A stretch of DNA of 64,000 nt from Nocardioides mesophilus (GTDB lineage: Bacteria > Actinomycetota > Actinomycetes > Propionibacteriales > Nocardioidaceae): contig NZ_CP060713.1 in the NCBI RefSeq assembly GCF_014395785.1, positions 462,501-526,500 on the forward strand, read 5' to 3'. A program made the translations under genes and the position numbers. Shown here piece by piece: positions 1-64,000 of this stretch. The notes below the pieces were generated by a model. That model was not told the origin of the DNA. It made no database searches and worked only from the letters and a program-made list of their open reading frames with translations. The stretch's first letter is position 1; each line of letters starts with the position of its first letter.

Positions 1-598
1 GCTCGGCTCGACCTACCTCGTGGTCCCGCTGCTGCTGGTCGCCGGAGCGGCGCTCGTCCGGCGACGACGCTCCTGGGTCCCCGCCGTCGACATCGCCGTC
101 GTCTACGGTTCGGCGGTCCTCCTGCACGCCGTCGTGATCGAGCTGGTGCACCGACCCCGTCCCCCGAGGGCCGACTGGCTCGCCCCCGCCGGCGGCTGGG
201 CGTACCCGTCCGGCCACACCACCCAGGCGGTGGCCGCCTGGGGGCTGCTGGCGCTGCTGTTCAGCGTCGGCGCCGCGCCGCGGACCCGGACCGTCGTGGT
301 GTCGGCCGCAGCCGTCGTGGTCACCCTCGTCGCCGTCAGCCGGGTCTATCTCGGCGTCCACTGGGCCACCGACGTGCTCGGTGCCGTCGCGATGTCGGTG
401 GCCGTGCTGTCCGCCTGGGTGGTCGTCCACCGGTTCTGGTTCGTCGACCCTCCGACGCACCAGGCCAGCCCGTCGGGTCAGGTCAGTGGTGGAAACCGCT
501 GGGCTGCTGCTCACGCGGCATCGGAGCACCGAGTCCCGCGAGCCAGTCGACGGCGGCCTGCAGGTCCCGCAGGAATCGACCCGCCATGTCGTGGCTGA
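1..598 (+). CDS. PAP2-family phosphatase, 5' end cut by window
   Basis: Membrane phosphatase of the PAP2 (type 2 phosphatidic acid phosphatase) family, which removes phosphate from lipid phosphates such as undecaprenyl diphosphate. The reading frame is open from base 2, so the true start lies before the window. The three family motifs are visible in order: an HRPRP-type first motif, PSGHT, and SRVYLGVHWATDVLGA with its Arg, His and Asp. Hydrophobic segments lie between them. The last 38 or so codons are basic and proline-rich and run 116 bases into the convergent glutamate decarboxylase gene, so the C-terminal tail is probably non-functional read-through. The natural substrate cannot be told. 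Confidence 0.85.
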   Translation, partial: LGSTYLVVPLLLVAGAALVRRRRSWVPAVDIAVVYGSAVLLHAVVIELVHRPRPPRADWLAPAGGWAYPSGHTTQAVAAWGLLALLFSVGAAPRTRTVVVSAAAVVVTLVAVSRVYLGVHWATDVLGAVAMSVAVLSAWVVVHRFWFVDPPTHQASPSGQVSGGNRWAAAHAASEHRVPRASRRRPAGPAGIDPPCRG

Positions 599-1871
599 AG
601 CCGTTGCGCACGACGACGCGGAGCACCGCGAGGTCCTCACGGTTCGGCGGCATCGTGTACGCCGGCACCAGCCAGCCCGACTCGCGGAGCTTGCGCGAGA
701 CGTCGAAGACGTCGTACCGGGTGACGTCCGGGCTCATCGAGAAGGTCACCACCGGCAGGTCCCGGCCGTCGGAGATCAGCCGGAACTGCGGCAACGCCTC
801 GACCGTGCGGGCCACGTGCAGGGCCACGTCCTGACAGGACTGCTGCACCAGTCGGAATCCCTCCAGGCCCAGCCGGAGGAACTGGAAGTACTGCAGCACC
901 ACCTGCGCGCCGGGCCGGGAGAAGTTCAGGGCGAACGTCGGCATGTCCCCGCCCAGGTAGTTCACGTGGAAGACGAGGTCCTCGGGCAGGTGCTCGGCGT
1001 CGCGCCACAGCACCCACCCCACCCCGGGGTAGACAAGCCCGAACTTGTGTCCGGAGCTCTGGATGGAGACCACCCGCGGCAGCCGGAAGTCCCAGACGAG
1101 GTCCGGCTGGACGAACGGCGCGACGAAGCCGCCGGAGGCGGCGTCGACGTGCACCGGCACCGACACCCCGCTGCGGGCCTCGTAGTCGTCGAGCGCCGCA
1201 CAGATCTCCTCCACCGGCTCGTAGGTTCCGTCCATCGTCGAGCCGAGGACCGCCACTACGCCGATGGTGTTCTCGTCGACATGCTCGAGCAACCGGTCGG
1301 GCGTGAGGTGGAAGACGTCGCCTTCGAGCGGGACGTAGCGGGGCTCGACCTCCCAGTAGTTGGCGAACTTCTCCCACACCACCTGGACGTTGGCCCCCAT
1401 CACGATGTTGGGGCGGTCCGTGCTCTGCCCGGCGTGGCGCCGCGCGTGCTGCCAGCGACGCTTCAGCGCCAGACCGCTGAGCATGCACCCCTCGGAGCTT
1501 CCCGTGGTCGACGTACCCGTGCTGTCCGCAGCGGCCGGGGCGTGCCACAGGTCCGCCAGCATCCGCACGCAACGCGCCTCGATCTCGGCGGTCTGCGGGT
1601 ACTCGTCCTTGTCGATCATGTTCTTGTCGAAGGTCGCGGCGTAGAGCCGGTCCGCCTCGTCGTCCATCCAGGTCGTCACGAAGGTGGCGAGGTTGAACCG
1701 GGCGTTGCCGTCGAGCATCACCTCGTCCTTCACGATCTGGTAGGCCGTCTGGGCCAGCATCTCCCGCTCCGGGATCCGGTGCTTCGGCACGTGCAGCATC
1801 CCGGCGCGGGCGAAACGCGGCAGGATCGTCGACTCTCCCTCGGTGGTGGTGCTCCTGCTCCAGACGGCCAC
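483..1871 (-). CDS. gadB: Glutamate decarboxylase
   Basis: PLP-dependent enzyme converting glutamate to GABA and CO2 while consuming a proton, usually linked to acid tolerance. At 462 residues it matches the bacterial family length. The PLP lysine is in SSGHKFG (K276), and the cofactor-binding aspartate is in HVDAASGG (D243). The C-terminal region has the YTMPPNREDL segment typical of the family. The GTG start at 1871 has an AAGGAGGA-like ribosome site a few bases upstream; longer reading of the same frame runs into the neighbouring membrane gene. No GABA antiporter is adjacent, so its physiological role (acid stress or GABA shunt) is open. Confidence 0.95.
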   Translation of the reverse strand: MAVWSRSTTTEGESTILPRFARAGMLHVPKHRIPEREMLAQTAYQIVKDEVMLDGNARFNLATFVTTWMDDEADRLYAATFDKNMIDKDEYPQTAEIEARCVRMLADLWHAPAAADSTGTSTTGSSEGCMLSGLALKRRWQHARRHAGQSTDRPNIVMGANVQVVWEKFANYWEVEPRYVPLEGDVFHLTPDRLLEHVDENTIGVVAVLGSTMDGTYEPVEEICAALDDYEARSGVSVPVHVDAASGGFVAPFVQPDLVWDFRLPRVVSIQSSGHKFGLVYPGVGWVLWRDAEHLPEDLVFHVNYLGGDMPTFALNFSRPGAQVVLQYFQFLRLGLEGFRLVQQSCQDVALHVARTVEALPQFRLISDGRDLPVVTFSMSPDVTRYDVFDVSRKLRESGWLVPAYTMPPNREDLAVLRVVVRNGFSHDMAGRFLRDLQAAVDWLAGLGAPMPREQQPSGFHH

Positions 1872-1897
1872 GGGTCCTCCTTCGGTGGGGGTAGGTC

Positions 1898-2323
1898 TCA
1901 GCGCTCGACGATGTCGCGCCCGTGGACGGTCACCGCCCAGATGACGAAGATGTCGAAGGCGAGGATCACGAAGCTCCACAGCGGGTAGTACGGCATCCAG
2001 GCGAAGCTGGCCAGGATGCTGACGCAGGCGAGGATGACCGCCACGGTCCGGGCCCAGACCGCGGCGCGGAAGAGCGCGAACCCGGCCAGGGCCACCAGGA
2101 CGCCCGCGATCAGGTGCACCCATCCCCATGCGGTCACGTCGAACTTGAAGACGTAGTCCTGGCCCAGCACGAAGAAGGTGTCGTTGGCGAGGGCGACGAT
2201 GCCCTGGATCACGTGGAAGATGCCCACCAGGATCATCAGCACCCCGGCGAAGACGGTGATCCCGACCGCCCCGCCGCTGTACTCATCGGCTCCGGTGGTG
2301 CGGCTGGTCACTCCTTCGGGCAT
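1898..2323 (-). CDS. Small four-helix membrane protein (DUF7144-like)
   Basis: Predicted 141-residue integral membrane protein with about four hydrophobic segments (GITVFAGVLMILVGIFHVI and three more). It resembles the actinobacterial DUF7144 membrane family; that name is from memory, not from a search. Function is unknown. The ATG at 2323 is preceded by GGAGGAGG at good spacing and is preferred to the longer GTG frame start. It lies 26 bases upstream of gadB on the same strand, so the two may be co-transcribed. A perfect 17-bp palindrome (2398-2414) sits 75-91 bases upstream of its start. Confidence 0.8.
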   Translation of the reverse strand: MPEGVTSRTTGADEYSGGAVGITVFAGVLMILVGIFHVIQGIVALANDTFFVLGQDYVFKFDVTAWGWVHLIAGVLVALAGFALFRAAVWARTVAVILACVSILASFAWMPYYPLWSFVILAFDIFVIWAVTVHGRDIVER

Positions 2324-2397
2324 GGCGCCCCTCCTCCGTCGGGTGGCCCGGACGGCCTCCAGACATCCTGTGTAGTGCCACCGGTGCGGTGACCGCC

Positions 2398-2414
2398 TCA
2401 CCCGGACCGGGTGA
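2398..2414. promoter_or_regulatory. 17-bp palindrome, copy 1 (candidate operator)
   Basis: TCACCCG-GAC-CGGGTGA, perfect 7-bp arms around three bases. It lies upstream of the DUF7144-like gene and immediately after the stop of the 41-residue ORF. The same arms with a different centre recur at 4662-4678 between two divergent genes, which is why I read it as a protein-binding site and not a terminator. The regulator is unknown. Confidence 0.5.
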
Positions 2415-2416
2415 GC

Positions 2417-2542
2417 TCAGCAGACGTCGACCCGGGCGCAGATCTCGTCGACCCAGGCCGGCTCGGGCGTCGGCTTGTGCGGGGTCACGATCGCGACGGC
2501 GAGCGCCACGACGGTTGCGGCCTGCAACACGCGGACGACCAT
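2417..2542 (-). CDS. Putative 41-residue secreted or membrane peptide
   Basis: Short open frame starting ATG at 2542, with GGAGG in the preceding bases (GAGGAGGCAGCC before ATG). The product begins with a hydrophobic helix (VVRVLQAATVVALAVAIV), followed by a proline-rich stretch and an acidic end containing two cysteines. It could be a small membrane peptide or an exported peptide with an uncleaved signal. Support is the ribosome site, the signal-like start and its position in an otherwise empty 400-base gap. No homologue is recognised and the stop lies only 2 bases beyond the palindrome at 2398-2414. Confidence 0.4.
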   Translation of the reverse strand: MVVRVLQAATVVALAVAIVTPHKPTPEPAWVDEICARVDVC

Positions 2543-2731
2543 GGCTGCCTCCTCGACCGAGTCTGGACCCGGATCGCGCAACGGCGACAAACCCCGTGCG
2601 GGCTAACCCCGGTTCGCCGAAGTCACCCAACCCGCCGGGTGCGAACCGCACGGAAACCGCACAGCGGGAGGAAGTACCTCGGCGCCGAGGGTCCCCTCGT
2701 CCGGCGACGGCCCGTCAGTACGCGCGGCTGC

Positions 2732-3166
2732 TCAGTCCTCGAGGTGCTTGCGCAGACCGGTGAGAGTGCTCTCGACCAGGCCCTTGATCACCCGGTTCCG
2801 CAGGAAGCCGGGCAGCGGGAGGTTGTGGTGGATGGTGAGGTCGTAGGTCACCGAGGTCCGGTCCGGCGCCACCTCCCGGATCACGTAGCGCCCCTCCTGC
2901 CCGGTCTGCAGCCGGCCCTTCACCATCGTCCAGCTCAGCCCGTCCTCGTGGTGCGCGTAGGACAGCGTGTACTCGTCGGTGCCGACGGTGGCGGACGCGC
3001 GGAAGCGGGCGGTCACCGCCAGGCCGTCCGCGTCGACCTCGAGCAGCTCCGCCTCGAGGATCTCCGGGATCCACTCCGGCTGGCTCTCCACGTCACGGAG
3101 GGTGGCGAGCACGTCGGCGAAGGAAGCCTTGACCTCGATCGCGTCGGTGGCGTGGTCAGTGGGCAT
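2732..3166 (-). CDS. SRPBCC (polyketide cyclase-like) protein
   Basis: 144-residue START/SRPBCC-fold protein of the kind that binds hydrophobic ligands in a deep cavity. The family pattern is visible: an N-terminal strand and helix with 'FADVLATLRDVESQPEWIPEI', a central antiparallel sheet, and a long C-terminal helix ending the protein. The ATG at 3166 lies inside the last codons of the acyltransferase gene (11-base overlap), so the two are translationally coupled. That coupling suggests a lipid- or acyl-related ligand, but this is inference only; many such proteins have no known role. Confidence 0.8.
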   Translation of the reverse strand: MPTDHATDAIEVKASFADVLATLRDVESQPEWIPEILEAELLEVDADGLAVTARFRASATVGTDEYTLSYAHHEDGLSWTMVKGRLQTGQEGRYVIREVAPDRTSVTYDLTIHHNLPLPGFLRNRVIKGLVESTLTGLRKHLED

Positions 3167-4556
3167 CGGAGGTCTTCTCCCGGGCCGGTTGCGCGGCGCC
3201 GGCGAGCTCCAGCACCTCGTCGAAGCCCGCTACCAGGCACGTGCGGAAGACGTCGAAGTCCGGGATCGCCCCGGTGTCGACGTTGATGCCGAGCGCACAG
3301 GTGTCGACGTACGTCATCAGCGTGACGTTGACACTCGCTCCGATGGTGGGGCCGAAGGCGTACTGCATCCGGACGGCGGCGCCGCCGATGTAGGCGGCGA
3401 CCGGCAGCCCCGGGACGTCGCTGGCGAGGAAGTCGACGTGGCGCAGGATCGCGCCGACGTACCAGCGCGGCAGCAGGTTCAGCCCACCCGCGATCGCCTG
3501 GGTGTGCGGCAGGGACCGTTCGGCACGGGCGGCGGACGCCCGGACATGGATCTGCCTGATCCGCTCCGCGGGGTCCACCACTCCCACCGGCAGCGCGAAG
3601 CGCATGAGCGTCAGCCGGTTCCCGCCGACGGCGTCGGCCTCGGTGCGGATGCTGATCGGCATGGTCACCCGGAGCTCGCCCACGTCGGCGCCGTGCTCGG
3701 CGTGGTAGCGCCGCAGTCCGCCGGTCACCCCGGCGAGGAAGGCGTCGTTGAGGCTGCCACCGGCGCGGTGACCCGCCTCCTTGAGCGCGGCGAACGGCAC
3801 CTCGTGCACGCCCAGCTCACGGATCATCCGACGCCGCCGCATGATCGGCGAGGAGGTGTCGTTGATCGGACGCACCGTCCGGTACACCGACGCCGTGGTG
3901 GCCAGCGCCGAGCGGACGCTGCCCCGCGGGTGCCGCACGCTCCCCACGACACGGGCGGGCGTGGCCAGCGCACCCCGCACCAGCGAGGTGGCCAGCGCGG
4001 CGTCGTACTGCAACGCGCCGCGCAACCCGTCCATCGCGCCGGTGCCCGGGCTCCGGGGCACCGGCGGCATCGGGCCGAGGTCTCGCGGTTTGCGCTTCAG
4101 GTCGAAGAGCAGCCGGGAGATCTGCACCCCGCCGATGCCGTCGGCGAGGGAGTGGTGCAACCGGACCACGAGGGCGGCCCCGCCGTCCGACAGCCCGTCG
4201 ACCAGCACGACTCCCCACATCGGCCGGGCGTGGTCGAACTCGTCCATCTCCGCGCGCCGGGCCATCTCCATGACGGTGTCGAACGTGCCGGGAGCCGGAG
4301 CCAGGATGCGGCGTAGGTGGTAGCGGAGGTCGAAGTCCGGGTCGACCACCCACCGCGGCGGCGCCGGGGGCAGCGTGGGCACCACCCGCTGCCGGAACAT
4401 CGGCACCAACCGTGCGACCCGCTCGAAGCGGTCGCAGAGGACCTGCCAGTCCGGGGACCGGTCCAACAGGATCACCGAGACGACCGTCGACCGGAGTCTC
4501 GCGTCCGCCTCCATCCCCAGTGCGAACGCGTCCGTGTTGCGCATGAACTCGACCAT
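3156..4556 (-). CDS. Wax ester synthase/diacylglycerol acyltransferase (WS/DGAT)
   Basis: Membrane-associated acyltransferase that joins acyl-CoA to diacylglycerol or fatty alcohols, forming storage triacylglycerols or wax esters. The catalytic HHxxxDG motif is present as HHSLADG at residues 134-140, with the family PLW-like region (ARPMWGV) about 25 residues before it. The C-terminal DUF1298-type half follows, with the SDVPGLP segment. Length (466 residues) is normal. A start at the internal ATG for MRNTDAF, 12 bases in, is also possible. It overlaps the SRPBCC gene and is divergent from the MFS gene; the shared upstream region holds palindrome copy 2. Confidence 0.9.
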   Translation of the reverse strand: MVEFMRNTDAFALGMEADARLRSTVVSVILLDRSPDWQVLCDRFERVARLVPMFRQRVVPTLPPAPPRWVVDPDFDLRYHLRRILAPAPGTFDTVMEMARRAEMDEFDHARPMWGVVLVDGLSDGGAALVVRLHHSLADGIGGVQISRLLFDLKRKPRDLGPMPPVPRSPGTGAMDGLRGALQYDAALATSLVRGALATPARVVGSVRHPRGSVRSALATTASVYRTVRPINDTSSPIMRRRRMIRELGVHEVPFAALKEAGHRAGGSLNDAFLAGVTGGLRRYHAEHGADVGELRVTMPISIRTEADAVGGNRLTLMRFALPVGVVDPAERIRQIHVRASAARAERSLPHTQAIAGGLNLLPRWYVGAILRHVDFLASDVPGLPVAAYIGGAAVRMQYAFGPTIGASVNVTLMTYVDTCALGINVDTGAIPDFDVFRTCLVAGFDEVLELAGAAQPAREKTSDAH

Positions 4557-4661
4557 GACGACCTGCTCTCCCTCATGGTCACGCTAGGACCGACCGGGCG
4601 CCGCCGCAGGGGCAGAAGGTCCCACCCCGGGGGTCCGGTGGTCGCTCGCCGGGTCAGCGAT

Positions 4662-4678
4662 TCACCCGCTCCGGGTGA
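4662..4678. promoter_or_regulatory. 17-bp palindrome, copy 2 (candidate operator)
   Basis: TCACCCG-CTC-CGGGTGA, with the same arms as the site at 2398-2414. It lies in the 183-base divergent region between the WS/DGAT gene (start 4556) and the MFS gene (start 4740), 62-78 bases before the latter. The position suits a shared operator controlling both directions. Confidence 0.5.
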
Positions 4679-4739
4679 CGCGAGCGCGGGGGGTCGTCGC
4701 CGTACGGTCGGTCTCTCGTCACGACAGGGGTGGGTGCAG

Positions 4740-6179
4740 ATGGCCGGGCATGTCACGCAGGATCGTTCCGCGCAGGCGCTGCGACGCGTGCTCGTCCCGT
4801 TGGCGCTGGCGCAGTTCATCTGCAGCTTCGCCGGCTCGAACATGAACGTGATGATCAACGACATCAGCCGCGACCTGGACACCACCGTGCAGGGCGTGCA
4901 GCTGGCGATCACGATCTTCCTGCTGGTGATGGCGGCGCTGATGATCCCGGGCGGCAAGCTGACCGACCGCTACGGCCGCAAGCGCTGCTTCACCGCAGGT
5001 CTCGCCCTCTACGGCGTCGGCGCGGTCCTGAGCGCGGTCTCGCCCGGGCTCGGGGTCCTCATCCTGGGCAACTCGATCCTCGAGGGAGTCGGCACCGCGT
5101 TGCTGATCCCACCGGTCTACATCCTGACCACGCTGCTGTACACCGGGGTGACCGCGCGGGCCAAGGCGTTCGGCACCATCAGCGCGGCGGGCGGCGTCGG
5201 CGCGGCGGCGGGCCCGCTCATCGGTGGGCTGATCACCACCGCGATCAGTTGGCGGGCGGCCTTCGTGTTCCAGGCGCTGGTCATCGTGGCCATCCTCTGG
5301 TTGAGCCGGCACGTGGTGGACCCGCTCCCCGCCGACCCCACGCGGTCCTTCGACACCAGCGGCGCGATCCTGTCCGCCCTGGGTCTCGTGCTCGTCGTGA
5401 TGGGCATCATGAGCGCCGACGACAGCGGCTGGCTGATGGTCGGGCTGATGGCCGCCGGCGCCCTGCTGCTCCTGTGGTTCTTCCTCGGAGTACGCGCCAA
5501 GGAGCGGGCCGGCAAGGAACCGCTGCTCTCGACCAGTCTGTTCCGCAACCGCACCTCCAACCTGGGCCTGGTCACGCAGAACACCCAGTGGCTGATGCTG
5601 ATGGGCGCGTCCTTCGTGGTCTCGGCGTACCTGCAGGTGGTCCGCGGCTACAACGCCATCGAGACCGGCGTGATCTTCACCGCGGCCACGGTGGGCCTGC
5701 TGGCGGCCTCGCTCGAGGCCGAGCGGTTCGCCCGGCGTCGCAGCCAGCGGACCCTGATCGTCGCCGGCTTCCTCGTGACCGTCGTCGGCGTCGCCGTGCT
5801 GCTGGTCATGGTGAAGGGGTCACCGAACCCGTGGGCGTTCGCCCCGGGCCTGTTCCTGATCGGCTTCGGGGTCGGCGGCATGCTGACCCCGTCGGTGAAC
5901 ATCGTTCAGTCGAGCTTCGGGGAGGACCGACAGGGAGAGATCTCCGGTCTGTCCCGCAGCGTCTCCAACCTGGGGTCCTCGCTCGGTACGGCGATCGCCG
6001 GCACCGTGCTGGTCGCGGGCATCTCCTCCACGCCGAGTCGTGCCTACGCAGCCGCCATGATCGTGCTGGCCGCCGTCGCACTGGTCGGCCTCGTCGCGGC
6101 CCTCCTGCTGCCCAAGACGCCTGCACCGAGCCCGGCCGCGCACCGCGGTCAGAAGTCGGCCCGCCCCGGAAAGGGCTGA
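4740..6179 (+). CDS. MFS drug-type exporter, DHA2 (14-TM) family
   Basis: 479-residue major facilitator of the EmrB/QacA type, expected to export toxic compounds using the proton gradient. The loop 2-3 signature is present as GKLTDRYGRKR, and a motif-C-like GVGAAAGPLIGG segment in helix 5 marks an antiporter. About 14 hydrophobic helices can be counted, and the C-terminal tail is short and basic. The ATG at 4740 is chosen; an in-frame GTG at 4734 is an alternative because AGGGG precedes both. It stands alone on the plus strand, divergent from the WS/DGAT gene. The substrate is not predictable. Confidence 0.9.
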   Translation: MAGHVTQDRSAQALRRVLVPLALAQFICSFAGSNMNVMINDISRDLDTTVQGVQLAITIFLLVMAALMIPGGKLTDRYGRKRCFTAGLALYGVGAVLSAVSPGLGVLILGNSILEGVGTALLIPPVYILTTLLYTGVTARAKAFGTISAAGGVGAAAGPLIGGLITTAISWRAAFVFQALVIVAILWLSRHVVDPLPADPTRSFDTSGAILSALGLVLVVMGIMSADDSGWLMVGLMAAGALLLLWFFLGVRAKERAGKEPLLSTSLFRNRTSNLGLVTQNTQWLMLMGASFVVSAYLQVVRGYNAIETGVIFTAATVGLLAASLEAERFARRRSQRTLIVAGFLVTVVGVAVLLVMVKGSPNPWAFAPGLFLIGFGVGGMLTPSVNIVQSSFGEDRQGEISGLSRSVSNLGSSLGTAIAGTVLVAGISSTPSRAYAAAMIVLAAVALVGLVAALLLPKTPAPSPAAHRGQKSARPGKG

Positions 6180-6221
6180 CTCCCGACCTTCCGACCTCCC
6201 GGCGGGTCCGGACGCGACGGC

Positions 6222-6626
6222 TCAGTGCACGGTGACGGTGATCGTCTTGCGGGCGGTGCTGATGCCGGTGTCGTCGGGACGGCCGACCACGCGCAGCAGC
6301 CGCTCTCCCTTCATCTGCAAGATGATGCGGATCCGGTACTGGTCGACGCGGTTCGTGTGCATGACCGCTCCGGCCAGCTGGACCCACTCGCCGTGGCGGT
6401 AGGTCTTCACCCGGACGGTCGCCGGCACGCGCACGCCCTCGGACCAGACCGCGCCGTACAGGCTGAAGGTCTGGCCGGAGGCCGGGGTGTAGTCGGTCGA
6501 CTGCACCGTGACCCGGCTCGGTGCGAGGGTCGTGGCCTGGCTGGGCGCGGTGGCCACCAGCGAGGACGAAGCGGCGAGCAGGCCGATCACGGCGGCGGCG
6601 GTCGAACGTCGAGCGGTGTGGTTCAT
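6222..6626 (-). CDS. Secreted protein of unknown function
   Basis: 134-residue exported protein. The N-terminus is a clear signal peptide (basic MNHTARRS, then a hydrophobic AAAVIGLLAASSSLVA stretch, then an ATAPSQA-type cleavage region). The mature part is rich in Val, Thr and Arg and looks like a single beta-sandwich of the Ig-like type often found repeated in actinobacterial surface proteins; here there is one copy. GGGGGAG precedes the ATG. It is convergent with the MFS gene. Function is unknown. Confidence 0.75.
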   Translation of the reverse strand: MNHTARRSTAAAVIGLLAASSSLVATAPSQATTLAPSRVTVQSTDYTPASGQTFSLYGAVWSEGVRVPATVRVKTYRHGEWVQLAGAVMHTNRVDQYRIRIILQMKGERLLRVVGRPDDTGISTARKTITVTVH

Positions 6627-6976
6627 GAGACTCCCCCTCGGGGACGGGAGCGGCCCGTCCGCCCGCGCGGACGTCCGCGGTTGTTGGTAGTTCCAACTCT
6701 TGCCCTGCCCCAGCGTCCGGCTGCCAGGGAAGTCAGTCCCCCCTGGGCCAGCTCGAGGGGCCAGATCAGCGGCCTCCAGCGAGTCGAAGGACCACGTTCG
6801 GGCAATTCGCGGCTTCAGCTCAGGCTGGGGGCGGCCCGTCTTCGGCAGGACCGGCCGTCATGACACCCCGCGCCTTCACCTCCGATGCCGTTTCCTGATC
6901 CGCTCCCTGAGCATGCGTGCAACTATGGGAGTGATCCCGATCAAGGGGGTGCTCCGGATGAATTGGAGTGTCAGGT
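6627..6976. other. 350-base intergenic region
   Basis: Divergent region between the secreted-protein gene and the RsbR-led operon. No convincing gene is seen on either strand. It must contain both promoters. I could not pick a sigma-B-type promoter with confidence, although GTTTCC occurs about 90 bases before the operon. Confidence 0.5.
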
Positions 6977-7822
6977 ATGTCCATCGCTTCCGCCTCCGAT
7001 GGCTGGACAACAATCCGGGAGAACCGCGAAGAGATCATCGAGCGCTGGAGCAAGGTCGCCGGTCAGTCGCTGGGCGGTCGGATCACCCAGACCGAGCTCA
7101 AACGGGACGTTCGCGAGATGTTCGAGGCCCTCGCCGATGCCCCGCACGTCGAGGATCACGACCTCACCGACAGCGCGTTCTCCGACCTGAGGGCCCTCCT
7201 CGCTGACGTGGCGCGGACCCGCGTCCGCCAAGGCTTCAGCCCCACGGAGACCGCGATCGGCGTGTTCGCAGTCAAGCAAGCCGTGCTCGAGCTGCTGGAG
7301 TCTCAGGGCGACCTGGCGAGCTACAAGTTCTTCGCGGAGTTCTCCCGGTTCGTCGACGATCTCGGGCTGTACATGCTGGACACCTACGCCCAGACTCGGG
7401 AGTCGGTGATCGCCGGCCAGACGGAGGCGTTGCTCGAGCTCTCCACGCCGGTGGTGAAGCTGTGGGAGGGGATCGTCGCTCTCCCCCTGGTAGGCATCCT
7501 GGACTCCGCACGCACCCAGGTCGCCATGGAGACGCTTCTCAAGACGCTGGTGAGCACAGGCTCCGAGCACGCCATCATCGACATCACCGGCGTGTCGGCG
7601 GTCGACACCCAAGTGGCGCAGAATCTCCTGAAGACAGTCAGGGCAGCCCGACTGCTGGGCACCGAGTGCATCATCTCGGGGATCCGTCCACAGATCGCCC
7701 AAACCATGGTCGGCCTGGGCATCGAGTTCGGGGACGTCTCCACCAAGGCCTCCCTCGCGGACGCCCTGCTCCTTGCGCTGCGAAGGTCCGGAAACGATGT
7801 CGTCAAGCGTCAACGGGCCTGA
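6977..7822 (+). CDS. rsbR: RsbR-type stressosome co-antagonist
   Basis: First gene of a six-gene partner-switching operon. The 281-residue product has an N-terminal all-helical sensor-like domain (about 1-145, globin-like in known RsbR proteins) and a C-terminal STAS domain (about 155-275). Both phosphorylatable threonines of Bacillus RsbRA have counterparts, T211 in VDTQVA and T243 in RPQIAQT. In the family model RsbR and RsbS form a large complex that holds the kinase RsbT until stress. The ATG at 6977 follows GGAG (6965-6968) at 8 bases; the GTG 9 bases earlier overlaps that site and is less likely. The stimulus cannot be inferred. Confidence 0.92.
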   Translation: MSIASASDGWTTIRENREEIIERWSKVAGQSLGGRITQTELKRDVREMFEALADAPHVEDHDLTDSAFSDLRALLADVARTRVRQGFSPTETAIGVFAVKQAVLELLESQGDLASYKFFAEFSRFVDDLGLYMLDTYAQTRESVIAGQTEALLELSTPVVKLWEGIVALPLVGILDSARTQVAMETLLKTLVSTGSEHAIIDITGVSAVDTQVAQNLLKTVRAARLLGTECIISGIRPQIAQTMVGLGIEFGDVSTKASLADALLLALRRSGNDVVKRQRA

Positions 7823-7831
7823 GGACCGTTG

Positions 7832-8242
7832 ATGGACCGAATCCCTATCCTGCGCATCGGTGACATCTTGCTGGTGTCCGTGCAGTTCGACCTGCAGGAC
7901 CGCATCGCGACGGCGCTCCAGGAGGATCTCGCCGCACGCATCGTCGAGACTTCGGCGAATGGTGTGCTCATCGACATCTCGGCGCTGGAGATCGTGGACA
8001 GCTTCGTCGGCCGGATGATCAACACGGTCGCATCCGTGTCGCGAGTTCTGGACGCCGAGACGGTCGTCGTCGGCATGCGCCCGGCTGTGGCGATCACCCT
8101 CGTCGAGCTGGGGCTCTCCTTGCCGGGTGTCCGCACAGCGCTCGACCTGGACCGTGGGCTGGCCATGCTGACCGGTGAGCAGGTGAAGGCGGAGGAGATC
8201 GCCGGGACCGACGACGACACCGGCGGGACCGCGGCCGGCTGA
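7832..8242 (+). CDS. rsbS: RsbS-type STAS antagonist
   Basis: 136-residue single-domain STAS protein, the second component of the RsbR-RsbS scaffold. The phosphorylation site is conserved as S57 in ALEIVDSFVGR, matching S59 of Bacillus RsbS, and the following PAVAITLVELG segment is highly characteristic. In the known mechanism RsbT phosphorylates this serine and is then released. GAGGACC precedes the ATG, and only 9 bases separate it from rsbR; its stop overlaps the next start (TGATG), indicating coupled translation. Confidence 0.93.
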   Translation: MDRIPILRIGDILLVSVQFDLQDRIATALQEDLAARIVETSANGVLIDISALEIVDSFVGRMINTVASVSRVLDAETVVVGMRPAVAITLVELGLSLPGVRTALDLDRGLAMLTGEQVKAEEIAGTDDDTGGTAAG

Positions 8243-8661
8243 TGAACGCGTCGATCTCGGTCGATCCCCGCGAGACCCACGAGCTCCACTCGGATGCGGA
8301 TGTGGTCCGCGTCCGACAGCTGGCGCGCGCGCTCGCTGTGAGCGCGGAGTTCTCCCTGGTGGACCAGACCAAGCTCGTGACCGCCGTGAGCGAGCTCGCC
8401 CGCAACACTCTGCTCTACGGCGGGGGCGGAACCGCCGAGCTCGAGCTGGTGACCGAAGGTGACCGAAGGGGTGTCCGGGCTACGTTCACCGACAAGGGAC
8501 CGGGGATCGCAGACATCGCCCTCGCACTGACCGACGGCTGGTCCAGCGGCACCGGCATGGGCCTCGGGCTGCCCGGCGCCCGGCGCCTCGTCGACGACTT
8601 CGACCTGCAGTCCAGTCCTGGGGTGGGCACCACCGTCAGTGTCGTCAAGTGGTCGCCATGA
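8242..8661 (+). CDS. rsbT: RsbT-type switch kinase
   Basis: 139-residue GHKL-fold serine/threonine kinase. The N box is ELARNTLLYGGGG, the G1 box DKGPGIAD and the G2 region GTGMGLGLPGARRL, all needed for ATP binding. In the family model it phosphorylates RsbS and RsbR, then leaves the complex and activates an RsbU-like phosphatase. Here two SpoIIE-type phosphatases follow in the same operon, giving obvious candidate partners. Start and stop both overlap the neighbours (TGATG and ATGA). Confidence 0.93.
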   Translation: MNASISVDPRETHELHSDADVVRVRQLARALAVSAEFSLVDQTKLVTAVSELARNTLLYGGGGTAELELVTEGDRRGVRATFTDKGPGIADIALALTDGWSSGTGMGLGLPGARRLVDDFDLQSSPGVGTTVSVVKWSP

Positions 8662-9692
8662 GCCCTCCGGAACGAAGCGACGGCGGCGCCCTCGTGGCCG
8701 AGGACGTCGTCTGGCTCCGGGTGGAAGACGACACAGGGCCAGGAACGGTGCGGCGACGCGTGGTCGACCTGGCACAGCGGATGGGGCTGAACGTGGCCCG
8801 GACCGGCGAGGTCGCGATCGTGGCGACCGAGCTGTCGACCAACCTGGTCAAGCACGCCCGGGAAGGGGTCGTCGTTCTGCGCACCCTGTGGCGTGGCGGG
8901 GTCGGCGGCGTGGAGATCGTCGCCCTGGACCACGGGCCGGGCATGCGTGACGTCCGCGGCCTCTTCGGCAACGGGACCTCCACAACGGGCACCCTCGGCA
9001 TCGGGCTGGGCGCCGTACGTCGACTGTCCAGTCGTTACGACGTGCACTCCGTTCCTGGCCGGGGGACGGTGGTGACGGCCAGCTTCTGGCAGGACGCGCC
9101 CGACACCGAGGAGCTGACCGCCGGTCTCACCAGGACGCTGGCCGGCGAGAGCGAGTGCGGCGACGCCTATGCCGTGCGCCAGGTCCCGGACGGCTTTCTG
9201 CTGTTGTCGGTCGACGGACTTGGGCACGGCCCCCTCGCGGCCCGCGCAGCGACGGCGGCCACGCGAATCTTCCGTGACTCCCGCCAGGTGTCGCCGGGTG
9301 CGCTGATGACGGAGCTGCACCGCGGCCTGTCCCACACCCGAGGAGCTGCAGCCGCGATCGGTCACCTCGACCTGGGGGTCGGCCGCCTCACCTACAGCGG
9401 GATCGGCAACATCACCGGCAGGATCGTCACCGCTGAGCGGATGCGCAGCCTGGCCACCTATCCCGGCATTGTCGGACACAACGCCCTCGCTGTCCGGGAG
9501 ACGGTCTACGACGTCGTGCCGGGTGCTTGGGTCGTGCTGCACAGCGATGGCCTCAGCGAGAAGTGGGACATCGCTGACTATCCAGGGGTTCTCGAGCACA
9601 CTCCGCTCGTGCTCGCGGCGACCCTGATCCGCGAGGCCGCGAACGTCCGCGACGACGCCAGCGTGCTCGTCGCCAAGGCGGGAGGGGCATGA
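8658..9692 (+). CDS. GHKL ATPase-SpoIIE phosphatase fusion (RsbX-like)
   Basis: 344 residues with two domains: an anti-sigma-type GHKL ATPase domain (about 15-145; ELSTNLVKHA, DHGPGMRD, TGTLGIGLGAVRRL) and a PP2C/SpoIIE phosphatase domain (about 150-344; ECGDAY, LLSVDGLGHG, LHSDGLSE). Such proteins are predicted to dephosphorylate RsbR/RsbS and reset the switch, as RsbX does, but carry their own kinase-like domain as well. The ATG at 8658 overlaps the rsbT stop as ATGA; an earlier GTG exists at 8649. Whether the ATPase half is an active kinase is not known. Confidence 0.88.
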   Translation: MSPPERSDGGALVAEDVVWLRVEDDTGPGTVRRRVVDLAQRMGLNVARTGEVAIVATELSTNLVKHAREGVVVLRTLWRGGVGGVEIVALDHGPGMRDVRGLFGNGTSTTGTLGIGLGAVRRLSSRYDVHSVPGRGTVVTASFWQDAPDTEELTAGLTRTLAGESECGDAYAVRQVPDGFLLLSVDGLGHGPLAARAATAATRIFRDSRQVSPGALMTELHRGLSHTRGAAAAIGHLDLGVGRLTYSGIGNITGRIVTAERMRSLATYPGIVGHNALAVRETVYDVVPGAWVVLHSDGLSEKWDIADYPGVLEHTPLVLAATLIREAANVRDDASVLVAKAGGA

Positions 9693-11068
9693 GCGAACCG
9701 ATCTACACCCTCGAGCTGCGCGAGGAGCGTGACGTTTTCGCTGCTCGTCAGGCCGGTCGTGAGGTGGCCGCCGCCGTCGGCCTCGACGACCTGGACCAGG
9801 TCCGGATCGCGACGGCGCTCAGTGAGGTGAGCCGTGACGTCGTCGCGGCCGGTGGCGGGGACGTCACGTTCAGCGTCAGGACCCCCGACCTGTTCTTCGT
9901 CGAGCTGGTGACCTCAGGGCAGGAACCGGCGCTGCGTCGCCAGCAGGCAGACACCGGCGGGGTCGACGCCGCCCGGCGGCTCGTCGACACCGTGACGCTG
10001 ACCACCGACCCCGATGGGCATGCCGTCCTCACGCTCGTCAAGCAGGTCATGCGAGTGGTGGAGCTCGGTGACAAGGCTCGCACCGAGCTGCAGCAGCGCG
10101 TGTCGTCGACCATGTGGCGCGATCCCCTCGACGAGCTCCGCGCCCAGAACCGGGAGCTCGTCACAGCGCTGGAGGAGGTGCGGGCCCGGCGTGACGAGCT
10201 GGTGTCGGTCAACAAGGAGCTCGAGGAGACCAACCGGGGCGTGGTCGCACTCTACGAGGAGCTCTCGGGCGAGCTGGAGACCACGAACCAGGGAGTCGTG
10301 GCGCTCTACGCCGAGATCGACGACAAGAACCGTCGGCTCCGGGAGGCGAGCGAGGCGAAGACCCGCTTCCTGCGCTACATCAGCCACGAGCTGAGGACTC
10401 CCGGCAACTCGGTCCTGGGACTCGCTCGGCTGCTCCTGGACAAGTCGGCCGATCCCTTGACCGAGGAGCAGCGCCAGCAGATCTTCTTCATCGAGACCAG
10501 TGCGCGCGATCTGATCCGGCTGGTCAACGACCTCCTCGACCTTGCGAAAGCCGAGTCGGGACGCATCGAACCGCGGTGGCAGGAGGTCGACCTCCGGGCG
10601 CTCTTCGATGACCTGCGGGGAACGATCGCGCCGCTGGTGGCCGACGGCGTCGACCTGGTCGTCGAGGACCCGAGCCCGGTCGGCCCGATCAGGTCCGATC
10701 CGACCCTCCTCGGACACGTGCTGCGCAACCTGCTCAGCAACGCGGCCAACTTCACGCTGGTCGGCGAAGTGCGGCTGTCGACGGAGCGCGATGGCTCAGC
10801 GGTCCGCTTCACCGTGCACGACACGGGCATCGGAATCGCCGAGGAGGACCGGACCCATGTCTTCGAGGAGTTCTTCCAGGTGCGCACCCCGCCGCGCGCG
10901 GGAGGCCGGGGCTCCGGCCTGGGCCTTCCCTTCGCGCGCCGGGTCGCACTGATCCTCGGGGGCGACGTCCGTCTGTCCGGTACCCCTGTCGGCGGCAGCA
11001 CGTTCGTCGTGGAGGTGCCGGTCCACGGCCCACCGGACGCCGCGCCGCGCGAGGACCCGGAACCATGA
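9689..11068 (+). CDS. Histidine kinase with N-terminal GHKL-like domain
   Basis: 459 residues. An N-terminal region (about 1-125) resembles an RsbT/RsbW-type ATPase but lacks a clear N box, so it may be a binding domain only. A coiled coil follows (about 145-222) with a duplicated ETNRGVVALYEEL / ETTNQGVVALYAEI unit. Then come a dimerisation domain with SHELRTP (H233) and a catalytic domain with RNLLSNAANFT, DTGIGI and GSGLGLPF. No transmembrane segment is seen, so it is a soluble sensor. It overlaps both neighbours by ATGA and probably phosphorylates the REC domain of the next gene. Confidence 0.9.
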   Translation: MSEPIYTLELREERDVFAARQAGREVAAAVGLDDLDQVRIATALSEVSRDVVAAGGGDVTFSVRTPDLFFVELVTSGQEPALRRQQADTGGVDAARRLVDTVTLTTDPDGHAVLTLVKQVMRVVELGDKARTELQQRVSSTMWRDPLDELRAQNRELVTALEEVRARRDELVSVNKELEETNRGVVALYEELSGELETTNQGVVALYAEIDDKNRRLREASEAKTRFLRYISHELRTPGNSVLGLARLLLDKSADPLTEEQRQQIFFIETSARDLIRLVNDLLDLAKAESGRIEPRWQEVDLRALFDDLRGTIAPLVADGVDLVVEDPSPVGPIRSDPTLLGHVLRNLLSNAANFTLVGEVRLSTERDGSAVRFTVHDTGIGIAEEDRTHVFEEFFQVRTPPRAGGRGSGLGLPFARRVALILGGDVRLSGTPVGGSTFVVEVPVHGPPDAAPREDPEP

Positions 11069-12642
11069 AGGGCCCGTTCGACGCCTGCGTGCTGGTCTGC
11101 GACGACACCCCGGCCAAGCGGTACGTCATCTCCAGCTGGCTCCGCCGAGAGGGCTTCACCGTGCTGGAGGCGGAGACCGGGGCCCAGGCCATCGAGATCG
11201 CCCAGGGCGGCGACATCGACCTGGCCGTCCTCGATGTACACCTGCCCGACATGACCGGACTCGACGTGTGCGCCATCATCAAGCGCGACCCCCACACAGC
11301 GGCGACACCGGTCATGCACATCTCAGCCGTCGCGGTGGAGCCGGAGGACCGCAGCGCCGGCCTGGAGAATGGTGCGGACGCCTACATGGTGGACCCCATC
11401 GAGCCCGTGGAGATGATCTCGATGGTCCGTTCGCTGCTGCGTTCATCGAAGGCGCGCCGCTCCTCCGAGCGGCTCACCGCCCGCCTGCAGCAGCTGGCGA
11501 CGGCCAGCCTGCGCATCAACGTCGCGCTCAACGCCGTACGGGTGGCTGCGGCCGCCTCGGAGGCCGCCGCCCGGGTGCTCGAGACCGAGTGCCTCGTCGT
11601 GCTGGTCAATGCACCGGACCCGGCGACGGCGGCGCGAACGGACGCGGCGGGGACCACCTCGACCTGGGAGCTGTCCATCGATCTGGCGGCGGCATTGCTG
11701 CAGGGGGCGGTGCAGTCGTCCGAGATCCACGCCGCCGACGCCCCGTGGAAGACGCTCCTGGCCGGCTGCTACGACGGTCCTTGGCGCATCACCCCGGTCC
11801 ACAACAGGGGCCAGAAGGTCGGGCTCATCCTTGTCCCGGCGCCCGCCCTCGCCGGAGACGACGACGAGATGCTGCTCGGGCGGCTCGTGCAGACCGTCTC
11901 GGTCACCCTGGGAAACCTCCTGGTCTTCTTGGAGAAGCACCGCACGTCGCTCGCACTGCAACGCAGCCTCCTGCCGGCGAACCTGCCGTCGTTGCCCGGG
12001 CTGGTCATCGCCGCCCGATACACGGCCTCCGACGAGCAAGCGGAGGTCGGCGGGGACTTCTTCGACGCGTTCCAGGTCGACGACGGCAGCACCGTGGTGG
12101 TGATCGGCGACGTTCAAGGCCACTCCTTGGAGGCGGCCGTCGTCATGGCCGAGCTGCGCTACTCGCTCCGCGCATATGCGTACGAAGGGCTCACCCCCGC
12201 CGAGGTGCTGAGTCGGGTCAACGGCATCCTCATGCGCGGCCACGACGAGATGACCGCCACCGTGTGCCTGCTGATGTTCTCCGCCGACCACCAGACGTTG
12301 GTCGTGGCCAACGCCGGCCACCTTCCCCCCTTGATCGTCCTCGACGGAGTGGCGAAGTACGTCGACCACGGCGGCTCGCTGCTGGGCGTGGACTACCCGC
12401 CGGACCAGCCGTTGGTCGTGCCGCGCCCGACGGGCGCCCGGATCCTCCTGATGACCGACGGCCTCGTCGAGCGACGAGGTGAGGACATGACTCTGGCGAT
12501 GGACCGGCTCGCCGGCGTTCTCGAGGACACCATCCACGTGCCCGTCGAGCCGCTCTGCGACCAGCTGATGGAGCAGTGGGGCGGCGGCGACGACGACGTC
12601 GCGCTGATCCTTCTCGACGTCGTCGATCCCCCACGGACCTGA
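11065..12642 (+). CDS. REC-SpoIIE phosphatase response regulator
   Basis: 525 residues: receiver domain (1-125), a linker region that may be GAF-like (about 135-300) and a PP2C/SpoIIE phosphatase domain (about 310-520; VGGDFFDAF, VIGDVQGHS, LLMTDGL). The receiver keeps the acidic pair D13/D14, the phosphoacceptor D57 in LAVLDVHLPDM and S87, but the invariant lysine is replaced by aspartate (D110 in ADAYMVDPIEP). By analogy with RsbU it should dephosphorylate a STAS anti-anti-sigma protein that is not encoded here. It ends the operon; a tRNA on the other strand follows 25 bases later. Confidence 0.92.
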   Translation: MKGPFDACVLVCDDTPAKRYVISSWLRREGFTVLEAETGAQAIEIAQGGDIDLAVLDVHLPDMTGLDVCAIIKRDPHTAATPVMHISAVAVEPEDRSAGLENGADAYMVDPIEPVEMISMVRSLLRSSKARRSSERLTARLQQLATASLRINVALNAVRVAAAASEAAARVLETECLVVLVNAPDPATAARTDAAGTTSTWELSIDLAAALLQGAVQSSEIHAADAPWKTLLAGCYDGPWRITPVHNRGQKVGLILVPAPALAGDDDEMLLGRLVQTVSVTLGNLLVFLEKHRTSLALQRSLLPANLPSLPGLVIAARYTASDEQAEVGGDFFDAFQVDDGSTVVVIGDVQGHSLEAAVVMAELRYSLRAYAYEGLTPAEVLSRVNGILMRGHDEMTATVCLLMFSADHQTLVVANAGHLPPLIVLDGVAKYVDHGGSLLGVDYPPDQPLVVPRPTGARILLMTDGLVERRGEDMTLAMDRLAGVLEDTIHVPVEPLCDQLMEQWGGGDDDVALILLDVVDPPRT

Positions 12643-12667
12643 GACGCGAAACCGCAGGTCAGCGGAG

Positions 12668-12741
12668 TAGGGCGGGTGGGGCTCGAACCCACGACCCAAG
12701 GATTATGAGTCCTCTGCTCTGACCGACTGAGCTACCGCCCC
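12668..12741 (-). tRNA. tRNA with CAU anticodon (elongator Met or Ile2)
   Basis: 74-base cloverleaf on the minus strand. The acceptor stem GGGGCGG pairs with CCGCCCT (first pair G-U), the anticodon stem GAGGA pairs with TCCTT around the loop CTCATAA, the T arm is GTGGG-TTCGAGC-CCCAC, and the discriminator is A73. The CCA end is not encoded. A CAU anticodon can mean elongator Met or Ile2 (lysidine-modified). The D arm and variable loop look more like Ile2 to me, but this is not decisive. Confidence 0.9.
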
Positions 12742-12787
12742 GCGCGCCGGCACGACGACCGGCGCAGCGGAGCCGACCCTACCGGGG

Positions 12788-12946
12788 TCACTCGGTGCGG
12801 TCCTCCACCGGTTGGTCGGGGTCCGTGCGGTTGCGCTGCTTCTCGGGATCCTTCTTCAGCCGGTCGGCCACGTCGGCCCGCGAGAGGCCCTCCTGCGCTG
12901 GTGCGCCGTCGACCTGGATGGGGCGTTCCTCCATGTGTGGGCTCAT
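12788..12946 (-). CDS. Hypothetical 52-residue hydrophilic protein
   Basis: Short open frame from ATG 12946, preceded by GTGCTCCTC, which lacks a clear Shine-Dalgarno sequence. The product is strongly charged with no hydrophobic segment; it contains LSRADVADRLKKDPEKQR and an acidic tail. Codon use follows the neighbourhood and the frame fills most of the gap between the tRNA and the next gene. Such small disordered proteins are common in actinobacteria and usually unannotated. No function is proposed. Confidence 0.5.
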   Translation of the reverse strand: MSPHMEERPIQVDGAPAQEGLSRADVADRLKKDPEKQRNRTDPDQPVEDRTE

Positions 12947-13025
12947 GAGGAGCACCTACCCAGCGGCGACACCCCGCACACGCACTTTCGCCCGTTGCGG
13001 GGCATGTGCCCCGTACGCTGAGCCG

Positions 13026-13793
13026 GTGAGCTCGGGATCGCCTCGCGCGTTGTGCATCGCGGTGGCGGCGGTCTGCGCCCTCACGCTGGCTGCGTGCAGC
13101 GGCTCGGACTCCGCGGCGGAGCCTGGTACGCCGGCCTCGTCCACCTCGACGACGAACGACGCGTCGAGCCCGCCCTCCCCGGACGCCTCGGCGCCCCCGC
13201 CGCCCTCCTCCGGCGCGCCACGACCCGGCTCCATGGCGACACCGGGCACCCGCTCCGGACCGCTGAGCCGCAAGTCGTTCCCGCGGCCGGTCGAGCTCGG
13301 ACCCGACTGGTCCTACGCGGTCGACCCAGGGGACGCGGAGGAGGGGTACGCCGGCAACGGCACACCGGCCCTCGCCAGGGACCCCCGCGAGGTCGTGCTG
13401 GCCGCCGTACCCATGGGCTGCCCGCGTGCCGACCTTCCCCTGCCGGCCCACGTGCTCGAGGTCGACTACACCGCCGCCGGCGTCCCGGTGATCGCGCTGC
13501 GCGCCTCGTTCGCCGACGCCTCCGACGCGCGGCGCTTCTTCGACCTGCGAGCGGACGCGATCCGGGCCTGCGTCGGCAGCACCGACTCGGCCGGCGTCGG
13601 GCTGCTCGTCGGCCAGGCGCGCACGGCCCGCCGGCTGCTCGTCTCCGACCGCACCCCCGACTCCGACCCGTGGACCGAGCTGGCGGCGCTCGACGGGGAC
13701 CGGGTCAGCCTGGTCGCGGTCCACTCCGCGCTGGGTCAGCCGCCCGTCACCGCCCGAGGACTGCAGCGCCTCACCGGCGCCTTCAGCCGATGA
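13026..13793 (+). CDS. Putative lipoprotein of unknown function
   Basis: 255-residue exported protein. A basic start and hydrophobic stretch lead to a lipobox LTLAAC, so it should be lipid-anchored on the outer face of the membrane. A Ser/Pro/Thr-rich linker of about 50 residues is followed by a globular domain with two cysteines. The GTG at 13026 has no ribosome site, but TACGCT lies 6 bases upstream, which fits a leaderless message. It is 19 bases ahead of the M15 peptidase gene and may be co-transcribed, suggesting a cell-envelope role. Confidence 0.75.
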   Translation: MSSGSPRALCIAVAAVCALTLAACSGSDSAAEPGTPASSTSTTNDASSPPSPDASAPPPPSSGAPRPGSMATPGTRSGPLSRKSFPRPVELGPDWSYAVDPGDAEEGYAGNGTPALARDPREVVLAAVPMGCPRADLPLPAHVLEVDYTAAGVPVIALRASFADASDARRFFDLRADAIRACVGSTDSAGVGLLVGQARTARRLLVSDRTPDSDPWTELAALDGDRVSLVAVHSALGQPPVTARGLQRLTGAFSR

Positions 13794-13812
13794 ACCACGA
13801 AAGGCCCCGTCC

Positions 13813-15186
13813 ATGAGCCACCACCGCTTGCTGTTCCCGGGTCTGCTGCTGGGGCTGCTCGCCGCCGGACCGATCGGCATGGCGGCGGCCGAGGACGGCA
13901 CCCCGGCCCCGGGTACGTCGTCCAGCGCATCGTCCAGCGCATCGTCCAGCGCATCGCCCAGCGGGTCTATCAGCAGCTCCCCCAGCGACGTCCCCTCCCC
14001 CACGGCCGACGAGTCCACCCCGCCGCCGCCGACGAACCAGGCGCCGGTCCCGGGCGCCGACGAGGCGTCGGTCGACGCCGGCGGGTCGGTGCAGATCGAC
14101 GTGCTGGCCAACGACACCGACCCCGAAGCCGGTGCACTGCGGGTCGTCGACGCCAGCAGGGCCGGCGGCCGGGTCACGTTCACCGACCGGGACGTCACCT
14201 TCACCGCGGGGATCGGGGACGCCGGCGACTTCACGCTGCACTACACGGTCAGCGACCCCGAAGGGCTCACCGCGGTCGGGGACCTCACCGTCCACGTCGT
14301 CGCGGCCCCGGCGCGCCAGGTGTCGATCCACCTGGCCTCGGACCCGGTGGCGCTGCGCCGCTACGCGATCAGCGGGCGGGTGCTCCCCGACGGCGCCTCT
14401 GCCGGGTCGGCGGTCACCGTGCAGCGTCGTACCCCCGACGGCTGGTCGCGCTTCGCCACTACCACCGCCGACGCCGACGGACGCTGGTCGGTGCCGTTCC
14501 AGACCAACCGCCCCGGCGGTGTGGTGTTCCGCGCCAAGGTCGCCCTCCGCGACGGCACTCGGGCGGTCTCCGCGACGCTGCGCCGCACCGTCGTGGTCCG
14601 CGCCGACGCGTCGGTCTCGGGCCCGCTGACCGCCTCGCAGGTCCCCTACTCCTACCGGCCCGGTTGCCCGGTCGCGCCCTCGGGGCTGCGCAAGGTGAGC
14701 ATCAACCGGCTCGACTACCGCGGCCGGATCAGCCGCGGCACGATCGTGGTGCGCGCGTCCGCGGCGCCGACGATCGTCCGGGTCTTCACCGCGGCGATCA
14801 ACCAGCGCTTCCCGGTCCGCAAGATGAAGCCCACCGACGCCTACTACGCCGGCGGCAGCCGGACCCCGATGGAGTCGGACAAGGCTGCCATGCGCGCCGG
14901 GAACACGTCGGCATTCAACTGCCGACCCGTGACTGGCAACCCCTACCGGGTCTCGCAGCACTCCTACGGCAACGCGATCGACATCAACACCATCGAGAAT
15001 CCCTACGTGACCGGGAGCCAGGTCTACCCCAGCGGCTCCGGCAGCTACCTCGACCGCTCGCCCTACCGGCGCGGCATGATCCTCTCCGGCGGCGTCGTCG
15101 CCGGCAGGATGCGGGCGGACGGCTGGCTGTGGGGTGCCCGCTGGTCCCACCCCGACTACCAGCACTTCTCCTCCAACGGCGGCTGA
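13813..15186 (+). CDS. Secreted M15-family (VanY-type) peptidase with Ig-like domain
   Basis: 457 residues. A signal peptide is followed by a Ser/Ala linker encoded partly by three perfect 12-base repeats (13921-13956). Next is a cadherin/Big-type domain (about 75-165; VLANDTDPEAG), a second beta domain, and a C-terminal D-alanyl-D-alanine carboxypeptidase-like domain (about 320-457). Zinc ligands are visible: H383 and D390 in HSYGNAIDIN, and H451 in YQHF near the end. It likely cleaves peptidoglycan stem peptides outside the membrane. It follows a lipoprotein gene and precedes a PIG-L deacetylase, all on the plus strand. Confidence 0.88.
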   Translation: MSHHRLLFPGLLLGLLAAGPIGMAAAEDGTPAPGTSSSASSSASSSASPSGSISSSPSDVPSPTADESTPPPPTNQAPVPGADEASVDAGGSVQIDVLANDTDPEAGALRVVDASRAGGRVTFTDRDVTFTAGIGDAGDFTLHYTVSDPEGLTAVGDLTVHVVAAPARQVSIHLASDPVALRRYAISGRVLPDGASAGSAVTVQRRTPDGWSRFATTTADADGRWSVPFQTNRPGGVVFRAKVALRDGTRAVSATLRRTVVVRADASVSGPLTASQVPYSYRPGCPVAPSGLRKVSINRLDYRGRISRGTIVVRASAAPTIVRVFTAAINQRFPVRKMKPTDAYYAGGSRTPMESDKAAMRAGNTSAFNCRPVTGNPYRVSQHSYGNAIDINTIENPYVTGSQVYPSGSGSYLDRSPYRRGMILSGGVVAGRMRADGWLWGARWSHPDYQHFSSNGG

Positions 15187-15201
15187 GGCACCCTGGGGGT
15201 C

Positions 15202-15966
15202 ATGACCGAGACCTCCAGCACTCCTCCCCCGCCGCTCGAACCGCTCTCCGAGGACTGGGAGCGCATGCTGTGTGTCGTCGCGCATCCCGACGACCTGGAG
15301 TTCGGCGCCGCCGCCGCCGTGGCCCGCTGGACCGGGCAGGGCAAGCAGGTCGCCTACTGCATGGTCACCAGCGGCGAGGCCGGCATCGACGGGCTCGAGC
15401 CCGAGAAGAGCCGCGGCGTGCGCGAGCAGGAGCAGATCACCTCTGCGCAGCTGGTCGGCGTCGACGAGGTCGAGTTCCTGCGGCTGCCGGACGGTGTCCT
15501 GGAGTACGGGGTCGACCTGCGCCGCTCGATCGCCGCCGTGGTGCGGATGTACCGGCCCGAGATCGTGGTGACCGGGAACTTCCGCGACTCCTTCGGCGAG
15601 GGTGGTGGGCTCAACCAGGCCGATCACATCGCCACCGGACGCGCCGTGCTGGACGCCGTGCGCGATGCCGGGAACCGGTGGGTGTTCCGCGACCAGGTCG
15701 AGGCCGGCGGCCTGGAGCCCTGGGGCGGCGTGCGCGAGGTCTGGGCGGCGGCGTCCCCGCTGGCCCGTCACGGGGTCGACATCACCGACACCTTCGACGC
15801 CGGGGTGGCGTCGCTGGAGGCGCACCGGGCCTACATCGACGGGCTGGGCTGGGAGGACTTCGACCCGGCGGAGTTCCTCGAGGGGATGTCGCGCGCGACC
15901 GGACAGCGGATGGGCGTCGCGCACGCCACCGCGTTCGAGGTGTTCTCGCTCGGCTGGGGCGGCTGA
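15202..15966 (+). CDS. PIG-L (LmbE) family deacetylase
   Basis: 254-residue zinc-dependent N-acetylglucosamine-type deacetylase. The metal and catalytic motif AHPDDLEFG is at residues 27-35, and the third zinc ligand is in the NQADH segment near residue 143. Relatives in actinobacteria act in mycothiol synthesis or detoxification (MshB, Mca) or on other GlcNAc conjugates. The segment after the first motif (TSGEAGIDG) is typical of a subgroup of unknown substrate, so I do not assign mshB. It begins 15 bases after the peptidase gene and is followed by a strong hairpin. Confidence 0.85.
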   Translation: MTETSSTPPPPLEPLSEDWERMLCVVAHPDDLEFGAAAAVARWTGQGKQVAYCMVTSGEAGIDGLEPEKSRGVREQEQITSAQLVGVDEVEFLRLPDGVLEYGVDLRRSIAAVVRMYRPEIVVTGNFRDSFGEGGGLNQADHIATGRAVLDAVRDAGNRWVFRDQVEAGGLEPWGGVREVWAAASPLARHGVDITDTFDAGVASLEAHRAYIDGLGWEDFDPAEFLEGMSRATGQRMGVAHATAFEVFSLGWGG

Positions 15967-15981
15967 GTCGGGAAATGCGCA

Positions 15982-16023
15982 GCGGCCTGAGCCGCGGAGA
16001 CGGAGCTCCGCGAGTCAGGCCGC
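15982..16023. terminator. Bidirectional two-part hairpin
   Basis: Nine-bp outer stem GCGGCCTGA/TCAGGCCGC enclosing a 7-bp inner stem CGCGGAG/CTCCGCG. It lies between the deacetylase stop and the 3' end of tRNA-Asn on the other strand, so it can serve both. There is no T run, as is usual in high-GC actinobacteria. Confidence 0.7.
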
Positions 16024-16029
16024 CGCGAG

Positions 16030-16105
16030 TGGCTCCCCCGGTTGGACTCGAACCAACAACCCTCCGGTTAACAGCCGAATGCTCTGCCAATTGAGCTACA
16101 GGGGA
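16030..16105 (-). tRNA. tRNA-Asn (GUU)
   Basis: 76-base cloverleaf including an encoded CCA end. The anticodon is GTT in the loop CTGTTAA, the acceptor TCCCCTG pairs with CGGGGGA, the T arm is GTTGG-TTCGAGT-CCAAC and the discriminator is G. The encoded CCA contrasts with the CAU tRNA at 12668. Confidence 0.96.
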
Positions 16106-16149
16106 TCGTGCCGGGGATACGGTAGCAAGTCGCCGGTCGCTCCACGAAA

Positions 16150-17517
16150 TCAGATGCCGCTGACCCGACCTTGCGCCATGGAGCGGGGTGTCTCCCCTGC
16201 GATGAGCCGCCGGTCGATGACGCTCCGGACCAGGGCGACGGCGGCGTCGAAGACCGACCGGTCCTCGGCCGGAACGGTGGCGGCCAGGGCCTCGGCGCGG
16301 TCCAGCCGGGCGATCGCGAGGTCGAGGTCGGAGGCCGTCATCGCCACGCTCGCCGCGACCACGTGCGCCATCGCGTCGTCGGCGTCGGTCGGCGGGTTCT
16401 CGAGCACCGGCGCGAAGGCCAGCCGGCTCGCGAACCAGCACGCCGCCCGGCGGTGCAGGTCGGCCACCGTGTCCGGGTGGCGGCGGCGCAGCTCGACGCG
16501 CAGCACCTCGGCCAGCATCGGGTGGAAGCGGTACCAGCCGGGCGGCTGGTCGACGGCCTCGACCAGCACGTTCTCGCGAGCGAGCCTCGCCAGCAGGTCG
16601 GCGCCCCTCGTGCCACCGGTCAGCGCGTCGGCGAGGTCGGGGCAGAGCCGGTCCACGACGCTGGTCTGGAGCAGGAACTCGCGGACCGGTCCGGGCCGGC
16701 GGTCGAGCACCTCCTCGACCAGGTAGTCCGCGAGGCCGGTCGGCACCGAGGGCAGCGAGGCGATGAACCCGGCGGGGTCCTGCCGGCGCAGGGCCGTCGC
16801 GCACATGCGCAGTCCCGCGGCCCACCCCTGCACGTGCGGCTCCAGTCCGTCCAGCAGCTTCGGAGTCAGGTGGATCCCGTGCTGCGCGAGGAGCGCCTCC
16901 GCCTCGTGCCGGTCGAAGGCCAGGTCGGCTGTGCCGATCCTGCTCAGCTCTCCCCGCAGCGAACGGCGGCTCGCCAGCGCTCGGGGCTCGCTGCGGGTGG
17001 TCAGCACCAGCCGGAGCTCGGACGCCGCGTTCGTCAGCACGAAGTCGAGGTCGCGCAGCAGTGCCGGACTGGTGATCGACTCGAACTGGTCGAGCACCAG
17101 GATCACCGGCCCATGGCAGTCCGCCAGCGCCGTCGCGAGCTGTTCCAGGAACGGCCGCTCGATGGGCCGACGCAGGGCCCCCAGGTCGGACGGGAGCTCG
17201 ACGCCGTGGCGCCGCAGCGACTCGACGACGTAACGCCAGAAGGTCGACGGGGTGTCGCCCTCGTCCAGGGTCAGCCAGGCCACGGTGCCCGGGGCCAGCT
17301 CGTGCGCGATCCACGACGCCACCAGCGTGGTCTTCCCGGAGCCCGGGGGGCCGCTGACGACGGTCAGCGGTCTGCTCAGGCCCTCCGTGAGCTGCTCGAA
17401 CAGCCTGCGGCGGGGCACCACCAGCTCGCGCGGCTTGGGCACCGACAGCTTGGCCGACAGCAGCGGACCGGGGGCATCGAGCAGCGCCGTGGTGACGCCG
17501 ACTGCACTCGCGGTCAT
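16150..17517 (-). CDS. STAND ATPase, truncated LuxR/MalT-type regulator
   Basis: 455 residues matching only the N-terminal half of large ATP-binding LuxR regulators (LAL, MalT-like), which normally run about 850-950 residues. The P-loop GPPGSGKTT (56-64), a Walker B VILVLDQF (D143) and the winged-helix-like region after the NTPase are present. The TPR sensor and the C-terminal LuxR helix-turn-helix are absent; the frame ends in a clean stop. GGGAG precedes the ATG. It cannot bind DNA through the usual domain, so it may act by protein contact, or be a decayed regulator. It stands downstream of the dnaG cluster on the same strand. Confidence 0.8.
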   Translation of the reverse strand: MTASAVGVTTALLDAPGPLLSAKLSVPKPRELVVPRRRLFEQLTEGLSRPLTVVSGPPGSGKTTLVASWIAHELAPGTVAWLTLDEGDTPSTFWRYVVESLRRHGVELPSDLGALRRPIERPFLEQLATALADCHGPVILVLDQFESITSPALLRDLDFVLTNAASELRLVLTTRSEPRALASRRSLRGELSRIGTADLAFDRHEAEALLAQHGIHLTPKLLDGLEPHVQGWAAGLRMCATALRRQDPAGFIASLPSVPTGLADYLVEEVLDRRPGPVREFLLQTSVVDRLCPDLADALTGGTRGADLLARLARENVLVEAVDQPPGWYRFHPMLAEVLRVELRRRHPDTVADLHRRAACWFASRLAFAPVLENPPTDADDAMAHVVAASVAMTASDLDLAIARLDRAEALAATVPAEDRSVFDAAVALVRSVIDRRLIAGETPRSMAQGRVSGI

Positions 17518-17633
17518 GTCCGCTCCCGTGGGGTCGGGGGACGCTGTCGCTTTCGAGCATGAGGAACCGTCCGTCCTGCCCGAAAGTGCCTTTCGGCCCC
17601 GAAGAGTCGGCGGTCGGCCGGCCTCGGCGGGGG

Positions 17634-18155
17634 CTAGGAGAGACCGAGCTCCTCGGCGGCGGCCCGCAGGCCGGCCTCGGCGAGCCGGCGCACCTCGGGG
17701 TCGTCGGGGTCCAGGCCCGGGTCGAGCTGGTAGGCCCAGGTGATCTCCCCGCCGTCGGGGGTACGCCTTCCGATCACCGTCAGGCCCTGACGGCCGCGCA
17801 CCGTGACCCGCCGCTGCAGCACCACGGTGGCGGTGACCCGCTCCCGGACGAAGGGCAGCAGCGTGGCCGGCTCGTCGACGGTGAAGATGTGCACCGGCCG
17901 GAGGTGACCGAAGTCGCCGACCTCGTTGACGCGCAGGCGCTCGTCCTCGCGTGACCAGTCGGCGGACTCGACCCGCTCCCACGGGATCCGCGTCGGTTCC
18001 CCCTCGGCCGGCACCGCGACGAAGGCGGTGCGGGTGCCGAGCAACCAGCTGGCGTCGCGGGTCGGACAGGCGGCCAGTACCTTCTCCCCCGAGGGGAGAC
18101 CGGCACGGCGCAGCACCTCGTCGGGCACGACCGGCCCGCGTGCGAACAGTCGCAT
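17634..18155 (-). CDS. Conserved hypothetical protein downstream of dnaG
   Basis: 173-residue cytoplasmic protein without signal peptide or membrane segment. The N-terminal half (LASRGPVV-like start, then LLGTRTAFVAVP, IPWERVESADW) resembles the PH-like fold of several actinobacterial hypothetical proteins. Its ATG overlaps the dnaG stop by one base (TGATG), so it is translationally coupled to primase. That arrangement suggests a conserved link, but no function is known. Confidence 0.75.
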   Translation of the reverse strand: MRLFARGPVVPDEVLRRAGLPSGEKVLAACPTRDASWLLGTRTAFVAVPAEGEPTRIPWERVESADWSREDERLRVNEVGDFGHLRPVHIFTVDEPATLLPFVRERVTATVVLQRRVTVRGRQGLTVIGRRTPDGGEITWAYQLDPGLDPDDPEVRRLAEAGLRAAAEELGLS

Positions 18156-20050
18156 CACTCGCCGCCGATCGCCTTCTCGCTGAGTGCCCGCCGTTGCTGC
18201 TCGAGGGCGACGAGCTCGCCGAACATCCGGTTGTAGTCGGTCGCCTGCTCCACTGGGTTGGTGCGCTGCAGCCGGGACTTCAGGTCGGCGATCCGGCGCA
18301 TCGCGGTGAGCTCCTGCAGACGGTAGACGTGGGCGGCGACGTACGCGTGGCCCGGGGTCTTGGCCGAGAGCACCGGCTCGACGGCGAGCGCCGCCAGGGT
18401 CCGGCTCACCGGTCCCTCCGGGGCCACCTCGCGGAGCTTGGTCACCCACACCTCCGGCGCCGGGGCCGAGGCCGGGCCGCCGCACTCACCGACGGCCTCC
18501 CAGACCGCCCGGTAGACCGGGTGGGTGAAGTCGTGGCCGTCGACGTCGCGGGCGATCCGGCCGACGGCGGTGGGGTGCTGCACCACGAGCTTGAGCGTCT
18601 CGCGCTCCAGGGCGAAGCGCGGGTCCCGCGGGTCGGGCATCGGCAGCGACGGCACCTTCGGCTGCTCCGGGGTCGCCGGAGCGGCCGGTGGGCGGCGCCG
18701 CTCGTCCGCCTTGGCGGGGCGGCGGCCGGCCGCGCGCCGGACCTCGGCGCGGGCCTGCTCGACGTCGGCGCCGACCAGGCCGGCGAGCTCCCGGGAGAAG
18801 CCCTCCACCTTGGACTTGTCGCGGATCGCGGAGACCAGCTTGGCGGCCTCCCGCAGCGCGTCCACCCGACCGTCGGCCCGGTCCAGGTCGTAGCGGGTGA
18901 CCACGTTGCTCAGCACGAAGCGGTAGAGCGGGATCCGGCGGGCCACCAGCTCGCGGACAGCGGCGTCGCCCTTCTGCAGCCGCAGGTCGCAGGGGTCCAG
19001 ACCGTCGGGATCCACCGCGACGTAGGTCTGCCCGGCGAACTCCTGGTCACCCTCGAAGGCGCGCAGCGCGGCCTTCTGCCCGGCGGCATCGCCGTCGAAG
19101 GTGAAGACGATCTCGCCGCGGAACTCGTCGTGGTCGCGCAGAAGCCGGCGCAGCACCCGGCCGTGATCCTCGCCGAAGGCGGTGCCACAGGTGGCCACCG
19201 CGGTCTGCACGCCGGCCAGGTGCGCGGCCATCACGTCGGTGTAGCCCTCGACGACCACCGCCTGGGAGGCCCGCGCGATCTCGCGGCGAGCCAGGTCGAT
19301 GCCGTAGAGCACGTGGCTCTTCTTGTAGATCGGGGTCTCGGAGGTGTTGAGGTACTTCGCCTCGACGCGGTCGTCGTCGAAGAGCCGGCGGGCACCGAAG
19401 CCGATCACGTCACCGTTGGTCTCCCGGATCGGCCAGAGCAGCCGGCCCCGGAACCGGTCGTAGTGCCCGGAGCGGCCCTGCGCCACCAGCCCGCCGGTGA
19501 CCAGCTCGCCGTCGGTGAAGCCCTTCTGCCGCAGGTGCCGGTAGAGCGCGTCGCCGTCGCGGGGCGCGAAGCCGACCCCGAACACGTCGGCGGCCTCCTT
19601 GTCGAAGCCGCGCTCGGCGAGGAACTGCCGGCCGGCCAGCGCGTCGGAGGTGGCCAGCTGGTCGACGTAGAACGCCGCCGCCAGCTTGTGCGCCTCGATC
19701 AGCCGGGGCCGCTGGTTGGGCTCGCGCCGCTGCGGCTTCTCGTCGCCCTCGGTGTAGCGCAGCTGGACGCCGTACTTGTCCGCGAGCCGCTCGACGGCTT
19801 CCGTGAAGCGGAGCCCGTCGACCTTCTGCAGGAACGAGATGACGTCGCCGCCCTCGCCGCAGCCGAAGCAGTAGAAGCCGCGCCCCGGGTTCACGTGGAA
19901 GGAGGGCGTCTTCTCGTCGTGGAAGGGGCACAGGCCCTTCTGGGAGCCGCCGCCGGCGTTCTTGAGCGTGACGTAGTCGGAGACCACCTCGTCGATCCGG
20001 GCGCGCTCGCGCACCAGCGCGATGTCTTCCTCCCGGATCAGCCCAGCCAC
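18155..20050 (-). CDS. dnaG: DNA primase
   Basis: 631-residue primase that makes RNA primers at the replication fork. The N-terminal zinc-binding domain is clear (C41, H44, C61, C64 in CPFH...CFGC). The TOPRIM core follows with the EGYTDVMAAH glutamate and the FDGDAAG aspartates, and a C-terminal DnaB-binding region ends the protein. The GTG at 20050 lacks a Shine-Dalgarno sequence but has TAGACT 7 bases upstream, which suggests a leaderless start. It lies 49 bases after the dGTPase gene. Confidence 0.97.
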   Translation of the reverse strand: MAGLIREEDIALVRERARIDEVVSDYVTLKNAGGGSQKGLCPFHDEKTPSFHVNPGRGFYCFGCGEGGDVISFLQKVDGLRFTEAVERLADKYGVQLRYTEGDEKPQRREPNQRPRLIEAHKLAAAFYVDQLATSDALAGRQFLAERGFDKEAADVFGVGFAPRDGDALYRHLRQKGFTDGELVTGGLVAQGRSGHYDRFRGRLLWPIRETNGDVIGFGARRLFDDDRVEAKYLNTSETPIYKKSHVLYGIDLARREIARASQAVVVEGYTDVMAAHLAGVQTAVATCGTAFGEDHGRVLRRLLRDHDEFRGEIVFTFDGDAAGQKAALRAFEGDQEFAGQTYVAVDPDGLDPCDLRLQKGDAAVRELVARRIPLYRFVLSNVVTRYDLDRADGRVDALREAAKLVSAIRDKSKVEGFSRELAGLVGADVEQARAEVRRAAGRRPAKADERRRPPAAPATPEQPKVPSLPMPDPRDPRFALERETLKLVVQHPTAVGRIARDVDGHDFTHPVYRAVWEAVGECGGPASAPAPEVWVTKLREVAPEGPVSRTLAALAVEPVLSAKTPGHAYVAAHVYRLQELTAMRRIADLKSRLQRTNPVEQATDYNRMFGELVALEQQRRALSEKAIGGE

Positions 20051-20099
20051 GGCGCCGAGTCTACGGGCCGCTGCGGACACCCGGAGCGGGGATCCACAG

Positions 20100-21371
20100 C
20101 TACTCCAGGCGCCGGTGCCAGGCCAGGGCGGAGGCGTCGGTGAGCGAGGCGACCTGGTCCACCACCACCCGCAGCCGGGCGGCGTCGTCGGCGGCGGCCT
20201 CGAAGTCCAGGCGGTACGCCGGCTGCAGCCCGGCCGGGCCGCGGGCGAGCAGCCGCTGCACCAGGTCGGAGACCACCGTGAGTTGGCGCTCGAGCAGCGG
20301 GAGCCGCTCGTCGGCGCGCATCACGTAGTGCGCCGCGATTCCCTTCAGCACCGCGATGGCCCGCTCGGTGGGCTCCGGGACGACCAGGTCGGCGGCGTAG
20401 CGGGCCAGCGGCCCGGCGCCGTACCGCTCCCGGGTGGCCAGGCGGACCTCGGTGCAGAACCGGCCGATCAGGTCGCTGGTGAGGTTCTTCAGCGCCGCCA
20501 GGCTCTGGCGGCTGCCGTCGTAGCCGCGAGTGGGCCACGCCGGCGCCGTGCTCAGGGTCTTCCAGGCCTCCTCGAGCGCGTCGTCGGAGGCGCCGGGGAG
20601 GTACCAGTCGCGCACCGTCGCCCAGACCGCCGTCCGCTCCCCGGCGTCGGCCATCCGGGCCAGGTCGATCCGGCCGGCCACCACGCCGTCCTCGAGGTCG
20701 TGCACCGAGTAGGCCACGTCGTCGGAAAGATCCATCACCTGCGCCTCGAGGCAGCGCCGCTGTCCGTCTGCCCCGCGTCGGAGCCAGGTGAAGACCTCGA
20801 GGTCGTCGTCGTAGACGCCGAACTTGCGCACCGTGCGCGCGGTGCCGTCCGCGTGCGAGCCGTGCGGGTCCTCCGAACGGGCCCTTGGCCAGGGGTACTT
20901 CGTGCTGGCGTCCAGGGTGGCCCGGGTGAGGTTGAGCCCCACCGAGCGGCCGGCCCCGTCGAGGGTCTTGGCCTCCAGGCGGGTCAGGATCCGCAGCGTC
21001 TGGGCGTTGCCCTCGAAGCCGCCGCAGGCCCCGGCGACGTCGTCGAGGGCCCGCTCGCCGTTGTGGCCGAACGGCGGGTGCCCCAGATCGTGGGCGAGCG
21101 CGGCGGTCTCGACGATGTCGGGGTCGCAGCCGAGCGTCTTGGCGAGGTCCCGGGCCACCTGGGCGACCTCGAGGGTGTGGGTGAGCCGGTTGCGCACGAA
21201 GTCGTCGGACTGCGGGCCGACCACCTGCGTCTTCGCGGCCAGCCGGCGCAGCGCGGCGGAGTGCACCAGCCGCGCCCGGTCACGCTCGAACGGCGTCCGC
21301 TCGGGACGCTTCGGCGGCTCGTCCACCCACCGGGCGCGCGCGTGCTCGTCGTACTGCTGGTTCGACCCCAT
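20100..21371 (-). CDS. dgt: dGTPase-like HD phosphohydrolase
   Basis: 423-residue deoxyguanosinetriphosphate triphosphohydrolase-like protein that hydrolyses dNTPs to nucleosides and tripolyphosphate. The HD metal motif is visible (ALAHDLGHPPFGHNGE), along with the family start motif for dGTPases (RDRARLVHSAALRRLAAKTQV). Length is normal for the short actinobacterial type. TAGGGT lies 8 bases before the ATG and no strong ribosome site is seen. It sits directly upstream of dnaG, as in many actinobacteria, consistent with dNTP control near replication genes. Confidence 0.93.
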   Translation of the reverse strand: MGSNQQYDEHARARWVDEPPKRPERTPFERDRARLVHSAALRRLAAKTQVVGPQSDDFVRNRLTHTLEVAQVARDLAKTLGCDPDIVETAALAHDLGHPPFGHNGERALDDVAGACGGFEGNAQTLRILTRLEAKTLDGAGRSVGLNLTRATLDASTKYPWPRARSEDPHGSHADGTARTVRKFGVYDDDLEVFTWLRRGADGQRRCLEAQVMDLSDDVAYSVHDLEDGVVAGRIDLARMADAGERTAVWATVRDWYLPGASDDALEEAWKTLSTAPAWPTRGYDGSRQSLAALKNLTSDLIGRFCTEVRLATRERYGAGPLARYAADLVVPEPTERAIAVLKGIAAHYVMRADERLPLLERQLTVVSDLVQRLLARGPAGLQPAYRLDFEAAADDAARLRVVVDQVASLTDASALAWHRRLE

Positions 21372-21411
21372 CGAGGGCGACCCTACTGCGGGACGCCGAC
21401 AGCCTGTGCCC

Positions 21412-22356
21412 TCAGTAGACGGCGACGTGGACGTGGTCGTAGTGGTTGGCGGTGGTGGACCCGCGGTCCGCCATGGCCCGCCAGCCCTCCGAGGACCGCT
21501 CCTGGGTGTAGATGTGCTGGGAGTAGATCACGTCGTAGAGGTTGAACGCAGCGGCGTTGGCCCGCAGGTACTCGGCCACCGCCCAGCCGGCCTCACCGGA
21601 GATCATGATGTCGATGGCGTGCCCGTCGACGTGCTCGCCGTCGCCGCGCCAGCCGCCGTACGTCGTGATCGAGGGGAAGCGGGAGCAGACCGCCTCGAAG
21701 ACCGTCATCGCGCCGGCCACCACGCCGGACGGCGGGGTCGCGGTGCAGGTGCCGGCCGGTTCCGCGCTGCTCGCCGAGCCCGCGCTGCTCGTGCTGTCGG
21801 CGGTGCTGCTGCTGCTGGTGCTGGTGCTCTCCGGCTTCGGCTTCGGCTCGGGCTTCGGCTCGGGCTTCGGCTCGGGCTTCGGCCTGGTGCGCACCAGGTA
21901 GTCCGCGGTGACCCAGTACGCCTTGCCGTCGTAGATGACCCCGGCGAACCCGTGCCGGTTCTCGCCGGTGATCCACACCTTGTCCCGCGCGTTGATCACC
22001 GAGACGCTTCGGCTGTTCTCGCGCGGGTCGGTGCGGACCTTGAGCGCGACGGTCGTGTACCGGTGGCCGACCGCGGTCGGCTTCTCCTCGAGCGTCACCC
22101 GGCGAGCCGAGCGCGAGACGTTCTGCTGCCGGTCCTCGAGCTCCTCGAGCCGGTCCTGCGAGACGACGACGCGTCCCAGGGACTGCCCGGCAGACGCTGC
22201 CGCCGGCTCCGGGGCGGGAGCGCCGCCGACTGCTCCGAGCGCGACGCCGACCACGGACCCGGTGATCGCGGTGGCGGCCAGGGCGGGCACGGCGAGTCGC
22301 CTGATCCGCCGACGTGCACTCCGCTCCCCGGGCGCCTTGTGGCGGGCGGAACTCAC
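21412..22356 (-). CDS. Secreted SH3-domain protein with ARB_07466-like C-terminus
   Basis: 314 residues. A basic N-terminus and a hydrophobic segment form a signal peptide or anchor. A bacterial SH3-like domain follows (about 100-150; VRTDPRENS, ITGENRHGFAGVIY), then a KPEP repeat linker encoded by a 12-base tandem repeat (21841-21876) and a Ser/Thr stretch. The C-terminal domain has HVDGHAIDIM and NHYDHVHVAV, which resembles ARB_07466-like and M15-like zinc folds. A cell-wall role is likely. The GTG start is preceded by GAAGGTGATC. Confidence 0.8.
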   Translation of the reverse strand: MSSARHKAPGERSARRRIRRLAVPALAATAITGSVVGVALGAVGGAPAPEPAAASAGQSLGRVVVSQDRLEELEDRQQNVSRSARRVTLEEKPTAVGHRYTTVALKVRTDPRENSRSVSVINARDKVWITGENRHGFAGVIYDGKAYWVTADYLVRTRPKPEPKPEPKPEPKPKPESTSTSSSSTADSTSSAGSASSAEPAGTCTATPPSGVVAGAMTVFEAVCSRFPSITTYGGWRGDGEHVDGHAIDIMISGEAGWAVAEYLRANAAAFNLYDVIYSQHIYTQERSSEGWRAMADRGSTTANHYDHVHVAVY

Positions 22357-22515
22357 GAACGATCACCTTCTGGAAGCTCGACGACAAACGGATGCAGAAC
22401 GTCGAGTGAAACATACCGATCGTGGGCCCGTCACATCCGGTTCAGACAGTTTCGGGTGGTTTCGCATGGCCCGTTCGGGCTACGCGTGGGGGAGGTCACT
22501 CGACCCGGGGACGGC

Positions 22516-23670
22516 TCAGCCGCCCGAGTGCAGGTCCTCGTCCACCACGCAACCGGTGCCGTCGGTGTCGTCGAGCCAGCCCTGCGGGAGCACGACGCGT
22601 CGGGGGCTGCCCTGCCGACCCCGCGGGGTGCCGAGCGCCTGCACCGGGAACGGCTCGTCCGGGTCCAGCCCGGCCAGCAGCTCGTCGATCCCGGCCAGCG
22701 AGGTCACCAGCGCCAGCGTCCGGCGCAGCTCACCCCCGACCGAGAAGCCCTTGAGGTACCACGACACGTGCTTGCGGAACTCCTTGCAGCCGCGCTCCTC
22801 CCCCATGTGCCGGCAGAGCAGCTCGGCGTGCCGGCGCATCATCGCCGACACCTCGCCGAGCGAGGGCAGCGCCAGCGGCTCCCGGGACTCCTCGCCGGCG
22901 AACGCGGCTGCGAGGTCGCGGAACAGCCAGGGCCGGCCCAGGCAGCCGCGGCCGACGACGACCCCCGCGGCCCCGGTCTCGCGGACCATGCGAACCGCGT
23001 CGGAGGCCTCCCAGATGTCCCCGTTGCCGAGCACCGGGATGCCCACGTGGGCGACGAGCTCGCCGATGGCGCTCCAGTCCGCGTCGCCGGAGTAGGCCTG
23101 GTCGACGGTGCGCCCGTGCAGCGCGATCGCCGCGCAGCCGCTCTCCTCGGCGATCCGGCCGGCGTCGAGGTAGGTCAGGTGGTCGGCGTCGATGCCCTTG
23201 CGGGTCTTCATCGTCACCGGGACGCCGTACGGCGCCGCAGCGCCCACCGCGGCGTCGAGGATCTGGCCCAGCAGGTTCCGCTTCCACGGGAGCGCTCCCC
23301 CGCCGCCCTTGCGCGTCACCTTCGGCACCGGGCAGCCGAAGTTCAGGTCGATGTGCGCGACGCCGTGCTCCGCGCAGAGGATCTCGGCCGCCTTGGCGAC
23401 GTAGCGCGGGTCGGTGCCGTAGAGCTGGACCGAGCGGACGTCCTCGAGCTCGTCGAAGACCAGCATCGACATCGTCACCGCGTCGCGCTCGACGATGCCG
23501 CGCGAGGTGATCATCTCGCAGACGTAGAGGCCCGCACCCTGCTCGCGGCAGAGTCGGCGGTACGCCGCGTTGGTGACCCCGGCCATCGGCGCCAGCACCA
23601 CCGGCGTCTGCACGCGCAGGTCGCCCAGCACGAGCTCCCGGGGCAGCGGGCGTACGGCGGTCGTGGTCAC
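22516..23670 (-). CDS. dusB: tRNA-dihydrouridine synthase
   Basis: 384-residue flavoenzyme reducing uridine to dihydrouridine in tRNA. The TIM-barrel signatures are present: APMAGVTNAAYR near the start, NFGCPVPKV containing the catalytic cysteine, the MKTRKG phosphate loop, and GNGDIW. The C-terminal helical domain is followed by an unusual tail of about 45 residues. The GTG at 23670 is preferred (CACAAT 6 bases upstream, no ribosome site), although the frame stays open 12 codons further. The direction and order with glyS and dnaG match the actinobacterial backbone. Confidence 0.95.
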   Translation of the reverse strand: MTTTAVRPLPRELVLGDLRVQTPVVLAPMAGVTNAAYRRLCREQGAGLYVCEMITSRGIVERDAVTMSMLVFDELEDVRSVQLYGTDPRYVAKAAEILCAEHGVAHIDLNFGCPVPKVTRKGGGGALPWKRNLLGQILDAAVGAAAPYGVPVTMKTRKGIDADHLTYLDAGRIAEESGCAAIALHGRTVDQAYSGDADWSAIGELVAHVGIPVLGNGDIWEASDAVRMVRETGAAGVVVGRGCLGRPWLFRDLAAAFAGEESREPLALPSLGEVSAMMRRHAELLCRHMGEERGCKEFRKHVSWYLKGFSVGGELRRTLALVTSLAGIDELLAGLDPDEPFPVQALGTPRGRQGSPRRVVLPQGWLDDTDGTGCVVDEDLHSGG

Positions 23671-23724
23671 CGCCCCATTGTGGCGGCGGCACGAGCAGCC
23701 GCCCAAATCGCCCGGGTGGGACGC

Positions 23725-24825
23725 TCAGAAGTCGAAGGTGAGCTCTCCGGTGCCGAGGACCAGCGAGCGCAGCCCGTCGACCTGCCGGATCGTCGTGCAC
23801 CGGCCGGTGGGCAGCCGGCACTCCATCAGCACGCCCACGGAGGTGTCCCGGGCGTCGAGCTCGTAGACGGGGTCGACGTCGTCGGTGACCAGAGCGGCGA
23901 AGGAGTCCTCGCCGAGCCAGCCGGCGAAGTAGGAGAACCGGTGCCCGTGGTCGAGCCGGACCGGACGCCCGGTGTCTGCGGCGGTGACCTGGATCCGTCC
24001 GGGCCGGCTGCCGCCGAACGCGAACCGGCGGTCGGGCGAGAGGAAGCCGCGGTCGCCGGAGAACTGGTCGTCGGTCACCGCGCCGTGGTCGAGCCAGGTC
24101 CACGGCCCGAGGCTGGGGTTGTAGGGCTCGCCCAGCTCGGGCTGGACCTTGCGGCGCTCCGGGTCGGGCTCGACCAGCTCCTTCTCCCCGGTCGCCGGGT
24201 CCACTCGCCACCGGGTGCCGTGCCCCTCGGCGTCGAGCCAGTAGGCGAGCCCGTCGGCGTCGAAGCCGAGGAAGGTCGGCTCCAGCTCGCTGTAGCGGGC
24301 GGTCAGGTCGTCCCCGAAGCCGCCGCCCATGTGGTCGTGGTCCCGGACGACCGCGGCGCCGCTCTCCAGGTCCACCACGACGATCTCCGCGATCCGGCCG
24401 GCTGGCCGCCAGGGGCCGTCGCGGTCCACCCACCCGGCGTACCGGCCGTCGGGCGAGACCGAGACGCTCGAGACGTCCCCCGGCACCTCGGCGGTCCGGC
24501 TGCCGTCGAAGAACGCCATCGTGGCCTCGGCGTAGGGCCCGCGCGACCGGGCGAGGTCGACGAAGAAGCCGTACGGCGTGCGCACCATCGTCCGGACCAC
24601 CCGTGGGCCGACGTCCAGCCTCTGCTCGCCGTAGTGGATCGTCGAGCCCTGCGCCCAGGTGAGCCGGGACTCGCCGAAGCGCGGTGCTCCCGCGACCCCC
24701 AGCGGGTCGTCGGGGGCCAGCCGTCCCAGCAGGAACGGGACCAGCAGCACCAGTGCGACCGCGGCGGCGGCGAGCAGCACGACGCGGTGGCGACGCCCGC
24801 CGCCGGTCCTCGCAGTCCTCATCAT
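23725..24825 (-). CDS. Exported beta-propeller-like protein of unknown function
   Basis: 366-residue protein with one N-terminal transmembrane or signal segment (VVLLAAAAVALVLLVPFLLG) after a basic start. The rest is rich in WD- and SVSPDGRYAGW-type repeats, suggesting a beta-propeller on the outer face of the membrane. Two cysteines near the C-terminus may form a disulfide. Start could be either of two adjacent ATGs. It lies 20 bases from the next gene on the same strand. No enzyme motif is recognised. Confidence 0.7.
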   Translation of the reverse strand: MMRTARTGGGRRHRVVLLAAAAVALVLLVPFLLGRLAPDDPLGVAGAPRFGESRLTWAQGSTIHYGEQRLDVGPRVVRTMVRTPYGFFVDLARSRGPYAEATMAFFDGSRTAEVPGDVSSVSVSPDGRYAGWVDRDGPWRPAGRIAEIVVVDLESGAAVVRDHDHMGGGFGDDLTARYSELEPTFLGFDADGLAYWLDAEGHGTRWRVDPATGEKELVEPDPERRKVQPELGEPYNPSLGPWTWLDHGAVTDDQFSGDRGFLSPDRRFAFGGSRPGRIQVTAADTGRPVRLDHGHRFSYFAGWLGEDSFAALVTDDVDPVYELDARDTSVGVLMECRLPTGRCTTIRQVDGLRSLVLGTGELTFDF

Positions 24826-24844
24826 CCCCCGTGCTCGCGCCCGC

Positions 24845-25573
24845 TCAGCCGTTCTTGTTCTTCTTGCTCTTCTTGGCCTGCTTGCTCTTCTGGTCGGCCT
24901 TCTTGGGCTTGTCGGCCTTGGCCTTCTCGACCTTGCCGGTCCACTCGATCGGGTCGAAGGCCTGGTCCGGCCGGAAGCTCAGCGACTCCAGCGTGCCGTG
25001 GTCGGGCGAGAGGTAGACCAGGCAGGTGCTCACCTTCTGGCCCGGCCCGAACTTCTTCGGCAGCGGCGTGGAGGCGCACGGCTTGAAGGTGGTGGTGAAG
25101 TTGACCGCCGGCAGCAGCGTGTTGTCGGCGTTGACGCCCCACAGCGGCACCGGCAGGCCGCCGACCTCGCCTTCGCCGACGTTCTTCACCTTGACGTCGA
25201 CGTAGTAGTAGTTCGCCTTCTTCTTGTAAGGGTCGTCGAGGATGAAGCCCTTGAAGTCGTCCAGCGTCCCCTGCCGGGCTCCGGTCACGGTCAGGTCCAG
25301 GACGGTGCTGCGCTTCTGGTCCGGCTCGAAGGCCACCGTGGCGGTGTCGCCGAACGACAGGTCCTCGCCCTGGGGGGTCAGCTCGACCCCGGCGGGCACG
25401 GACACGTCGGTGGTCGGCGAGGTCGACGCGGACGGAGAGCCCGACGACGTACCGGCCGCGGGCTCCGCCGCGTCGTCGGTCGAGCAGCCCGCGAGCCCCG
25501 CCGCCAGCGCGAGGGCCAGCGCCGGCACCGCCGCGGATCGCAGCGCGGGCCGGGCGGAACGGCGGTTCTTCAT
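24845..25573 (-). CDS. Putative lipoprotein with Lys-rich C-terminus
   Basis: 242-residue exported protein. The lipobox is LAAGLAGC after a typical signal peptide. A Ser/Thr linker leads to a beta domain reminiscent of DUF4352/telomere-binding-like actinobacterial surface proteins. The last 35 residues are very Lys-rich (repeated KKAD and KSKK), which could bind wall polymers or membrane lipids. The ATG at 25573 has GAGG at 8 bases; an upstream ATG at 25597 is less likely. Function is unknown. Confidence 0.7.
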   Translation of the reverse strand: MKNRRSARPALRSAAVPALALALAAGLAGCSTDDAAEPAAGTSSGSPSASTSPTTDVSVPAGVELTPQGEDLSFGDTATVAFEPDQKRSTVLDLTVTGARQGTLDDFKGFILDDPYKKKANYYYVDVKVKNVGEGEVGGLPVPLWGVNADNTLLPAVNFTTTFKPCASTPLPKKFGPGQKVSTCLVYLSPDHGTLESLSFRPDQAFDPIEWTGKVEKAKADKPKKADQKSKQAKKSKKNKNG

Positions 25574-25647
25574 CTCAGGCACCTCGTCATTGTGCATGTC
25601 GGTGGGCCGGATCCCGGTGAGGACCCGGCCGTCGCGCCAACGGTGCC

Positions 25648-27057
25648 TCAGGCGCCGGCCAGCCGCTCGGCGACGTAGCCCTTGACCTGGGTGAGGCCGA
25701 TCCGCTCCTGCTTCATCGTGTCGCGCTCGCGGATCGTGACCGCGTCGTCCTCCAGGGTGTCGAAGTCGACGGTGACGCAGTACGGCGTGCCGATCTCGTC
25801 CTGGCGGCGGTAGCGGCGCCCGATCGCGCCGGCGTCGTCGAATTCGACGTTCCACAGGGTTCGCAGCTCGCGGGCCAGCCCCTGGGCCTTCGGCGACAGG
25901 TCGGCGTTGCGCGAGAGCGGCAGCACGGCCACCTTGACCGGGGCCAGCCGCGGGTCGAGGCGCAGCAGCGTGCGCTTGTCCACGCCGCCCTTGGCGTTGG
26001 GCGCCTCGTCCTCGGCGTAGGCGTCCACAAGGAACGCCATCATCGACCGGTTGACGCCGGCGGCCGGCTCGATGACGTAGGGGGTCCACCGCTCGCCGCT
26101 GGCCTGGTCGAAGTAGCTCAGATCCTGGCCGGAGTGCTGCGCGTGGGTGGTCAGGTCGAAGTCGGTGCGGTTCGCGATGCCCTCGAGCTCACCCCACTCC
26201 GAGCCCTGGAAGTTGAAGCGGTACTCGATGTCCACGGTGCGCTTCGCGTAGTGCGACAGCTTCTCGTGCGGGTGCTCGAAGTGGCGCAGGTTGTCGCGGT
26301 TGATGCCGAGGTCGACGTACCAGTCGGTGCGCAGGTCGATCCAGGTCTGGTGCCAGCTCTCGTCCTCACCCGGCTTGACGAAGAACTCCATCTCCATCTG
26401 CTCGAACTCGCGGGTGCGGAAGATGAAGTTGCCCGGGGTGATCTCGTTGCGGAACGACTTGCCGATCTGGCCGATGCCGAACGGCGGCTTGCGACGCGAG
26501 GAGTTCACCACGTTCGCGAAGTTGATGAAGATGCCCTGGGCGGTCTCCGGGCGGAGGTAGTGCAGGCCCTCCTCGGACTCGACCGGGCCGAGGAACGTCT
26601 TGAGCAGCCCGTTGAACATCCGCGGCTCGGTCCAGGCGTTCTTGGTGCCGCAGTTGGGACAGGCGATGAGCGCCATGTCGACGTCATCGGGATCGACGGA
26701 GTTGCCCTTGCCTGCCTGCTTCTCGGCATAGGACTCCTGCAGGTGGTCCTGACGGAAGCGCTTGTGGCAGGACTGGCACTCGATCAGCGGGTCGACGAAC
26801 GCGCCGAGGTGGCCGGAGGCCTCCCAGACCTTGGTCGGCAGGATCACCGAGGAGTCGAGGCCGACGACGTCGTCGCGCGACTGCACCATCGAGCGCCACC
26901 ACTGACGCTTGATGTTCTCCTTGAGCTCGACACCGAGCGGGCCGTAGTCCCAGGCGGACCGGGTCCCGCCGTAGATCTCGCCGCACGGGTAGACGAAACC
27001 CCGCCTCTTGCAGAGGGAGACAACGGCATCGATGGCGGAAGAGGTCTTGCTGGACAA
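25648..27057 (-). CDS. glyS: Glycyl-tRNA synthetase
   Basis: 469-residue dimeric (alpha2, eukaryote-like) class II enzyme charging tRNA-Gly. Class II motifs are evident: the [16 protein letters not shown] segment (motif 2) and [10 protein letters not shown] (motif 3). A zinc-type CQSC...CPNC insertion follows the N-terminus, and the C-terminal anticodon-binding domain is intact. The start is TTG at 27057 with GAGGAG 9 bases upstream, and no in-frame ATG precedes the conserved N-terminal region. It is an essential single gene on the minus-strand backbone. Confidence 0.97.
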
Positions 27058-27123
27058 GGGATCGGCTCCTCTGAGTCGGTGCGCCGGCTGGCTGACGGCG
27101 AACGCCCAGACTATCGGCCGCCG

Positions 27124-27456
27124 TCAATCTCGAATCGGCGCCTCCGGGGTGCGCGGCCGGCTCTCGTTGAGCGGCTCGTCGCCGAGCACCTCGTAGGCCG
27201 AGGGCTCGTCGAGCGCCCGGGACAGCAGGGGGACGGCGGTGACCTTGACGTCGTAGGCCGAGAGGGCCCGCCGGTAGCTGCCGACGTTCTTCCACCGGGT
27301 GGTCAGCACCCACAGGGTCGGGTCGTCGACGTTGCGGCCGACCGCGCCGTCGACGTACCCCGGACGCGCGGCCAGCGCCGCGTGCGCCTGCTCCACCTCG
27401 GCACGGAAGGTCCCGGCGGTGGCCTCCTCGACGCGGAACCTGTTCACCACGATCAC
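27124..27456 (-). CDS. Antibiotic biosynthesis monooxygenase-like (ABM) protein
   Basis: 110-residue ferredoxin-like ABM-domain protein. The pattern fits the family: an MIVVNRFRV strand, a central helix FRAEVEQAHAALAARPGYVDG, then VLTTRWKNVGSYRRAL. Members range from cofactor-free monooxygenases to heme-degrading IsdG-type enzymes; key catalytic residues cannot be fixed here. The GTG start at 27456 has TAGGGT 6 bases upstream, so it is probably leaderless. It lies between glyS and the zinc operon. Confidence 0.8.
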   Translation of the reverse strand: MIVVNRFRVEEATAGTFRAEVEQAHAALAARPGYVDGAVGRNVDDPTLWVLTTRWKNVGSYRRALSAYDVKVTAVPLLSRALDEPSAYEVLGDEPLNESRPRTPEAPIRD

Positions 27457-27497
27457 CGCGCCACCCTACGGCTCCCCGGCCCCACCACCACCCACCC

Positions 27498-27612
27498 GCC
27501 GAGTCGGCGCATCTGCAGCCTTCACCCCTGCCGAGTCGGCGCATCTGCAGCGTGGGGACCTGCAGATGCGCCGACTCGGCGGCTTTTTGGGGTGCAGATG
27601 CGCCGGGTCGGC
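27498..27612. repeat. Cluster of four 21-bp repeats (two direct, two inverted)
   Basis: The unit is GCCGAGTCGGCGCATCTGCAG. Two forward copies lie at 27498-27518 and 27530-27550, an exact inverted copy at 27560-27580 and an inverted copy with three changes at 27592-27612. Copies 2 and 3 form a perfect 21-bp stem with a 9-base loop, followed by TTTTT on the plus strand. Each unit is itself two small palindromes (GCCGAGTCGGC and CTGCAG). It resembles REP-type intergenic repeats and fills the gap before znuA. Confidence 0.9.
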
Positions 27613-27615
27613 GGT

Positions 27616-27630
27616 TGACAACGGTTGTCA
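27616..27630. promoter_or_regulatory. Candidate Zur operator 1
   Basis: TGACAAC-G-GTTGTCA, a perfect 15-bp palindrome that overlaps a TTGACA -35 element (27615-27620). It lies upstream of a zinc-uptake operon that ends in a Fur-family gene, so binding by Zur is the simplest reading. Confidence 0.65.
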
Positions 27631-27637
27631 GAAGCGT

Positions 27638-27652
27638 TGAGAATGATTCTCA
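27638..27652. promoter_or_regulatory. Candidate Zur operator 2
   Basis: TGAGAAT-G-ATTCTCA, a perfect 15-bp palindrome close to known actinobacterial Zur boxes (TGAAAAT-type arms). It covers a GAGAAT -10 element (27639-27644) and touches the ATG at 27652. Its centre is 22 bp from that of operator 1, about two helical turns. Confidence 0.7.
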
Positions 27653-28524
27653 TGAACATCTCGCGCGGCCTGGCCGTGGTCGCATCGGCCGTCCTCGTGG
27701 GCGGGCCGGTCCTCGCGGGCTGCAGCGCGGAGGCGGACGACGGGCGCACCGACGTCGTCGCCTCGTTCTACCCGCTGGCCTACGTCGCGGAGCGGGTCGC
27801 CGGCAAGCACGCCGACGTGGAGACCCTGACCCGGCCGGGGACCGAGCCACACGACCTGGAGCTGACGCTGCACCAGATCGCCGGGGTCGCCGGCGCCGAC
27901 GTGGTCGTCTACTCGCGAGGACTGCAGGCGGCCGTCGACGACGCCGTCGACCAGGCCGACCCCGAGCACGTGGTCGACGCCGACCAGCAGGCGAGGCCCC
28001 TCGTCGGCGACGACCCGCACTGGTGGCTGGACCCCGTGGCGGTGGCGGCCGTCGCGGCGGCGGTGAGCGACCAGCTGACCCAGGCCGACCCCGCGCACGC
28101 CGCCGACTACGCCAAGAACCTCGAGGGCTTCCGCGCCGATCTGGAGAAGCTCGACCGCGCCTACCGGCAGGGGCTGGCCGACTGCACCCGCAACACGGTG
28201 GTGGTCAGCCACGACGCCTTCGGCGCGCTCGAGCGCTACGGCCTCACCACGGTGGCGATCAACGGCCTCTCCCCCGACGCCGAGCCGTCGCCGGCGCACC
28301 TGCGCGAGCTCTCGGGCCTGATCGAGACCAAGGGCATCACCACGGTCTTCTCCGAGGCGCTGGCCAGCCCGGAGCTCGCGCAGACCCTCGCCGACGAGCT
28401 CGGCCTGGCAACCGCGGTGCTGGACCCGATCGAGGGGCTCAGCGACCAGACCGCCGACCAGGACTACCTGTCCCTCATGCGCGCGAACCTCGCCGCCCTC
28501 CGGAAGGCGAACGACTGCCGATGA
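27652..28524 (+). CDS. znuA: Zinc ABC transporter, substrate-binding lipoprotein
   Basis: 290-residue metal-binding lipoprotein of the ZnuA/AdcA (cluster A-I) type. The lipobox is VLAGC with C24. Metal ligands are expected at the His of TEPHDLEL, the His of DDPHWWLDP, the His of VVSHDAFG and an acidic residue in the TVFSEALASPEL region. It lacks the long His-rich loop found in many ZnuA proteins. The ATG at 27652 has no ribosome site but sits 7 bases after a GAGAAT -10, suggesting a leaderless message. It overlaps znuC by ATGA. Confidence 0.93.
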   Translation: MNISRGLAVVASAVLVGGPVLAGCSAEADDGRTDVVASFYPLAYVAERVAGKHADVETLTRPGTEPHDLELTLHQIAGVAGADVVVYSRGLQAAVDDAVDQADPEHVVDADQQARPLVGDDPHWWLDPVAVAAVAAAVSDQLTQADPAHAADYAKNLEGFRADLEKLDRAYRQGLADCTRNTVVVSHDAFGALERYGLTTVAINGLSPDAEPSPAHLRELSGLIETKGITTVFSEALASPELAQTLADELGLATAVLDPIEGLSDQTADQDYLSLMRANLAALRKANDCR

Positions 28525-29348
28525 CCATGATCGAGATGAGTGACGTCGCCGTCGAGCTCGGCGGTCGCCCGGTGCTCCGCGGCATCGACCTCGCCGTGCA
28601 GCCGGGCGAGGTGGTCGCGGTGCTCGGCGCCAACGGCTCCGGGAAGTCCACGCTGGTCCGCACCTTGCTCGGCCTGGTGCCGACCTGCCGCGGCGAGGTC
28701 CGGCTGATGGGCACGCCGCTCGCGCGCTTCCAGCAATGGCAGCGGATCGGCTTCGTGCCGCAGCGGGCCACCGCCACCTCCGGCGTGCCCGCGACCGTCG
28801 GTGAGGTCGTCGCAGCCGGCCGGCTCTCCCGTCGTACGCCGTTCCTGCCGCTGCGCCGCGCCGACCGGGCCGCGATCGCCGCCGCGGTCGAGGCCGTCGG
28901 GCTCGGGGACCGGCTGCGCGACGGCGTCTCGACGCTGTCCGGCGGCCAGCAGCAGCGGGTCCTGATCGCCCGCGCGCTGGCCGGTGAGCCGGAGCTGCTG
29001 GTGCTCGACGAGCCCACCGCCGGGGTCGACGTGGCCTCCCAGCAGGTCTTCGCCGACGCCCTGCACGAGCTGGTCGGCCGCGGCGCCACCGTCGTCCTGG
29101 TCGCCCACGAGCTCGGCCCGCTGGCCGACCTGATCGACCGCGCCGTGGTGATGCGGGAGGGCCGGATCGGCTACGACGGGTCGCCGGTGGCGGTCTTCAC
29201 CGACGTCGACGGGACGGCCGGGACCGGCCCGTGGGCGCACGGGCACCACCACCACGACGACCCGGTGCCCGGTCGCGCCGCGGACCGCACCCCGGCGGTC
29301 TCCTCCCCGCTCGACCAGGCCGGTCCCGACCGGAGGGCGGCGCAGTGA
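28521..29348 (+). CDS. znuC: Zinc ABC transporter, ATP-binding protein
   Basis: 275-residue ABC ATPase that powers zinc import. Walker A is GANGSGKST, the signature LSGGQQQR, Walker B LLVLDEP and the switch His is in VAHEL. The C-terminal extension carries HGHHHHDD, a possible zinc-binding tail not needed for the core ATPase. Both ends overlap neighbouring genes by 4 bases, so translation is coupled with znuA and znuB. Confidence 0.95.
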   Translation: MTMIEMSDVAVELGGRPVLRGIDLAVQPGEVVAVLGANGSGKSTLVRTLLGLVPTCRGEVRLMGTPLARFQQWQRIGFVPQRATATSGVPATVGEVVAAGRLSRRTPFLPLRRADRAAIAAAVEAVGLGDRLRDGVSTLSGGQQQRVLIARALAGEPELLVLDEPTAGVDVASQQVFADALHELVGRGATVVLVAHELGPLADLIDRAVVMREGRIGYDGSPVAVFTDVDGTAGTGPWAHGHHHHDDPVPGRAADRTPAVSSPLDQAGPDRRAAQ

Positions 29349-30349
29349 GCCTCTTCGCCTACGACTTCATGATCCGGGCGCTGCTCGGGGCGCTCTTCAC
29401 CGGTCTGGCGGCGCCGGCGGTCGGCACCTACCTCGTGCAACGTCGGCTGGCGCTGATGGGCGACGGGATCGGGCACCTGGCGGTCACCGGCGTCGCCCTC
29501 GGCCTGCTGACCGGCACCTCGCCGCTGCTCACCGCCGTGGTCGTCGCGGTCCTCGGCGCGGTGCTGATCGAGGTGATCCGCGAGCGCGGCCGCACCAGCG
29601 GCGACGTCGCGCTGGCGCTGCTCTTCTACGGCGGCATCGCCGGCGGCCTGCTGCTGACCGGGCTCGCCAACGAGAGCGCGGCGGTGCTCAACCGCTTCCT
29701 GTTCGGTTCGATCGGCACGATCTCCGAGGGCGAGGTGTGGATGACCATCGCGCTGGCCGTCGTGGTCCTGGTCGTCGGAGTGGGCCTGGCCCCCCAGCTG
29801 TTCGGGGTCGCGCAGGACCAGGAGTTCGCCCAGGTGGCCGGGCTCAACGTCCGCTTCTACAACGTGCTGGTCGCAGTGATGGCCGCGGTGACCGTGACGG
29901 TGGCGATGCGCACCGTCGGGCTGCTGCTGGTCAGCGCGCTGATGGTGATCCCGGTGGCGACCGCCCAGCAGTTCACCCGCGGCTTCCGGGTCACGCTGGT
30001 GCTGGCGATGATCCTTGGCGCCGCCTCCGCGCTGGGCGGCGTGACGATCTCGGCGTTCGTCACCTTCGCTCAGACGGGGCCGACGATCGTGCTGCTGGCC
30101 CTGGCCGGCTTCGCCGCCGCCTACCCGGTCGGGATGCTGCTGCGGCGGCGGGAGCGGCTGCGGGCCCCGTTCGAGGTCGGCGACTACGGCTACGCGCTGG
30201 GCGCCGACCACACCGCCGTACCGGAGGAGCACGGGCACGAGCACAGCCCCACCTGCGGGCACCACGCCGTCCCGCACGGCGACCACGTCGACTACGTCCA
30301 CGACGGGCACCGGCACGCACCCCACGGGAGCCACTATGACGAGCACTGA
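29345..30349 (+). CDS. znuB: Zinc ABC transporter, permease
   Basis: 334-residue membrane permease of the ABC-3 family, with about eight or nine hydrophobic helices and the conserved family start (YDFMIRALLGALFTGLAAPAVGTYLVQRR). The last 45 residues are highly His-rich (HGHEH, CGHHAVPHGDH, HDGHRHAPHGSH), probably a cytoplasmic zinc-binding tail. The GTG start at 29345 overlaps the znuC stop. Its stop overlaps the zur start by 14 bases. Confidence 0.94.
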   Translation: MSLFAYDFMIRALLGALFTGLAAPAVGTYLVQRRLALMGDGIGHLAVTGVALGLLTGTSPLLTAVVVAVLGAVLIEVIRERGRTSGDVALALLFYGGIAGGLLLTGLANESAAVLNRFLFGSIGTISEGEVWMTIALAVVVLVVGVGLAPQLFGVAQDQEFAQVAGLNVRFYNVLVAVMAAVTVTVAMRTVGLLLVSALMVIPVATAQQFTRGFRVTLVLAMILGAASALGGVTISAFVTFAQTGPTIVLLALAGFAAAYPVGMLLRRRERLRAPFEVGDYGYALGADHTAVPEEHGHEHSPTCGHHAVPHGDHVDYVHDGHRHAPHGSHYDEH

Positions 30350-30740
30350 CCCGAAGCTGCCGGAGGGCACCCGGCCGACCCGGCAGCGGCGCGCGGTCGC
30401 AGCGGTGATGCAGTCCTTCGACGACTTCCGCAGCGCCCAGGACATCCACGACCTGCTGCGCCAGGCCGGCGAGAACGTCGGCCTCTCCACGGTCTACCGC
30501 ACCCTGCAGGCACTCGCCGAGGGTGGCGAGGTGGACATGCTGCGCACCGAGGAGGGCGAGGCGCTCTACCGCCGCTGCTCGGGCCGGCACCACCACCACC
30601 TGGTCTGCCGGACCTGCGGACGGACCGTGGAGGTGGAGGGTCCCACCGTCGAGCGGTGGGCCGACGCGGTGGCCGGGGAGCACGGCTTCCGCGAGATCAG
30701 CCACACCCTGGAGATCTTCGGGACCTGCCCCGCCTGCTGA
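30336..30740 (+). CDS. zur: Fur-family zinc uptake repressor
   Basis: 134-residue Fur-family protein. The winged helix is at about 15-85 (TRQRRAVAAVM, STVYRTLQALAEGG), followed by a dimerisation domain with the GRHHHHLVC metal cluster and two CxxC pairs (CRTCG and CPAC) for structural zinc. With Zn2+ bound it should repress uptake genes. Position as last gene of znuACB, plus the palindromes before znuA, makes Zur far more likely than Fur. It overlaps the His-rich end of znuB. Confidence 0.92.
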   Translation: MTSTDPKLPEGTRPTRQRRAVAAVMQSFDDFRSAQDIHDLLRQAGENVGLSTVYRTLQALAEGGEVDMLRTEEGEALYRRCSGRHHHHLVCRTCGRTVEVEGPTVERWADAVAGEHGFREISHTLEIFGTCPAC

Positions 30741-30764
30741 GTGCTCCGGAGCAGTCCGGAGCAC
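30741..30764. terminator. Bidirectional terminator hairpin
   Basis: Perfect 10-bp stem GTGCTCCGGA/TCCGGAGCAC with a GCAG loop, directly after the zur stop. A smaller 6-bp hairpin (30765-30778) follows. It lies between convergent zur and the PhoX-like gene and can stop both. Confidence 0.8.
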
Positions 30765-30785
30765 CCAGCCACGGCTGGCTCCTTG

Positions 30786-32393
30786 CTACGGGTTCGGCAC
30801 CCGCATCAGCAGCAGCTGCCCCTTCTCGCGGTACGGCGTCGGGCCGCCCGGGTACGCCGGCTCGCCGACCTGCTCGTCCCACCCGTGCGCCTGGACGTTG
30901 ATGAGGAAGGCGCCCTCGCCGAACACCGACGACGCGTCGACGATCCCCGAGGTCTCCCACTCCCCCTTGGGCAGGGTGACGGGGGCGGAGGACTGGTCGA
31001 TCTCGGCGACCACGGTGCGCGCCCCGGTGGCCAGGTCGATGCGCCAGACCCGGGCGTTGGTGACGCCCTTGTTGTGGCTGCCCGGGTCCTCGGTCACGTA
31101 GATCGCGTCCGCGGTGGTCTCCACGTTGTCGGGCTGGTGCACCTCGGCGGGGTTGTTGTAGCCGCCGGCGTCGAAGTCGGCCAGGATCTCCAGGCTCGCG
31201 CCCTGCGTCGGGTCCTCACCCAGCGTCATCTTGAAGATCCGCCCGTTCATGAACTCGCCCCGGGTGCTGGAGCTGCCGCGCTGGAGCCGGCCGGTGGTGG
31301 CGTCGGGGACCGCCCGCGGCTCCCCGGTGTCGGCGAAGTAGAGGACCCGGTCGTCGCTGCGGTCGTAGGCCAGGTCCTCGATCCGGATGAACTGGAAGGC
31401 GTTGTGCTGGTTGCTCCACTGCTCGAGCACCCACTGTGGGCCGTCGGGGATCGCCGGGCTCGGCGGCGGGGCGTAGCCGAAGTCGGCGGCCTGGACCTCG
31501 GAGCCGTCGGCGTTCTTGCCGGTCGCGATCGCCCGGGGCACCTGGAGGAACGAACCGGAGACCCGGTCCCCGGCGGTGAGGTCGCCGTAGTCGTTCACGG
31601 CCGGGTCGTCGGAGCGGAACGCCCAGAGCACCCCCTTGTCCTGCCAGACGTCCTGGCCGCTGTCGGCGGTGTAGAGGTACAGCTGCGAGGCGGGCGCGTC
31701 GAAGGTGTCGTCGCCGGACAGCACCACGGGATGGCCGTAGCCCCGCATGGCCAGGGCGTTCTCGTGGTTGTGCCGGCCCATGCCGTAGATCGTCCGGTAG
31801 TCGCCGGACTGCGGGTCGTAGGCGACGACGACGCCCGCCTGCTCGGCCCCCGGGGTGTCGACGGTGAGGCCGGGTCGCCACGACTCCTCCTGCCGGAGCA
31901 CGACGTCGCGCGCCTCCTCCACCGTGAACAGCGTCGGCCGGTCGAAGCCCTCCGCCGCTCCGGCCAGGAAGTTGGAGCAGAACCGCTGGTAGCCCGCCGA
32001 CGACGGGATGACGTACTCGCCGCGGGTGACCCCGGCGCCGTCCTGCTTGAGCCGCAGCTCGGAGAGCATCGCGTTGGCGTAGTCGGCCCGGGTGGCCGGG
32101 AACGGGACCTTGGAGGTCTCGTGGTTGAGCAGCACGTCGACCGTGCCGCGGCCGTTGACGCGGGCGAGCGAGATCCCGTCGGGGAGCGCGCCGAACGTGT
32201 AGCCGCCGACGGTGTCGCCGACGGTGAGGATGGGACGGACCTGCGTCCCGGCCGCTCCGGCGAGCATCGACGGCGCCGCGGTGAGGAAGCCGCCCTCCCC
32301 CGGTCTCGCCGGCTCGGCGGTGGCGGACTGCGCGCCGGCCGCCACGAGGGCGGCCACTGCGGCCATGGCGGGCACGGCATGACGTGGACTCAT
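30786..32393 (-). CDS. PhoX/DUF839-like secreted phosphatase
   Basis: 535-residue exported protein with a signal peptide and a beta-propeller of the DUF839/PhoX type. PhoX alkaline phosphatases use Ca2+ and Fe3+; likely metal residues lie in the LLNHET, GRHNHEN and YVTEDPG segments. Actinobacterial members are often annotated as phosphatases or as calcium-binding propellers without proof. The ATG at 32393 has AGGA at 9 bases; a TTG six bases earlier is unlikely. An inverted repeat TGTGGTGA-N11-TCACCACA (32416-32442) lies in its promoter. Confidence 0.82.
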   Translation of the reverse strand: MSPRHAVPAMAAVAALVAAGAQSATAEPARPGEGGFLTAAPSMLAGAAGTQVRPILTVGDTVGGYTFGALPDGISLARVNGRGTVDVLLNHETSKVPFPATRADYANAMLSELRLKQDGAGVTRGEYVIPSSAGYQRFCSNFLAGAAEGFDRPTLFTVEEARDVVLRQEESWRPGLTVDTPGAEQAGVVVAYDPQSGDYRTIYGMGRHNHENALAMRGYGHPVVLSGDDTFDAPASQLYLYTADSGQDVWQDKGVLWAFRSDDPAVNDYGDLTAGDRVSGSFLQVPRAIATGKNADGSEVQAADFGYAPPPSPAIPDGPQWVLEQWSNQHNAFQFIRIEDLAYDRSDDRVLYFADTGEPRAVPDATTGRLQRGSSSTRGEFMNGRIFKMTLGEDPTQGASLEILADFDAGGYNNPAEVHQPDNVETTADAIYVTEDPGSHNKGVTNARVWRIDLATGARTVVAEIDQSSAPVTLPKGEWETSGIVDASSVFGEGAFLINVQAHGWDEQVGEPAYPGGPTPYREKGQLLLMRVPNP

Positions 32394-32519
32394 CGGCAAG
32401 GATCCTTTCTGCGCCTGTGGTGATCTGGGTCACTTCACCACAACGCGCGGCTCGCGGGAATCCCCCGCGATGACCTTCTTTGCCCCGGCTCGTTCCCCCG
32501 CCGTACGGGACCGGCCGGG

Positions 32520-33328
32520 TCAGGCGCCGCCGTACCTGCGGTCGCGCCGGGCGTAGAGGTCGAGCGCCTGCCACAGCTGCCGCCGGTCGACGTCGGGCCA
32601 CAGCACGTCGGTGAAGACCAGCTCGGAGTAGGCGGCCTGCCACAGCATGAAGTTGCTCAGCCGTTGCTCCCCGAGGTCCGCCAGACCAGGTCGGCGTCGG
32701 CCAGCTCGGGGACGTAGAGGTGCCGGGCGAAGGTCTTCTCGTCGACCTTGTCGGGGTCGAGCCGGCCGGCGGCCACCTCCCGGGCGATGGACCGGGCGGC
32801 GTCGGCCACCTCGGCGCGGCCGCCGTAGTTGACGCACATGGTGAGGGTGAGCACGTCGTTGTCGCGGGTCAGCTCCTCGGCCACCTGGAGCTCCTTGATC
32901 ACCGAGCGCCACAGCCGCGGGGTCCGGCCGGCCCAGCGGACCCGCACCCCGAGCTCGTGCATCTCGTCGCGGCGACGGCGGATCACGTCGCGGTTGAAGC
33001 CCATCAGGAAACGGACCTCCTCGGGGCTGCGCGACCAGTTCTCGGTGGAGAAGGCGTAGGCCGAGATCGCCTTCACGCCGATCTCGATCGCCCCCTCCAC
33101 CACGTCGAAGAGCGAGTGCTCGCCCTGCTCGTGGCCGGCCGTGCGAGGCAGGCCGCGCTGCTCGGCCCAGCGGCCGTTGCCGTCCATCACGATCGCGACG
33201 TGCCGCGGCACCAGCTCGGCCGGGATCGCGGGCGGCCGGGCACCGGAGGGATGCGGGGTCGGCGGTCGCACGGCGACGCGCGCGGGCTGCGCCGGCTTCG
33301 TCGTCCGCGAGTGGGTACGTCGTGCCAC
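32520..33328 (-). pseudogene. uppS: Isoprenyl transferase (UppS family), frameshifted
   Basis: cis-Prenyltransferase making long-chain prenyl diphosphates such as undecaprenyl diphosphate. The N-terminal part ([13 protein letters not shown] with the catalytic Asp, D49) is intact. The frame stops at 32657, in the middle of the conserved [15 protein letters not shown] segment, and the rest continues in the -1 frame to 32520. One extra C in the CCCC run at 32669-32672 restores a normal 269-residue protein. Either the assembly lacks one base or the gene is really broken, losing the C-terminal diphosphate-binding residues. The GTG at 33328 has an AGGAAGG ribosome site. Confidence 0.88.
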
Positions 33329-33398
33329 GATGACCGCCTTCCTGCCCGGGCCCCTATGCTGTGCCTCCCGGACCCGTGGACGAGTGGGAGGAGGGGCG

Positions 33399-33842
33399 AT
33401 GGATCGCGCCAACCAGAAGATCGAGCAGCAGATGACCGTGCTGCTGCGCCGCGTGCAGCGTATCCACCTCTCCACCGCCTCCGGCGAGGTGCACCTCGAG
33501 CGCTCGGCCTACGGCATCCTGTGCCAGCTCGCCGACGAGGGCCCGCAGCGGCTCGGCTCGCTGGCCGCCGCGTTCGGCCTGGACCCCTCGACGATCACCC
33601 GGCAGGTGCGGGCGCTGGAGACCGCGGGACTGGCCGCCCGTACGCCGGACGCGACCGACCGGCGCGCCGCCATCCTGGACCTGACCCCGGAGGGCCGCGA
33701 GGCGCTGACCCGCACCCGGGCGCACCGGCGCTCGCGGATGGAGCAGATCATGTCCTCGTGGTCGCAGACCGACCGCGAGGAGTTCGGCCGACTGCTCGAG
33801 CAGTTCAACTCCTCCGCCGACGCGCTCATGGACGGCCGCTGA
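33399..33842 (+). CDS. MarR-family transcriptional regulator
   Basis: 147-residue winged-helix repressor of the MarR type. The DNA-reading region is clear ([26 protein letters not shown]), followed by the wing [16 protein letters not shown] and the long C-terminal dimerisation helices. GGAGGAGG precedes the ATG. It is divergent from the isoprenyl transferase gene and convergent with recO; its own target is unknown. Such regulators usually respond to phenolics or oxidants. Confidence 0.93.
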
Positions 33843-33868
33843 GCCTGCCGGACCCGGCCGGGGAGCTC

Positions 33869-34597
33869 TCAGCGCTCCACGTGCGCCATCGACTTCAGCC
33901 CGCGCTCGATGTGCCAGGACAGGTACGCCGCCACCAGCGACGTGGCCTCCTTGCGGTGCCGGGGCTCGCTGGTCCCGACGACCTCCCAGTCCCCCGCCAG
34001 CAGCGCCCCGAGCAGCAGCACCGTCTCCCGGGCCGGGCTGGCGGTGCCGGGCACCCGGCAGGTGCTGCACAGCATCCCGCCGGCCGCCGGGCTGAACGCG
34101 CGGTGCGGCCCCTCGAGGCCGCAGCGGGCGCAGCCGTCGAACGACGGGGCGTAGCCGGCCACGGCCAGCGACCGCAGCAGGAACGAGTCGAGCACCTGGC
34201 CGGGCGGCCGGCCGGTCTCGCACATCGCCCGGAGCGCGCCGACGAGCAGCAGGAACTGCTGCAGGGCAGGCTCCTTGTCCTCCACGACCAGCCGCTCCGC
34301 GGTCTCGAGCATCACGGTGCCGGCGGTGTAGCGCTCGTAGTCGGAGCCGACCCGGGCGCCGTAGGGGTAGAGCGTCTCGGCCTGGGTCACCACGTCGAGC
34401 GAGCGGCCCTCGGCGAGCTGGAGGTCGACATGGGTGAAGGGCTCGAGCCGGGAGCCGAACCGGGAGCTGGTCCGGCGGACCCCCTTGGCGACGGCGCGGA
34501 CCCGGCCGTTGCCGCGGGTGAGCAGGGTGACGATCCGGTCCGCCTCGCCCAGCTTCTGGGTGCGGAGCACGACTGCCTCGTCCCGGTAGAGCGCCAC
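33869..34597 (-). CDS. recO: DNA repair protein RecO
   Basis: 242-residue recombination mediator that helps load RecA on gaps with RecR. The N-terminal OB fold begins YRDEAVVLRTQKLGEADRIV. A C-terminal zinc knuckle uses CARCG and CSTC. Length is normal. The GTG at 34597 has GACAAT 6 bases upstream and no ribosome site, so it may be leaderless. In the usual actinobacterial order recO is next to uppS, and here only the MarR gene is inserted between them. Confidence 0.95.
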   Translation of the reverse strand: MALYRDEAVVLRTQKLGEADRIVTLLTRGNGRVRAVAKGVRRTSSRFGSRLEPFTHVDLQLAEGRSLDVVTQAETLYPYGARVGSDYERYTAGTVMLETAERLVVEDKEPALQQFLLLVGALRAMCETGRPPGQVLDSFLLRSLAVAGYAPSFDGCARCGLEGPHRAFSPAAGGMLCSTCRVPGTASPARETVLLLGALLAGDWEVVGTSEPRHRKEATSLVAAYLSWHIERGLKSMAHVER

Positions 34598-34634
34598 GAC
34601 CCCATTGTCCCCCGCGGGTGGCTGCGCCGGCGCC

Positions 34635-35486
34635 TCAGGACCCGGCGGCGCGCCGGGACCGCGGATCGGCCCAGCAACCGGTGACGAAGTCGACCGCCTC
34701 GTTGGTCAGCCGCTCGGGGCGCAGCCGCCACTCGAGGATGCCCCGGGCCGCCACGAACCGGGCGTTCGGCATCTCCTCGGCCAGCATCGCCGCGTCGGCG
34801 GCGGGGTGGATCGGGTCGCGCGGGTGACCGACCACCAGCGCCGGCGCCTCGATGAGCCGGCGGCGGCGACTCGGCGGCGCGAACCGGCCGAAGAAGATCC
34901 CGTGGATCGCGGCCGCCATCGGCGCCGGCTGCTGGCCCAGGGTGTCCAGGACGATGCCGCCCCAGAACGGGACCAGGCCACGCGGCACCGCCCGGGTGAG
35001 CACCCGCAGCGCGGTCACCGAGACCGGCACGAACCGGGCTGCGAACATCAGCGGCCCGAACGCGATCAGCCCGGCCTCCAGCGCGTTGTCGAGCACCGGC
35101 ATCTCCAGCAGCAGGCCGCGGACCCGCTCCGGCGCCGCGTCGGCGACCTCCAGCGCGACGTTGGAGCCCAACGACGTACCGCCGATGACTGCCTGGTCCG
35201 CGCCGAGGTGGTCCAGGAGCGCGAGGACCTGCTCGCCGAAGGCGGTCATCGAGTACTCCTTCGGGTCCAGCGGCCGGTCGGACCGGCCGTGCCCGAGCAG
35301 GTCGAGGGTGACCACGTGGAACCCTTCGGCGGCGATCGCCCGGGCCAGCGGCTGGTGCATCCGCCGCGGCATCAGCTGGCCGTGCACCAGCACGACCCAC
35401 CGGTCGCCGGCGCCGTACTCGGTGTACTCCAGGCGGTCGTGGTCGATGAAGAACTGACCGACGCGTTCCGAGACGAGAGTGGCCAC
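34635..35486 (-). CDS. Alpha/beta hydrolase
   Basis: 283-residue alpha/beta-hydrolase fold protein. The oxyanion segment is VLVHGQLM, the nucleophile elbow GGTSLGSNVAL (Ser), with an Asp in HPRDPIHP as the likely acid. The usual C-terminal catalytic His is not obvious: the final part reads ARGILEWRLRPE, where a His would be expected before the last helix. It may therefore be a divergent or inactive member. GGAAGGAG gives the GTG at 35486 an excellent ribosome site. Substrate unknown. Confidence 0.82.
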   Translation of the reverse strand: MATLVSERVGQFFIDHDRLEYTEYGAGDRWVVLVHGQLMPRRMHQPLARAIAAEGFHVVTLDLLGHGRSDRPLDPKEYSMTAFGEQVLALLDHLGADQAVIGGTSLGSNVALEVADAAPERVRGLLLEMPVLDNALEAGLIAFGPLMFAARFVPVSVTALRVLTRAVPRGLVPFWGGIVLDTLGQQPAPMAAAIHGIFFGRFAPPSRRRRLIEAPALVVGHPRDPIHPAADAAMLAEEMPNARFVAARGILEWRLRPERLTNEAVDFVTGCWADPRSRRAAGS

Positions 35487-35563
35487 GCGCGCGCTCCTTC
35501 CAAGCGGGTCCTCCGAGCGTAGACCAGCGGTTACGCGTCGGTAACCTCGCGGCGCGGTCTTGC

Positions 35564-35580
35564 CAAAGGTAATACCTTTG
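35564..35580. promoter_or_regulatory. Perfect 17-bp palindrome, candidate GntR operator
   Basis: CAAAGGTA-A-TACCTTTG, containing GGTAATACC, which fits the GT-N3-AC core of FadR-subfamily operators. It is 51-67 bases before gntP. A second inverted repeat GGTTAC-N6-GTAACC lies at 35529-35546. The FadR-type regulator encoded just beyond gntP is the natural candidate. Confidence 0.65.
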
Positions 35581-35630
35581 CCGCACAGTAGACCGGTCCC
35601 TGTAACGCCCGTCACCTCACTGGAGATCTC

Positions 35631-37154
35631 GTGGACCCGATCCAACCGGCGTACGGCACGACCACGCTGCTGCTCATCGCAGCCGTGGCCGTCGCGGTGC
35701 TGCTGTTCCTCATCATCAAGGTGCGCCTGCACGCCTTCGTCTCGCTGGTCCTGGTCAGCGTGCTGACCGCGGTCGCCGCAGGCATCCCCGTCCCGGAGAT
35801 CCCGGCAGCCCTGCTGGCCGGCTTCGGCGGCACCCTCGGCTCGGTCGCCCTGCTGGTCGGCTTCGGCGTGATGCTCGGCCGGCTGCTGGAGGTGACCGGT
35901 GGCGCCCAGGTGCTCGCCGACACCTTGATCAACCGGTTCGGTGAGCGCCGCGCGCCGCTCGCCCTCGGCGTCGCCGCGCTGTTCTTCGGCTTCCCGATCT
36001 TCTTCGACGCCGGCCTGGTCGTGTTCCTGCCGATCATCCTCACCGTGGCCCGCCGCTTCGGCGGCTCGGTGCTCTACTACGCGCTGCCGGCCGCGGGCGC
36101 CTTCGCCGCGATGCACGCCCTCGTGCCGCCGCACCCCGGCCCGGTGGCCGCCGGTGACGCGCTGAACGCCGACATCGGCACGATCCTGCTCGTCGGCCTG
36201 CCGGTCGCGATCGTCTCCTGGTACGTCGGCGTCTACCTGCTCTCCCGCGTGCTCGGAGCCCGGGTGTACGTCGAGGTGCCCGACCTGCTGTTCGGCCCGG
36301 TCAACGGCGGCGCCGACACCACCGGCACCACCGCGGCCGACCTGCCCGGCACGGCTGACGGCTCGGCCACCGGTGGCGCCGCCGTGGGCACCGCCTCCCC
36401 CGACGCCCCGCGGCCGGGCACGACCGCTCCCGGGGCCGCACCGGTGCAGACCCTGACCCGGCCCACCACCGCGCCCTCCTTCGGCGTGGTCGTGAGCCTG
36501 CTGCTGATCCCGCTGGTGCTGATCGCCGGCAACACCATCGTCACCACCCTGGTCACCTCCGGCCAGATCGACGGCGACGCCTGGTGGGTCGGCTACGTGC
36601 AGCTGGTCGGCACCACCTCGATCGCCCTGCTCATCGCCCTGCTGGCCGCGATCGCCGTGCTCGGCGGCCGCGGCCGTTCCTTCGCGGACACCGGACGGAT
36701 CCTCGACGAGGCGCTCGCGCCGATCTGCTCGATCATCCTGATCACCGGCGCCGGCGGCATGTTCGGCGGCATCCTGCGGGCGAGCGGCATCGGCGAGTCG
36801 CTGACCTCGTCGCTCTCCGGCCTGGGCCTCCCGCTGCTGCTGCAGGCCTTCGTGATCGCGACGATCCTGCGGGTGGCGCAGGGCTCGGCGACGGTCGCGC
36901 TGACCACCACCGCCGGACTCATCGCCGCGCAGGCCACCTCGGCCGGCTACGGCAACTTCCAGCTGGCCCTGCTCGTGGTCGCGATCGCCGCCGGCGCCAC
37001 CGTGCTCTCGCACGTCAACGACTCCGGGTTCTGGCTGGTCAGCCGGTTCTTCGGGATGGACGAGAAGACCACGCTGAAGACCTGGACGGTCATGGAGACC
37101 ACGCTGGGGCTCTCGGCGTTCGTGATCGCCTCGTTGCTCTGGACGGTCGCGTGA
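35631..37154 (+). CDS. gntP: Gluconate:H+ symporter (GntP family)
   Basis: 507-residue permease taking up gluconate or a related sugar acid. About 12-14 hydrophobic helices can be traced, with conserved GntP segments such as PIFFDAGLVVFLPI, HALVPPHPGPVAA and TLSHVNDSGFWLV-type residues. A Thr/Ala/Gly/Pro-rich loop of about 55 residues (about 225-280) is longer than in E. coli GntP. The GTG start has GGAG 7 bases upstream. Together with gntR and gntK downstream it forms a gluconate-use locus. Confidence 0.93.
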   Translation: MDPIQPAYGTTTLLLIAAVAVAVLLFLIIKVRLHAFVSLVLVSVLTAVAAGIPVPEIPAALLAGFGGTLGSVALLVGFGVMLGRLLEVTGGAQVLADTLINRFGERRAPLALGVAALFFGFPIFFDAGLVVFLPIILTVARRFGGSVLYYALPAAGAFAAMHALVPPHPGPVAAGDALNADIGTILLVGLPVAIVSWYVGVYLLSRVLGARVYVEVPDLLFGPVNGGADTTGTTAADLPGTADGSATGGAAVGTASPDAPRPGTTAPGAAPVQTLTRPTTAPSFGVVVSLLLIPLVLIAGNTIVTTLVTSGQIDGDAWWVGYVQLVGTTSIALLIALLAAIAVLGGRGRSFADTGRILDEALAPICSIILITGAGGMFGGILRASGIGESLTSSLSGLGLPLLLQAFVIATILRVAQGSATVALTTTAGLIAAQATSAGYGNFQLALLVVAIAAGATVLSHVNDSGFWLVSRFFGMDEKTTLKTWTVMETTLGLSAFVIASLLWTVA

Positions 37155-37166
37155 CGCAGAGCGCGC

Positions 37167-37209
37167 GGGGACGTGGCGGCCGGGCAGCTCAGCCCGCCGC
37201 CGCGTCCCC
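37167..37209. terminator. Hairpin between convergent gntP and gntR
   Basis: Interrupted stem GGGGACG...CGTCCCC enclosing GGCGG/CCGCC and CGGGC/GCCCG pairs around AGCTCA. It overlaps the last codons of gntR and probably ends gntP transcription. Confidence 0.6.
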
Positions 37210-37923
37210 CGGCTCGTCCCGGCCGGCGAGCTGCTCACGGCTCAGCTCCGCGATGCCGCTGACCACCTCGAGGCAGATCGTGGTCATCGCGGAGCGGGCC
37301 ACCTCCGCCTCACCGTGCGCCACCGCGTCCGCGACCATCGCGTGCAGCCGGCGGGCCTCCGGCTTCGGCGTCGGCGGCATCAGGTCATGATCGGTCCGGC
37401 CCCGCAGGACCTCCTCCACCACGTCGCCGAGAGCGGCGAACATCGCGTTGCCGGAGGCGCTGAGCAGCAGCCGGTGGAAGGCGACGTCGTGCTCCAGGAA
37501 CGTGCGCAGGTCTCCCGCCGCGCCGGTGGTCTCGAGCTCGCCGGCGAGCCGCACCACCTCCGCCCGGGTGGCGTCGTCGGCCCGCACCGCGGCCAGCGCG
37601 GCCGCCGCCGGCTCCACGGCGGCGCGCAGCTGCGTGAGCTCGCCGAGGTGAGCGCGCCGGGCCGGGCCGTCGAGGCGCCAGCGGATCACCGCCGGGTCGA
37701 AGGCGTCCCACTGCTCCTGCGGCAGCACGCGGATCCCGGTGCGCCGGCGGCTCTCCACCAGGCCCATCGACACCAGCACCTGCACGACCTCGCGGGCGAT
37801 CGTCCGCGACACCCCGAACTCCTCGCCGAGCCACTCCAGCGTGATCCTCGACCCCACCGGCAGGGTGCCGTCGACGATCCGGGGACCCAGCTCGGCGAGC
37901 ACGCCCCGGTACACGGTGGACAT
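37189..37923 (-). CDS. gntR: FadR-subfamily GntR regulator
   Basis: 244-residue regulator with an N-terminal winged helix (about 5-70; EWLGEEFGVSRTIAREVVQVLVSMGLVE) and an FCD ligand domain (about 85-225). The FCD metal-site residues are visible in LEHDVAFHRLLLSASGN and the later His in RRLHAMV. It is convergent with gntP and divergent from gntK, so it probably represses both in the absence of gluconate or its phosphate. The ATG at 37923 has TAGGCT 7 bases upstream and no ribosome site; a GTG at 37953 is the alternative. Confidence 0.88.
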   Translation of the reverse strand: MSTVYRGVLAELGPRIVDGTLPVGSRITLEWLGEEFGVSRTIAREVVQVLVSMGLVESRRRTGIRVLPQEQWDAFDPAVIRWRLDGPARRAHLGELTQLRAAVEPAAAALAAVRADDATRAEVVRLAGELETTGAAGDLRTFLEHDVAFHRLLLSASGNAMFAALGDVVEEVLRGRTDHDLMPPTPKPEARRLHAMVADAVAHGEAEVARSAMTTICLEVVSGIAELSREQLAGRDEPGDAAAG

Positions 37924-37967
37924 GGCGTGCAGCCTAGCCACCGGCCCCCACACCCCCAGGAGCAGCA

Positions 37968-38540
37968 GTGACCGCGACCCCCCAGGCCGAGCCGACGACG
38001 AACCCGGGAGCCCCCTCCGATCCCCGGGTGATCGTGGTCATGGGCGTCTCCGGCACCGGCAAGACCTCGGTCGGCGAACGCATAGCGGACCGGCTCGGGC
38101 TGGACTTCGTCGAGGGCGACTCGCACCACCCCCAGGTCAACATCGACAAGATGACGGCCGGCACGCCCCTCACCGACGAGGACCGGATGCCGTGGCTGCG
38201 GACGCTGGCAGCGCTCGTCGGCGAGCGGTACGCCGACGGCCGCTCGACGGTGCTCACCTGCTCGGCGTTGCGGCGCGGCTACCGGGACGTGCTGCGCACC
38301 GGCGTACCTCGCGGGAAGATGTTCTTCGTGCACCTGCACGCCCCGTTCGCGGTGCTCGAGCAGCGGATGACCCAGCGCACCAAGCACTTCATGCCGACCT
38401 CGCTGCTGCAGTCCCAGGTGGACACCCTCGAGCCGCTGGAGGCCGACGAGCCCGGTGTGGTCGTCGACGTCACGCCCGGGCTCGACGAGGTCGTCCGGGC
38501 GGCGCTGGCCGCGCTGGAGCCAGCCGAGCCCCGCGCCTGA
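37968..38540 (+). CDS. gntK: Gluconokinase
   Basis: 190-residue kinase converting gluconate to 6-phosphogluconate for the pentose phosphate pathway. The P-loop is GVSGTGKTS (26-34). Further family segments are EGDSHHPQVNIDKMTAGTPL and LTCSALRRGYRD. The GTG start has AGGAG 6 bases upstream. An N-terminal extension of about 20 disordered residues precedes the first strand. Divergent from gntR, with 44 bases between them, so both promoters are compact. Confidence 0.94.
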   Translation: MTATPQAEPTTNPGAPSDPRVIVVMGVSGTGKTSVGERIADRLGLDFVEGDSHHPQVNIDKMTAGTPLTDEDRMPWLRTLAALVGERYADGRSTVLTCSALRRGYRDVLRTGVPRGKMFFVHLHAPFAVLEQRMTQRTKHFMPTSLLQSQVDTLEPLEADEPGVVVDVTPGLDEVVRAALAALEPAEPRA

Positions 38541-38622
38541 GCCCCGGCGGTGCCGGCGCACGGGCGGCCGGCGCCCGGAAACCCGGATGCGGCCGCGTCC
38601 CCGGGCTGGGATGCTGCGCGCC

Positions 38623-39402
38623 ATGACCGCCCACCCGCCGTCCGACGTGCTGCCGGTCCTGGAGCGCTACTACGACGCCGCACCGCGTCCGTCCGCGACC
38701 ACCGAGGAGATCGGCCCGTTCACGCTGTTCCTCCGCGCGTCGACGGACGGCTGGCCCTACTACGCGCGGCCGCGCCTCGGCCTCACCGGCGAGACCACCG
38801 CGGACGACGTACGCCGGGTCCGGCAGCGGCAGCGTGAGCTCGGCGTCCCGGAGACCTTCGAGTGGGTCGAGGAGACCACGCCGTCGCTGTCGGCCGCCGC
38901 GGACGGAGCCGGACTGGCGGTGACCCGGTGCCCGCTGCTCGCGCTGCCGGCCGGGGCCGCCCCGATCACGGCCTCCACCCCGGCCGCGCGGGTGGAGCTG
39001 CTCGGCCCCGAGGACGTGGCGCTCTCGACGGTCCAGGGGGCCGTCCACGCCGGCTTCGACGGCACCGACGAGGTGTCGCCCCGGCCGGCGGAGCACCAGC
39101 GCGAGCTGATGCGCCGGGGGCTGCTCGCGGTGGCCGCGGCGTACGACGAGCACGGGGAGGTGGTGGGCGGCGGCTCCCACGGGCCCCGCGGCGACACCAC
39201 CGAGCTCACCGGCATCGCCGTGCTCCGGCGGGCCCGCCGGCAGGGCGTCGGCGCGGCGCTCACCGCCGCGCTGGTCGCGGACGCGCACGCCCGCGACGTC
39301 ACGACGGTGTTCCTCTCCGCGCAGGACGACGCCGTGGCAAGGGTGTACGAGCGGGTCGGGTTCGTCCGGGTCGGCACGGCCTGCCTCGGGGAGCCGGCAT
39401 GA
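38623..39402 (+). CDS. GNAT-family N-acetyltransferase
   Basis: 259-residue protein. The C-terminal half is a GNAT domain with the acetyl-CoA loop in RARRQGVGAAL and the late motif RVYERVGFVRVGTA. The N-terminal half (DDVRRVRQRQRELGVPETFEWVEE) resembles the extra domain of two-domain actinobacterial GNATs. The substrate is unknown. GATGCT lies 7 bases before ATG 38623; ATG 38611 in the same frame is an alternative. It overlaps the next GNAT gene by ATGA. Confidence 0.8.
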   Translation: MTAHPPSDVLPVLERYYDAAPRPSATTEEIGPFTLFLRASTDGWPYYARPRLGLTGETTADDVRRVRQRQRELGVPETFEWVEETTPSLSAAADGAGLAVTRCPLLALPAGAAPITASTPAARVELLGPEDVALSTVQGAVHAGFDGTDEVSPRPAEHQRELMRRGLLAVAAAYDEHGEVVGGGSHGPRGDTTELTGIAVLRRARRQGVGAALTAALVADAHARDVTTVFLSAQDDAVARVYERVGFVRVGTACLGEPA

Positions 39403-39893
39403 GCCCGTCGCCGGAGATTCGTGAGGCCACCGGGGAGGACTGGCCGCTGTGGCGCGAGCTGCGGCTGCGGGCGCTGGGCGAGTCCCCGGGCGCCTTCGGC
39501 TCGACCTACGAGCGCGAGCTCGCCTTCACCGAGGCCGCCTGGCGGGGCCGGCTCGACGGCGTGGCCGGCCCCGCGGTGCTGGCGACGATCGGCTCCCGGA
39601 CGGTCGGCATGGGTGCCGGCTTCAGGGACCTGCCGGGGTGGCTGCACGTGGTGGCGATGTGGACCGAGCCGGAGCTGCGCGGTGCCGGCGTGGGTACGGC
39701 GGTCCTCGCCTGGCTGGCCGACTGGGCGGACCGCAACCAGCTGCGGCTGCACCTCGACGTCGCGCAGAGCAACCCGCGGGCACGACAGGTCTACGAGCGC
39801 GCCGGCTTCGTCGCGACCGGCGAGATCCGGCCGCTGCGCGACGGCGCTGCCGAGCAGGTGGAGCGGCTGGTCCTGGCGCGGTCGCGGCGATGA
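39399..39893 (+). CDS. GNAT-family N-acetyltransferase
   Basis: 164-residue single-domain GNAT. The start IREATGEDWPLWRELRLRALGESPGAFGSTYERE is typical of a common small subgroup, the acetyl-CoA loop is ELRGAGVGTAVL and motif B is ARQVYERAGFVATGE. Its ATG overlaps the stop of the preceding GNAT gene, so the pair is one transcript and possibly one function, but no substrate can be named. Confidence 0.88.
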   Translation: MSPSPEIREATGEDWPLWRELRLRALGESPGAFGSTYERELAFTEAAWRGRLDGVAGPAVLATIGSRTVGMGAGFRDLPGWLHVVAMWTEPELRGAGVGTAVLAWLADWADRNQLRLHLDVAQSNPRARQVYERAGFVATGEIRPLRDGAAEQVERLVLARSRR

Positions 39894-39957
39894 CCTGATC
39901 TGCACAGGTCGTGCGGAGCAGGTGACGAGAAAGCGCGGCCCGGGTTAGCGTGCCGAG

Positions 39958-40341
39958 GTGAGACGCGCCCCGCACGAGAACGTCGCGACAGTGCTGGTCG
40001 CGCCGCGCGTGCTCGCCGACGTGGAGCTCGAGCTGATGGCCCTGGACCTGCGGGTGTGGCCGGTGAGCACCGCGCCGATCTGCGCCGACGGGCCGCGGAC
40101 GGCGTTCCAGATCCGGCACCGGCTGCTCCTGCAGCACCGCGGGGACTGGGCGGTGGCCGCCGACTGGACGCCGGTGTGGATCGGCTTCGGTCCCTCCTGG
40201 CGCGACGGCGCCGAGCCGCTGCCCTGGTCGGCGCACGCCGCGCTGTGGCAGGCGCTCGACGCGCACGCCGAGCACGTCCGCTTCCACCGCAGGCTCGGCG
40301 GCGTCCCCCGGCTGCCGTTGCCGCAGGGCGTCCACCCCTGA
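39958..40341 (+). CDS. Conserved hypothetical protein
   Basis: 127-residue soluble protein without signal peptide. The sequence is Trp- and His-rich toward the C-terminus (DWTPVWIGFGPSW, WSAHAALWQALDAH). No domain is recognised. The GTG at 39958 lacks a ribosome site but has TAGCGT 6 bases upstream and GTGACG 18 bases before that, giving a good promoter and a predicted leaderless start. Confidence 0.65.
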   Translation: MRRAPHENVATVLVAPRVLADVELELMALDLRVWPVSTAPICADGPRTAFQIRHRLLLQHRGDWAVAADWTPVWIGFGPSWRDGAEPLPWSAHAALWQALDAHAEHVRFHRRLGGVPRLPLPQGVHP

Positions 40342-40587
40342 CAAAGCCCCGATATCTCTCTCAGCGCGCATACATGAATTCGGCGTCATTCCGGTACGAC
40401 ACGGTCAAACTCGGGACCGGAATTGATTAGCCGGTTTGCCCGGCGGGTACCGACCGTTCCGTAGGCAGCGGGCCGTCCCCGAGACCCCCGGGAGGGCCCG
40501 TCGCCGGACCGCAGGAGGCACGGGCTCATCTGCACGGACTCCCGTCGGTCGCTTGTCCGTCGAGAGCCGGAAAGAAGGACTGAGGAC
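40342..40587. other. 246-base intergenic region, relatively AT-rich
   Basis: No gene is supported here. The first 90 bases (GATATCTCTC, CATACATGAATTC, GAATTGATTAG) are markedly richer in A and T than the surroundings, which suggests a strong promoter or a protein-binding region for the next gene. No clear palindrome was found. Confidence 0.5.
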
Positions 40588-41118
40588 GTGGCCAGGACTG
40601 TGGTGGTGCTCTGTGACGTGCACCTGGAGCAAGGGCGTCGGGTGAAGGCAGAGGAGCTGCCGCCGGTCGCCATCGAGGACAAGGGTCCGCGCGTGCTGGC
40701 GCTGTGCGCCGCCTGCCGGCGGGACTATTACGACCCGTTCAAGCAGCTCGTCGAGGACCTCGCGCAGGAGCTTCCCGAGCAGGACGCTCCGCTGAGCGGG
40801 CCAGGAGACGAGCAGGAAGGCGAGTCGGGCGACGAGCAGGAAGGCGAGTCGGGCGACGAGACCGAACAGCAGGAGCCCGAGGAGGACGAGCCCCAGCGCG
40901 AGGACCCCGAGCGAGTCATCGCCGAGTCTCCCGCGATGCAGGTGGTGCCGGACGAGCCGGACACGGCCCGCTGGGACTGCCCGATGGACGACTGCGACAA
41001 GTCCTACTCGGCCTCCGGTGAGAACCGGGCCGAGGACCTGAAGCGGCTGGGCAACCTGCACCTGTCCACGGGGCACCACCTCGACAAGGCGGCCCGGCAG
41101 GAGCTGCTCTCGGCCTGA
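40588..41118 (+). CDS. Acidic protein with C-terminal zinc-finger-like motif
   Basis: 176-residue protein in three parts. Residues 1-65 form a small domain with a CAAC pair (VVVLCDVHLEQG, ALCAACRRDYYDP). The middle (about 70-115) is a highly acidic linker containing an exact 24-base duplication (40807-40854) that encodes two GDEQEGES units. The C-terminal part has WDCPMDDC followed by LSTGHH, a C2H2-like zinc finger. The family is not recognised; N-terminal similarity to nucleoid proteins such as Lsr2 is weak. It is convergent with the HU gene. GTG start with AAGGA upstream. Confidence 0.7.
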   Translation: MARTVVVLCDVHLEQGRRVKAEELPPVAIEDKGPRVLALCAACRRDYYDPFKQLVEDLAQELPEQDAPLSGPGDEQEGESGDEQEGESGDETEQQEPEEDEPQREDPERVIAESPAMQVVPDEPDTARWDCPMDDCDKSYSASGENRAEDLKRLGNLHLSTGHHLDKAARQELLSA

Positions 41119-41153
41119 GTGCCTCGGACGGAGAGCAGCACCGGGCCGGGGCC

Positions 41154-41192
41154 CGAGGATGCGCACGGTCCCCGCGGGGGTGCGCATCCTCG
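41154..41192. terminator. Bidirectional terminator
   Basis: Perfect 13-bp stem CGAGGATGCGCAC/GTGCGCATCCTCG with a 13-base loop that can itself pair (CCCCGCGGGG). Located between the convergent zinc-finger-like gene and the HU gene. Confidence 0.85.
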
Positions 41193-41206
41193 GCAGCAAC
41201 CGAGGC

Positions 41207-41482
41207 TCAGCCGGCGACGCGCTTCTTGAACGCCGTGCCTGCCTTGAAGCCCGGAACCGACGTCGCGGCGATGTCGATCGACTCACCGGTCTGCGGGTTG
41301 CGGCCGGTGCGAGCACTGCGCTCGCGCTTCTCGAACGTGCCGAAGTCCGGGACCGTGACCTTGTCGCCGTTGGCGACCGACTCGGTGATGGCCTCCACGA
41401 GCGCCGAGAGCGCGCGCTCTGCGTCGGCGTTGCTCAGGCTGGACTTGTCGGCGATCTTCTCCACGAGGTCGCGCTTGTTCAT
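41207..41482 (-). CDS. hup: HU-family DNA-binding protein
   Basis: 91-residue nucleoid-associated protein of the HU type. The fold is complete: helix pair MNKRDLVEKIADKSSLSNADAERALSAL, the VPDFGTFEKRERSARTGRNPQTGE strand and arm, and a short C-terminal helix. It has no Lys/Ala-rich tail of the kind seen in mycobacterial HupB, so it is the short form. AAGGAGAGAT precedes the ATG. It compacts DNA and bends it without strong sequence preference. Confidence 0.95.
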   Translation of the reverse strand: MNKRDLVEKIADKSSLSNADAERALSALVEAITESVANGDKVTVPDFGTFEKRERSARTGRNPQTGESIDIAATSVPGFKAGTAFKKRVAG

Positions 41483-41631
41483 ATCTCTCCTTGAGGTGAG
41501 GCAACGTTCTGGCTGTGCCGCCGGACGGACGTGTCCGGTGGCCGCTGCGGCAGCCTAGACGACGCGGTGCCGCAATCGTGCCCGCCGGAGTGCCCGGAAC
41601 CCGAGGTATCAGTCCGCGGAACCACCGTCGG

Positions 41632-41651
41632 GCCGGGCCGGGCGGCCCGGC
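41632..41651 (-). terminator. Terminator hairpin after leuA
   Basis: 8-bp GCCGGGCC/GGCCCGGC stem with a 4-base loop, starting two bases after the leuA stop codon on the minus strand. No T run follows. Confidence 0.7.
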
Positions 41652-41652
41652 G

Positions 41653-43512
<1,860 letters not shown>

Positions 43513-43524
<12 letters not shown>

Positions 43525-43557
43525 ACGGCACCCAAGGAGGAGGCTGCGCGCGCTCAT
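43513..43557 (-). CDS. leuL: leuA leader peptide (MSARSLLLGCRSEV)
   Basis: Fourteen-codon open frame beginning ATG at 43557, with three consecutive Leu codons (CTC CTC CTT). TATGCT lies 9 bases upstream, so transcription would start only a few bases before the ATG. Ribosome stalling at the Leu codons under leucine shortage would alter the downstream pairing. Position and codons support a leucine attenuator. The exact peptide sequence is short and cannot be confirmed by homology here. Confidence 0.7.
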
Positions 43558-43652
43558 GACCGTCCCAGCATAGGCCAGCGGGTCGGACGGGGCGATCCCG
43601 CTTCCGCGAAATGGACGTGAACCGGCGCGTGCGTCGATGACAGGATGCCGCC

Positions 43653-44669
43653 ATGCCCAGCCTCTCGGACCTCCTCATCACGCGTATCGACCCGCTCGAG
43701 CTCGACCTGGCCACCGCTGACGGCATCGCCGAGGTGCTCACCGCCTCGAGTGCCGCAGCCGGTCTGGGGATGCCGCCGCGGTCCGGTGCCGCGGCGTTGC
43801 TGTCGCGGCAGCTGCAGAGCGACGGCACCCCGGTCGACGGGCTCTGGGTCGCCACCGTCGGCGACCGGGTCATCGGGCACCTCGACCTCGAGCTGCCCGC
43901 GCAGGAGAACACCGACAGCGCCCATCTCCGCGGCAACGTCCACCCGGAGCTGCGGGGCCACGGCGTCGGCCGGGCGCTGCTGGAGGAGGGCGTGCGCGCG
44001 GCCACGGACGCGGGCCGCGCGAAGCTCTACACCGGCGCCTTCTCCGGCGGCGACGGCATCGCCGTCCTCGAGCGGTGGGGCTTCACCGCGACGCCGGGGC
44101 GGTACGCCGTACGGCGGGTCGACCTGCACGAGGCGCCGCACGGCCTCTGGGACCGCCTGTACGACGAGGCGGCCGGCCATGCCGCGGACTACGAGCTGGT
44201 GCACCTCGTCGGCCCCACCCCGCCGGGGCAGCTCGAGCAGATGGCCACCCTGCACGAGGCGATCAACGACGCACCCGCCGACGACGAGGACGAGGAGCCC
44301 GCGCTGTTCGACGCCGAGCGGGTGCGCCGCTACGACGCTGCGATGGCCGGCCGCCGGCAGACCGTGCACCGGGTGGTGGCCGTGCACCGGTCGACCGGTG
44401 AGTGGGCCGGCCTGTCCATGCTGTGCGTCGACGAGTTCGGCCCCGGTCTCGCCTTCCAGGAGGACACCTCGGTGGTGCGGGCGCACCGTGGCCACCGGCT
44501 CGGCCTGCTGATGAAGGCGGACATGTTGCGCTGGATCAGCCGGGAACGCCCGGAGGTGGGGGCCGTCGACACCTGGAACGCCACCAGCAACCACCACATG
44601 ATCGCGGTCAACGAGCGGCTGGGCGCACAGGTGGTCGCCGAGCACGTCGGCTACCGGCGCGACCTGTGA
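43653..44669 (+). CDS. Two-domain GNAT acetyltransferase
   Basis: 338 residues with two GNAT domains. The first (about 20-165) has ELRGHGVGRALLEEGV with the acetyl-CoA loop and LERWGFTATPG. The second (about 190-338) has HRGHRLGLLMK and ATSNHHMIAVNERLG. Similar double GNATs occur in actinobacterial antibiotic and mycothiol (MshD) enzymes; the second domain lacks enough detail to assign MshD. It is divergent from the leuA leader. Confidence 0.85.
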   Translation: MPSLSDLLITRIDPLELDLATADGIAEVLTASSAAAGLGMPPRSGAAALLSRQLQSDGTPVDGLWVATVGDRVIGHLDLELPAQENTDSAHLRGNVHPELRGHGVGRALLEEGVRAATDAGRAKLYTGAFSGGDGIAVLERWGFTATPGRYAVRRVDLHEAPHGLWDRLYDEAAGHAADYELVHLVGPTPPGQLEQMATLHEAINDAPADDEDEEPALFDAERVRRYDAAMAGRRQTVHRVVAVHRSTGEWAGLSMLCVDEFGPGLAFQEDTSVVRAHRGHRLGLLMKADMLRWISRERPEVGAVDTWNATSNHHMIAVNERLGAQVVAEHVGYRRDL

Positions 44670-44709
44670 GGCGCCGGGATCCGGGGGCCCCTCGTCGTAT
44701 CCTCGTGCG

Positions 44710-45816
44710 GTGACCGGGGTCCACCAGCTCTCCCGCGCCGACGCGCGGCGCGTCGCGGTGCAGGCCCAGCTGTTGGACGCCGAGCGGCCCGCCGACCTGC
44801 TGGGTCTGGTGCGCCACCTCACGCTGCTGCAGCTGGACCCGATCAGCGCGGTGACGCCGAGCGCCGACCTGGTGGTGTGGAGCCGCCTCGGCCCGGCGTA
44901 CTCCCCGGCCGAGCTGCGCGACGCGCTCGAGCGACGCACGCTGATCGAGCTGAACGCGCTGGTCCGGCCCGCGGAGGACCTGGCGCTCTACCGCGCCGAG
45001 ATGGCGCACTGGCCCGGGCAGGGCGAGCTGCGGGAGTGGCAGCACGCCAGGCGCGACTGGGTCACGGCCAACGACGGTTGCCGCCGCGACATCCTCGAGC
45101 GGCTCGAGGAGTCAGGACCGCTGACGATGCGCGAGCTGCCGGACACCTGCGCGGTCCCGTGGGGCTCGACCGGGTGGACCAACAACCGCAACGTCGAGAA
45201 GCTGCTGGTCTTCCTCGTGCAGCGCGGCGAGGTGGCGACCGCCGGACGCAAGGGGCGCGAGCGGCTGTGGGACCTGGCGCACCGGGTCTACCCCGACCAC
45301 CCCGTGGTCCCGACCGACGAGGCGCTGCGGCGGCGCAACGAGCGCCGGCTGCGGGCGCTGGGCATCGCCCGGGCCCGGGCCCCGGAGGTCCCGGTCGAGC
45401 CCGTGGACGTCGGAGAGGCCGGTGAGCCGGCCGTCGTGGAGGGGGTGAAGGGCGAGTGGCGGGTCGACCCGTCCTGGCTGGACCGGCCGTTCACAGGTCG
45501 CGCCGCGCTGCTCTCGCCGTTCGACCGGCTGGTGCACGACCGCAAGCGCCTGACGGAGCTCTTCGAGTTCGACTACCAGCTCGAGATGTACAAGCCGGCG
45601 GCGAAACGGCGGTGGGGCTACTACGCGCTGCCCATCCTGTACGGCGACCGGCTGGTCGGGAAGCTCGACGCCACCGCCGACCGGAAGGCCGGCGTCCTGC
45701 GCGTCGACGCCGTCCACGAGGACGAGCCCTTCACCGCCGCGGTGTCCGCGGCGGTGTCCCGCGAGATCGAGGACCTGGCCCGCTGGCTCGAGCTCGACCT
45801 GGTCCGCGCCGTCTGA
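44710..45816 (+). CDS. Winged-helix DNA glycosylase (AlkX/YcaQ-like)
   Basis: 368-residue HTH_42-family protein related to glycosylases that unhook interstrand crosslinks. The catalytic-type motif near the start is LLQLDPISAV, i.e. Q-L-D, as in AlkX (YcaQ) and not the Q-x-Q of AlkZ. Later winged-helix regions and the final FEFDYQLEMYKPAAKRRWGYYALP segment are typical. GTG start at 44710 with TATCCT 6 bases upstream (leaderless). A role in repair of alkylation or crosslinks is inferred. Confidence 0.85.
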   Translation: MTGVHQLSRADARRVAVQAQLLDAERPADLLGLVRHLTLLQLDPISAVTPSADLVVWSRLGPAYSPAELRDALERRTLIELNALVRPAEDLALYRAEMAHWPGQGELREWQHARRDWVTANDGCRRDILERLEESGPLTMRELPDTCAVPWGSTGWTNNRNVEKLLVFLVQRGEVATAGRKGRERLWDLAHRVYPDHPVVPTDEALRRRNERRLRALGIARARAPEVPVEPVDVGEAGEPAVVEGVKGEWRVDPSWLDRPFTGRAALLSPFDRLVHDRKRLTELFEFDYQLEMYKPAAKRRWGYYALPILYGDRLVGKLDATADRKAGVLRVDAVHEDEPFTAAVSAAVSREIEDLARWLELDLVRAV

Positions 45817-45842
45817 GAGCAGCCCCGACTACTCTCGTCGCC

Positions 45843-46343
45843 ATGTCCCGGCTGCTGGTCGTCCACCACTCCCCCACCCGGTCGATGCGGACGCTGCTCG
45901 ACGCGGTGCTCGGCGGTGCGCACGACGAGGCCATCGAGGGCGTCGAGGTGGTGGTCCCGCCGGCGCTGGAGGCGACCGCCGACGACGTCCTGGCCGCCGA
46001 CGGCTACCTGCTCGGCACCCCGGCGAACTTCGGCTACATGAGCGGCGCGCTCAAGCACTTCTTCGACTCGACGTTCCTCCAGGTCGGCGGCGCGCTGGCC
46101 GACGACGGGTCCGCCGGTGGCCCGGCGGGCTCGTCCGCCCGCACCGCGGGTCGACCGTTCGGGCTCTACGTGCACGGCCGCTACGACACGGAGGGGGCGG
46201 TGCGGGCGGTGGTCTCGATCGTCGGAGCGCTCGGCTGGCGGCAGGCGGCCGAGGTGCTGTCCGTGATCGGAGACGTCCAGGAGCCGCAGCGGCAGGCGGC
46301 GTACGAGCTCGGCGGCACCCTCGCGGCGCTGCTCTCCGACTGA
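45843..46343 (+). CDS. Flavodoxin-like NAD(P)H-dependent oxidoreductase
   Basis: 166-residue flavodoxin-fold protein. The FMN phosphate loop appears as HHSPTRSMRTLLDAV and the second FMN segment as LGTPANFGYMSGALKHFFD. Length fits the small WrbA/NADPH-quinone reductase relatives. Substrate and partner are unknown. TACTCT lies 7 bases before the ATG. It is 26 bases after the glycosylase gene, in the same direction. Confidence 0.85.
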   Translation: MSRLLVVHHSPTRSMRTLLDAVLGGAHDEAIEGVEVVVPPALEATADDVLAADGYLLGTPANFGYMSGALKHFFDSTFLQVGGALADDGSAGGPAGSSARTAGRPFGLYVHGRYDTEGAVRAVVSIVGALGWRQAAEVLSVIGDVQEPQRQAAYELGGTLAALLSD

Positions 46344-46372
46344 CCCGGCGCCGCCACGCCGGGCCGCCGCCG

Positions 46373-46642
46373 CTACCGGCCAGGCCGGTCCGGCCCCGAA
46401 CCGTTGGGGCCCGACCCGTCCGGCCCCGGCCCGGGCGGCCACGACCGCGGCTTCTCCAGCCGGCGCAGCGTGCCGGCGTTGCCGACGATCACGGCGACCG
46501 GCGGGATCACCGCCGCGATCACACTCATCACCACCGCGGCCGTCGTCGACCAGAACCGGACCACGTTCCACGCCAGCAGGATCAGCCCGATGCAGGTCCC
46601 CATCAGCGCGAAGTAGGCGTGCTTGCGGTCGATGTCTCGCAC
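46373..46642 (-). CDS. Two-helix membrane protein (DUF3099-like)
   Basis: 89-residue protein with two hydrophobic helices (YFALMGTCIGLILLAW and VVMSVIAAVIPPVAVIVGN) and a Pro/Gly-rich tail. It resembles the actinobacterial DUF3099 family; assignment is from memory. GTG start with TACCGT 7 bases upstream. Function unknown. Confidence 0.75.
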   Translation of the reverse strand: MRDIDRKHAYFALMGTCIGLILLAWNVVRFWSTTAAVVMSVIAAVIPPVAVIVGNAGTLRRLEKPRSWPPGPGPDGSGPNGSGPDRPGR

Positions 46643-46736
46643 GCCTTCGACGGTACGCCCGGCAGCCGGGGTGGGCGACCGGCGCCGGAGGTAATCTGAC
46701 CGGACCCGTCCCCCAGCGTCTCCGAGGAAACACCCC

Positions 46737-47516
46737 GTGCTCGCCCGTCTGCTCGTCCCCCTGCTGGCGCTGCTGGGCGCCTGCACCGCGTGCACCGGCG
46801 GGCCCGGCGCGGACCCGGTGTCCACGCAGCCGCCCGAGCCCGGCCAGTGCCGCGCCCTCGGGACCGACGACATCGCCCGGGCCGCCGACGAGAGCGACCC
46901 GGTCGACTGCGCGGACCGGCACACCGCCGAGACGTTCGCGGTGGGCAGGTTCCCCCGCTCGGTCGCCGGCGACGAGATCGACGACGCCGCCCTCGGCGCC
47001 CACCTCTTCGACGGCTGCCGGCGGAAGTTCCAGGCCTTCCTCGGCGGCGACGAGAGCGTGACGATGCGCTCCACCGTGACCTGGTCCTGGTTCCGGCCCA
47101 GCGACGCGGCCTGGGACGCCGGCGCCCGGTGGTGGCGCTGCGACGTGGTGGGCGGCGGCGAGCAGTCGGTGCGCCTGCTCGACCTGCCGGAGACCGCCAA
47201 GGGGCTGCTCCGGGGCAAGCCCGACGACCAGTGGATGGCCTGCACCGACGGGGCCGCCGTCGGTGACGCGCCGACGACCCCGTGCAGCGAGGACCACACC
47301 TGGCGGGCGGTGACCACGATCGTGCTCGGGGAGCCGGCGGACCCCTACCCCGGCGACGACCTGGTCAAGGCCCGCACCCGGGCGTTCTGCTCCGACTCGG
47401 TCGGGGCCTGGCTCGGGTACCCGGTCGACTTCGACTACGGCTTCAGCTACTTCGACCGGGTCGAGTGGGACGCCGGCAACCGCCGCTCGATCTGCTGGGC
47501 CCGGACCGACCGATGA
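46737..47516 (+). CDS. Septum-formation-like lipoprotein (paralogue 1)
   Basis: 259-residue exported protein with a signal peptide and a Cys-rich start (LLGACTAC). The mature domain has paired cysteines and Trp motifs (ARWWRCDV, SEDHTWRAV, FSYFDRVEWDAGNRRSICWA) as in the actinobacterial 'septum formation' domain family. The family name derives from context only; the biochemical role is unknown. GTG start with GAGGAA upstream. Overlaps its paralogue by ATGA. Confidence 0.8.
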   Translation: MLARLLVPLLALLGACTACTGGPGADPVSTQPPEPGQCRALGTDDIARAADESDPVDCADRHTAETFAVGRFPRSVAGDEIDDAALGAHLFDGCRRKFQAFLGGDESVTMRSTVTWSWFRPSDAAWDAGARWWRCDVVGGGEQSVRLLDLPETAKGLLRGKPDDQWMACTDGAAVGDAPTTPCSEDHTWRAVTTIVLGEPADPYPGDDLVKARTRAFCSDSVGAWLGYPVDFDYGFSYFDRVEWDAGNRRSICWARTDR

Positions 47517-48397
47517 GCGCCCGGTCGACGGTTCTCGCCAGCCTGGTCGCCGCGGTGCTGCTCGCCGGCTGTACGTCGTCGTCCGGGCCCTCCGGCTCCG
47601 GGAGCACCGCGGCCGGCGCCCCGAGCGACGTCACCTCGACCTCCTCCGACGGCACCAGCCCGGGCAGCGGGTCGAGCAGCCCGGCGGCCGGGGAGACGCC
47701 ACCCCCCGCTCCCCCGGACGGCGCCTGCTACCGGCTGACCTTCGCGCAGGCGGCCGAGCCGAGCGACGACAGCTCGCCGGTGCCCTGCTCCGGCAAGCAC
47801 GACACGCAGACCTTCTACGTGGGCAGCTTCGACACGGTGGTCGAAGGGCACTCGGTCGCGGTGGACTCCGACCACGTGCAGCAGCAGATCGAGAGCACCT
47901 GCCGGGAGGAGCTGGCCCGGTTCCTGGGCGGCACGACCGAGGCGCGCAGGCTGTCCCGGTTGACCGACGTCTGGTTCGCTCCGACCCTCGAGCAGGGCGA
48001 CCAGGGAGCCCGGTGGTTCCGCTGCGACGTGGTCGCGCTGGCCTCCGAGGGCGGTCTGGCGTCGCTGCCGCCGCCCCGCAGGCTGCGGGGGGTCCTCGAC
48101 GGAGGCGGCGCGACGCCGTACGGCCTGTGCGGCACCGCCGCCCCCGGCGACAAGGGCTTCGAGCGGGTGATCTGCTCGAAGCCGCACCGGTGGCGCGCGA
48201 TCGGCACGATCCCGCTCGCCGACGCCGCCGGCTACCCGGGCCGGTCGAAGGTCAGTGCGGCCGGCGACGCACCCTGCAAGGAGCTGGCGCGGAGCCGGGC
48301 CGGGGACCCGCTGACCTTCGAGTACGGCTGGGAGTGGCCGACCCGCGACCAGTGGGAGGCCGGACGGCGCTACGGCTACTGCTGGGCCCCCGACTGA
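47513..48397 (+). CDS. Septum-formation-like lipoprotein (paralogue 2)
   Basis: 294-residue lipoprotein with lipobox VLLAGC. A Ser/Gly/Pro-rich linker (about 25-70) precedes the same domain as in the upstream gene, with matching landmarks ARWFRCDV, CSKPHRWRAIG and WPTRDQWEAGRRYGYCWA. The two genes overlap by 4 bases and arose by tandem duplication. Both are expected on the outer membrane face. Convergent with era. Confidence 0.82.
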   Translation: MSARSTVLASLVAAVLLAGCTSSSGPSGSGSTAAGAPSDVTSTSSDGTSPGSGSSSPAAGETPPPAPPDGACYRLTFAQAAEPSDDSSPVPCSGKHDTQTFYVGSFDTVVEGHSVAVDSDHVQQQIESTCREELARFLGGTTEARRLSRLTDVWFAPTLEQGDQGARWFRCDVVALASEGGLASLPPPRRLRGVLDGGGATPYGLCGTAAPGDKGFERVICSKPHRWRAIGTIPLADAAGYPGRSKVSAAGDAPCKELARSRAGDPLTFEYGWEWPTRDQWEAGRRYGYCWAPD

Positions 48398-48416
48398 ATG
48401 ACTGGATGATCGTGGC

Positions 48417-49343
48417 TCAGAAGCCGAGCCGGCGCAGCTGCTTGGGGTCGCGCTGCCAGTCCTTCGCGATCTTCACGTGCAGGTCGAGGTAGACCGGGGT
48501 GCCGAGCAGCGCCTCGATCTGTCGCCGCGCGTCGGTGCCGACCTGACGCAGCCGGCTGCCCTGGTGGCCGATCACGATCCCCTTCTGCGAGGAGCGCTCC
48601 ACGAACAGGTTCGCGTGGATGTCGAGCAGCGGCCTGTCCGCGGGCCGGTCCTCACGCAGTCTCATCTCCTCGACCACCACCGCGATGGAGTGGGGCAGCT
48701 CGTCGCGGACCCCTTCGAGCGCAGCCTCGCGGATCAGCTCGGCGACGATGGTCTCCTCCGGGGCATCGGTCAGCTCACCGTCGGGGTAGAGCGGCGGGCC
48801 CGCGGGCAACCGGGCGACCAGCAGGTCGGCCAGCAGCTGGACCTGGTCGCCCGAGACCGCCGAGACCGGCACGATCTCGGCCCACTCGGTGCCGGTGTCC
48901 CGGCCGAGCGCGTCGATGGCCAGCAGGTGCTCCGCGAGCTGCTGGGGCGTGGCAAGGTCGGTCTTGGTGGCGATCGCCATCTTCGTCGTCCGGCCCACCT
49001 TCGCCAGCTCGTTGACGATGAACCGGTCGCCGGGGCCGATCTTCTCGTTGGCCGGGAAGCAGACCGCGACGATGTCCACCTCCGCCCAAGTGGTCTTGAC
49101 CAGGTCGTTGAGGCGCTCACCGAGCAGCGTGCGCGGCTTGTGCAGCCCGGGGGTGTCCACCAGGATCAGCTGCGCGTCGAGCCGGTGCACGATGCCGCGC
49201 ACCGCCGTTCGCGTCGTCTGCGGCCGCGAGGACGTGATCGCGACCTTCGTGCCGACCAGGGCGTTGGTCAGCGTGGACTTGCCGGCGTTGGGACGACCGA
49301 CGAAGGAGGCGAAGCCGCTCTTGAACTCAGGGATGTCCGACAC
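48417..49343 (-). CDS. era: GTPase Era
   Basis: 308-residue ribosome-assembly GTPase acting on the 3' end of 16S rRNA. G1 is GRPNAGKST, G3 DTPGLH, G4 TKTD. The C-terminal KH domain is complete (QKGIVIGHQGSRLRQVGTDARRQIE). The GTG at 49343 has GATGAT 6 bases upstream; earlier starts overlap unrelated sequence. In most actinobacteria era directly follows the CBS and cdd-like genes; here the PAP2 fusion and fatty acid pair separate them. Confidence 0.95.
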   Translation of the reverse strand: MSDIPEFKSGFASFVGRPNAGKSTLTNALVGTKVAITSSRPQTTRTAVRGIVHRLDAQLILVDTPGLHKPRTLLGERLNDLVKTTWAEVDIVAVCFPANEKIGPGDRFIVNELAKVGRTTKMAIATKTDLATPQQLAEHLLAIDALGRDTGTEWAEIVPVSAVSGDQVQLLADLLVARLPAGPPLYPDGELTDAPEETIVAELIREAALEGVRDELPHSIAVVVEEMRLREDRPADRPLLDIHANLFVERSSQKGIVIGHQGSRLRQVGTDARRQIEALLGTPVYLDLHVKIAKDWQRDPKQLRRLGF

Positions 49344-49444
49344 CCGTGGATCATCCCACCCCGACGGGTCCACCCCGTACTCCTGCCGGCAGCCCGGGCA
49401 CAAAGCCCCTGCCCGGGCGGGCGGCACGGGAGTGCCATGGGGAC

Positions 49445-51838
49445 ATGGCCACCGCGGAGGTCGGTTCTCCCCCCGTCACGTCGGGGCAGCACGAACCCGA
49501 CGACTGGAAGAGGGACGAACGGCGCAGCGACTTCGTGCGTCTCGGGCTCGCGCTCGTGGTCTTCTTCCTGGCCCTGCTCGGAATCCAGCGCCACCACCTC
49601 TCGATGCTCGAGCGGGACGTGTTCCGGCTGATCAACGACCTGCCTCCGTGGTTGCTGCCGCCGCTCGAGGCGGTCATGCAGCTGGGCACCCGGTTCGCGC
49701 CCCTGGTCATCGGCGCTCTCGTGATGCTCGTCCTGCGCCGGGTCCGGCTCGGGGCCAGCATCATGCTGGCCGGCACCGTCGCGTGGCTGGTCACCCAGGA
49801 GCTCAAGATCCTCGTCGAGCGCGGCCGGCCGGCGGTGTTCCTCACCGACCTGCCGCGCGAGCTGTCCAGCGGCGGTCCCGGGTTCGTGTCCGGGCACACG
49901 GCGGTGGCGACCGCGATGGCCGCCGTCGCCGCCCCGTACCTCCCCCGGCCCTGGCGGCGGTTCGTCTGGGGACTGGCGTTCGCCGTCGGCTTCGCCCGCA
50001 TCTACGCCGGGGTGCACCTTCCGCTCGACGTGGTCGGCGGCTTCGCGGTCGGCTGGTTCGTCGGGACGGCCGTGCACCTGCTCATCGGCGTGCCGCGGCC
50101 CCGTCGTACGCCGGCCGAGGTCATCGCGATGCTCGGCGACCTCGGGATCGACGTCTCCACGGTGGAGCCCGGCGATGTCTACGCCAAGGTCTCGCAGCCG
50201 TTCCTGGTCACCACCGCGAAGGGTGAGCGGCTGTTCGTGAAGGTGCTCGACCCGGACCCGCGCAGCAGCGACTGGGTGCTGCGATTCGCCCGGGTCGTCG
50301 CCTCCGGCGAGCGGAGGGGCTACTCGGCCATGACCAGCCTGCCGGCGGCCGCCGACCACGAGGCGACGGTCTGCCTGGCGGCGCGCGACGCCGGGGTCAG
50401 GGTCCCGCGGGTGATCCTCGCCCGGGGCCAGGGAGCCGGGGCCGTCGTCGTCCTCGAGCAGATCCCCGGCCACGACCTCAGTGCCCTGCCGCCCGAGGCT
50501 CTCACCGACGAGGTGCTGCAGCGGGTGTGGCGCGAGGTGGCGCAGCTGCACGAGGGCCGGATCGCCCATCGCGACCTGGTGCGCGGCAACGTGATGCTGG
50601 ACGCGGCCGGCCAGGTCTGGCTCGTCGACTTCCCCGAGGCCCAGCTCGGTGCCTCCGAGACCACCCGCGACGGTGACGTCGCGGAGCTGATCGCCTCGCT
50701 GGCCGTCGCGGTGGGGGCCCACCGGGCGGTCGGCTCGGCGACGGCCGTCCTGGGGGCGCCGGCGGTGACGCAAGCGCTGCCCCGCCTGGAGCCGTTCGCG
50801 CTCTCGCCGCGCACCCGGGCCGAGCTGCGGACCCGCCCCGGCCTGCTCGACTCCGTCCGCGTCGCCTGCGGCGGTGGGCCGGAGACGACCCACGGCATGC
50901 TCACCATGCACCGGCTCTGGATCCCCGCCCTCGTGGCCGCAGCGAGCTACGTGGCGCTCCTGTGGATCGCCGGGTGGTCGGACGTGCAGGACACGGTGGC
51001 GAACCTGGGGTGGCGCTGGGTCGCCGTCTGCGGCGCGATCTTCGTCGCGGCCCCGCTGCTGACCGGCTACGCCCTGCAGCTCGGCGCGCGACGGCGGCTC
51101 GCGATCGGCCGGTCCGCGGCCGCAGGTGCCGTCGCCAACAGCGTGCAGCTGATCGCCGGCACCGCAGCACGCCGGCGCTACCTGGACGGCTACATCCGCA
51201 GCTGCGGCGCCCAGGCGACCGACGCCGACGAGACCGTGGACCTGGTCATGACCGCCGAGCTCGTGTCCCGGATGGGCATGCTCCTGGCCGGGCTGGTGAT
51301 GACCTGGTGGCAGGGCGTCCCGGACCTGGAGACCGGGTTCCCCGTCCCGGCGCTGCTGCTGGTCGCGGCCGCGACCGCCGCGGTCGGCTGGCTGGCCCGC
51401 AAGGCGGTCCGGCGGACCTGGCCGCTGGCCTCCCGACGCAAGGCGGTCGCGCACGCGCTGAGCCTGACCCACACCTCCCCCGAGCGTGCGCTCTCCGTGC
51501 TCGGCGCCGTCGCCGCCGGAGAGGCCGCCCTGGTGGTGGCGCTGGCCGCGGCGCTGCGCGCCGTCGGGCCCACGCCGCCGATGTCGCACCTGCTGATCGC
51601 GCTGGGTGGGGCCCAGGTCCTGGTGGCGCTCCTGGGCGTCACCGGCCTCCCGGCGGTCATCGAGTCCGTGGCGGTCACCGTGTTCTGCGCCTTCGGGGTG
51701 CCCGCCGCCGACGCCGTGGTGGCGCTGCTCGTCTACGCGCTGTTCCGGTACTGGCTCAACGGGATCGCGAGCGCGGTGACCGCGCCCCGGCTGGCGCCGG
51801 TGCACCTGCCGGGGACGCGGCAGCCCACGCTCAGCTGA
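49445..51838 (+). CDS. PAP2 phosphatase-kinase-like-membrane fusion protein
   Basis: 797 residues in three parts. Residues 30-215 are a PAP2 phosphatase with intact motifs (KILVERGRP, SGH at 149-151, RIYAGVHLPLDVVGG). Residues 240-420 resemble a kinase or aminoglycoside phosphotransferase fold, with HRD at 375-377, N382 and D395 in LVDF. Residues 465-790 are a multi-helix membrane domain like the flippase-type region of MprF (LPG synthase TM). It may dephosphorylate and move polyprenyl or lipid phosphates; this is inference. The ATG at 49445 is chosen. Its end overlaps the convergent methyltransferase gene by 8 bases. Confidence 0.85.
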   Translation: MATAEVGSPPVTSGQHEPDDWKRDERRSDFVRLGLALVVFFLALLGIQRHHLSMLERDVFRLINDLPPWLLPPLEAVMQLGTRFAPLVIGALVMLVLRRVRLGASIMLAGTVAWLVTQELKILVERGRPAVFLTDLPRELSSGGPGFVSGHTAVATAMAAVAAPYLPRPWRRFVWGLAFAVGFARIYAGVHLPLDVVGGFAVGWFVGTAVHLLIGVPRPRRTPAEVIAMLGDLGIDVSTVEPGDVYAKVSQPFLVTTAKGERLFVKVLDPDPRSSDWVLRFARVVASGERRGYSAMTSLPAAADHEATVCLAARDAGVRVPRVILARGQGAGAVVVLEQIPGHDLSALPPEALTDEVLQRVWREVAQLHEGRIAHRDLVRGNVMLDAAGQVWLVDFPEAQLGASETTRDGDVAELIASLAVAVGAHRAVGSATAVLGAPAVTQALPRLEPFALSPRTRAELRTRPGLLDSVRVACGGGPETTHGMLTMHRLWIPALVAAASYVALLWIAGWSDVQDTVANLGWRWVAVCGAIFVAAPLLTGYALQLGARRRLAIGRSAAAGAVANSVQLIAGTAARRRYLDGYIRSCGAQATDADETVDLVMTAELVSRMGMLLAGLVMTWWQGVPDLETGFPVPALLLVAAATAAVGWLARKAVRRTWPLASRRKAVAHALSLTHTSPERALSVLGAVAAGEAALVVALAAALRAVGPTPPMSHLLIALGGAQVLVALLGVTGLPAVIESVAVTVFCAFGVPAADAVVALLVYALFRYWLNGIASAVTAPRLAPVHLPGTRQPTLS

Positions 51839-53153
51839 GCCAGGTCGGGCGCAGCGGGAAGTGCGCGTTGCCGTGCTCGTCGGGCTTCACCCCGAGGACC
51901 TGGTGCAGCTGGATCTCGTTGCGCTCGAAGGCGAGCCGGGAGCCCGCCATGTAGATCCCCCACACCTTGGCGGTGCCCTCGCCGACGTCGGCGACGCACT
52001 CGTCCCAGTTCTCCACCAGGTTCTCGCACCAGCCCTTGAGCGTCAGCGCGTAGTGCTCACGCAGGTTCTCCTCGTGGCGCACCTCGAGCCCGACGTCCTG
52101 CATCGTGGTGATGATCCGCCCCGAGCCGGTCAGCTCCCCGTCGGGGAACACGTAGCGGTCGATGAACGCCCCGGTGCCGCGGACATGGTTGTCGGCGCGC
52201 GTGATGCAGTGGTTGAGGATCCGCCCGCCCGGCACCAGCTTGTCGCGCAGCAGCGAGAAGTACGCCGGGTAGTTGCGCACCCCGATGTGCTCGGTCAGGC
52301 CGATCGAGCTGACCGCGTCGAAGCCGCTCTCGCTGACCTCCCGGTAGTCGCCGAAGCGGACCTCGGCGCGGTCGGCGAGCCCCTCGCGCTCGACGGCGGC
52401 CTGACCCCAGGCGGCCTGCTCCTTCGACAGCGTCACGCCGATCACCTCGACGCCGTACTCGCGGGCCGCGTGGCGGACCATCCCACCCCAGCCGCAGCCG
52501 ACGTCGAGCAGACGCATGCCGGGCTTGAGGTCGAGCTTGCGGCAGACCAGGTCGTACTTGAAGGCCTGGGCCTCCTCGAGGGTCGCGCCCTCGTGCGGGA
52601 AGCACGCGCAGGTGTAGGTCATCGACGGGCCGAGCACCATCTCGTAGAACCGGTTCGAGACGTCGTAGTGGTGGTGGATCGCTTCGGCGTCGCGGGTCTT
52701 GGAGTGCCGGAACCCCTCCAGCAGCCGGCGCCAGCGCGGCAGCGCCTCCTGCGGGGGCGGCTCGGGCGGCAGCAGCTTGCCGAGGCCGATGCCGCGGGCC
52801 AGGGCGAACGCCTCCGCCGGCGACGGCATCTTGAAGCGCAGGTTGCTCTGCAGGTGCACCAGCGCGTCGTAGGGGTTCCCGGGGTGCACGCCCTCGAGGG
52901 CGATGTCGCCGGAGACGTAGGCGCGGGCCATGCCGAGGTCACCGGGGGCCGAGAGCAGGTAGGACAGCCCCCGCTCGTTGAGCAGCCGCAGGTGGATCGG
53001 GGAGTCCTGGGGTCCGGCAGTGCTGCCGTCGTACGCGGTGAACCGGAACGGGACCCCGCCGGCCATCAGCCGGGTCAGGGCCTCGCCGATCGTGACCCGG
53101 GGGGTCGTGGTGTCGGTCCGGTCCTGTCCGGCCCGGTTGAGGGTGCTGGTCAT
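51831..53153 (-). CDS. tmsB: Branched fatty acid methyltransferase (cyclopropane synthase family)
   Basis: 440-residue SAM-dependent methyltransferase. The SAM site is LLDVGCGWGG, followed by the family GVTLSKEQ and the later GGRILNHCIT. It closely resembles enzymes (BfaB/TmsB) that methylate oleoyl groups to 10-methylene products for 10-methylstearic (tuberculostearic) acid. The long N-terminal region (about 1-150) is typical of that subgroup. It overlaps the reductase gene by ATGA. Organisms of this group commonly contain 10-methyl fatty acids, which supports the call. Confidence 0.88.
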   Translation of the reverse strand: MTSTLNRAGQDRTDTTTPRVTIGEALTRLMAGGVPFRFTAYDGSTAGPQDSPIHLRLLNERGLSYLLSAPGDLGMARAYVSGDIALEGVHPGNPYDALVHLQSNLRFKMPSPAEAFALARGIGLGKLLPPEPPPQEALPRWRRLLEGFRHSKTRDAEAIHHHYDVSNRFYEMVLGPSMTYTCACFPHEGATLEEAQAFKYDLVCRKLDLKPGMRLLDVGCGWGGMVRHAAREYGVEVIGVTLSKEQAAWGQAAVEREGLADRAEVRFGDYREVSESGFDAVSSIGLTEHIGVRNYPAYFSLLRDKLVPGGRILNHCITRADNHVRGTGAFIDRYVFPDGELTGSGRIITTMQDVGLEVRHEENLREHYALTLKGWCENLVENWDECVADVGEGTAKVWGIYMAGSRLAFERNEIQLHQVLGVKPDEHGNAHFPLRPTWLS

Positions 53154-54526
53154 CTGCGTCCCACCGCTTTCTCGTAGAGCTCCGTCAGCCGTCCGTCCGG
53201 GTCGGTCACCTTGCGGACCCTGCGGGCGAAGGACTGGTCGTAGAGCGAGTCGAAGGTCTCTCGGTCGTAGTAGGCGTCGGAGTAGAGCGACTTGTGACCG
53301 CCGAGATCGGTCACCTCGGCCTCCACCGCCCTGTTCTTGTCCCCGTCGCGGGCGCCGGGTCCGATCGGCACCGTGCCCCAGAACCCGACGTTGACGTACG
53401 TCGCGCCGGGCTTCAGCGGGTACGACGGCCACTCCCGGGTGCTGCGCAGCGGGCAGAGCCACACCGGTCGCATCCCGACGTTCTCGTCGAACCAGGTGAG
53501 GAACTCCGCCAGCCGTTCGACCGGCACCTCGACGTCCTGGATCACCCGCTCCCGCTCCGGCAGCCCGCGGCGCCGGTCCAGGCGGGTCTTGAGCCCGTAG
53601 CGGGTCTCGAGGCCGACGAGCCTGTGGTAGACGTCGCTGCGCCGCCACCGGCGCGGCCACAGCCGCCGCACCCGGGGGTCGTGCAGGCCGAAGGCGCCCG
53701 AGCACCAGAACCAGTCGGTGTCCCAGCGCCACAGGTAGTCGTGCATGGTCAGCCGGTCCACCTCCAGCCGCTGCAGGGACCGGTAGAACGGCTCCGGGCC
53801 CGTGTAGTCGCTGGTCAGCGGCGGCGTCGCGCCGACGGGAGCGTCGTCGGCGAATCGCGCCAGCGTCAGGCAGGCCTCCGTCGGCTCGAACACCACCCCG
53901 TCGACCGCGTCGACCCGGACCCCGTCGTGCTCCCGGGCGTCGACGATCCGCGCCGTGACCCGGGCCAGCTCCTCGAGGTCGTCGAAGCGCACGTGACGCA
54001 GCTCGACGAGGTTCGGGACCCGCTCGAGCCGGATCCGCAGCCGGGTGGCGTAGCCCAGCGAGCCGTAGGAGTTGGGGAACGCGTCGAACAGGTCGTCACC
54101 GGGACGGACGGTGCGCACCTGGCCGTCGCCGGTGAGCACGTCCATCTCGAGCACCGACTCGTGCGGCAGCCCGTTGCGGAACGAGGTGGACTCGATGCCG
54201 AGGCCGCTGACGGCGCCGCCGAGGGTGATCGTGCGCAGCTGCGGGACGACGTAGGGGATGAAGCCGCGCGGCAGCGTCACGTCCACGAGGTCCTCGTAGG
54301 TGCACATTCCCTGCACGTCGGCGGTGCCGGCGAGCGGGTCGAGGTCGATCACCCCGGTCAGCCCGGAGACGTCCAGGCCGGGCGCGGTGCTCCGCGAGCG
54401 GGTGCGGAAGAGGTTCGAGGTCGACTTCGCCAGGCGGACGGGAGCGCCCGCGGGGATCGCGTCGTAGGACGCCTGCAGGCGATGCACCGCCGCGGCGTGC
54501 CGATCAGGTCCGACCAGGTCTGTCAC
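53150..54526 (-). CDS. tmsA: FAD-binding oxidoreductase for 10-methyl fatty acids
   Basis: 458-residue FAD-linked oxidoreductase of the BfaA/TmsA type, predicted to reduce the 10-methylene intermediate. The FAD domain shows the covalent-free PCMH pattern with PQLRTITLGGAVSGLGIESTSFRNGLPHESV. The C-terminal cap region is present. Paired and overlapping with the methyltransferase gene. GTG start; a CAACTT-N8-AAGTTG inverted repeat covers its probable -10 (TAAGTT). Confidence 0.87.
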   Translation of the reverse strand: MTDLVGPDRHAAAVHRLQASYDAIPAGAPVRLAKSTSNLFRTRSRSTAPGLDVSGLTGVIDLDPLAGTADVQGMCTYEDLVDVTLPRGFIPYVVPQLRTITLGGAVSGLGIESTSFRNGLPHESVLEMDVLTGDGQVRTVRPGDDLFDAFPNSYGSLGYATRLRIRLERVPNLVELRHVRFDDLEELARVTARIVDAREHDGVRVDAVDGVVFEPTEACLTLARFADDAPVGATPPLTSDYTGPEPFYRSLQRLEVDRLTMHDYLWRWDTDWFWCSGAFGLHDPRVRRLWPRRWRRSDVYHRLVGLETRYGLKTRLDRRRGLPERERVIQDVEVPVERLAEFLTWFDENVGMRPVWLCPLRSTREWPSYPLKPGATYVNVGFWGTVPIGPGARDGDKNRAVEAEVTDLGGHKSLYSDAYYDRETFDSLYDQSFARRVRKVTDPDGRLTELYEKAVGRR

Positions 54527-54533
54527 GAACCAT

Positions 54534-54553
54534 CAACTTACCGAGAAAAGTTG
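54534..54553. promoter_or_regulatory. Inverted repeat over tmsAB promoter
   Basis: CAACTT-N8-AAGTTG, 8-27 bases before the tmsA start. On the minus strand it includes TAAGTT as a possible -10. A repressor of the fatty acid genes could bind here. No other copy was noticed in the window. Confidence 0.5.
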
Positions 54554-54672
54554 GTAGTGCCGAATTTCCCATTCCCCACTCCGAGGGCAGAACCGACGAA
54601 CACGTGGCGTTCTGCCCCGGTTCGCGAGGGTCGGCGGGGGCCAAGATGACCCGTCCGGGGGCCGCAAACCGC

Positions 54673-55050
54673 TCAGGAGCGCACGGAGCCGACGACGGTG
54701 CCGTCCGGGGCGACGAGGTGGACCGGTACGCCGGCGCCGGCGAAGTCCCGCACCGCGCAGAGGTCCTGCTCCGCCACCGCCGACGCGTCGCCGAGCACCA
54801 GCACCGCCTCCAGCCCACGGGCTCCCGATGCCACGGCCATCGCGACCGCGACCTGCACCGCGCTGAGCCGCAGCGACGGGAGGTCGACCGTGGCCGCGGC
54901 GTAGGTGCGCCCGTCCAGGTCGCGCACCCCGGCGCCCTGCTCCGCCGAGGTCCGGGCGCGGGTGGCCCGGGCCAGCGTCACCAGCTTGAGGTCCTCGGGG
55001 TCAGTGAGCCCGGTGGTTGTGGGCTGCTCGCTCGCCGGGTTGGTCGCCAT
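54673..55050 (-). CDS. Degenerate cytidine deaminase-like protein
   Basis: 125 residues with the fold of cytidine deaminase ([36 protein letters not shown]), but the zinc site is missing: no HAE/CAE before the first helix and no PCxxC. It is therefore very unlikely to deaminate cytidine. Homologues at this same position after CBS/HlyC genes occur widely in actinobacteria, so it is probably a conserved non-enzymatic protein. Its ATG lies 50 bases inside the end of the CBS gene. Confidence 0.75.
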   Translation of the reverse strand: MATNPASEQPTTTGLTDPEDLKLVTLARATRARTSAEQGAGVRDLDGRTYAAATVDLPSLRLSAVQVAVAMAVASGARGLEAVLVLGDASAVAEQDLCAVRDFAGAGVPVHLVAPDGTVVGSVRS

Positions 55051-56395
55051 GAGGCTCAGCGTAGAGCTCCTGCTGCTCGCCGTTCTCGTCGGGCACGAGC
55101 CGGGTCAGGCGTACGGCGTTGATCCGGTTGCGCCGGCCGGAGGGCGCCTCCGCCTCGAGTCGCAGCCCATCGACCTCGACCACCGAGCCGGCGATCGGCA
55201 CCCGGCCGAGGTGCTTGGCCATCAGCCCGCCGACGGTGTCGACGTCGTCGTCCTCGATGGCCACCCCGCACACGTCGTGCAGGTCGTCGACCGGGTAGCG
55301 CGAGCTGACCCGGGTGCTGCCGTCGGCCAGGTGCTCCACCTCGACGTGGGCGATGTCGTACTCGTCGGTGATCTCCCCGACGATCTCCTCGAGGACGTCC
55401 TCGATGGTGACCAGCCCCGCGGTGCCGCCGTACTCGTCGACGACGACCGCCACGTGCTTGCGCTCGGCCTGCATCTCGCGCAGCAGGGCGTCGACGGGCT
55501 TGGAGTCCGGGACGTACATCACCGGCCGCATCACCGACTCCACCCGCTCGGTCTGCTCCGCCTCGTGGCGGTCGAAGACGCGGCGGGTGAGGTCCTTGAG
55601 GTAGGCGAAGCCGACGATGTCGTCGAGGTTCTCCCCGATGACCGGGATCCGGGAGTAGCCGCTGCGCAGCGCCAGCGACATCGCCTGTCGCAGCGTCTTG
55701 TTGCGCTCGATGAAGACCACGTCGGTGCGCGGCACCATCACCTCGCGCACGATCGTGTCGCCGAGCTCGAAGACGGAGTGGATCATCTCGCGCTCGCCGG
55801 ACTCGATCACGCTCGACGCCTCGGCGAGGTCAACGAGCTCCCGCAGCTCGGCCTCGGAGGCGAACGGCCCCTCGCTGAAGCCGCGGCCGGGGGTGATCGC
55901 GTTGCCGACCAGGATCAGCAGCCGGGTCAGCGGACCGAGGACGGTGGCCAGCGCCGCCAGCGGTCCGCTGGAGAGCAGGGCCACCCGCTCGGAGTGCTGA
56001 CGCCCGACAGTGCGCGGGGAGACCCCGATCACCACGAACGAGACCACCAGCGAGATCCCGAGCGCGGCGAGCATCGCCAGCCAGCGGCCGCTCGTGGTCT
56101 CCGGGCCGGACTCGGCGCCGCCGCGCTGCACGATCAGGTCGAGCATCACGACGGTGACCATCACGATCGCGGCGATCTCGCAGAGCATGCGCAGCAGCAG
56201 CGCGGTGTTGAGGTAGCGCGGCAGGTCCTCGACGATCACCAGCAGCCGGCGCGAGCCGGGCCGGCCCTGAGCGCCGATCTCCTCGGCGCGGGCCTTCGAG
56301 AACGACGACAGCGCGGCGTCGGCGCTGCTGAACAGCCCGGCGACGAGGACCAGCACGCCGGCCAGCACCAGCAGCCAGACGTCGACGGCGCTCAC
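55001..56395 (-). CDS. CBS-domain hemolysin/CorC-like membrane protein
   Basis: 464 residues: a DUF21 membrane domain with about four helices (1-165), two CBS domains (about 205-325; [26 protein letters not shown]) and a CorC-HlyC C-terminal domain (about 345-440). Relatives are linked to magnesium or cobalt efflux and to ion stress. The GTG overlaps the ybeY stop (GTGA), and its end overlaps the deaminase-like gene. Exact transport role is uncertain. Confidence 0.9.
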
Positions 56396-56979
56396 CGCTC
56401 ACCGTCCGGGACGTCGCCCGGCAGCTCCTCGCCGGTGCGGGCGGCCTGCCACTCGGCGAGCAGCCGGGCCTGGAGGCCGAACATCTCCGCGTGCTCCTCG
56501 GGCTCGGCGTGGTCGTAGCCGAGCAGGTGCAGGATGCCGTGCACCGTCAGCAGGTCGACCTCGTCGTCGGTGGAGTAGCCGGGCTGCCCCTTGCCGCGGG
56601 CCTCGTCCGCCTGCCGGGCGGCGACGGTGTGGCAGAGCACCAGGTCGCCGAGGACACCCTCCTCGGGGTCCTCGTTGACCAGCCCCGGGCGCAGCTCGTC
56701 CATCGGGAAGGCCAGGACGTCGGTCGGGCCGTCCTTGCCCATCCAGCGCCCGTTGAGCTCGGCGATGGTGGGCTCGTCGACCAGCTTGAGGCACAGCTCG
56801 GCCTGCGGGTGCACCCGCATCCGGTCCATGACGAACCGGGCCAGCCGGGCCAGCTCGGCCAACCGGTCGGGGTCGACGTCGGCGCCGGACTCGTCGAGGA
56901 TCTCGATGCTCACCGGGTGCTCGTCGGCAGGCTCGATCGGGTCTTGCTGCGGCTCGGGTGGGGGCTCACTGGGACTCAC
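56392..56979 (-). CDS. ybeY: Endoribonuclease YbeY (16S rRNA maturation)
   Basis: Zinc RNase needed for 16S rRNA 3'-end processing and ribosome quality control. The metal motif [11 protein letters not shown] is intact. The full frame gives 195 residues from GTG 56979; the first 22 are Pro/Glu-rich and partly encoded by three 10-base repeats, so the internal GTG at 56913 ([10 protein letters not shown], 173 residues) may be the real start. Overlaps the CBS gene by GTGA; PhoH is upstream on the same strand. Confidence 0.93.
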
Positions 56980-57033
56980 TGGGGCTCACTGGGGGACTCG
57001 CTCGGGTCGGGGGTGGGTCGGCCGCTCGACGCG

Positions 57034-58044
<1,011 letters not shown>

Positions 58045-58168
58045 AGGTGGCGGTGCGGCCGCCCTCCTGTCATGGATGCACGCGCTGACGTCCTCATGCT
58101 ACGGGAGCCGCCCCCATCGCGCCTCAGGTGTTTCCCGACGAGCGGAGCCTCCACGTCGCGAGACCCGC

Positions 58169-59404
58169 TCACGGCCGGGTGACCATCAGCAGGCCGAGGC
58201 ACATCTCGTCGGTGGTCCCCTCGCCCCAGACCACCCAGCGTTCCGGCTGGCCCTCGAAGGCGGGCAGCAGGTCGCGCAGGCCCTGGTCGTGCTCGCAGGT
58301 GACCCGCACCGTGTCGCCCGCGCGCAACCGGACCGGGTCGATCGTCGTGGCGCCCTGGTCGTCGAAGTTCCACACCGGGATGTCGAGGACCGTCCGGGCC
58401 CGGGGCGTGCCCGGGTCCACCTCGATGGTGATCCGGCGCCCGAGCAGGTGCATGTGGCCCGCGACCGCGCGGATCGTGGCCGGACGAGACAGCTCGCGGT
58501 CGCAGCTCTGCCGCGGCCCGGGCGCGGCGGACCCGCAGAGCAGGTGCAGGTAGTCGGCGAGCCGACCGGCCTGGCCGAACCGCCGCGTCACGTCCCGGAC
58601 GGCCTTGTCCCGGTCGCACAGCGGGCTCGAGCCGTGCCCCGGCCGGCACGGCAGCTCCACCGGCGCGGGCAGCAGCACCGTCTGCAGCCGGGCGAGGCCG
58701 GCCTCCGACGGCGCGAGACGGAGCCGGACGGCGCTCACGTCGGGCCGGGTCCCGGCCAGCAGGTTGTAGTGCACCTGCATGACCACCCGCGAGCCCTCCT
58801 GCAGCGGGATCCCGACGTCGTCGGCCATCACGGACTCGCCGCTGCCCGGGGCCCAGGCACCGATCCACGGCGCGTCGTCGAGCGAGGCACCGTCGTCGAG
58901 CCCGGAGCCGCCGAAGCAGGTCCAGCCGGGACCGTCCTCTCCCGCGTCCCGCGCCTCCGCGGCCGCGACCGAGCCCGGCGGGACCCGGAACAGGATCACG
59001 TGGTGCACCTGGTCGGGACTGCCGGGGAGCACGTCGGTCCCGGTGAGGAACGCGTCCCGGTCGAGCCGCGGGTCGAGCAGGAAGCAGCGGTAGTCGTCGG
59101 TGCCGGTGCCGTAGGGCGCGCTCGGGGTGTACGCCGCCGGCATCGCCAGCCGGTCGAACCGCTCCCCCGGCCGGAGGTCCTGCTGCCCGGCCCGGGCGCC
59201 GTCGCCCCCGCCGGCCGCTGCGCTGCCGGCCGGCTCGGGGCCGTCGCCGGACACGGTCGCGTCCGGGGCACCCCGGCCGGCGGGAGGCGCGGACGGCGTA
59301 CCGCCGCAGGAAGCCAGCAGCAGCGCCGCCGCCACGATTCCGACCCAGCCGACCCGGCCGAGCCGACCGGTGGCCGGTCGCGCCGACGAGGACACCCCGG
59401 TCAC
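58169..59404 (-). CDS. Copper type II monooxygenase-like lipoprotein
   Basis: 411-residue lipoprotein (lipobox LLLASC, C33) resembling peptidylglycine/dopamine monooxygenases. Both copper sites are represented: HH 134-135 and H211 (MQVHYN) for one, HMH at about 316-318 and a Met in TTDEMC near the C-terminus for the other. Reductant and substrate are unknown, and bacterial members are poorly studied. GTG start; 7 bases from the HIT gene end. Confidence 0.82.
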   Translation of the reverse strand: MTGVSSSARPATGRLGRVGWVGIVAAALLLASCGGTPSAPPAGRGAPDATVSGDGPEPAGSAAAGGGDGARAGQQDLRPGERFDRLAMPAAYTPSAPYGTGTDDYRCFLLDPRLDRDAFLTGTDVLPGSPDQVHHVILFRVPPGSVAAAEARDAGEDGPGWTCFGGSGLDDGASLDDAPWIGAWAPGSGESVMADDVGIPLQEGSRVVMQVHYNLLAGTRPDVSAVRLRLAPSEAGLARLQTVLLPAPVELPCRPGHGSSPLCDRDKAVRDVTRRFGQAGRLADYLHLLCGSAAPGPRQSCDRELSRPATIRAVAGHMHLLGRRITIEVDPGTPRARTVLDIPVWNFDDQGATTIDPVRLRAGDTVRVTCEHDQGLRDLLPAFEGQPERWVVWGEGTTDEMCLGLLMVTRP

Positions 59405-59411
59405 GGCCCGC

Positions 59412-59762
59412 TCACCCCGGCGGCCACGTCATCGGCCGGCCGCCGAGGACGTGCAGGTGCGCGTGGAAGACCGTCTGGTGGGCGGCCGCGCCGGTGTTGA
59501 AGACCAGCCGGTAGCCCTCCAGCCCGTCCAGCTCGGCCACCGCGGCGGCTGCCCGGGTGAGCTCGAGGAAGGTCTCCGGCTCGGCCTCGACCAGCTCGGC
59601 GGCGTTCTCGTAGTGGCTGCGCGGCACCACCAGGACGTGCGTCGGCGCCTGCGGCGCGACGTCGCGGAAGGCCAGCGTCGTCTTCGTCTCGTGCACCACC
59701 GTCGCCGGGATCTCCCCGGCGACGATCTTGCAGAACAGGCAGTCGCTCGGTGCGGTCGGCAT
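59412..59762 (-). CDS. HIT-family nucleotide hydrolase
   Basis: 116-residue histidine triad protein of the HINT type, cleaving AMP from phosphoramidates such as AMP-lysine adducts. The triad HAHLH is at residues 100-104, followed by GGRPM. The N-terminal zinc-type CLFCKI is present. ATG at 59762 has TACCCT 6 bases upstream, so it is probably leaderless; the longer frame is not needed. Standard position between rsmE and phoH in this order, here with the copper protein inserted. Confidence 0.94.
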   Translation of the reverse strand: MPTAPSDCLFCKIVAGEIPATVVHETKTTLAFRDVAPQAPTHVLVVPRSHYENAAELVEAEPETFLELTRAAAAVAELDGLEGYRLVFNTGAAAHQTVFHAHLHVLGGRPMTWPPG

Positions 59763-59875
59763 GTCGTCAGGGTAGTCGCGGCTCCGGCGCGTCCCGCGGT
59801 AAACCGAAGGTCCGGCCCGCGCGTGCAACTAGCGTGACCATGGACCTGCTCCTGCGACCTCGACCTGGGGGTGCG

Positions 59876-60388
59876 ATGACGACCGCCCGTCCCACCTGGG
59901 ACGCCGACACGGCCGTCGAGGAGCTGTACGCCGGGCACTACCGCCAGCTGGTCCGCCTCTCGGTGCTGCTGGTCCGCGACCGGGAGACCGCCGAGGAGGT
60001 CGTCCAGGACGCCTTCGTGGCGATGCACGGCCGCTGGCGCTCGCTGCGGGAGCCGGACAAGGCGCTGGCCTACCTGCGCCAGGCCGTGGTGAACAGGTCC
60101 CGCTCGGTGCTGCGCCGCCGGGTGGTCGCGTCCCGCTACGTCCCGCCGGTGCGGCCGGACGGCTCGGGCGCGGACGCCGACGTGCTGGTCGCCGAGCGCC
60201 GGACCGAGGTCCTCGACGCGCTCCGGGCGCTCCCGGACCGGCAGCGCGAGGTGCTCGCGCTGCGCTACTACCTCGACCTGAGCGAGGCGCAGATCGCCGA
60301 GACCCTCGGGATCAGCCGCGGCGCGGTCAAGAGCCACGCCTCCCGCGGCGCCGCCGCGCTGCGCCCCCTGCTGAAGGACCTGCCATGA
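59876..60388 (+). CDS. ECF sigma factor, SigE-family
   Basis: 170-residue extracytoplasmic-function sigma factor. Region 2 (LYAGHYRQLVRLSVLLVRDRETAEEVVQDAFVAMHG) and region 4 (LPDRQREVLALRYYLDLSEAQIAETLGISRGAVKSH) are complete, matching the short SigE-type group of actinobacteria. The ATG at 59876 has GGGGG upstream; an ATG at 59840 is possible. A TAGCGT -10 lies at 59830. It overlaps the next gene by ATGA; that membrane protein may regulate it. Confidence 0.92.
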   Translation: MTTARPTWDADTAVEELYAGHYRQLVRLSVLLVRDRETAEEVVQDAFVAMHGRWRSLREPDKALAYLRQAVVNRSRSVLRRRVVASRYVPPVRPDGSGADADVLVAERRTEVLDALRALPDRQREVLALRYYLDLSEAQIAETLGISRGAVKSHASRGAAALRPLLKDLP

Positions 60389-61518
60389 CCTCCCCTCCCG
60401 ACGACCGGCCCGACCAGCCCGATCAGCCCGACGACCAGCCCGAGGACCGGCTCCACGAGCTGTTCGAGAGCGCCGTCGCCGACGTCGAGCCGCGTCACGG
60501 CCTCGACGCCATCCAGTCCCGAACGAAGGTGACCCACATGTCCGCACGCCCCTGGTACCTCGGTGCCGCCGCAGCCGTCGTCGCGACCGCCGCCACGATC
60601 GTCGCGGTCACCGTGATCGGCAACGACGGGGGTACGCCGTCGTCCGGGCCGGCCCCGGCCGGCAGCGCATCGGTCTCGGTCAGCCCGAGCGAGCCGACCC
60701 GCGAGGCCTCCGCCTCGCCCGCCGTCCCCTCGGTGGAGCCGTCCCCGTCGGCCTCTCAGAGCGCCGAGCAGCCGGGCGGCACCGTCGCGGTCCCGGTCTA
60801 CTACCTCGGGGAGACCGGCCGCGGACCCCGGCTCTACCGCGAGTTCCATCCCGGCTCGGCGACCGACGCCCTGCAGGCGGCGCTCGACCAGGCGGTCGGC
60901 CAGGCTCCCGAGGACCCGGACTACTTCACCCCGTGGCCGAGCGGCACCACGGTCGACGGTTCCTTCGACGGCACCGGCGCCGACGGCGAGATCGCCATCA
61001 CGGTGACCAGCCCCACCGGCACCTCGCTGCACGACCGGCCGACCGGCATGGATGCGCAGACCGCCGAGATGGCGGTGCAGCAGCTCGTCTACACCGCCCA
61101 GGCCGCCGTGGGGGGCACGAACCCGGTGCAGTTCCTCCTCGACGGCAGCCGCACCGACACGCTGCTCGGGGTGCCGGTCTCCGAGCCGCTGGCTCGCGGC
61201 GAGGCGACCTCGACCCTGGCGCTGGTCTGGATTATCGCTCCGGAGCAGGGCGCGCAGGTCTCCAGCCCGTTCACCGTCAAGGGCATCGGCGCCTTCTTCG
61301 AGGCCAACGTCACCTGGAAGCTCCTCGCCGCCGACACCGGCAAGGTGGTGAAGTCCGGCTTCGCGATGGCCGAGGAGTGCTGCCGGATGGCGCCGTACTC
61401 GTTCCAGGTCTCGGCGCCGCCGGGCGACTACACGCTGCTGGTGAGCGACGAGGACGCCTCGGGCGGCGAGGGCCCGCAGCCGTTCCAGGACACCAAGCAG
61501 GTCACGATCACCCGGTGA
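60385..61518 (+). CDS. Membrane-anchored Gmad2/GerMN-type protein, sigma partner
   Basis: 377 residues. A short Asp/Pro-rich cytoplasmic region and a single membrane helix (about 55-75) are followed by a Ser/Pro linker and two outer domains: a GerMN-like domain (about 135-265) and a Gmad2 Ig-like domain (about 275-377). Overlap with the sigma gene suggests it controls or senses for it, as anti-sigma proteins do, but it has no zinc anti-sigma motif. Such domains bind envelope proteins or sense wall stress. Confidence 0.82.
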   Translation: MTSPPDDRPDQPDQPDDQPEDRLHELFESAVADVEPRHGLDAIQSRTKVTHMSARPWYLGAAAAVVATAATIVAVTVIGNDGGTPSSGPAPAGSASVSVSPSEPTREASASPAVPSVEPSPSASQSAEQPGGTVAVPVYYLGETGRGPRLYREFHPGSATDALQAALDQAVGQAPEDPDYFTPWPSGTTVDGSFDGTGADGEIAITVTSPTGTSLHDRPTGMDAQTAEMAVQQLVYTAQAAVGGTNPVQFLLDGSRTDTLLGVPVSEPLARGEATSTLALVWIIAPEQGAQVSSPFTVKGIGAFFEANVTWKLLAADTGKVVKSGFAMAEECCRMAPYSFQVSAPPGDYTLLVSDEDASGGEGPQPFQDTKQVTITR

Positions 61519-61591
61519 CCGGGGCGACCCGGGGCGACCCGGTCCCGGTCCACCGAGGAATAGCCGGACCGCTCCCCCGGGTTGTCGCCCC

Positions 61592-62242
61592 ATGACCACC
61601 ATCGGACTCATCGGCGCAGGGAACATCGGCACGGCGGTCGCGGAGCTCGCCGTCAAGAACGGCTTCGACGTCGTGCTCAGCAACTCCCGCGGCCCGGACA
61701 CGCTCACCGACCTCGTCTCCCGCCTCGGCGAGCACGCCCGGGCCGGCACGGTGCAGGAGGCGGCGGCCCAGGGTGACCTCGTCGTCGTGACCATCCCGCT
61801 GCACGCCTACCGGGACGTGCCGGTCGAGCCGCTCGCCGGCAAGATCGTCATCGACACCAACAACTACTACCCCGAGCGCGACGGCCGCATCGACCGGCTC
61901 GAGGACGGCTCCGCGACCTCCTCCGAGCTGCTCCAGGAGCACCTGCCGACCTCGCGGGTCGTCAAGGCGTTCAACCACATCATGGCCTCGCACCTCTCCT
62001 CCCAGGACCAGCCGGCCGGCACCCCGGACCGCCGCGCACTCGCGATCGCCGGCGACGACCCGGACGCGAAGAAGATGGTCACGGAGCTGCTCGACACGCT
62101 CGGCTACGACACCGTCGACGCCGGCACCCTGGCCGAGAGCTGGCGCTTCGAGCCGGACACCCCCGGCTACGGCCCGCGGCTGGACCGCGCCGGCATGGAG
62201 TCGGCCCTCGCCTCGGCAGCACGGCGGCCCGCGGCCTCCTGA
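61592..62242 (+). CDS. NADPH-dependent F420 reductase-like oxidoreductase
   Basis: 216-residue Rossmann protein. The nucleotide loop is IGLIGAGNIGTAVA and the later IDTNNYYPERDGRI is typical of NADP-F420 reductase relatives (NpdG-like family). F420 occurs in actinobacteria but the substrate here could be something else. ATG start. No clear operon partner. Confidence 0.85.
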   Translation: MTTIGLIGAGNIGTAVAELAVKNGFDVVLSNSRGPDTLTDLVSRLGEHARAGTVQEAAAQGDLVVVTIPLHAYRDVPVEPLAGKIVIDTNNYYPERDGRIDRLEDGSATSSELLQEHLPTSRVVKAFNHIMASHLSSQDQPAGTPDRRALAIAGDDPDAKKMVTELLDTLGYDTVDAGTLAESWRFEPDTPGYGPRLDRAGMESALASAARRPAAS

Positions 62243-62263
62243 GCCACCCGGAGGTTCCGGGGC

Positions 62264-63001
62264 TCAGCGCCAGCGGGTCCGGGCCAGCAGCGCCGCGGTG
62301 GCGGCCACCCCGGCCGTGGAGGTGCGCAGCACCGAGGAGCCGAGGCGCACCGCCTCGGCTCCGACCGCGGCGAACGCGGCGAGCTCGTCCTCGGTGATCC
62401 CGCCCTCGGGTCCGACCACGATGACGATCTCGCCGCGGCCGGGCACCGGCAGGTCCGCCAGCGGACCCGAGGCCGCCTCGTGCAGCACCACCGGCACCGA
62501 GGCGTGCCGCAGCAGCTCGACGACCTCCTCGGTGCCGACCATCTCGGAGACGTCGGGGAACCACGGCCGACGGGCCTGCTTCGCGGCCTCGCGGGCCGTC
62601 GAGCGCCACTTCGCCAGCGATTTGACCACCCGGTCCCCGCGCCAGACCGCGACCGACCGGGCGGCGGCCCACGGCACGATCAGGTCGACGCCCACCTCGG
62701 TGAGCATCTCGACCGCCAGCTCGCCCCGGTCACCCTTGGGGATGGCCTGCACGACCACGACCCGCGGCAGCTCGGGCTCGGTCCAGGTGGAGGAGTCGAC
62801 GGTGGCGGTCAGGGCCGCCTTCGCGGTCGAGGTCACGGTGGCCACCACCGTCGTACCCGCCCCGTCGGTCAGCGCCAGCTGCTCACCGACCCGGAGCCTC
62901 TTCACGACGACCGCGTGCCGGCCCTCGTCCCCGTCGAGCTCGACCCGGTCGCTCTCGACGAGGCCGGCGACCCCCTGGTGGTGGAAGAACGGCAGGCTCA
63001 T
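62264..63001 (-). CDS. rsmE: 16S rRNA (uracil1498-N3)-methyltransferase
   Basis: 245-residue SPOUT methyltransferase modifying U1498 of 16S rRNA. The SAM knot is VVGPEGGITEDEL followed by RLGSSVLRTSTAGVAA. The N-terminal PUA-like domain starts the protein. The ATG overlaps the dnaJ stop by one base (TGATG), matching the usual dnaJ-rsmE pair. Length normal. Confidence 0.96.
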   Translation of the reverse strand: MSLPFFHHQGVAGLVESDRVELDGDEGRHAVVVKRLRVGEQLALTDGAGTTVVATVTSTAKAALTATVDSSTWTEPELPRVVVVQAIPKGDRGELAVEMLTEVGVDLIVPWAAARSVAVWRGDRVVKSLAKWRSTAREAAKQARRPWFPDVSEMVGTEEVVELLRHASVPVVLHEAASGPLADLPVPGRGEIVIVVGPEGGITEDELAAFAAVGAEAVRLGSSVLRTSTAGVAATAALLARTRWR

Positions 63002-64000
63002 CAGCGCGGGCCGAAGGCCTCTCGCAGCCGGTCGAACATCGAGCGTGAGTGGCCGGCCGTGTGCAGGTGACCGTCGGGCGACTCCTCGCCGCGCAGCCCG
63101 GCCAGCTCGCGCAGCAGCTCCTGCTGCCGGTCGTCGAGCCGGGTGGGCGTCTCGACGACGACCTTGACCACGATGTCGCCGCGGCCGGTGCCGCGCAGCG
63201 ACGGGACGCCGTGCCCGCCGAGCACCATCTCGGTCCCCGACTGCGTGCCGGGCTTGATCTCGACGGTGACCGCGGTCTCCAGGTCGCTGCCGGACTCCTC
63301 GCTGTCGGCGTCGACGAGGTCCGCCTCGAGCAGCGGCAGGTCGATCGTCGTGCCGAGCGCCGCGGCGGTCATCGGCACCGTCACCGTGCAGAGCAGGTCC
63401 GAGCCGTGCCGCACGAAGACCGGGTGCTCGCTGACGTGGATCTCGACGTACAGATCGCCCGCCGGGCCGCCACCGGGTCCGACCTCGCCCTGCCCGGAGA
63501 GCTGGACCCGGGTGCCGGTGTCGACGCCGGCCGGGATCTTCACCGTCAGCGTGCGACGCGAGCGGACCCGGCCGTCGCCGGAGCACTCGCGGCACGGCTC
63601 GGGGATGATCGAGCCGTAGCCGCGGCAGGCCGCGCACGGCCGCATCGTCCGGATCTCGCCGAGGAACGAGCGCTGCACGTGGATGGTCTCGCCCCGGCCG
63701 CCGCAGGTCTCGCAGGTGGTGGGCGAGGAGCCGGGCGCGGCGCCGCTGCCGCTGCACAACGGGCAGAGCACCGCGGTGTCGACCTTGAGCTCGCGGGTGG
63801 TGCCGAACGCCGCGCCGGCGAGGTCGACCTCGAGCCGGATCAGCGCGTCCTGGCCGCGGCGGGTGCGCGGCCGGGGACCGCGACCGCCGCCCGCGGCGCC
63901 GGCTCCCCCGCCGCCGCCGAAGAACGCGTCCATGATATCGGTGAACGAGAACCCCGCGCCGGCACCGGCGAAGCCGCCGGCTCCGCCGCTGAACGGGTCA
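63001..64000 (-). CDS. dnaJ: Chaperone DnaJ, 5' end cut by window
   Basis: C-terminal 333 residues of a DnaJ co-chaperone; the J domain lies beyond the window. The Gly/Phe-rich region is at the right edge. All four zinc repeats are present (CPLCSGSG, CETCGGRG, CAACRGYG, CRECSGDG), followed by the substrate-binding domains. Actinobacterial dnaJ2 usually follows hrcA. The frame is open to base 64000, so the gene continues. Coupled to rsmE. Confidence 0.95.
   Translation of the reverse strand, partial: DPFSGGAGGFAGAGAGFSFTDIMDAFFGGGGGAGAAGGGRGPRPRTRRGQDALIRLEVDLAGAAFGTTRELKVDTAVLCPLCSGSGAAPGSSPTTCETCGGRGETIHVQRSFLGEIRTMRPCAACRGYGSIIPEPCRECSGDGRVRSRRTLTVKIPAGVDTGTRVQLSGQGEVGPGGGPAGDLYVEIHVSEHPVFVRHGSDLLCTVTVPMTAAALGTTIDLPLLEADLVDADSEESGSDLETAVTVEIKPGTQSGTEMVLGGHGVPSLRGTGRGDIVVKVVVETPTRLDDRQQELLRELAGLRGEESPDGHLHTAGHSRSMFDRLREAFGPR

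Follow-up and report, generated by a model that had tools for sequence, protein, structure and literature searches.

Within the 64,000-nucleotide stretch of Nocardioides mesophilus DNA analysed here (the window), six colinear open reading frames on the + strand encode RsbR, RsbS, RsbT, a fusion of an RsbT-like ATPase with an RsbX-class phosphatase (AX), a histidine kinase (HK) and a REC-(GAF-like)-SpoIIE protein (Table 1), the same genes in the same order at 6977-12642 as in an earlier, sequence-only reading of this DNA. They are spaced by 6, -1, -13, -4 and -4 bp, so that the translational coupling proposed in that reading is plausible at the four overlaps, while rsbR and rsbS are near each other but do not overlap. 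The start of rsbS is TTG, with the next ATG at 7832. As had been claimed, Pfam detects no sigma factor, RsbV or RsbW among the six proteins, and RsbU (RsbU_N plus PP2C) is likewise missing, which sets the locus apart from a Bacillus-type SigB operon. The kinase had been described as hybrid, which had to be dropped given that it carries only HisKA and HATPase_c and no receiver by Pfam; the earlier reading also contained neither its RsbT-like N-terminal domain nor the missing receiver lysine discussed below. A search upstream of rsbR for a SigB/F-type promoter gave one match in 43 regions, where shuffled sequences gave 0.93 on average, and a stricter pattern gave 0/43 (shuffled 0.095), so that autoregulation finds no support.

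Table 1. Genes and predicted domains of the six-gene operon, in positions of the window.
Feature	Position	Strand	Basis and remarks
RsbR	6977..7822	+	RsbRD_N sensor domain and STAS (Pfam)
RsbS	7829..8242	+	STAS scaffold (Pfam)
RsbT switch kinase	8242..8661	+	N-box, DxGxG and glycine motif intact
AX fusion	8649..9692	+	HATPase and SpoIIE-family phosphatase (Pfam)
AX RsbT-like ATPase, residues 33-145	8745..9083	+	Pfam HATPase_c_2
AX RsbX-class phosphatase, residues 159-345	9123..9683	+	Profile against PDB
HK	9689..11068	+	HisKA and HATPase_c, non-hybrid (Pfam)
HK N-terminal domain, predicted RsbT-derived, residues 1-122	9689..10054	+	hhalign, Foldseek, VIA; ATP site degenerate
HK signalling coiled coil, residues 146-224	10124..10360	+	AF2 model, alignment
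HisKA	10355..10561	+	Pfam
HK catalytic HATPase_c, residues 337-445	10697..11023	+	Pfam
REC-coil-GAF-like-coil-SpoIIE protein	11065..12642	+	Pfam, AF2 model
Receiver	11089..11430	+	D57 at 11233-11235; Asp at the canonical Lys site, position 110 (11392-11394)
GAF-like linker domain	11521..11844	+	Secondary structure of AF2 model
SpoIIE (PP2C/PPM) phosphatase domain	12079..12621	+	Pfam 5.7e-40

In stressosomes, RsbT phosphorylates RsbS and RsbR under stress, and an RsbX-type phosphatase resets both. The locus encodes such an RsbRSTX module, with RsbR and RsbS carrying phosphorylatable Thr and Ser, RsbT with its motifs and an adjacent RsbX-class phosphatase. Throughout the 43-sequence sets (the window plus 42 other loci), the phospho-Thr equivalents T211 and T243 of RsbR and the phospho-Ser equivalent S58 of RsbS were each kept in 43/43, and we take them to be equivalent in place to those of Bacillus subtilis. 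RsbR matches the RsbR of PDB stressosome entries 7o0i, 7b0u and 6qcm, and RsbS that of 6qcm at 6e-32. The N-box, DxGxG and glycine motif of RsbT are intact in 43/43, and its best other match in the genome outside the operon reached only E 0.0015. The ATPase part of AX has kept the N-box in 41, DxGxG in 43 and the glycine motif in 34 of the 43 sequences. A profile of ten AX proteins matches 3zt9 at 9.3e-30 and RsbX 3w40 at 2.7e-18, compared with 0.004-0.008 for other SpoIIE-family phosphatases, and by this profile AX belongs to the RsbX (feedback) class. A role of AX as output phosphatase was rejected on the same ground, making the last gene the plausible output.

All six genes are colinear in 42/42 other loci, a count that is conditional on these loci having been selected by their HK match. 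The loci span at least seven families (by the labels of the tool) plus Ramlibacter, with frequently overlapping genes, and in one of them (L131) a contig end interrupts the last gene. The 13-base overlap of rsbT and AX was counted by eye in 34/43 loci, a number leaning towards the window because start codons were set nearest to its alignment start. Among 60 loci listed in one scan, five held the operon (L001-L004 and L013; the proteins of L001-L003 are the same as those of L095, L097 and L099 and were counted once), and the other 55, with nearby matches to kinase and receiver domains only (E<=1e-4), were left out. The operon also resides on plasmids of Deinococcus radiodurans, Caballeronia and Embleya. 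The HK was matched at E<=1e-40 by 88 plasmid records, with at least 80% of it covered in 20 and less than 80% matched in one place in 68; since a single D. radiodurans plasmid recurs as copies in 15 of the first 20 rows, these rows are not independent. In the Rhizobium-type plasmid rows among the matches listed, the alignment to the HK begins at residue 108 or later, and in one of them (L239) no annotated stressosome genes adjoin the match. Three loci outside Actinobacteria were inspected, and all have kept R-S-T-AX-HK with a last gene that is not a phosphatase: D. radiodurans MP1, the Caballeronia plasmid and Ramlibacter, presumed to be the 1/18 scanned last-gene proteins without SpoIIE. Because the last gene changes there while the HK stays, and because AX is of the RsbX class, what stays constant downstream of the stressosome in our sample is the HK and not the PP2C. 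Synteny strongly supports the stressosome and the two-component pair as one unit.

HK residues ~1-120 are predicted to form an RsbT/RsbW-fold domain descended from RsbT. This N-terminus aligned with RsbT by hhalign (96.9%, E 1.7e-10) and matched the RsbT of its own locus at E<1e-3 in 36/43 loci and the AX ATPase in 1/43, two of these 43 loci being without the domain. A model built on five sequences matched RsbW by Foldseek (3.1e-6, target TM 0.84) and, by VIA, best 6m36 (Z 15.8, rmsd 1.6 over 100 residues), with RsbW/SpoIIAB/UsfX folds at Z 14-15.8 and histidine-kinase catalytic domains at most at 8.8 (3ehh, rmsd 2.5 over 88). A second catalytic domain of histidine-kinase type was rejected at this position given the switch-kinase type of fold. 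The N-terminus in the window had no Pfam match and none to NCBIfam among the best 25 of 80 families; a sequence profile of N-terminus and coil gave coiled-coil or chance matches and no switch kinase in the PDB, and the kinship to RsbW and SpoIIAB is therefore visible only by profile-profile comparison with RsbT and in the model fold. The domain profile matched 36 of 396 genomes of the phylum at E<=1e-6, a number that should not be read as a census of the HK domain as many matches lie in RsbT-size frames (~135-205 codons); some others sit in 362-446-codon frames of other architectures. The literature searched describes no RsbT-like domain on a histidine kinase, although such a description may be in print in subscription papers.

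In Actinobacteria, the ATP-binding motifs seem to have been lost from this domain, which is apparently a dead RsbT copy: regular expressions recovered the N-box Asn in 0/43, DxGxG in 2/43 and the glycine motif in 5/43, and of 41 copies, 28 have E and 10 have D at the Asn position, where RsbT has kept N55 in 43/43. Retained in the 41 copies are R20 (41), R39 (41), R49 (40) and R24 (39), as well as S45 and E46 (39-41). HK R20 is the equivalent of RsbT R25, which aligns with SpoIIAB Arg20, a residue that presumably helps to dock the STAS protein SpoIIAA. The domain is poorly conserved past its first 50 residues and is missing in 2/43 aligned operons (L160 and L013), thus it is not indispensable. 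Such losses and divergence would suit two independent, co-expressed systems, with the stressosome serving another client, the HK and REC-SpoIIE answering their own signal and the dead domain being vestigial; yet this is improbable in view of the colinearity across families and of six residues kept in 39-41/41, unexpected for an unused domain. Further along the kinase, the coiled coil contains a repeated ETNxGVxALY-like motif, and a REC domain is present on 11 of the 24 kinases scanned, the window HK being one of those without.

The phospho-acceptor H233 of the HK (10385-10387) and D57 of the output receiver, both singled out in the sequence-only reading, exist and are invariant (43/43 each), and with them the adjacent HK and REC-PP2C have the make-up of an RsbKY/RsfSR-type pair. 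Position 110, the Lys site on strand 5 of the receiver, is occupied by D (21), E (19), Q (2) or H (1) and by Lys in 0/43, compared with 41/44 other receivers of the genome extracted with a profile; ordinary phospho-switching of this receiver is doubtful for lack of the conserved Lys. By VIA, the REC-SpoIIE model matched 3ke6 (Z 26.4 over residues 300-524) and RssB 3eq2 (Z 23.7). The GAF-like stretch had no Pfam match in the window protein, and GAF_3 was found at E 0.0028 in 1/18 last-gene proteins scanned. The earlier proposal had RsbT release and the kinase-receiver pair feeding one PP2C in parallel, with RsbT binding REC-SpoIIE as it does RsbU. Its single unit stands given the synteny, but parallel inputs are less supported than a linear wiring because a scan of 18 of the 43 last-gene proteins at E<=0.01 recovered no RsbU_N, the last gene varies (Ramlibacter, Deinococcus, Caballeronia) with R-S-T-AX-HK kept, and AX is of the RsbX class. 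Despite the long linker helices in the REC-GAF-SpoIIE model, reminiscent of the RsbU linker in which RsbT induces a coiled coil for activation (PMC12143880), we regard parallel inputs as unlikely.

From the domains, residues, synteny and model fold, we infer contacts, signalling direction and target as a linear route, a stressosome with its own feedback phosphatase AX that is wired via the RsbT-derived HK domain to a two-component output. We propose this tentatively, with a little less than even confidence, on account of the constancy of the operon, the RsbT kinship of the HK N-terminus, its kept Arg residues, an intact domain in Deinococcus and the class of AX. Under stress, RsbT would phosphorylate RsbS and RsbR, and AX would reset them. 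The HK N-terminus would most likely dock at the site of RsbT on the stressosome STAS proteins and be held or released together with RsbT, a signal that might run along the coiled coil to HisKA-HATPase, where phosphotransfer from H233 to D57 would set the activity of the REC-SpoIIE phosphatase. In a further reading, the kinase itself might be a client that the stressosome holds or releases like RsbT by way of the fused RsbT copy, with the receiver read non-canonically (e.g. active when unphosphorylated), which we consider possible albeit more doubtful. Counted against the linear route were the two loci without the domain, the 68/88 plasmid records with a partial HK match and the receiver without Lys, and also the missing Pfam, NCBIfam and PDB profile matches, the five-sequence model and the lack of a SigB/F promoter. 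In Vibrio vulnificus, moreover, an interaction of RsbT with the D1 kinase was sought and not found (PMC9237108).

Alternatively, free RsbT let go by the stressosome could bind the dead RsbT-like domain as a heterodimer, in keeping with the dimerisation of other GHKL switch kinases (e.g. RsbW, SpoIIAB), and the domain would be an RsbT receptor in place of RsbU_N, the usual one. Scans of 24 HKs and 18 outputs gave no RsbU_N, the HK N-terminus is closer to the RsbT of its own locus than to the AX ATPase, and in some proteobacteria the stressosome operon encodes a histidine kinase that does carry RsbU_N (PMC12143880). We nonetheless judge a receptor rather unlikely, as the intact Deinococcus domain resembles a second RsbT more than a receptor and the kept residues include the position of the STAS-docking Arg20 of SpoIIAB. 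On the linear route, the REC-SpoIIE protein would dephosphorylate an anti-anti-sigma encoded elsewhere and free a SigB/F-type sigma factor. The genome search for RsbW, RsbV and a sigma factor suggested earlier did find candidates outside the operon: a SigB/F/G-type sigma at genome positions 3234018-3234824 overlapping an RsbW-like protein (3234821-3235204), a STAS+HATPase pair (2179544-2180360) and a SpoIIE-STAS-HATPase trio (69728-71133). The STAS proteins at 2179544 or 70392 and the sigma factor at 3234018 could be the partners, a guess from gene content.

Compared with rsbRSTUVW-sigB-rsbX of B. subtilis (PMC9237108), the operon shares RsbR, RsbS, RsbT and an RsbX-class protein but is without RsbU_N phosphatase, RsbV, RsbW and sigma factor. 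The rsbRSTX-D1-D2 locus of V. vulnificus (globin RsbR sensor, single-domain RsbX, output thought to be c-di-GMP related) resembles the operon in that a two-component kinase and a regulator come after an RSTX module, with no RsbU gene or sigma factor; it differs in the RsbRD_N sensor, RsbT-RsbX fusion, RsbT-derived HK domain and REC-SpoIIE found here, and the accessible parts of its descriptions mention no RsbT-like domain on D1 (PMC9237108; PMC10014275). Pairing of an HK with a REC-PP2C is known from RsbKY of Bacillus cereus and RsfSR of Mycobacterium smegmatis, where RsfR acts on the anti-anti-sigma RsfB and phosphorylation lowers its phosphatase activity, while the kinase RsfS, putatively in the membrane, has CHASE3 and the available text mentions no stressosome genes at that locus (PMC10950880). 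Pseudomonas aeruginosa RssB (3eq2) shares the REC-coil-PP2C architecture; the protein in the window has a GAF-like domain in addition, and its own receiver is without the Lys. The same order is found in DR_RS15570-DR_RS15595 on D. radiodurans MP1 (L236), R-S-T-AX-HK-REC protein, presumably the DR_B0028/DR_B0029 cluster that PMC6501615 credits to Makarova 2001. Its kinase DR_RS15590 shares the RsbT-type N-terminal domain and coiled coil but has intact RsbT-domain motifs and a C-terminal REC, and its last gene encodes REC-HisKA-HATPase and not REC-SpoIIE. How the signal exits stressosomes without RsbU is an open question (cf. the downstream proteins considered by Heinz et al.), and the RsbT-derived HK domain, intact in the laboratory organism D. 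radiodurans and apparently dead in Actinobacteria, offers a concrete candidate connector that suggests a possible direct wiring of the stressosome to a two-component system, in which Ser/Thr partner switching, if this is true, would directly control His-Asp phosphotransfer.

The six genes of the operon are closely spaced (6, -1, -13, -4 and -4 bases, in order), and their order and domains are as the sequence-only reading had named them apart from one item, since the histidine kinase (HK) described there as hybrid consists of HisKA and HATPase_c and carries no receiver according to Pfam. In an alignment of the window with 42 other loci (n=43), RsbS S58, RsbR T211 and T243, HK H233 and receiver D14 and D57 are present in all 43 sequences, as are the N-box, DxGxG and glycine motifs of RsbT, and S87 of the receiver is found in 42 with a single Thr. 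We take these RsbS Ser and RsbR Thr residues to be the known phosphorylation sites of B. subtilis. RsbR and RsbS also match proteins of solved stressosomes in the PDB. With catalytic residues and RsbT motifs conserved, the stressosome core is intact by sequence.

Operon genes and neighbouring features in the window (462501-526500 of the single-contig, 4.49 Mb genome)
Feature	Position	Strand	Domains or remarks
Wax ester synthase/DGAT	3156-4556	-	upstream of operon
MFS transporter	4740-6179	+	upstream of operon
Six consecutive genes	6977-12642	+	domain searches (Pfam)
RsbR	gene 1	+	RsbRD_N sensor and STAS domain
RsbS	gene 2	+	STAS protein
RsbT	gene 3	+	GHKL switch kinase
AX	gene 4	+	ATPase-SpoIIE fusion
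Histidine kinase	gene 5	+	HisKA and HATPase_c
REC-SpoIIE protein	gene 6	+	receiver and SpoIIE
tRNA-Met	12667-12741	-	24 bases downstream of operon, opposite strand
M15 D-Ala-D-Ala carboxypeptidase domain	13813-15186	+	with Ig/cadherin-like domains
PIG-L deacetylase	15202-15966		after the M15 carboxypeptidase gene
ECF-type sigma factor	59750-60388		Sigma70_r2, r4_2; overlaps a 377-aa ORF

Of 341 genomes of the family, 11 have an HK orthologue (E<=1e-55); in a class sample of 394 genomes the number is 32, spread over 19 of 137 genera (E<=1e-50). Both counts include the window's own genome. The 42 other loci were selected by kinase match; the family supplied 10 of them and the remainder of the class sample 30, the last two being L004 from Sphaerisporangium and L013 from Ramlibacter. 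All 42 have the six proteins in identical order and strand, with L131 ending inside the last gene. The Ramlibacter version of that gene encodes receiver, PAS and histidine-kinase domains without SpoIIE, and we take it to be the one member lacking SpoIIE among 18 scanned output proteins. The operon order is also found on plasmid MP1 of D. radiodurans (L236), a Caballeronia plasmid (L237) and an Embleya plasmid (L238).

The N-terminus of the window HK had no Pfam match and none among the 25 NCBIfam families listed of 80. Profile-profile comparison matched residues 1-225 to RsbT (96.9% probability, E 1.7e-10, 112 columns), and BLASTP within single loci connected the HK N-terminus to RsbT at E<1e-3 in 36 of 43 cases and to the AX ATPase in 1 of 43. 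A structure model of residues 1-225, built from five sequences (pLDDT 84.2), resembles B. subtilis RsbW in Foldseek (E 3.1e-6, target TM 0.84) and RsbW 6m36 in VIA-align (Z 15.8, rmsd 1.6 over 100 residues); the next matches include UsfX 8ih8 (Z 15.2, rmsd 2.4 over 118), SpoIIAB 1th8 is also among the matches (Z 14.8, rmsd 3.1 over 117), and the top histidine-kinase catalytic domain, 3ehh, reached Z 8.8 (rmsd 2.5 over 88). Regular expressions recovered the N-box Asn in 0/43, DxGxG in 2/43 and the glycine motif in 5/43 kinases, and to judge by these motifs the ATP site is lost. At the site equivalent to RsbT N55, 28 of the 41 copies with the domain carry E and 10 carry D, whereas R20 (41/41), R39 (41/41), R49 (40/41), S45 (40/41), R24 (39/41) and E46 (39/41) are kept. 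R20 corresponds in the alignment to R25 of RsbT, which in turn aligns with the Arg at SpoIIAB position 20, a residue that contributes to SpoIIAA docking. The RsbT-derived domain may dock on STAS proteins or bind RsbT. It is absent from the HK ORF in L013 and L160; in L160, 249 bases separate AX from the kinase ORF. The N-domain profile also matches open frames of 362-446 codons in genomes elsewhere in the phylum (L212, L218, L233, L234), which possibly represent further architectures.

An intact form of the domain is found in Deinococcus, where the cluster kinase DR_RS15590 (L236:6914-8647) retains the N-box, DxGxG and glycine motif. Its residues 13-127 match Pfam HATPase_c_2 (45.7 bits vs a cut-off of 27.4), and the domain shares 36% identity with RsbT of its own locus over 118 residues (E 1.3e-23); the Caballeronia HK domain is degenerate (24%, E 3.8e-4 in the same comparison). 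A tree of 59 domains drew on 17 hand-picked loci of the 43 together with L013, Deinococcus and Caballeronia, and it sets apart AX ATPases (support 0.999), RsbT (0.815) and degenerate HK domains including that of Caballeronia (0.988). With the root at the midpoint, the intact Deinococcus domain falls on the RsbT and AX side (support 0.667), a tentative placement. It may approximate the ancestor of the dead domain in the window, and the simplest history would be an RsbT-kinase fusion followed by loss of catalysis in some lineages and of the whole domain in a few. Four hits to the Deinococcus RsbT domain plus coil may be more RsbT fusions: they comprise ATP-binding proteins or kinases of Sphingomonas and Paraburkholderia, and a SpoIIE phosphatase of Streptomyces.

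The operon holds two phosphatases. A profile of ten AX proteins matched 3zt9 (9.3e-30), deposited as SpoIIE, and B. subtilis RsbX 3w40 (2.7e-18), but other SpoIIE-family phosphatases only at 0.004-0.008; we take 3zt9 to be an RsbX-like Moorella protein. The ATPase motifs of AX are largely intact (N-box 41/43, DxGxG 43/43, glycine motif 34/43). AX is best read from its sequence as an RsbX feedback phosphatase with an extra RsbT-like ATPase domain, which leaves the REC-SpoIIE protein as the remaining plausible output phosphatase. A model of this protein, built from five sequences (pLDDT 85.1), has the architecture REC-coil-GAF-like-coil-PP2C; its PP2C part matches 3ke6 (Z 26.4, rmsd 2.6 over 223), and the match to the REC-PP2C protein RssB 3eq2 (Z 23.7, 365 residues) is a domain-by-domain one, given an rmsd of 12.4. 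Output proteins of the L132/L138 type lack the GAF-like domain.

The conserved strand 5 Lys expected at position 110 of the receiver is replaced in all 43 sequences, by D (21), E (19), Q (2) or H (1); the Deinococcus protein has H there, that of Caballeronia E and that of Embleya D. Other receiver matches of the N. mesophilus genome have Lys in 41/44, His in 2/44 and a gap in 1/44, and the extra C-terminal receivers of hybrid relatives keep Lys there in the nine tails examined by eye. Kinases with such a receiver include L131, L132, L137, L141, L142, L147-L149 and L159. Phosphorylation of the operon's receiver is possible since D57 is kept, but switching is probably unlike the textbook mode.

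The sequence-only reading envisaged two parallel inputs, RsbT release and the kinase-receiver pair, both feeding one PP2C. Most likely, the stressosome would instead control HK through its RsbT-derived N-domain, and HK would then control the REC-SpoIIE phosphatase. This chain is favoured because the partner that stays constant in three loci examined outside Actinobacteria is HK and not the phosphatase, because N-domain residues are retained and catalysis lost, and because RsbU_N was found in none of the 18 output proteins scanned. Against it stand the L013 and L160 operons without the RsbT-derived domain and the negative result for an RsbT-D1 interaction in V. vulnificus (PMC9237108). In M. 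smegmatis, phosphorylation of RsfR lowers its phosphatase activity (PMC10950880).

Counting those in the operon, the N. mesophilus genome has 13 SpoIIE, 11 STAS and 37 HATPase_c_2 matches, with STAS proteins at genome 2179544, 70392 and 2128518 among them. A single sigma factor exceeds the SigB/F/G cut-off (genome 3234042-3234710, 318.6 bits); the gene encoding it overlaps that of an RsbW-like protein. Candidate targets of the output are a STAS-HATPase pair (genome 2179544-2180360), which by sequence and context we would liken to BldG/RsfB, and a SpoIIE-STAS-HATPase trio (genome 69728-71133). The region ahead of rsbR showed no SigB/F-type promoter.

Much of this arrangement has precedents: RSTX modules with kinases and receivers behind them (PMC9237108 and PMC10014275), pairs of HK and REC-PP2C (PMC10950880) and kinases bearing RsbU_N near rsbT (PMC12143880). 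DR_RS15590 is presumably DR_B0028 of PMC6501615. Citing Makarova 2001, that paper describes DR_B0028 and DR_B0029 as sharing regulation with an antisigma-factor regulation operon, and it lists DR_B0028 as one of several proteins more abundant after vacuum exposure. Searches of open-licence papers, none aimed at the lysine as such, turned up no account of a kinase with an RsbT-derived domain or of the missing receiver lysine.
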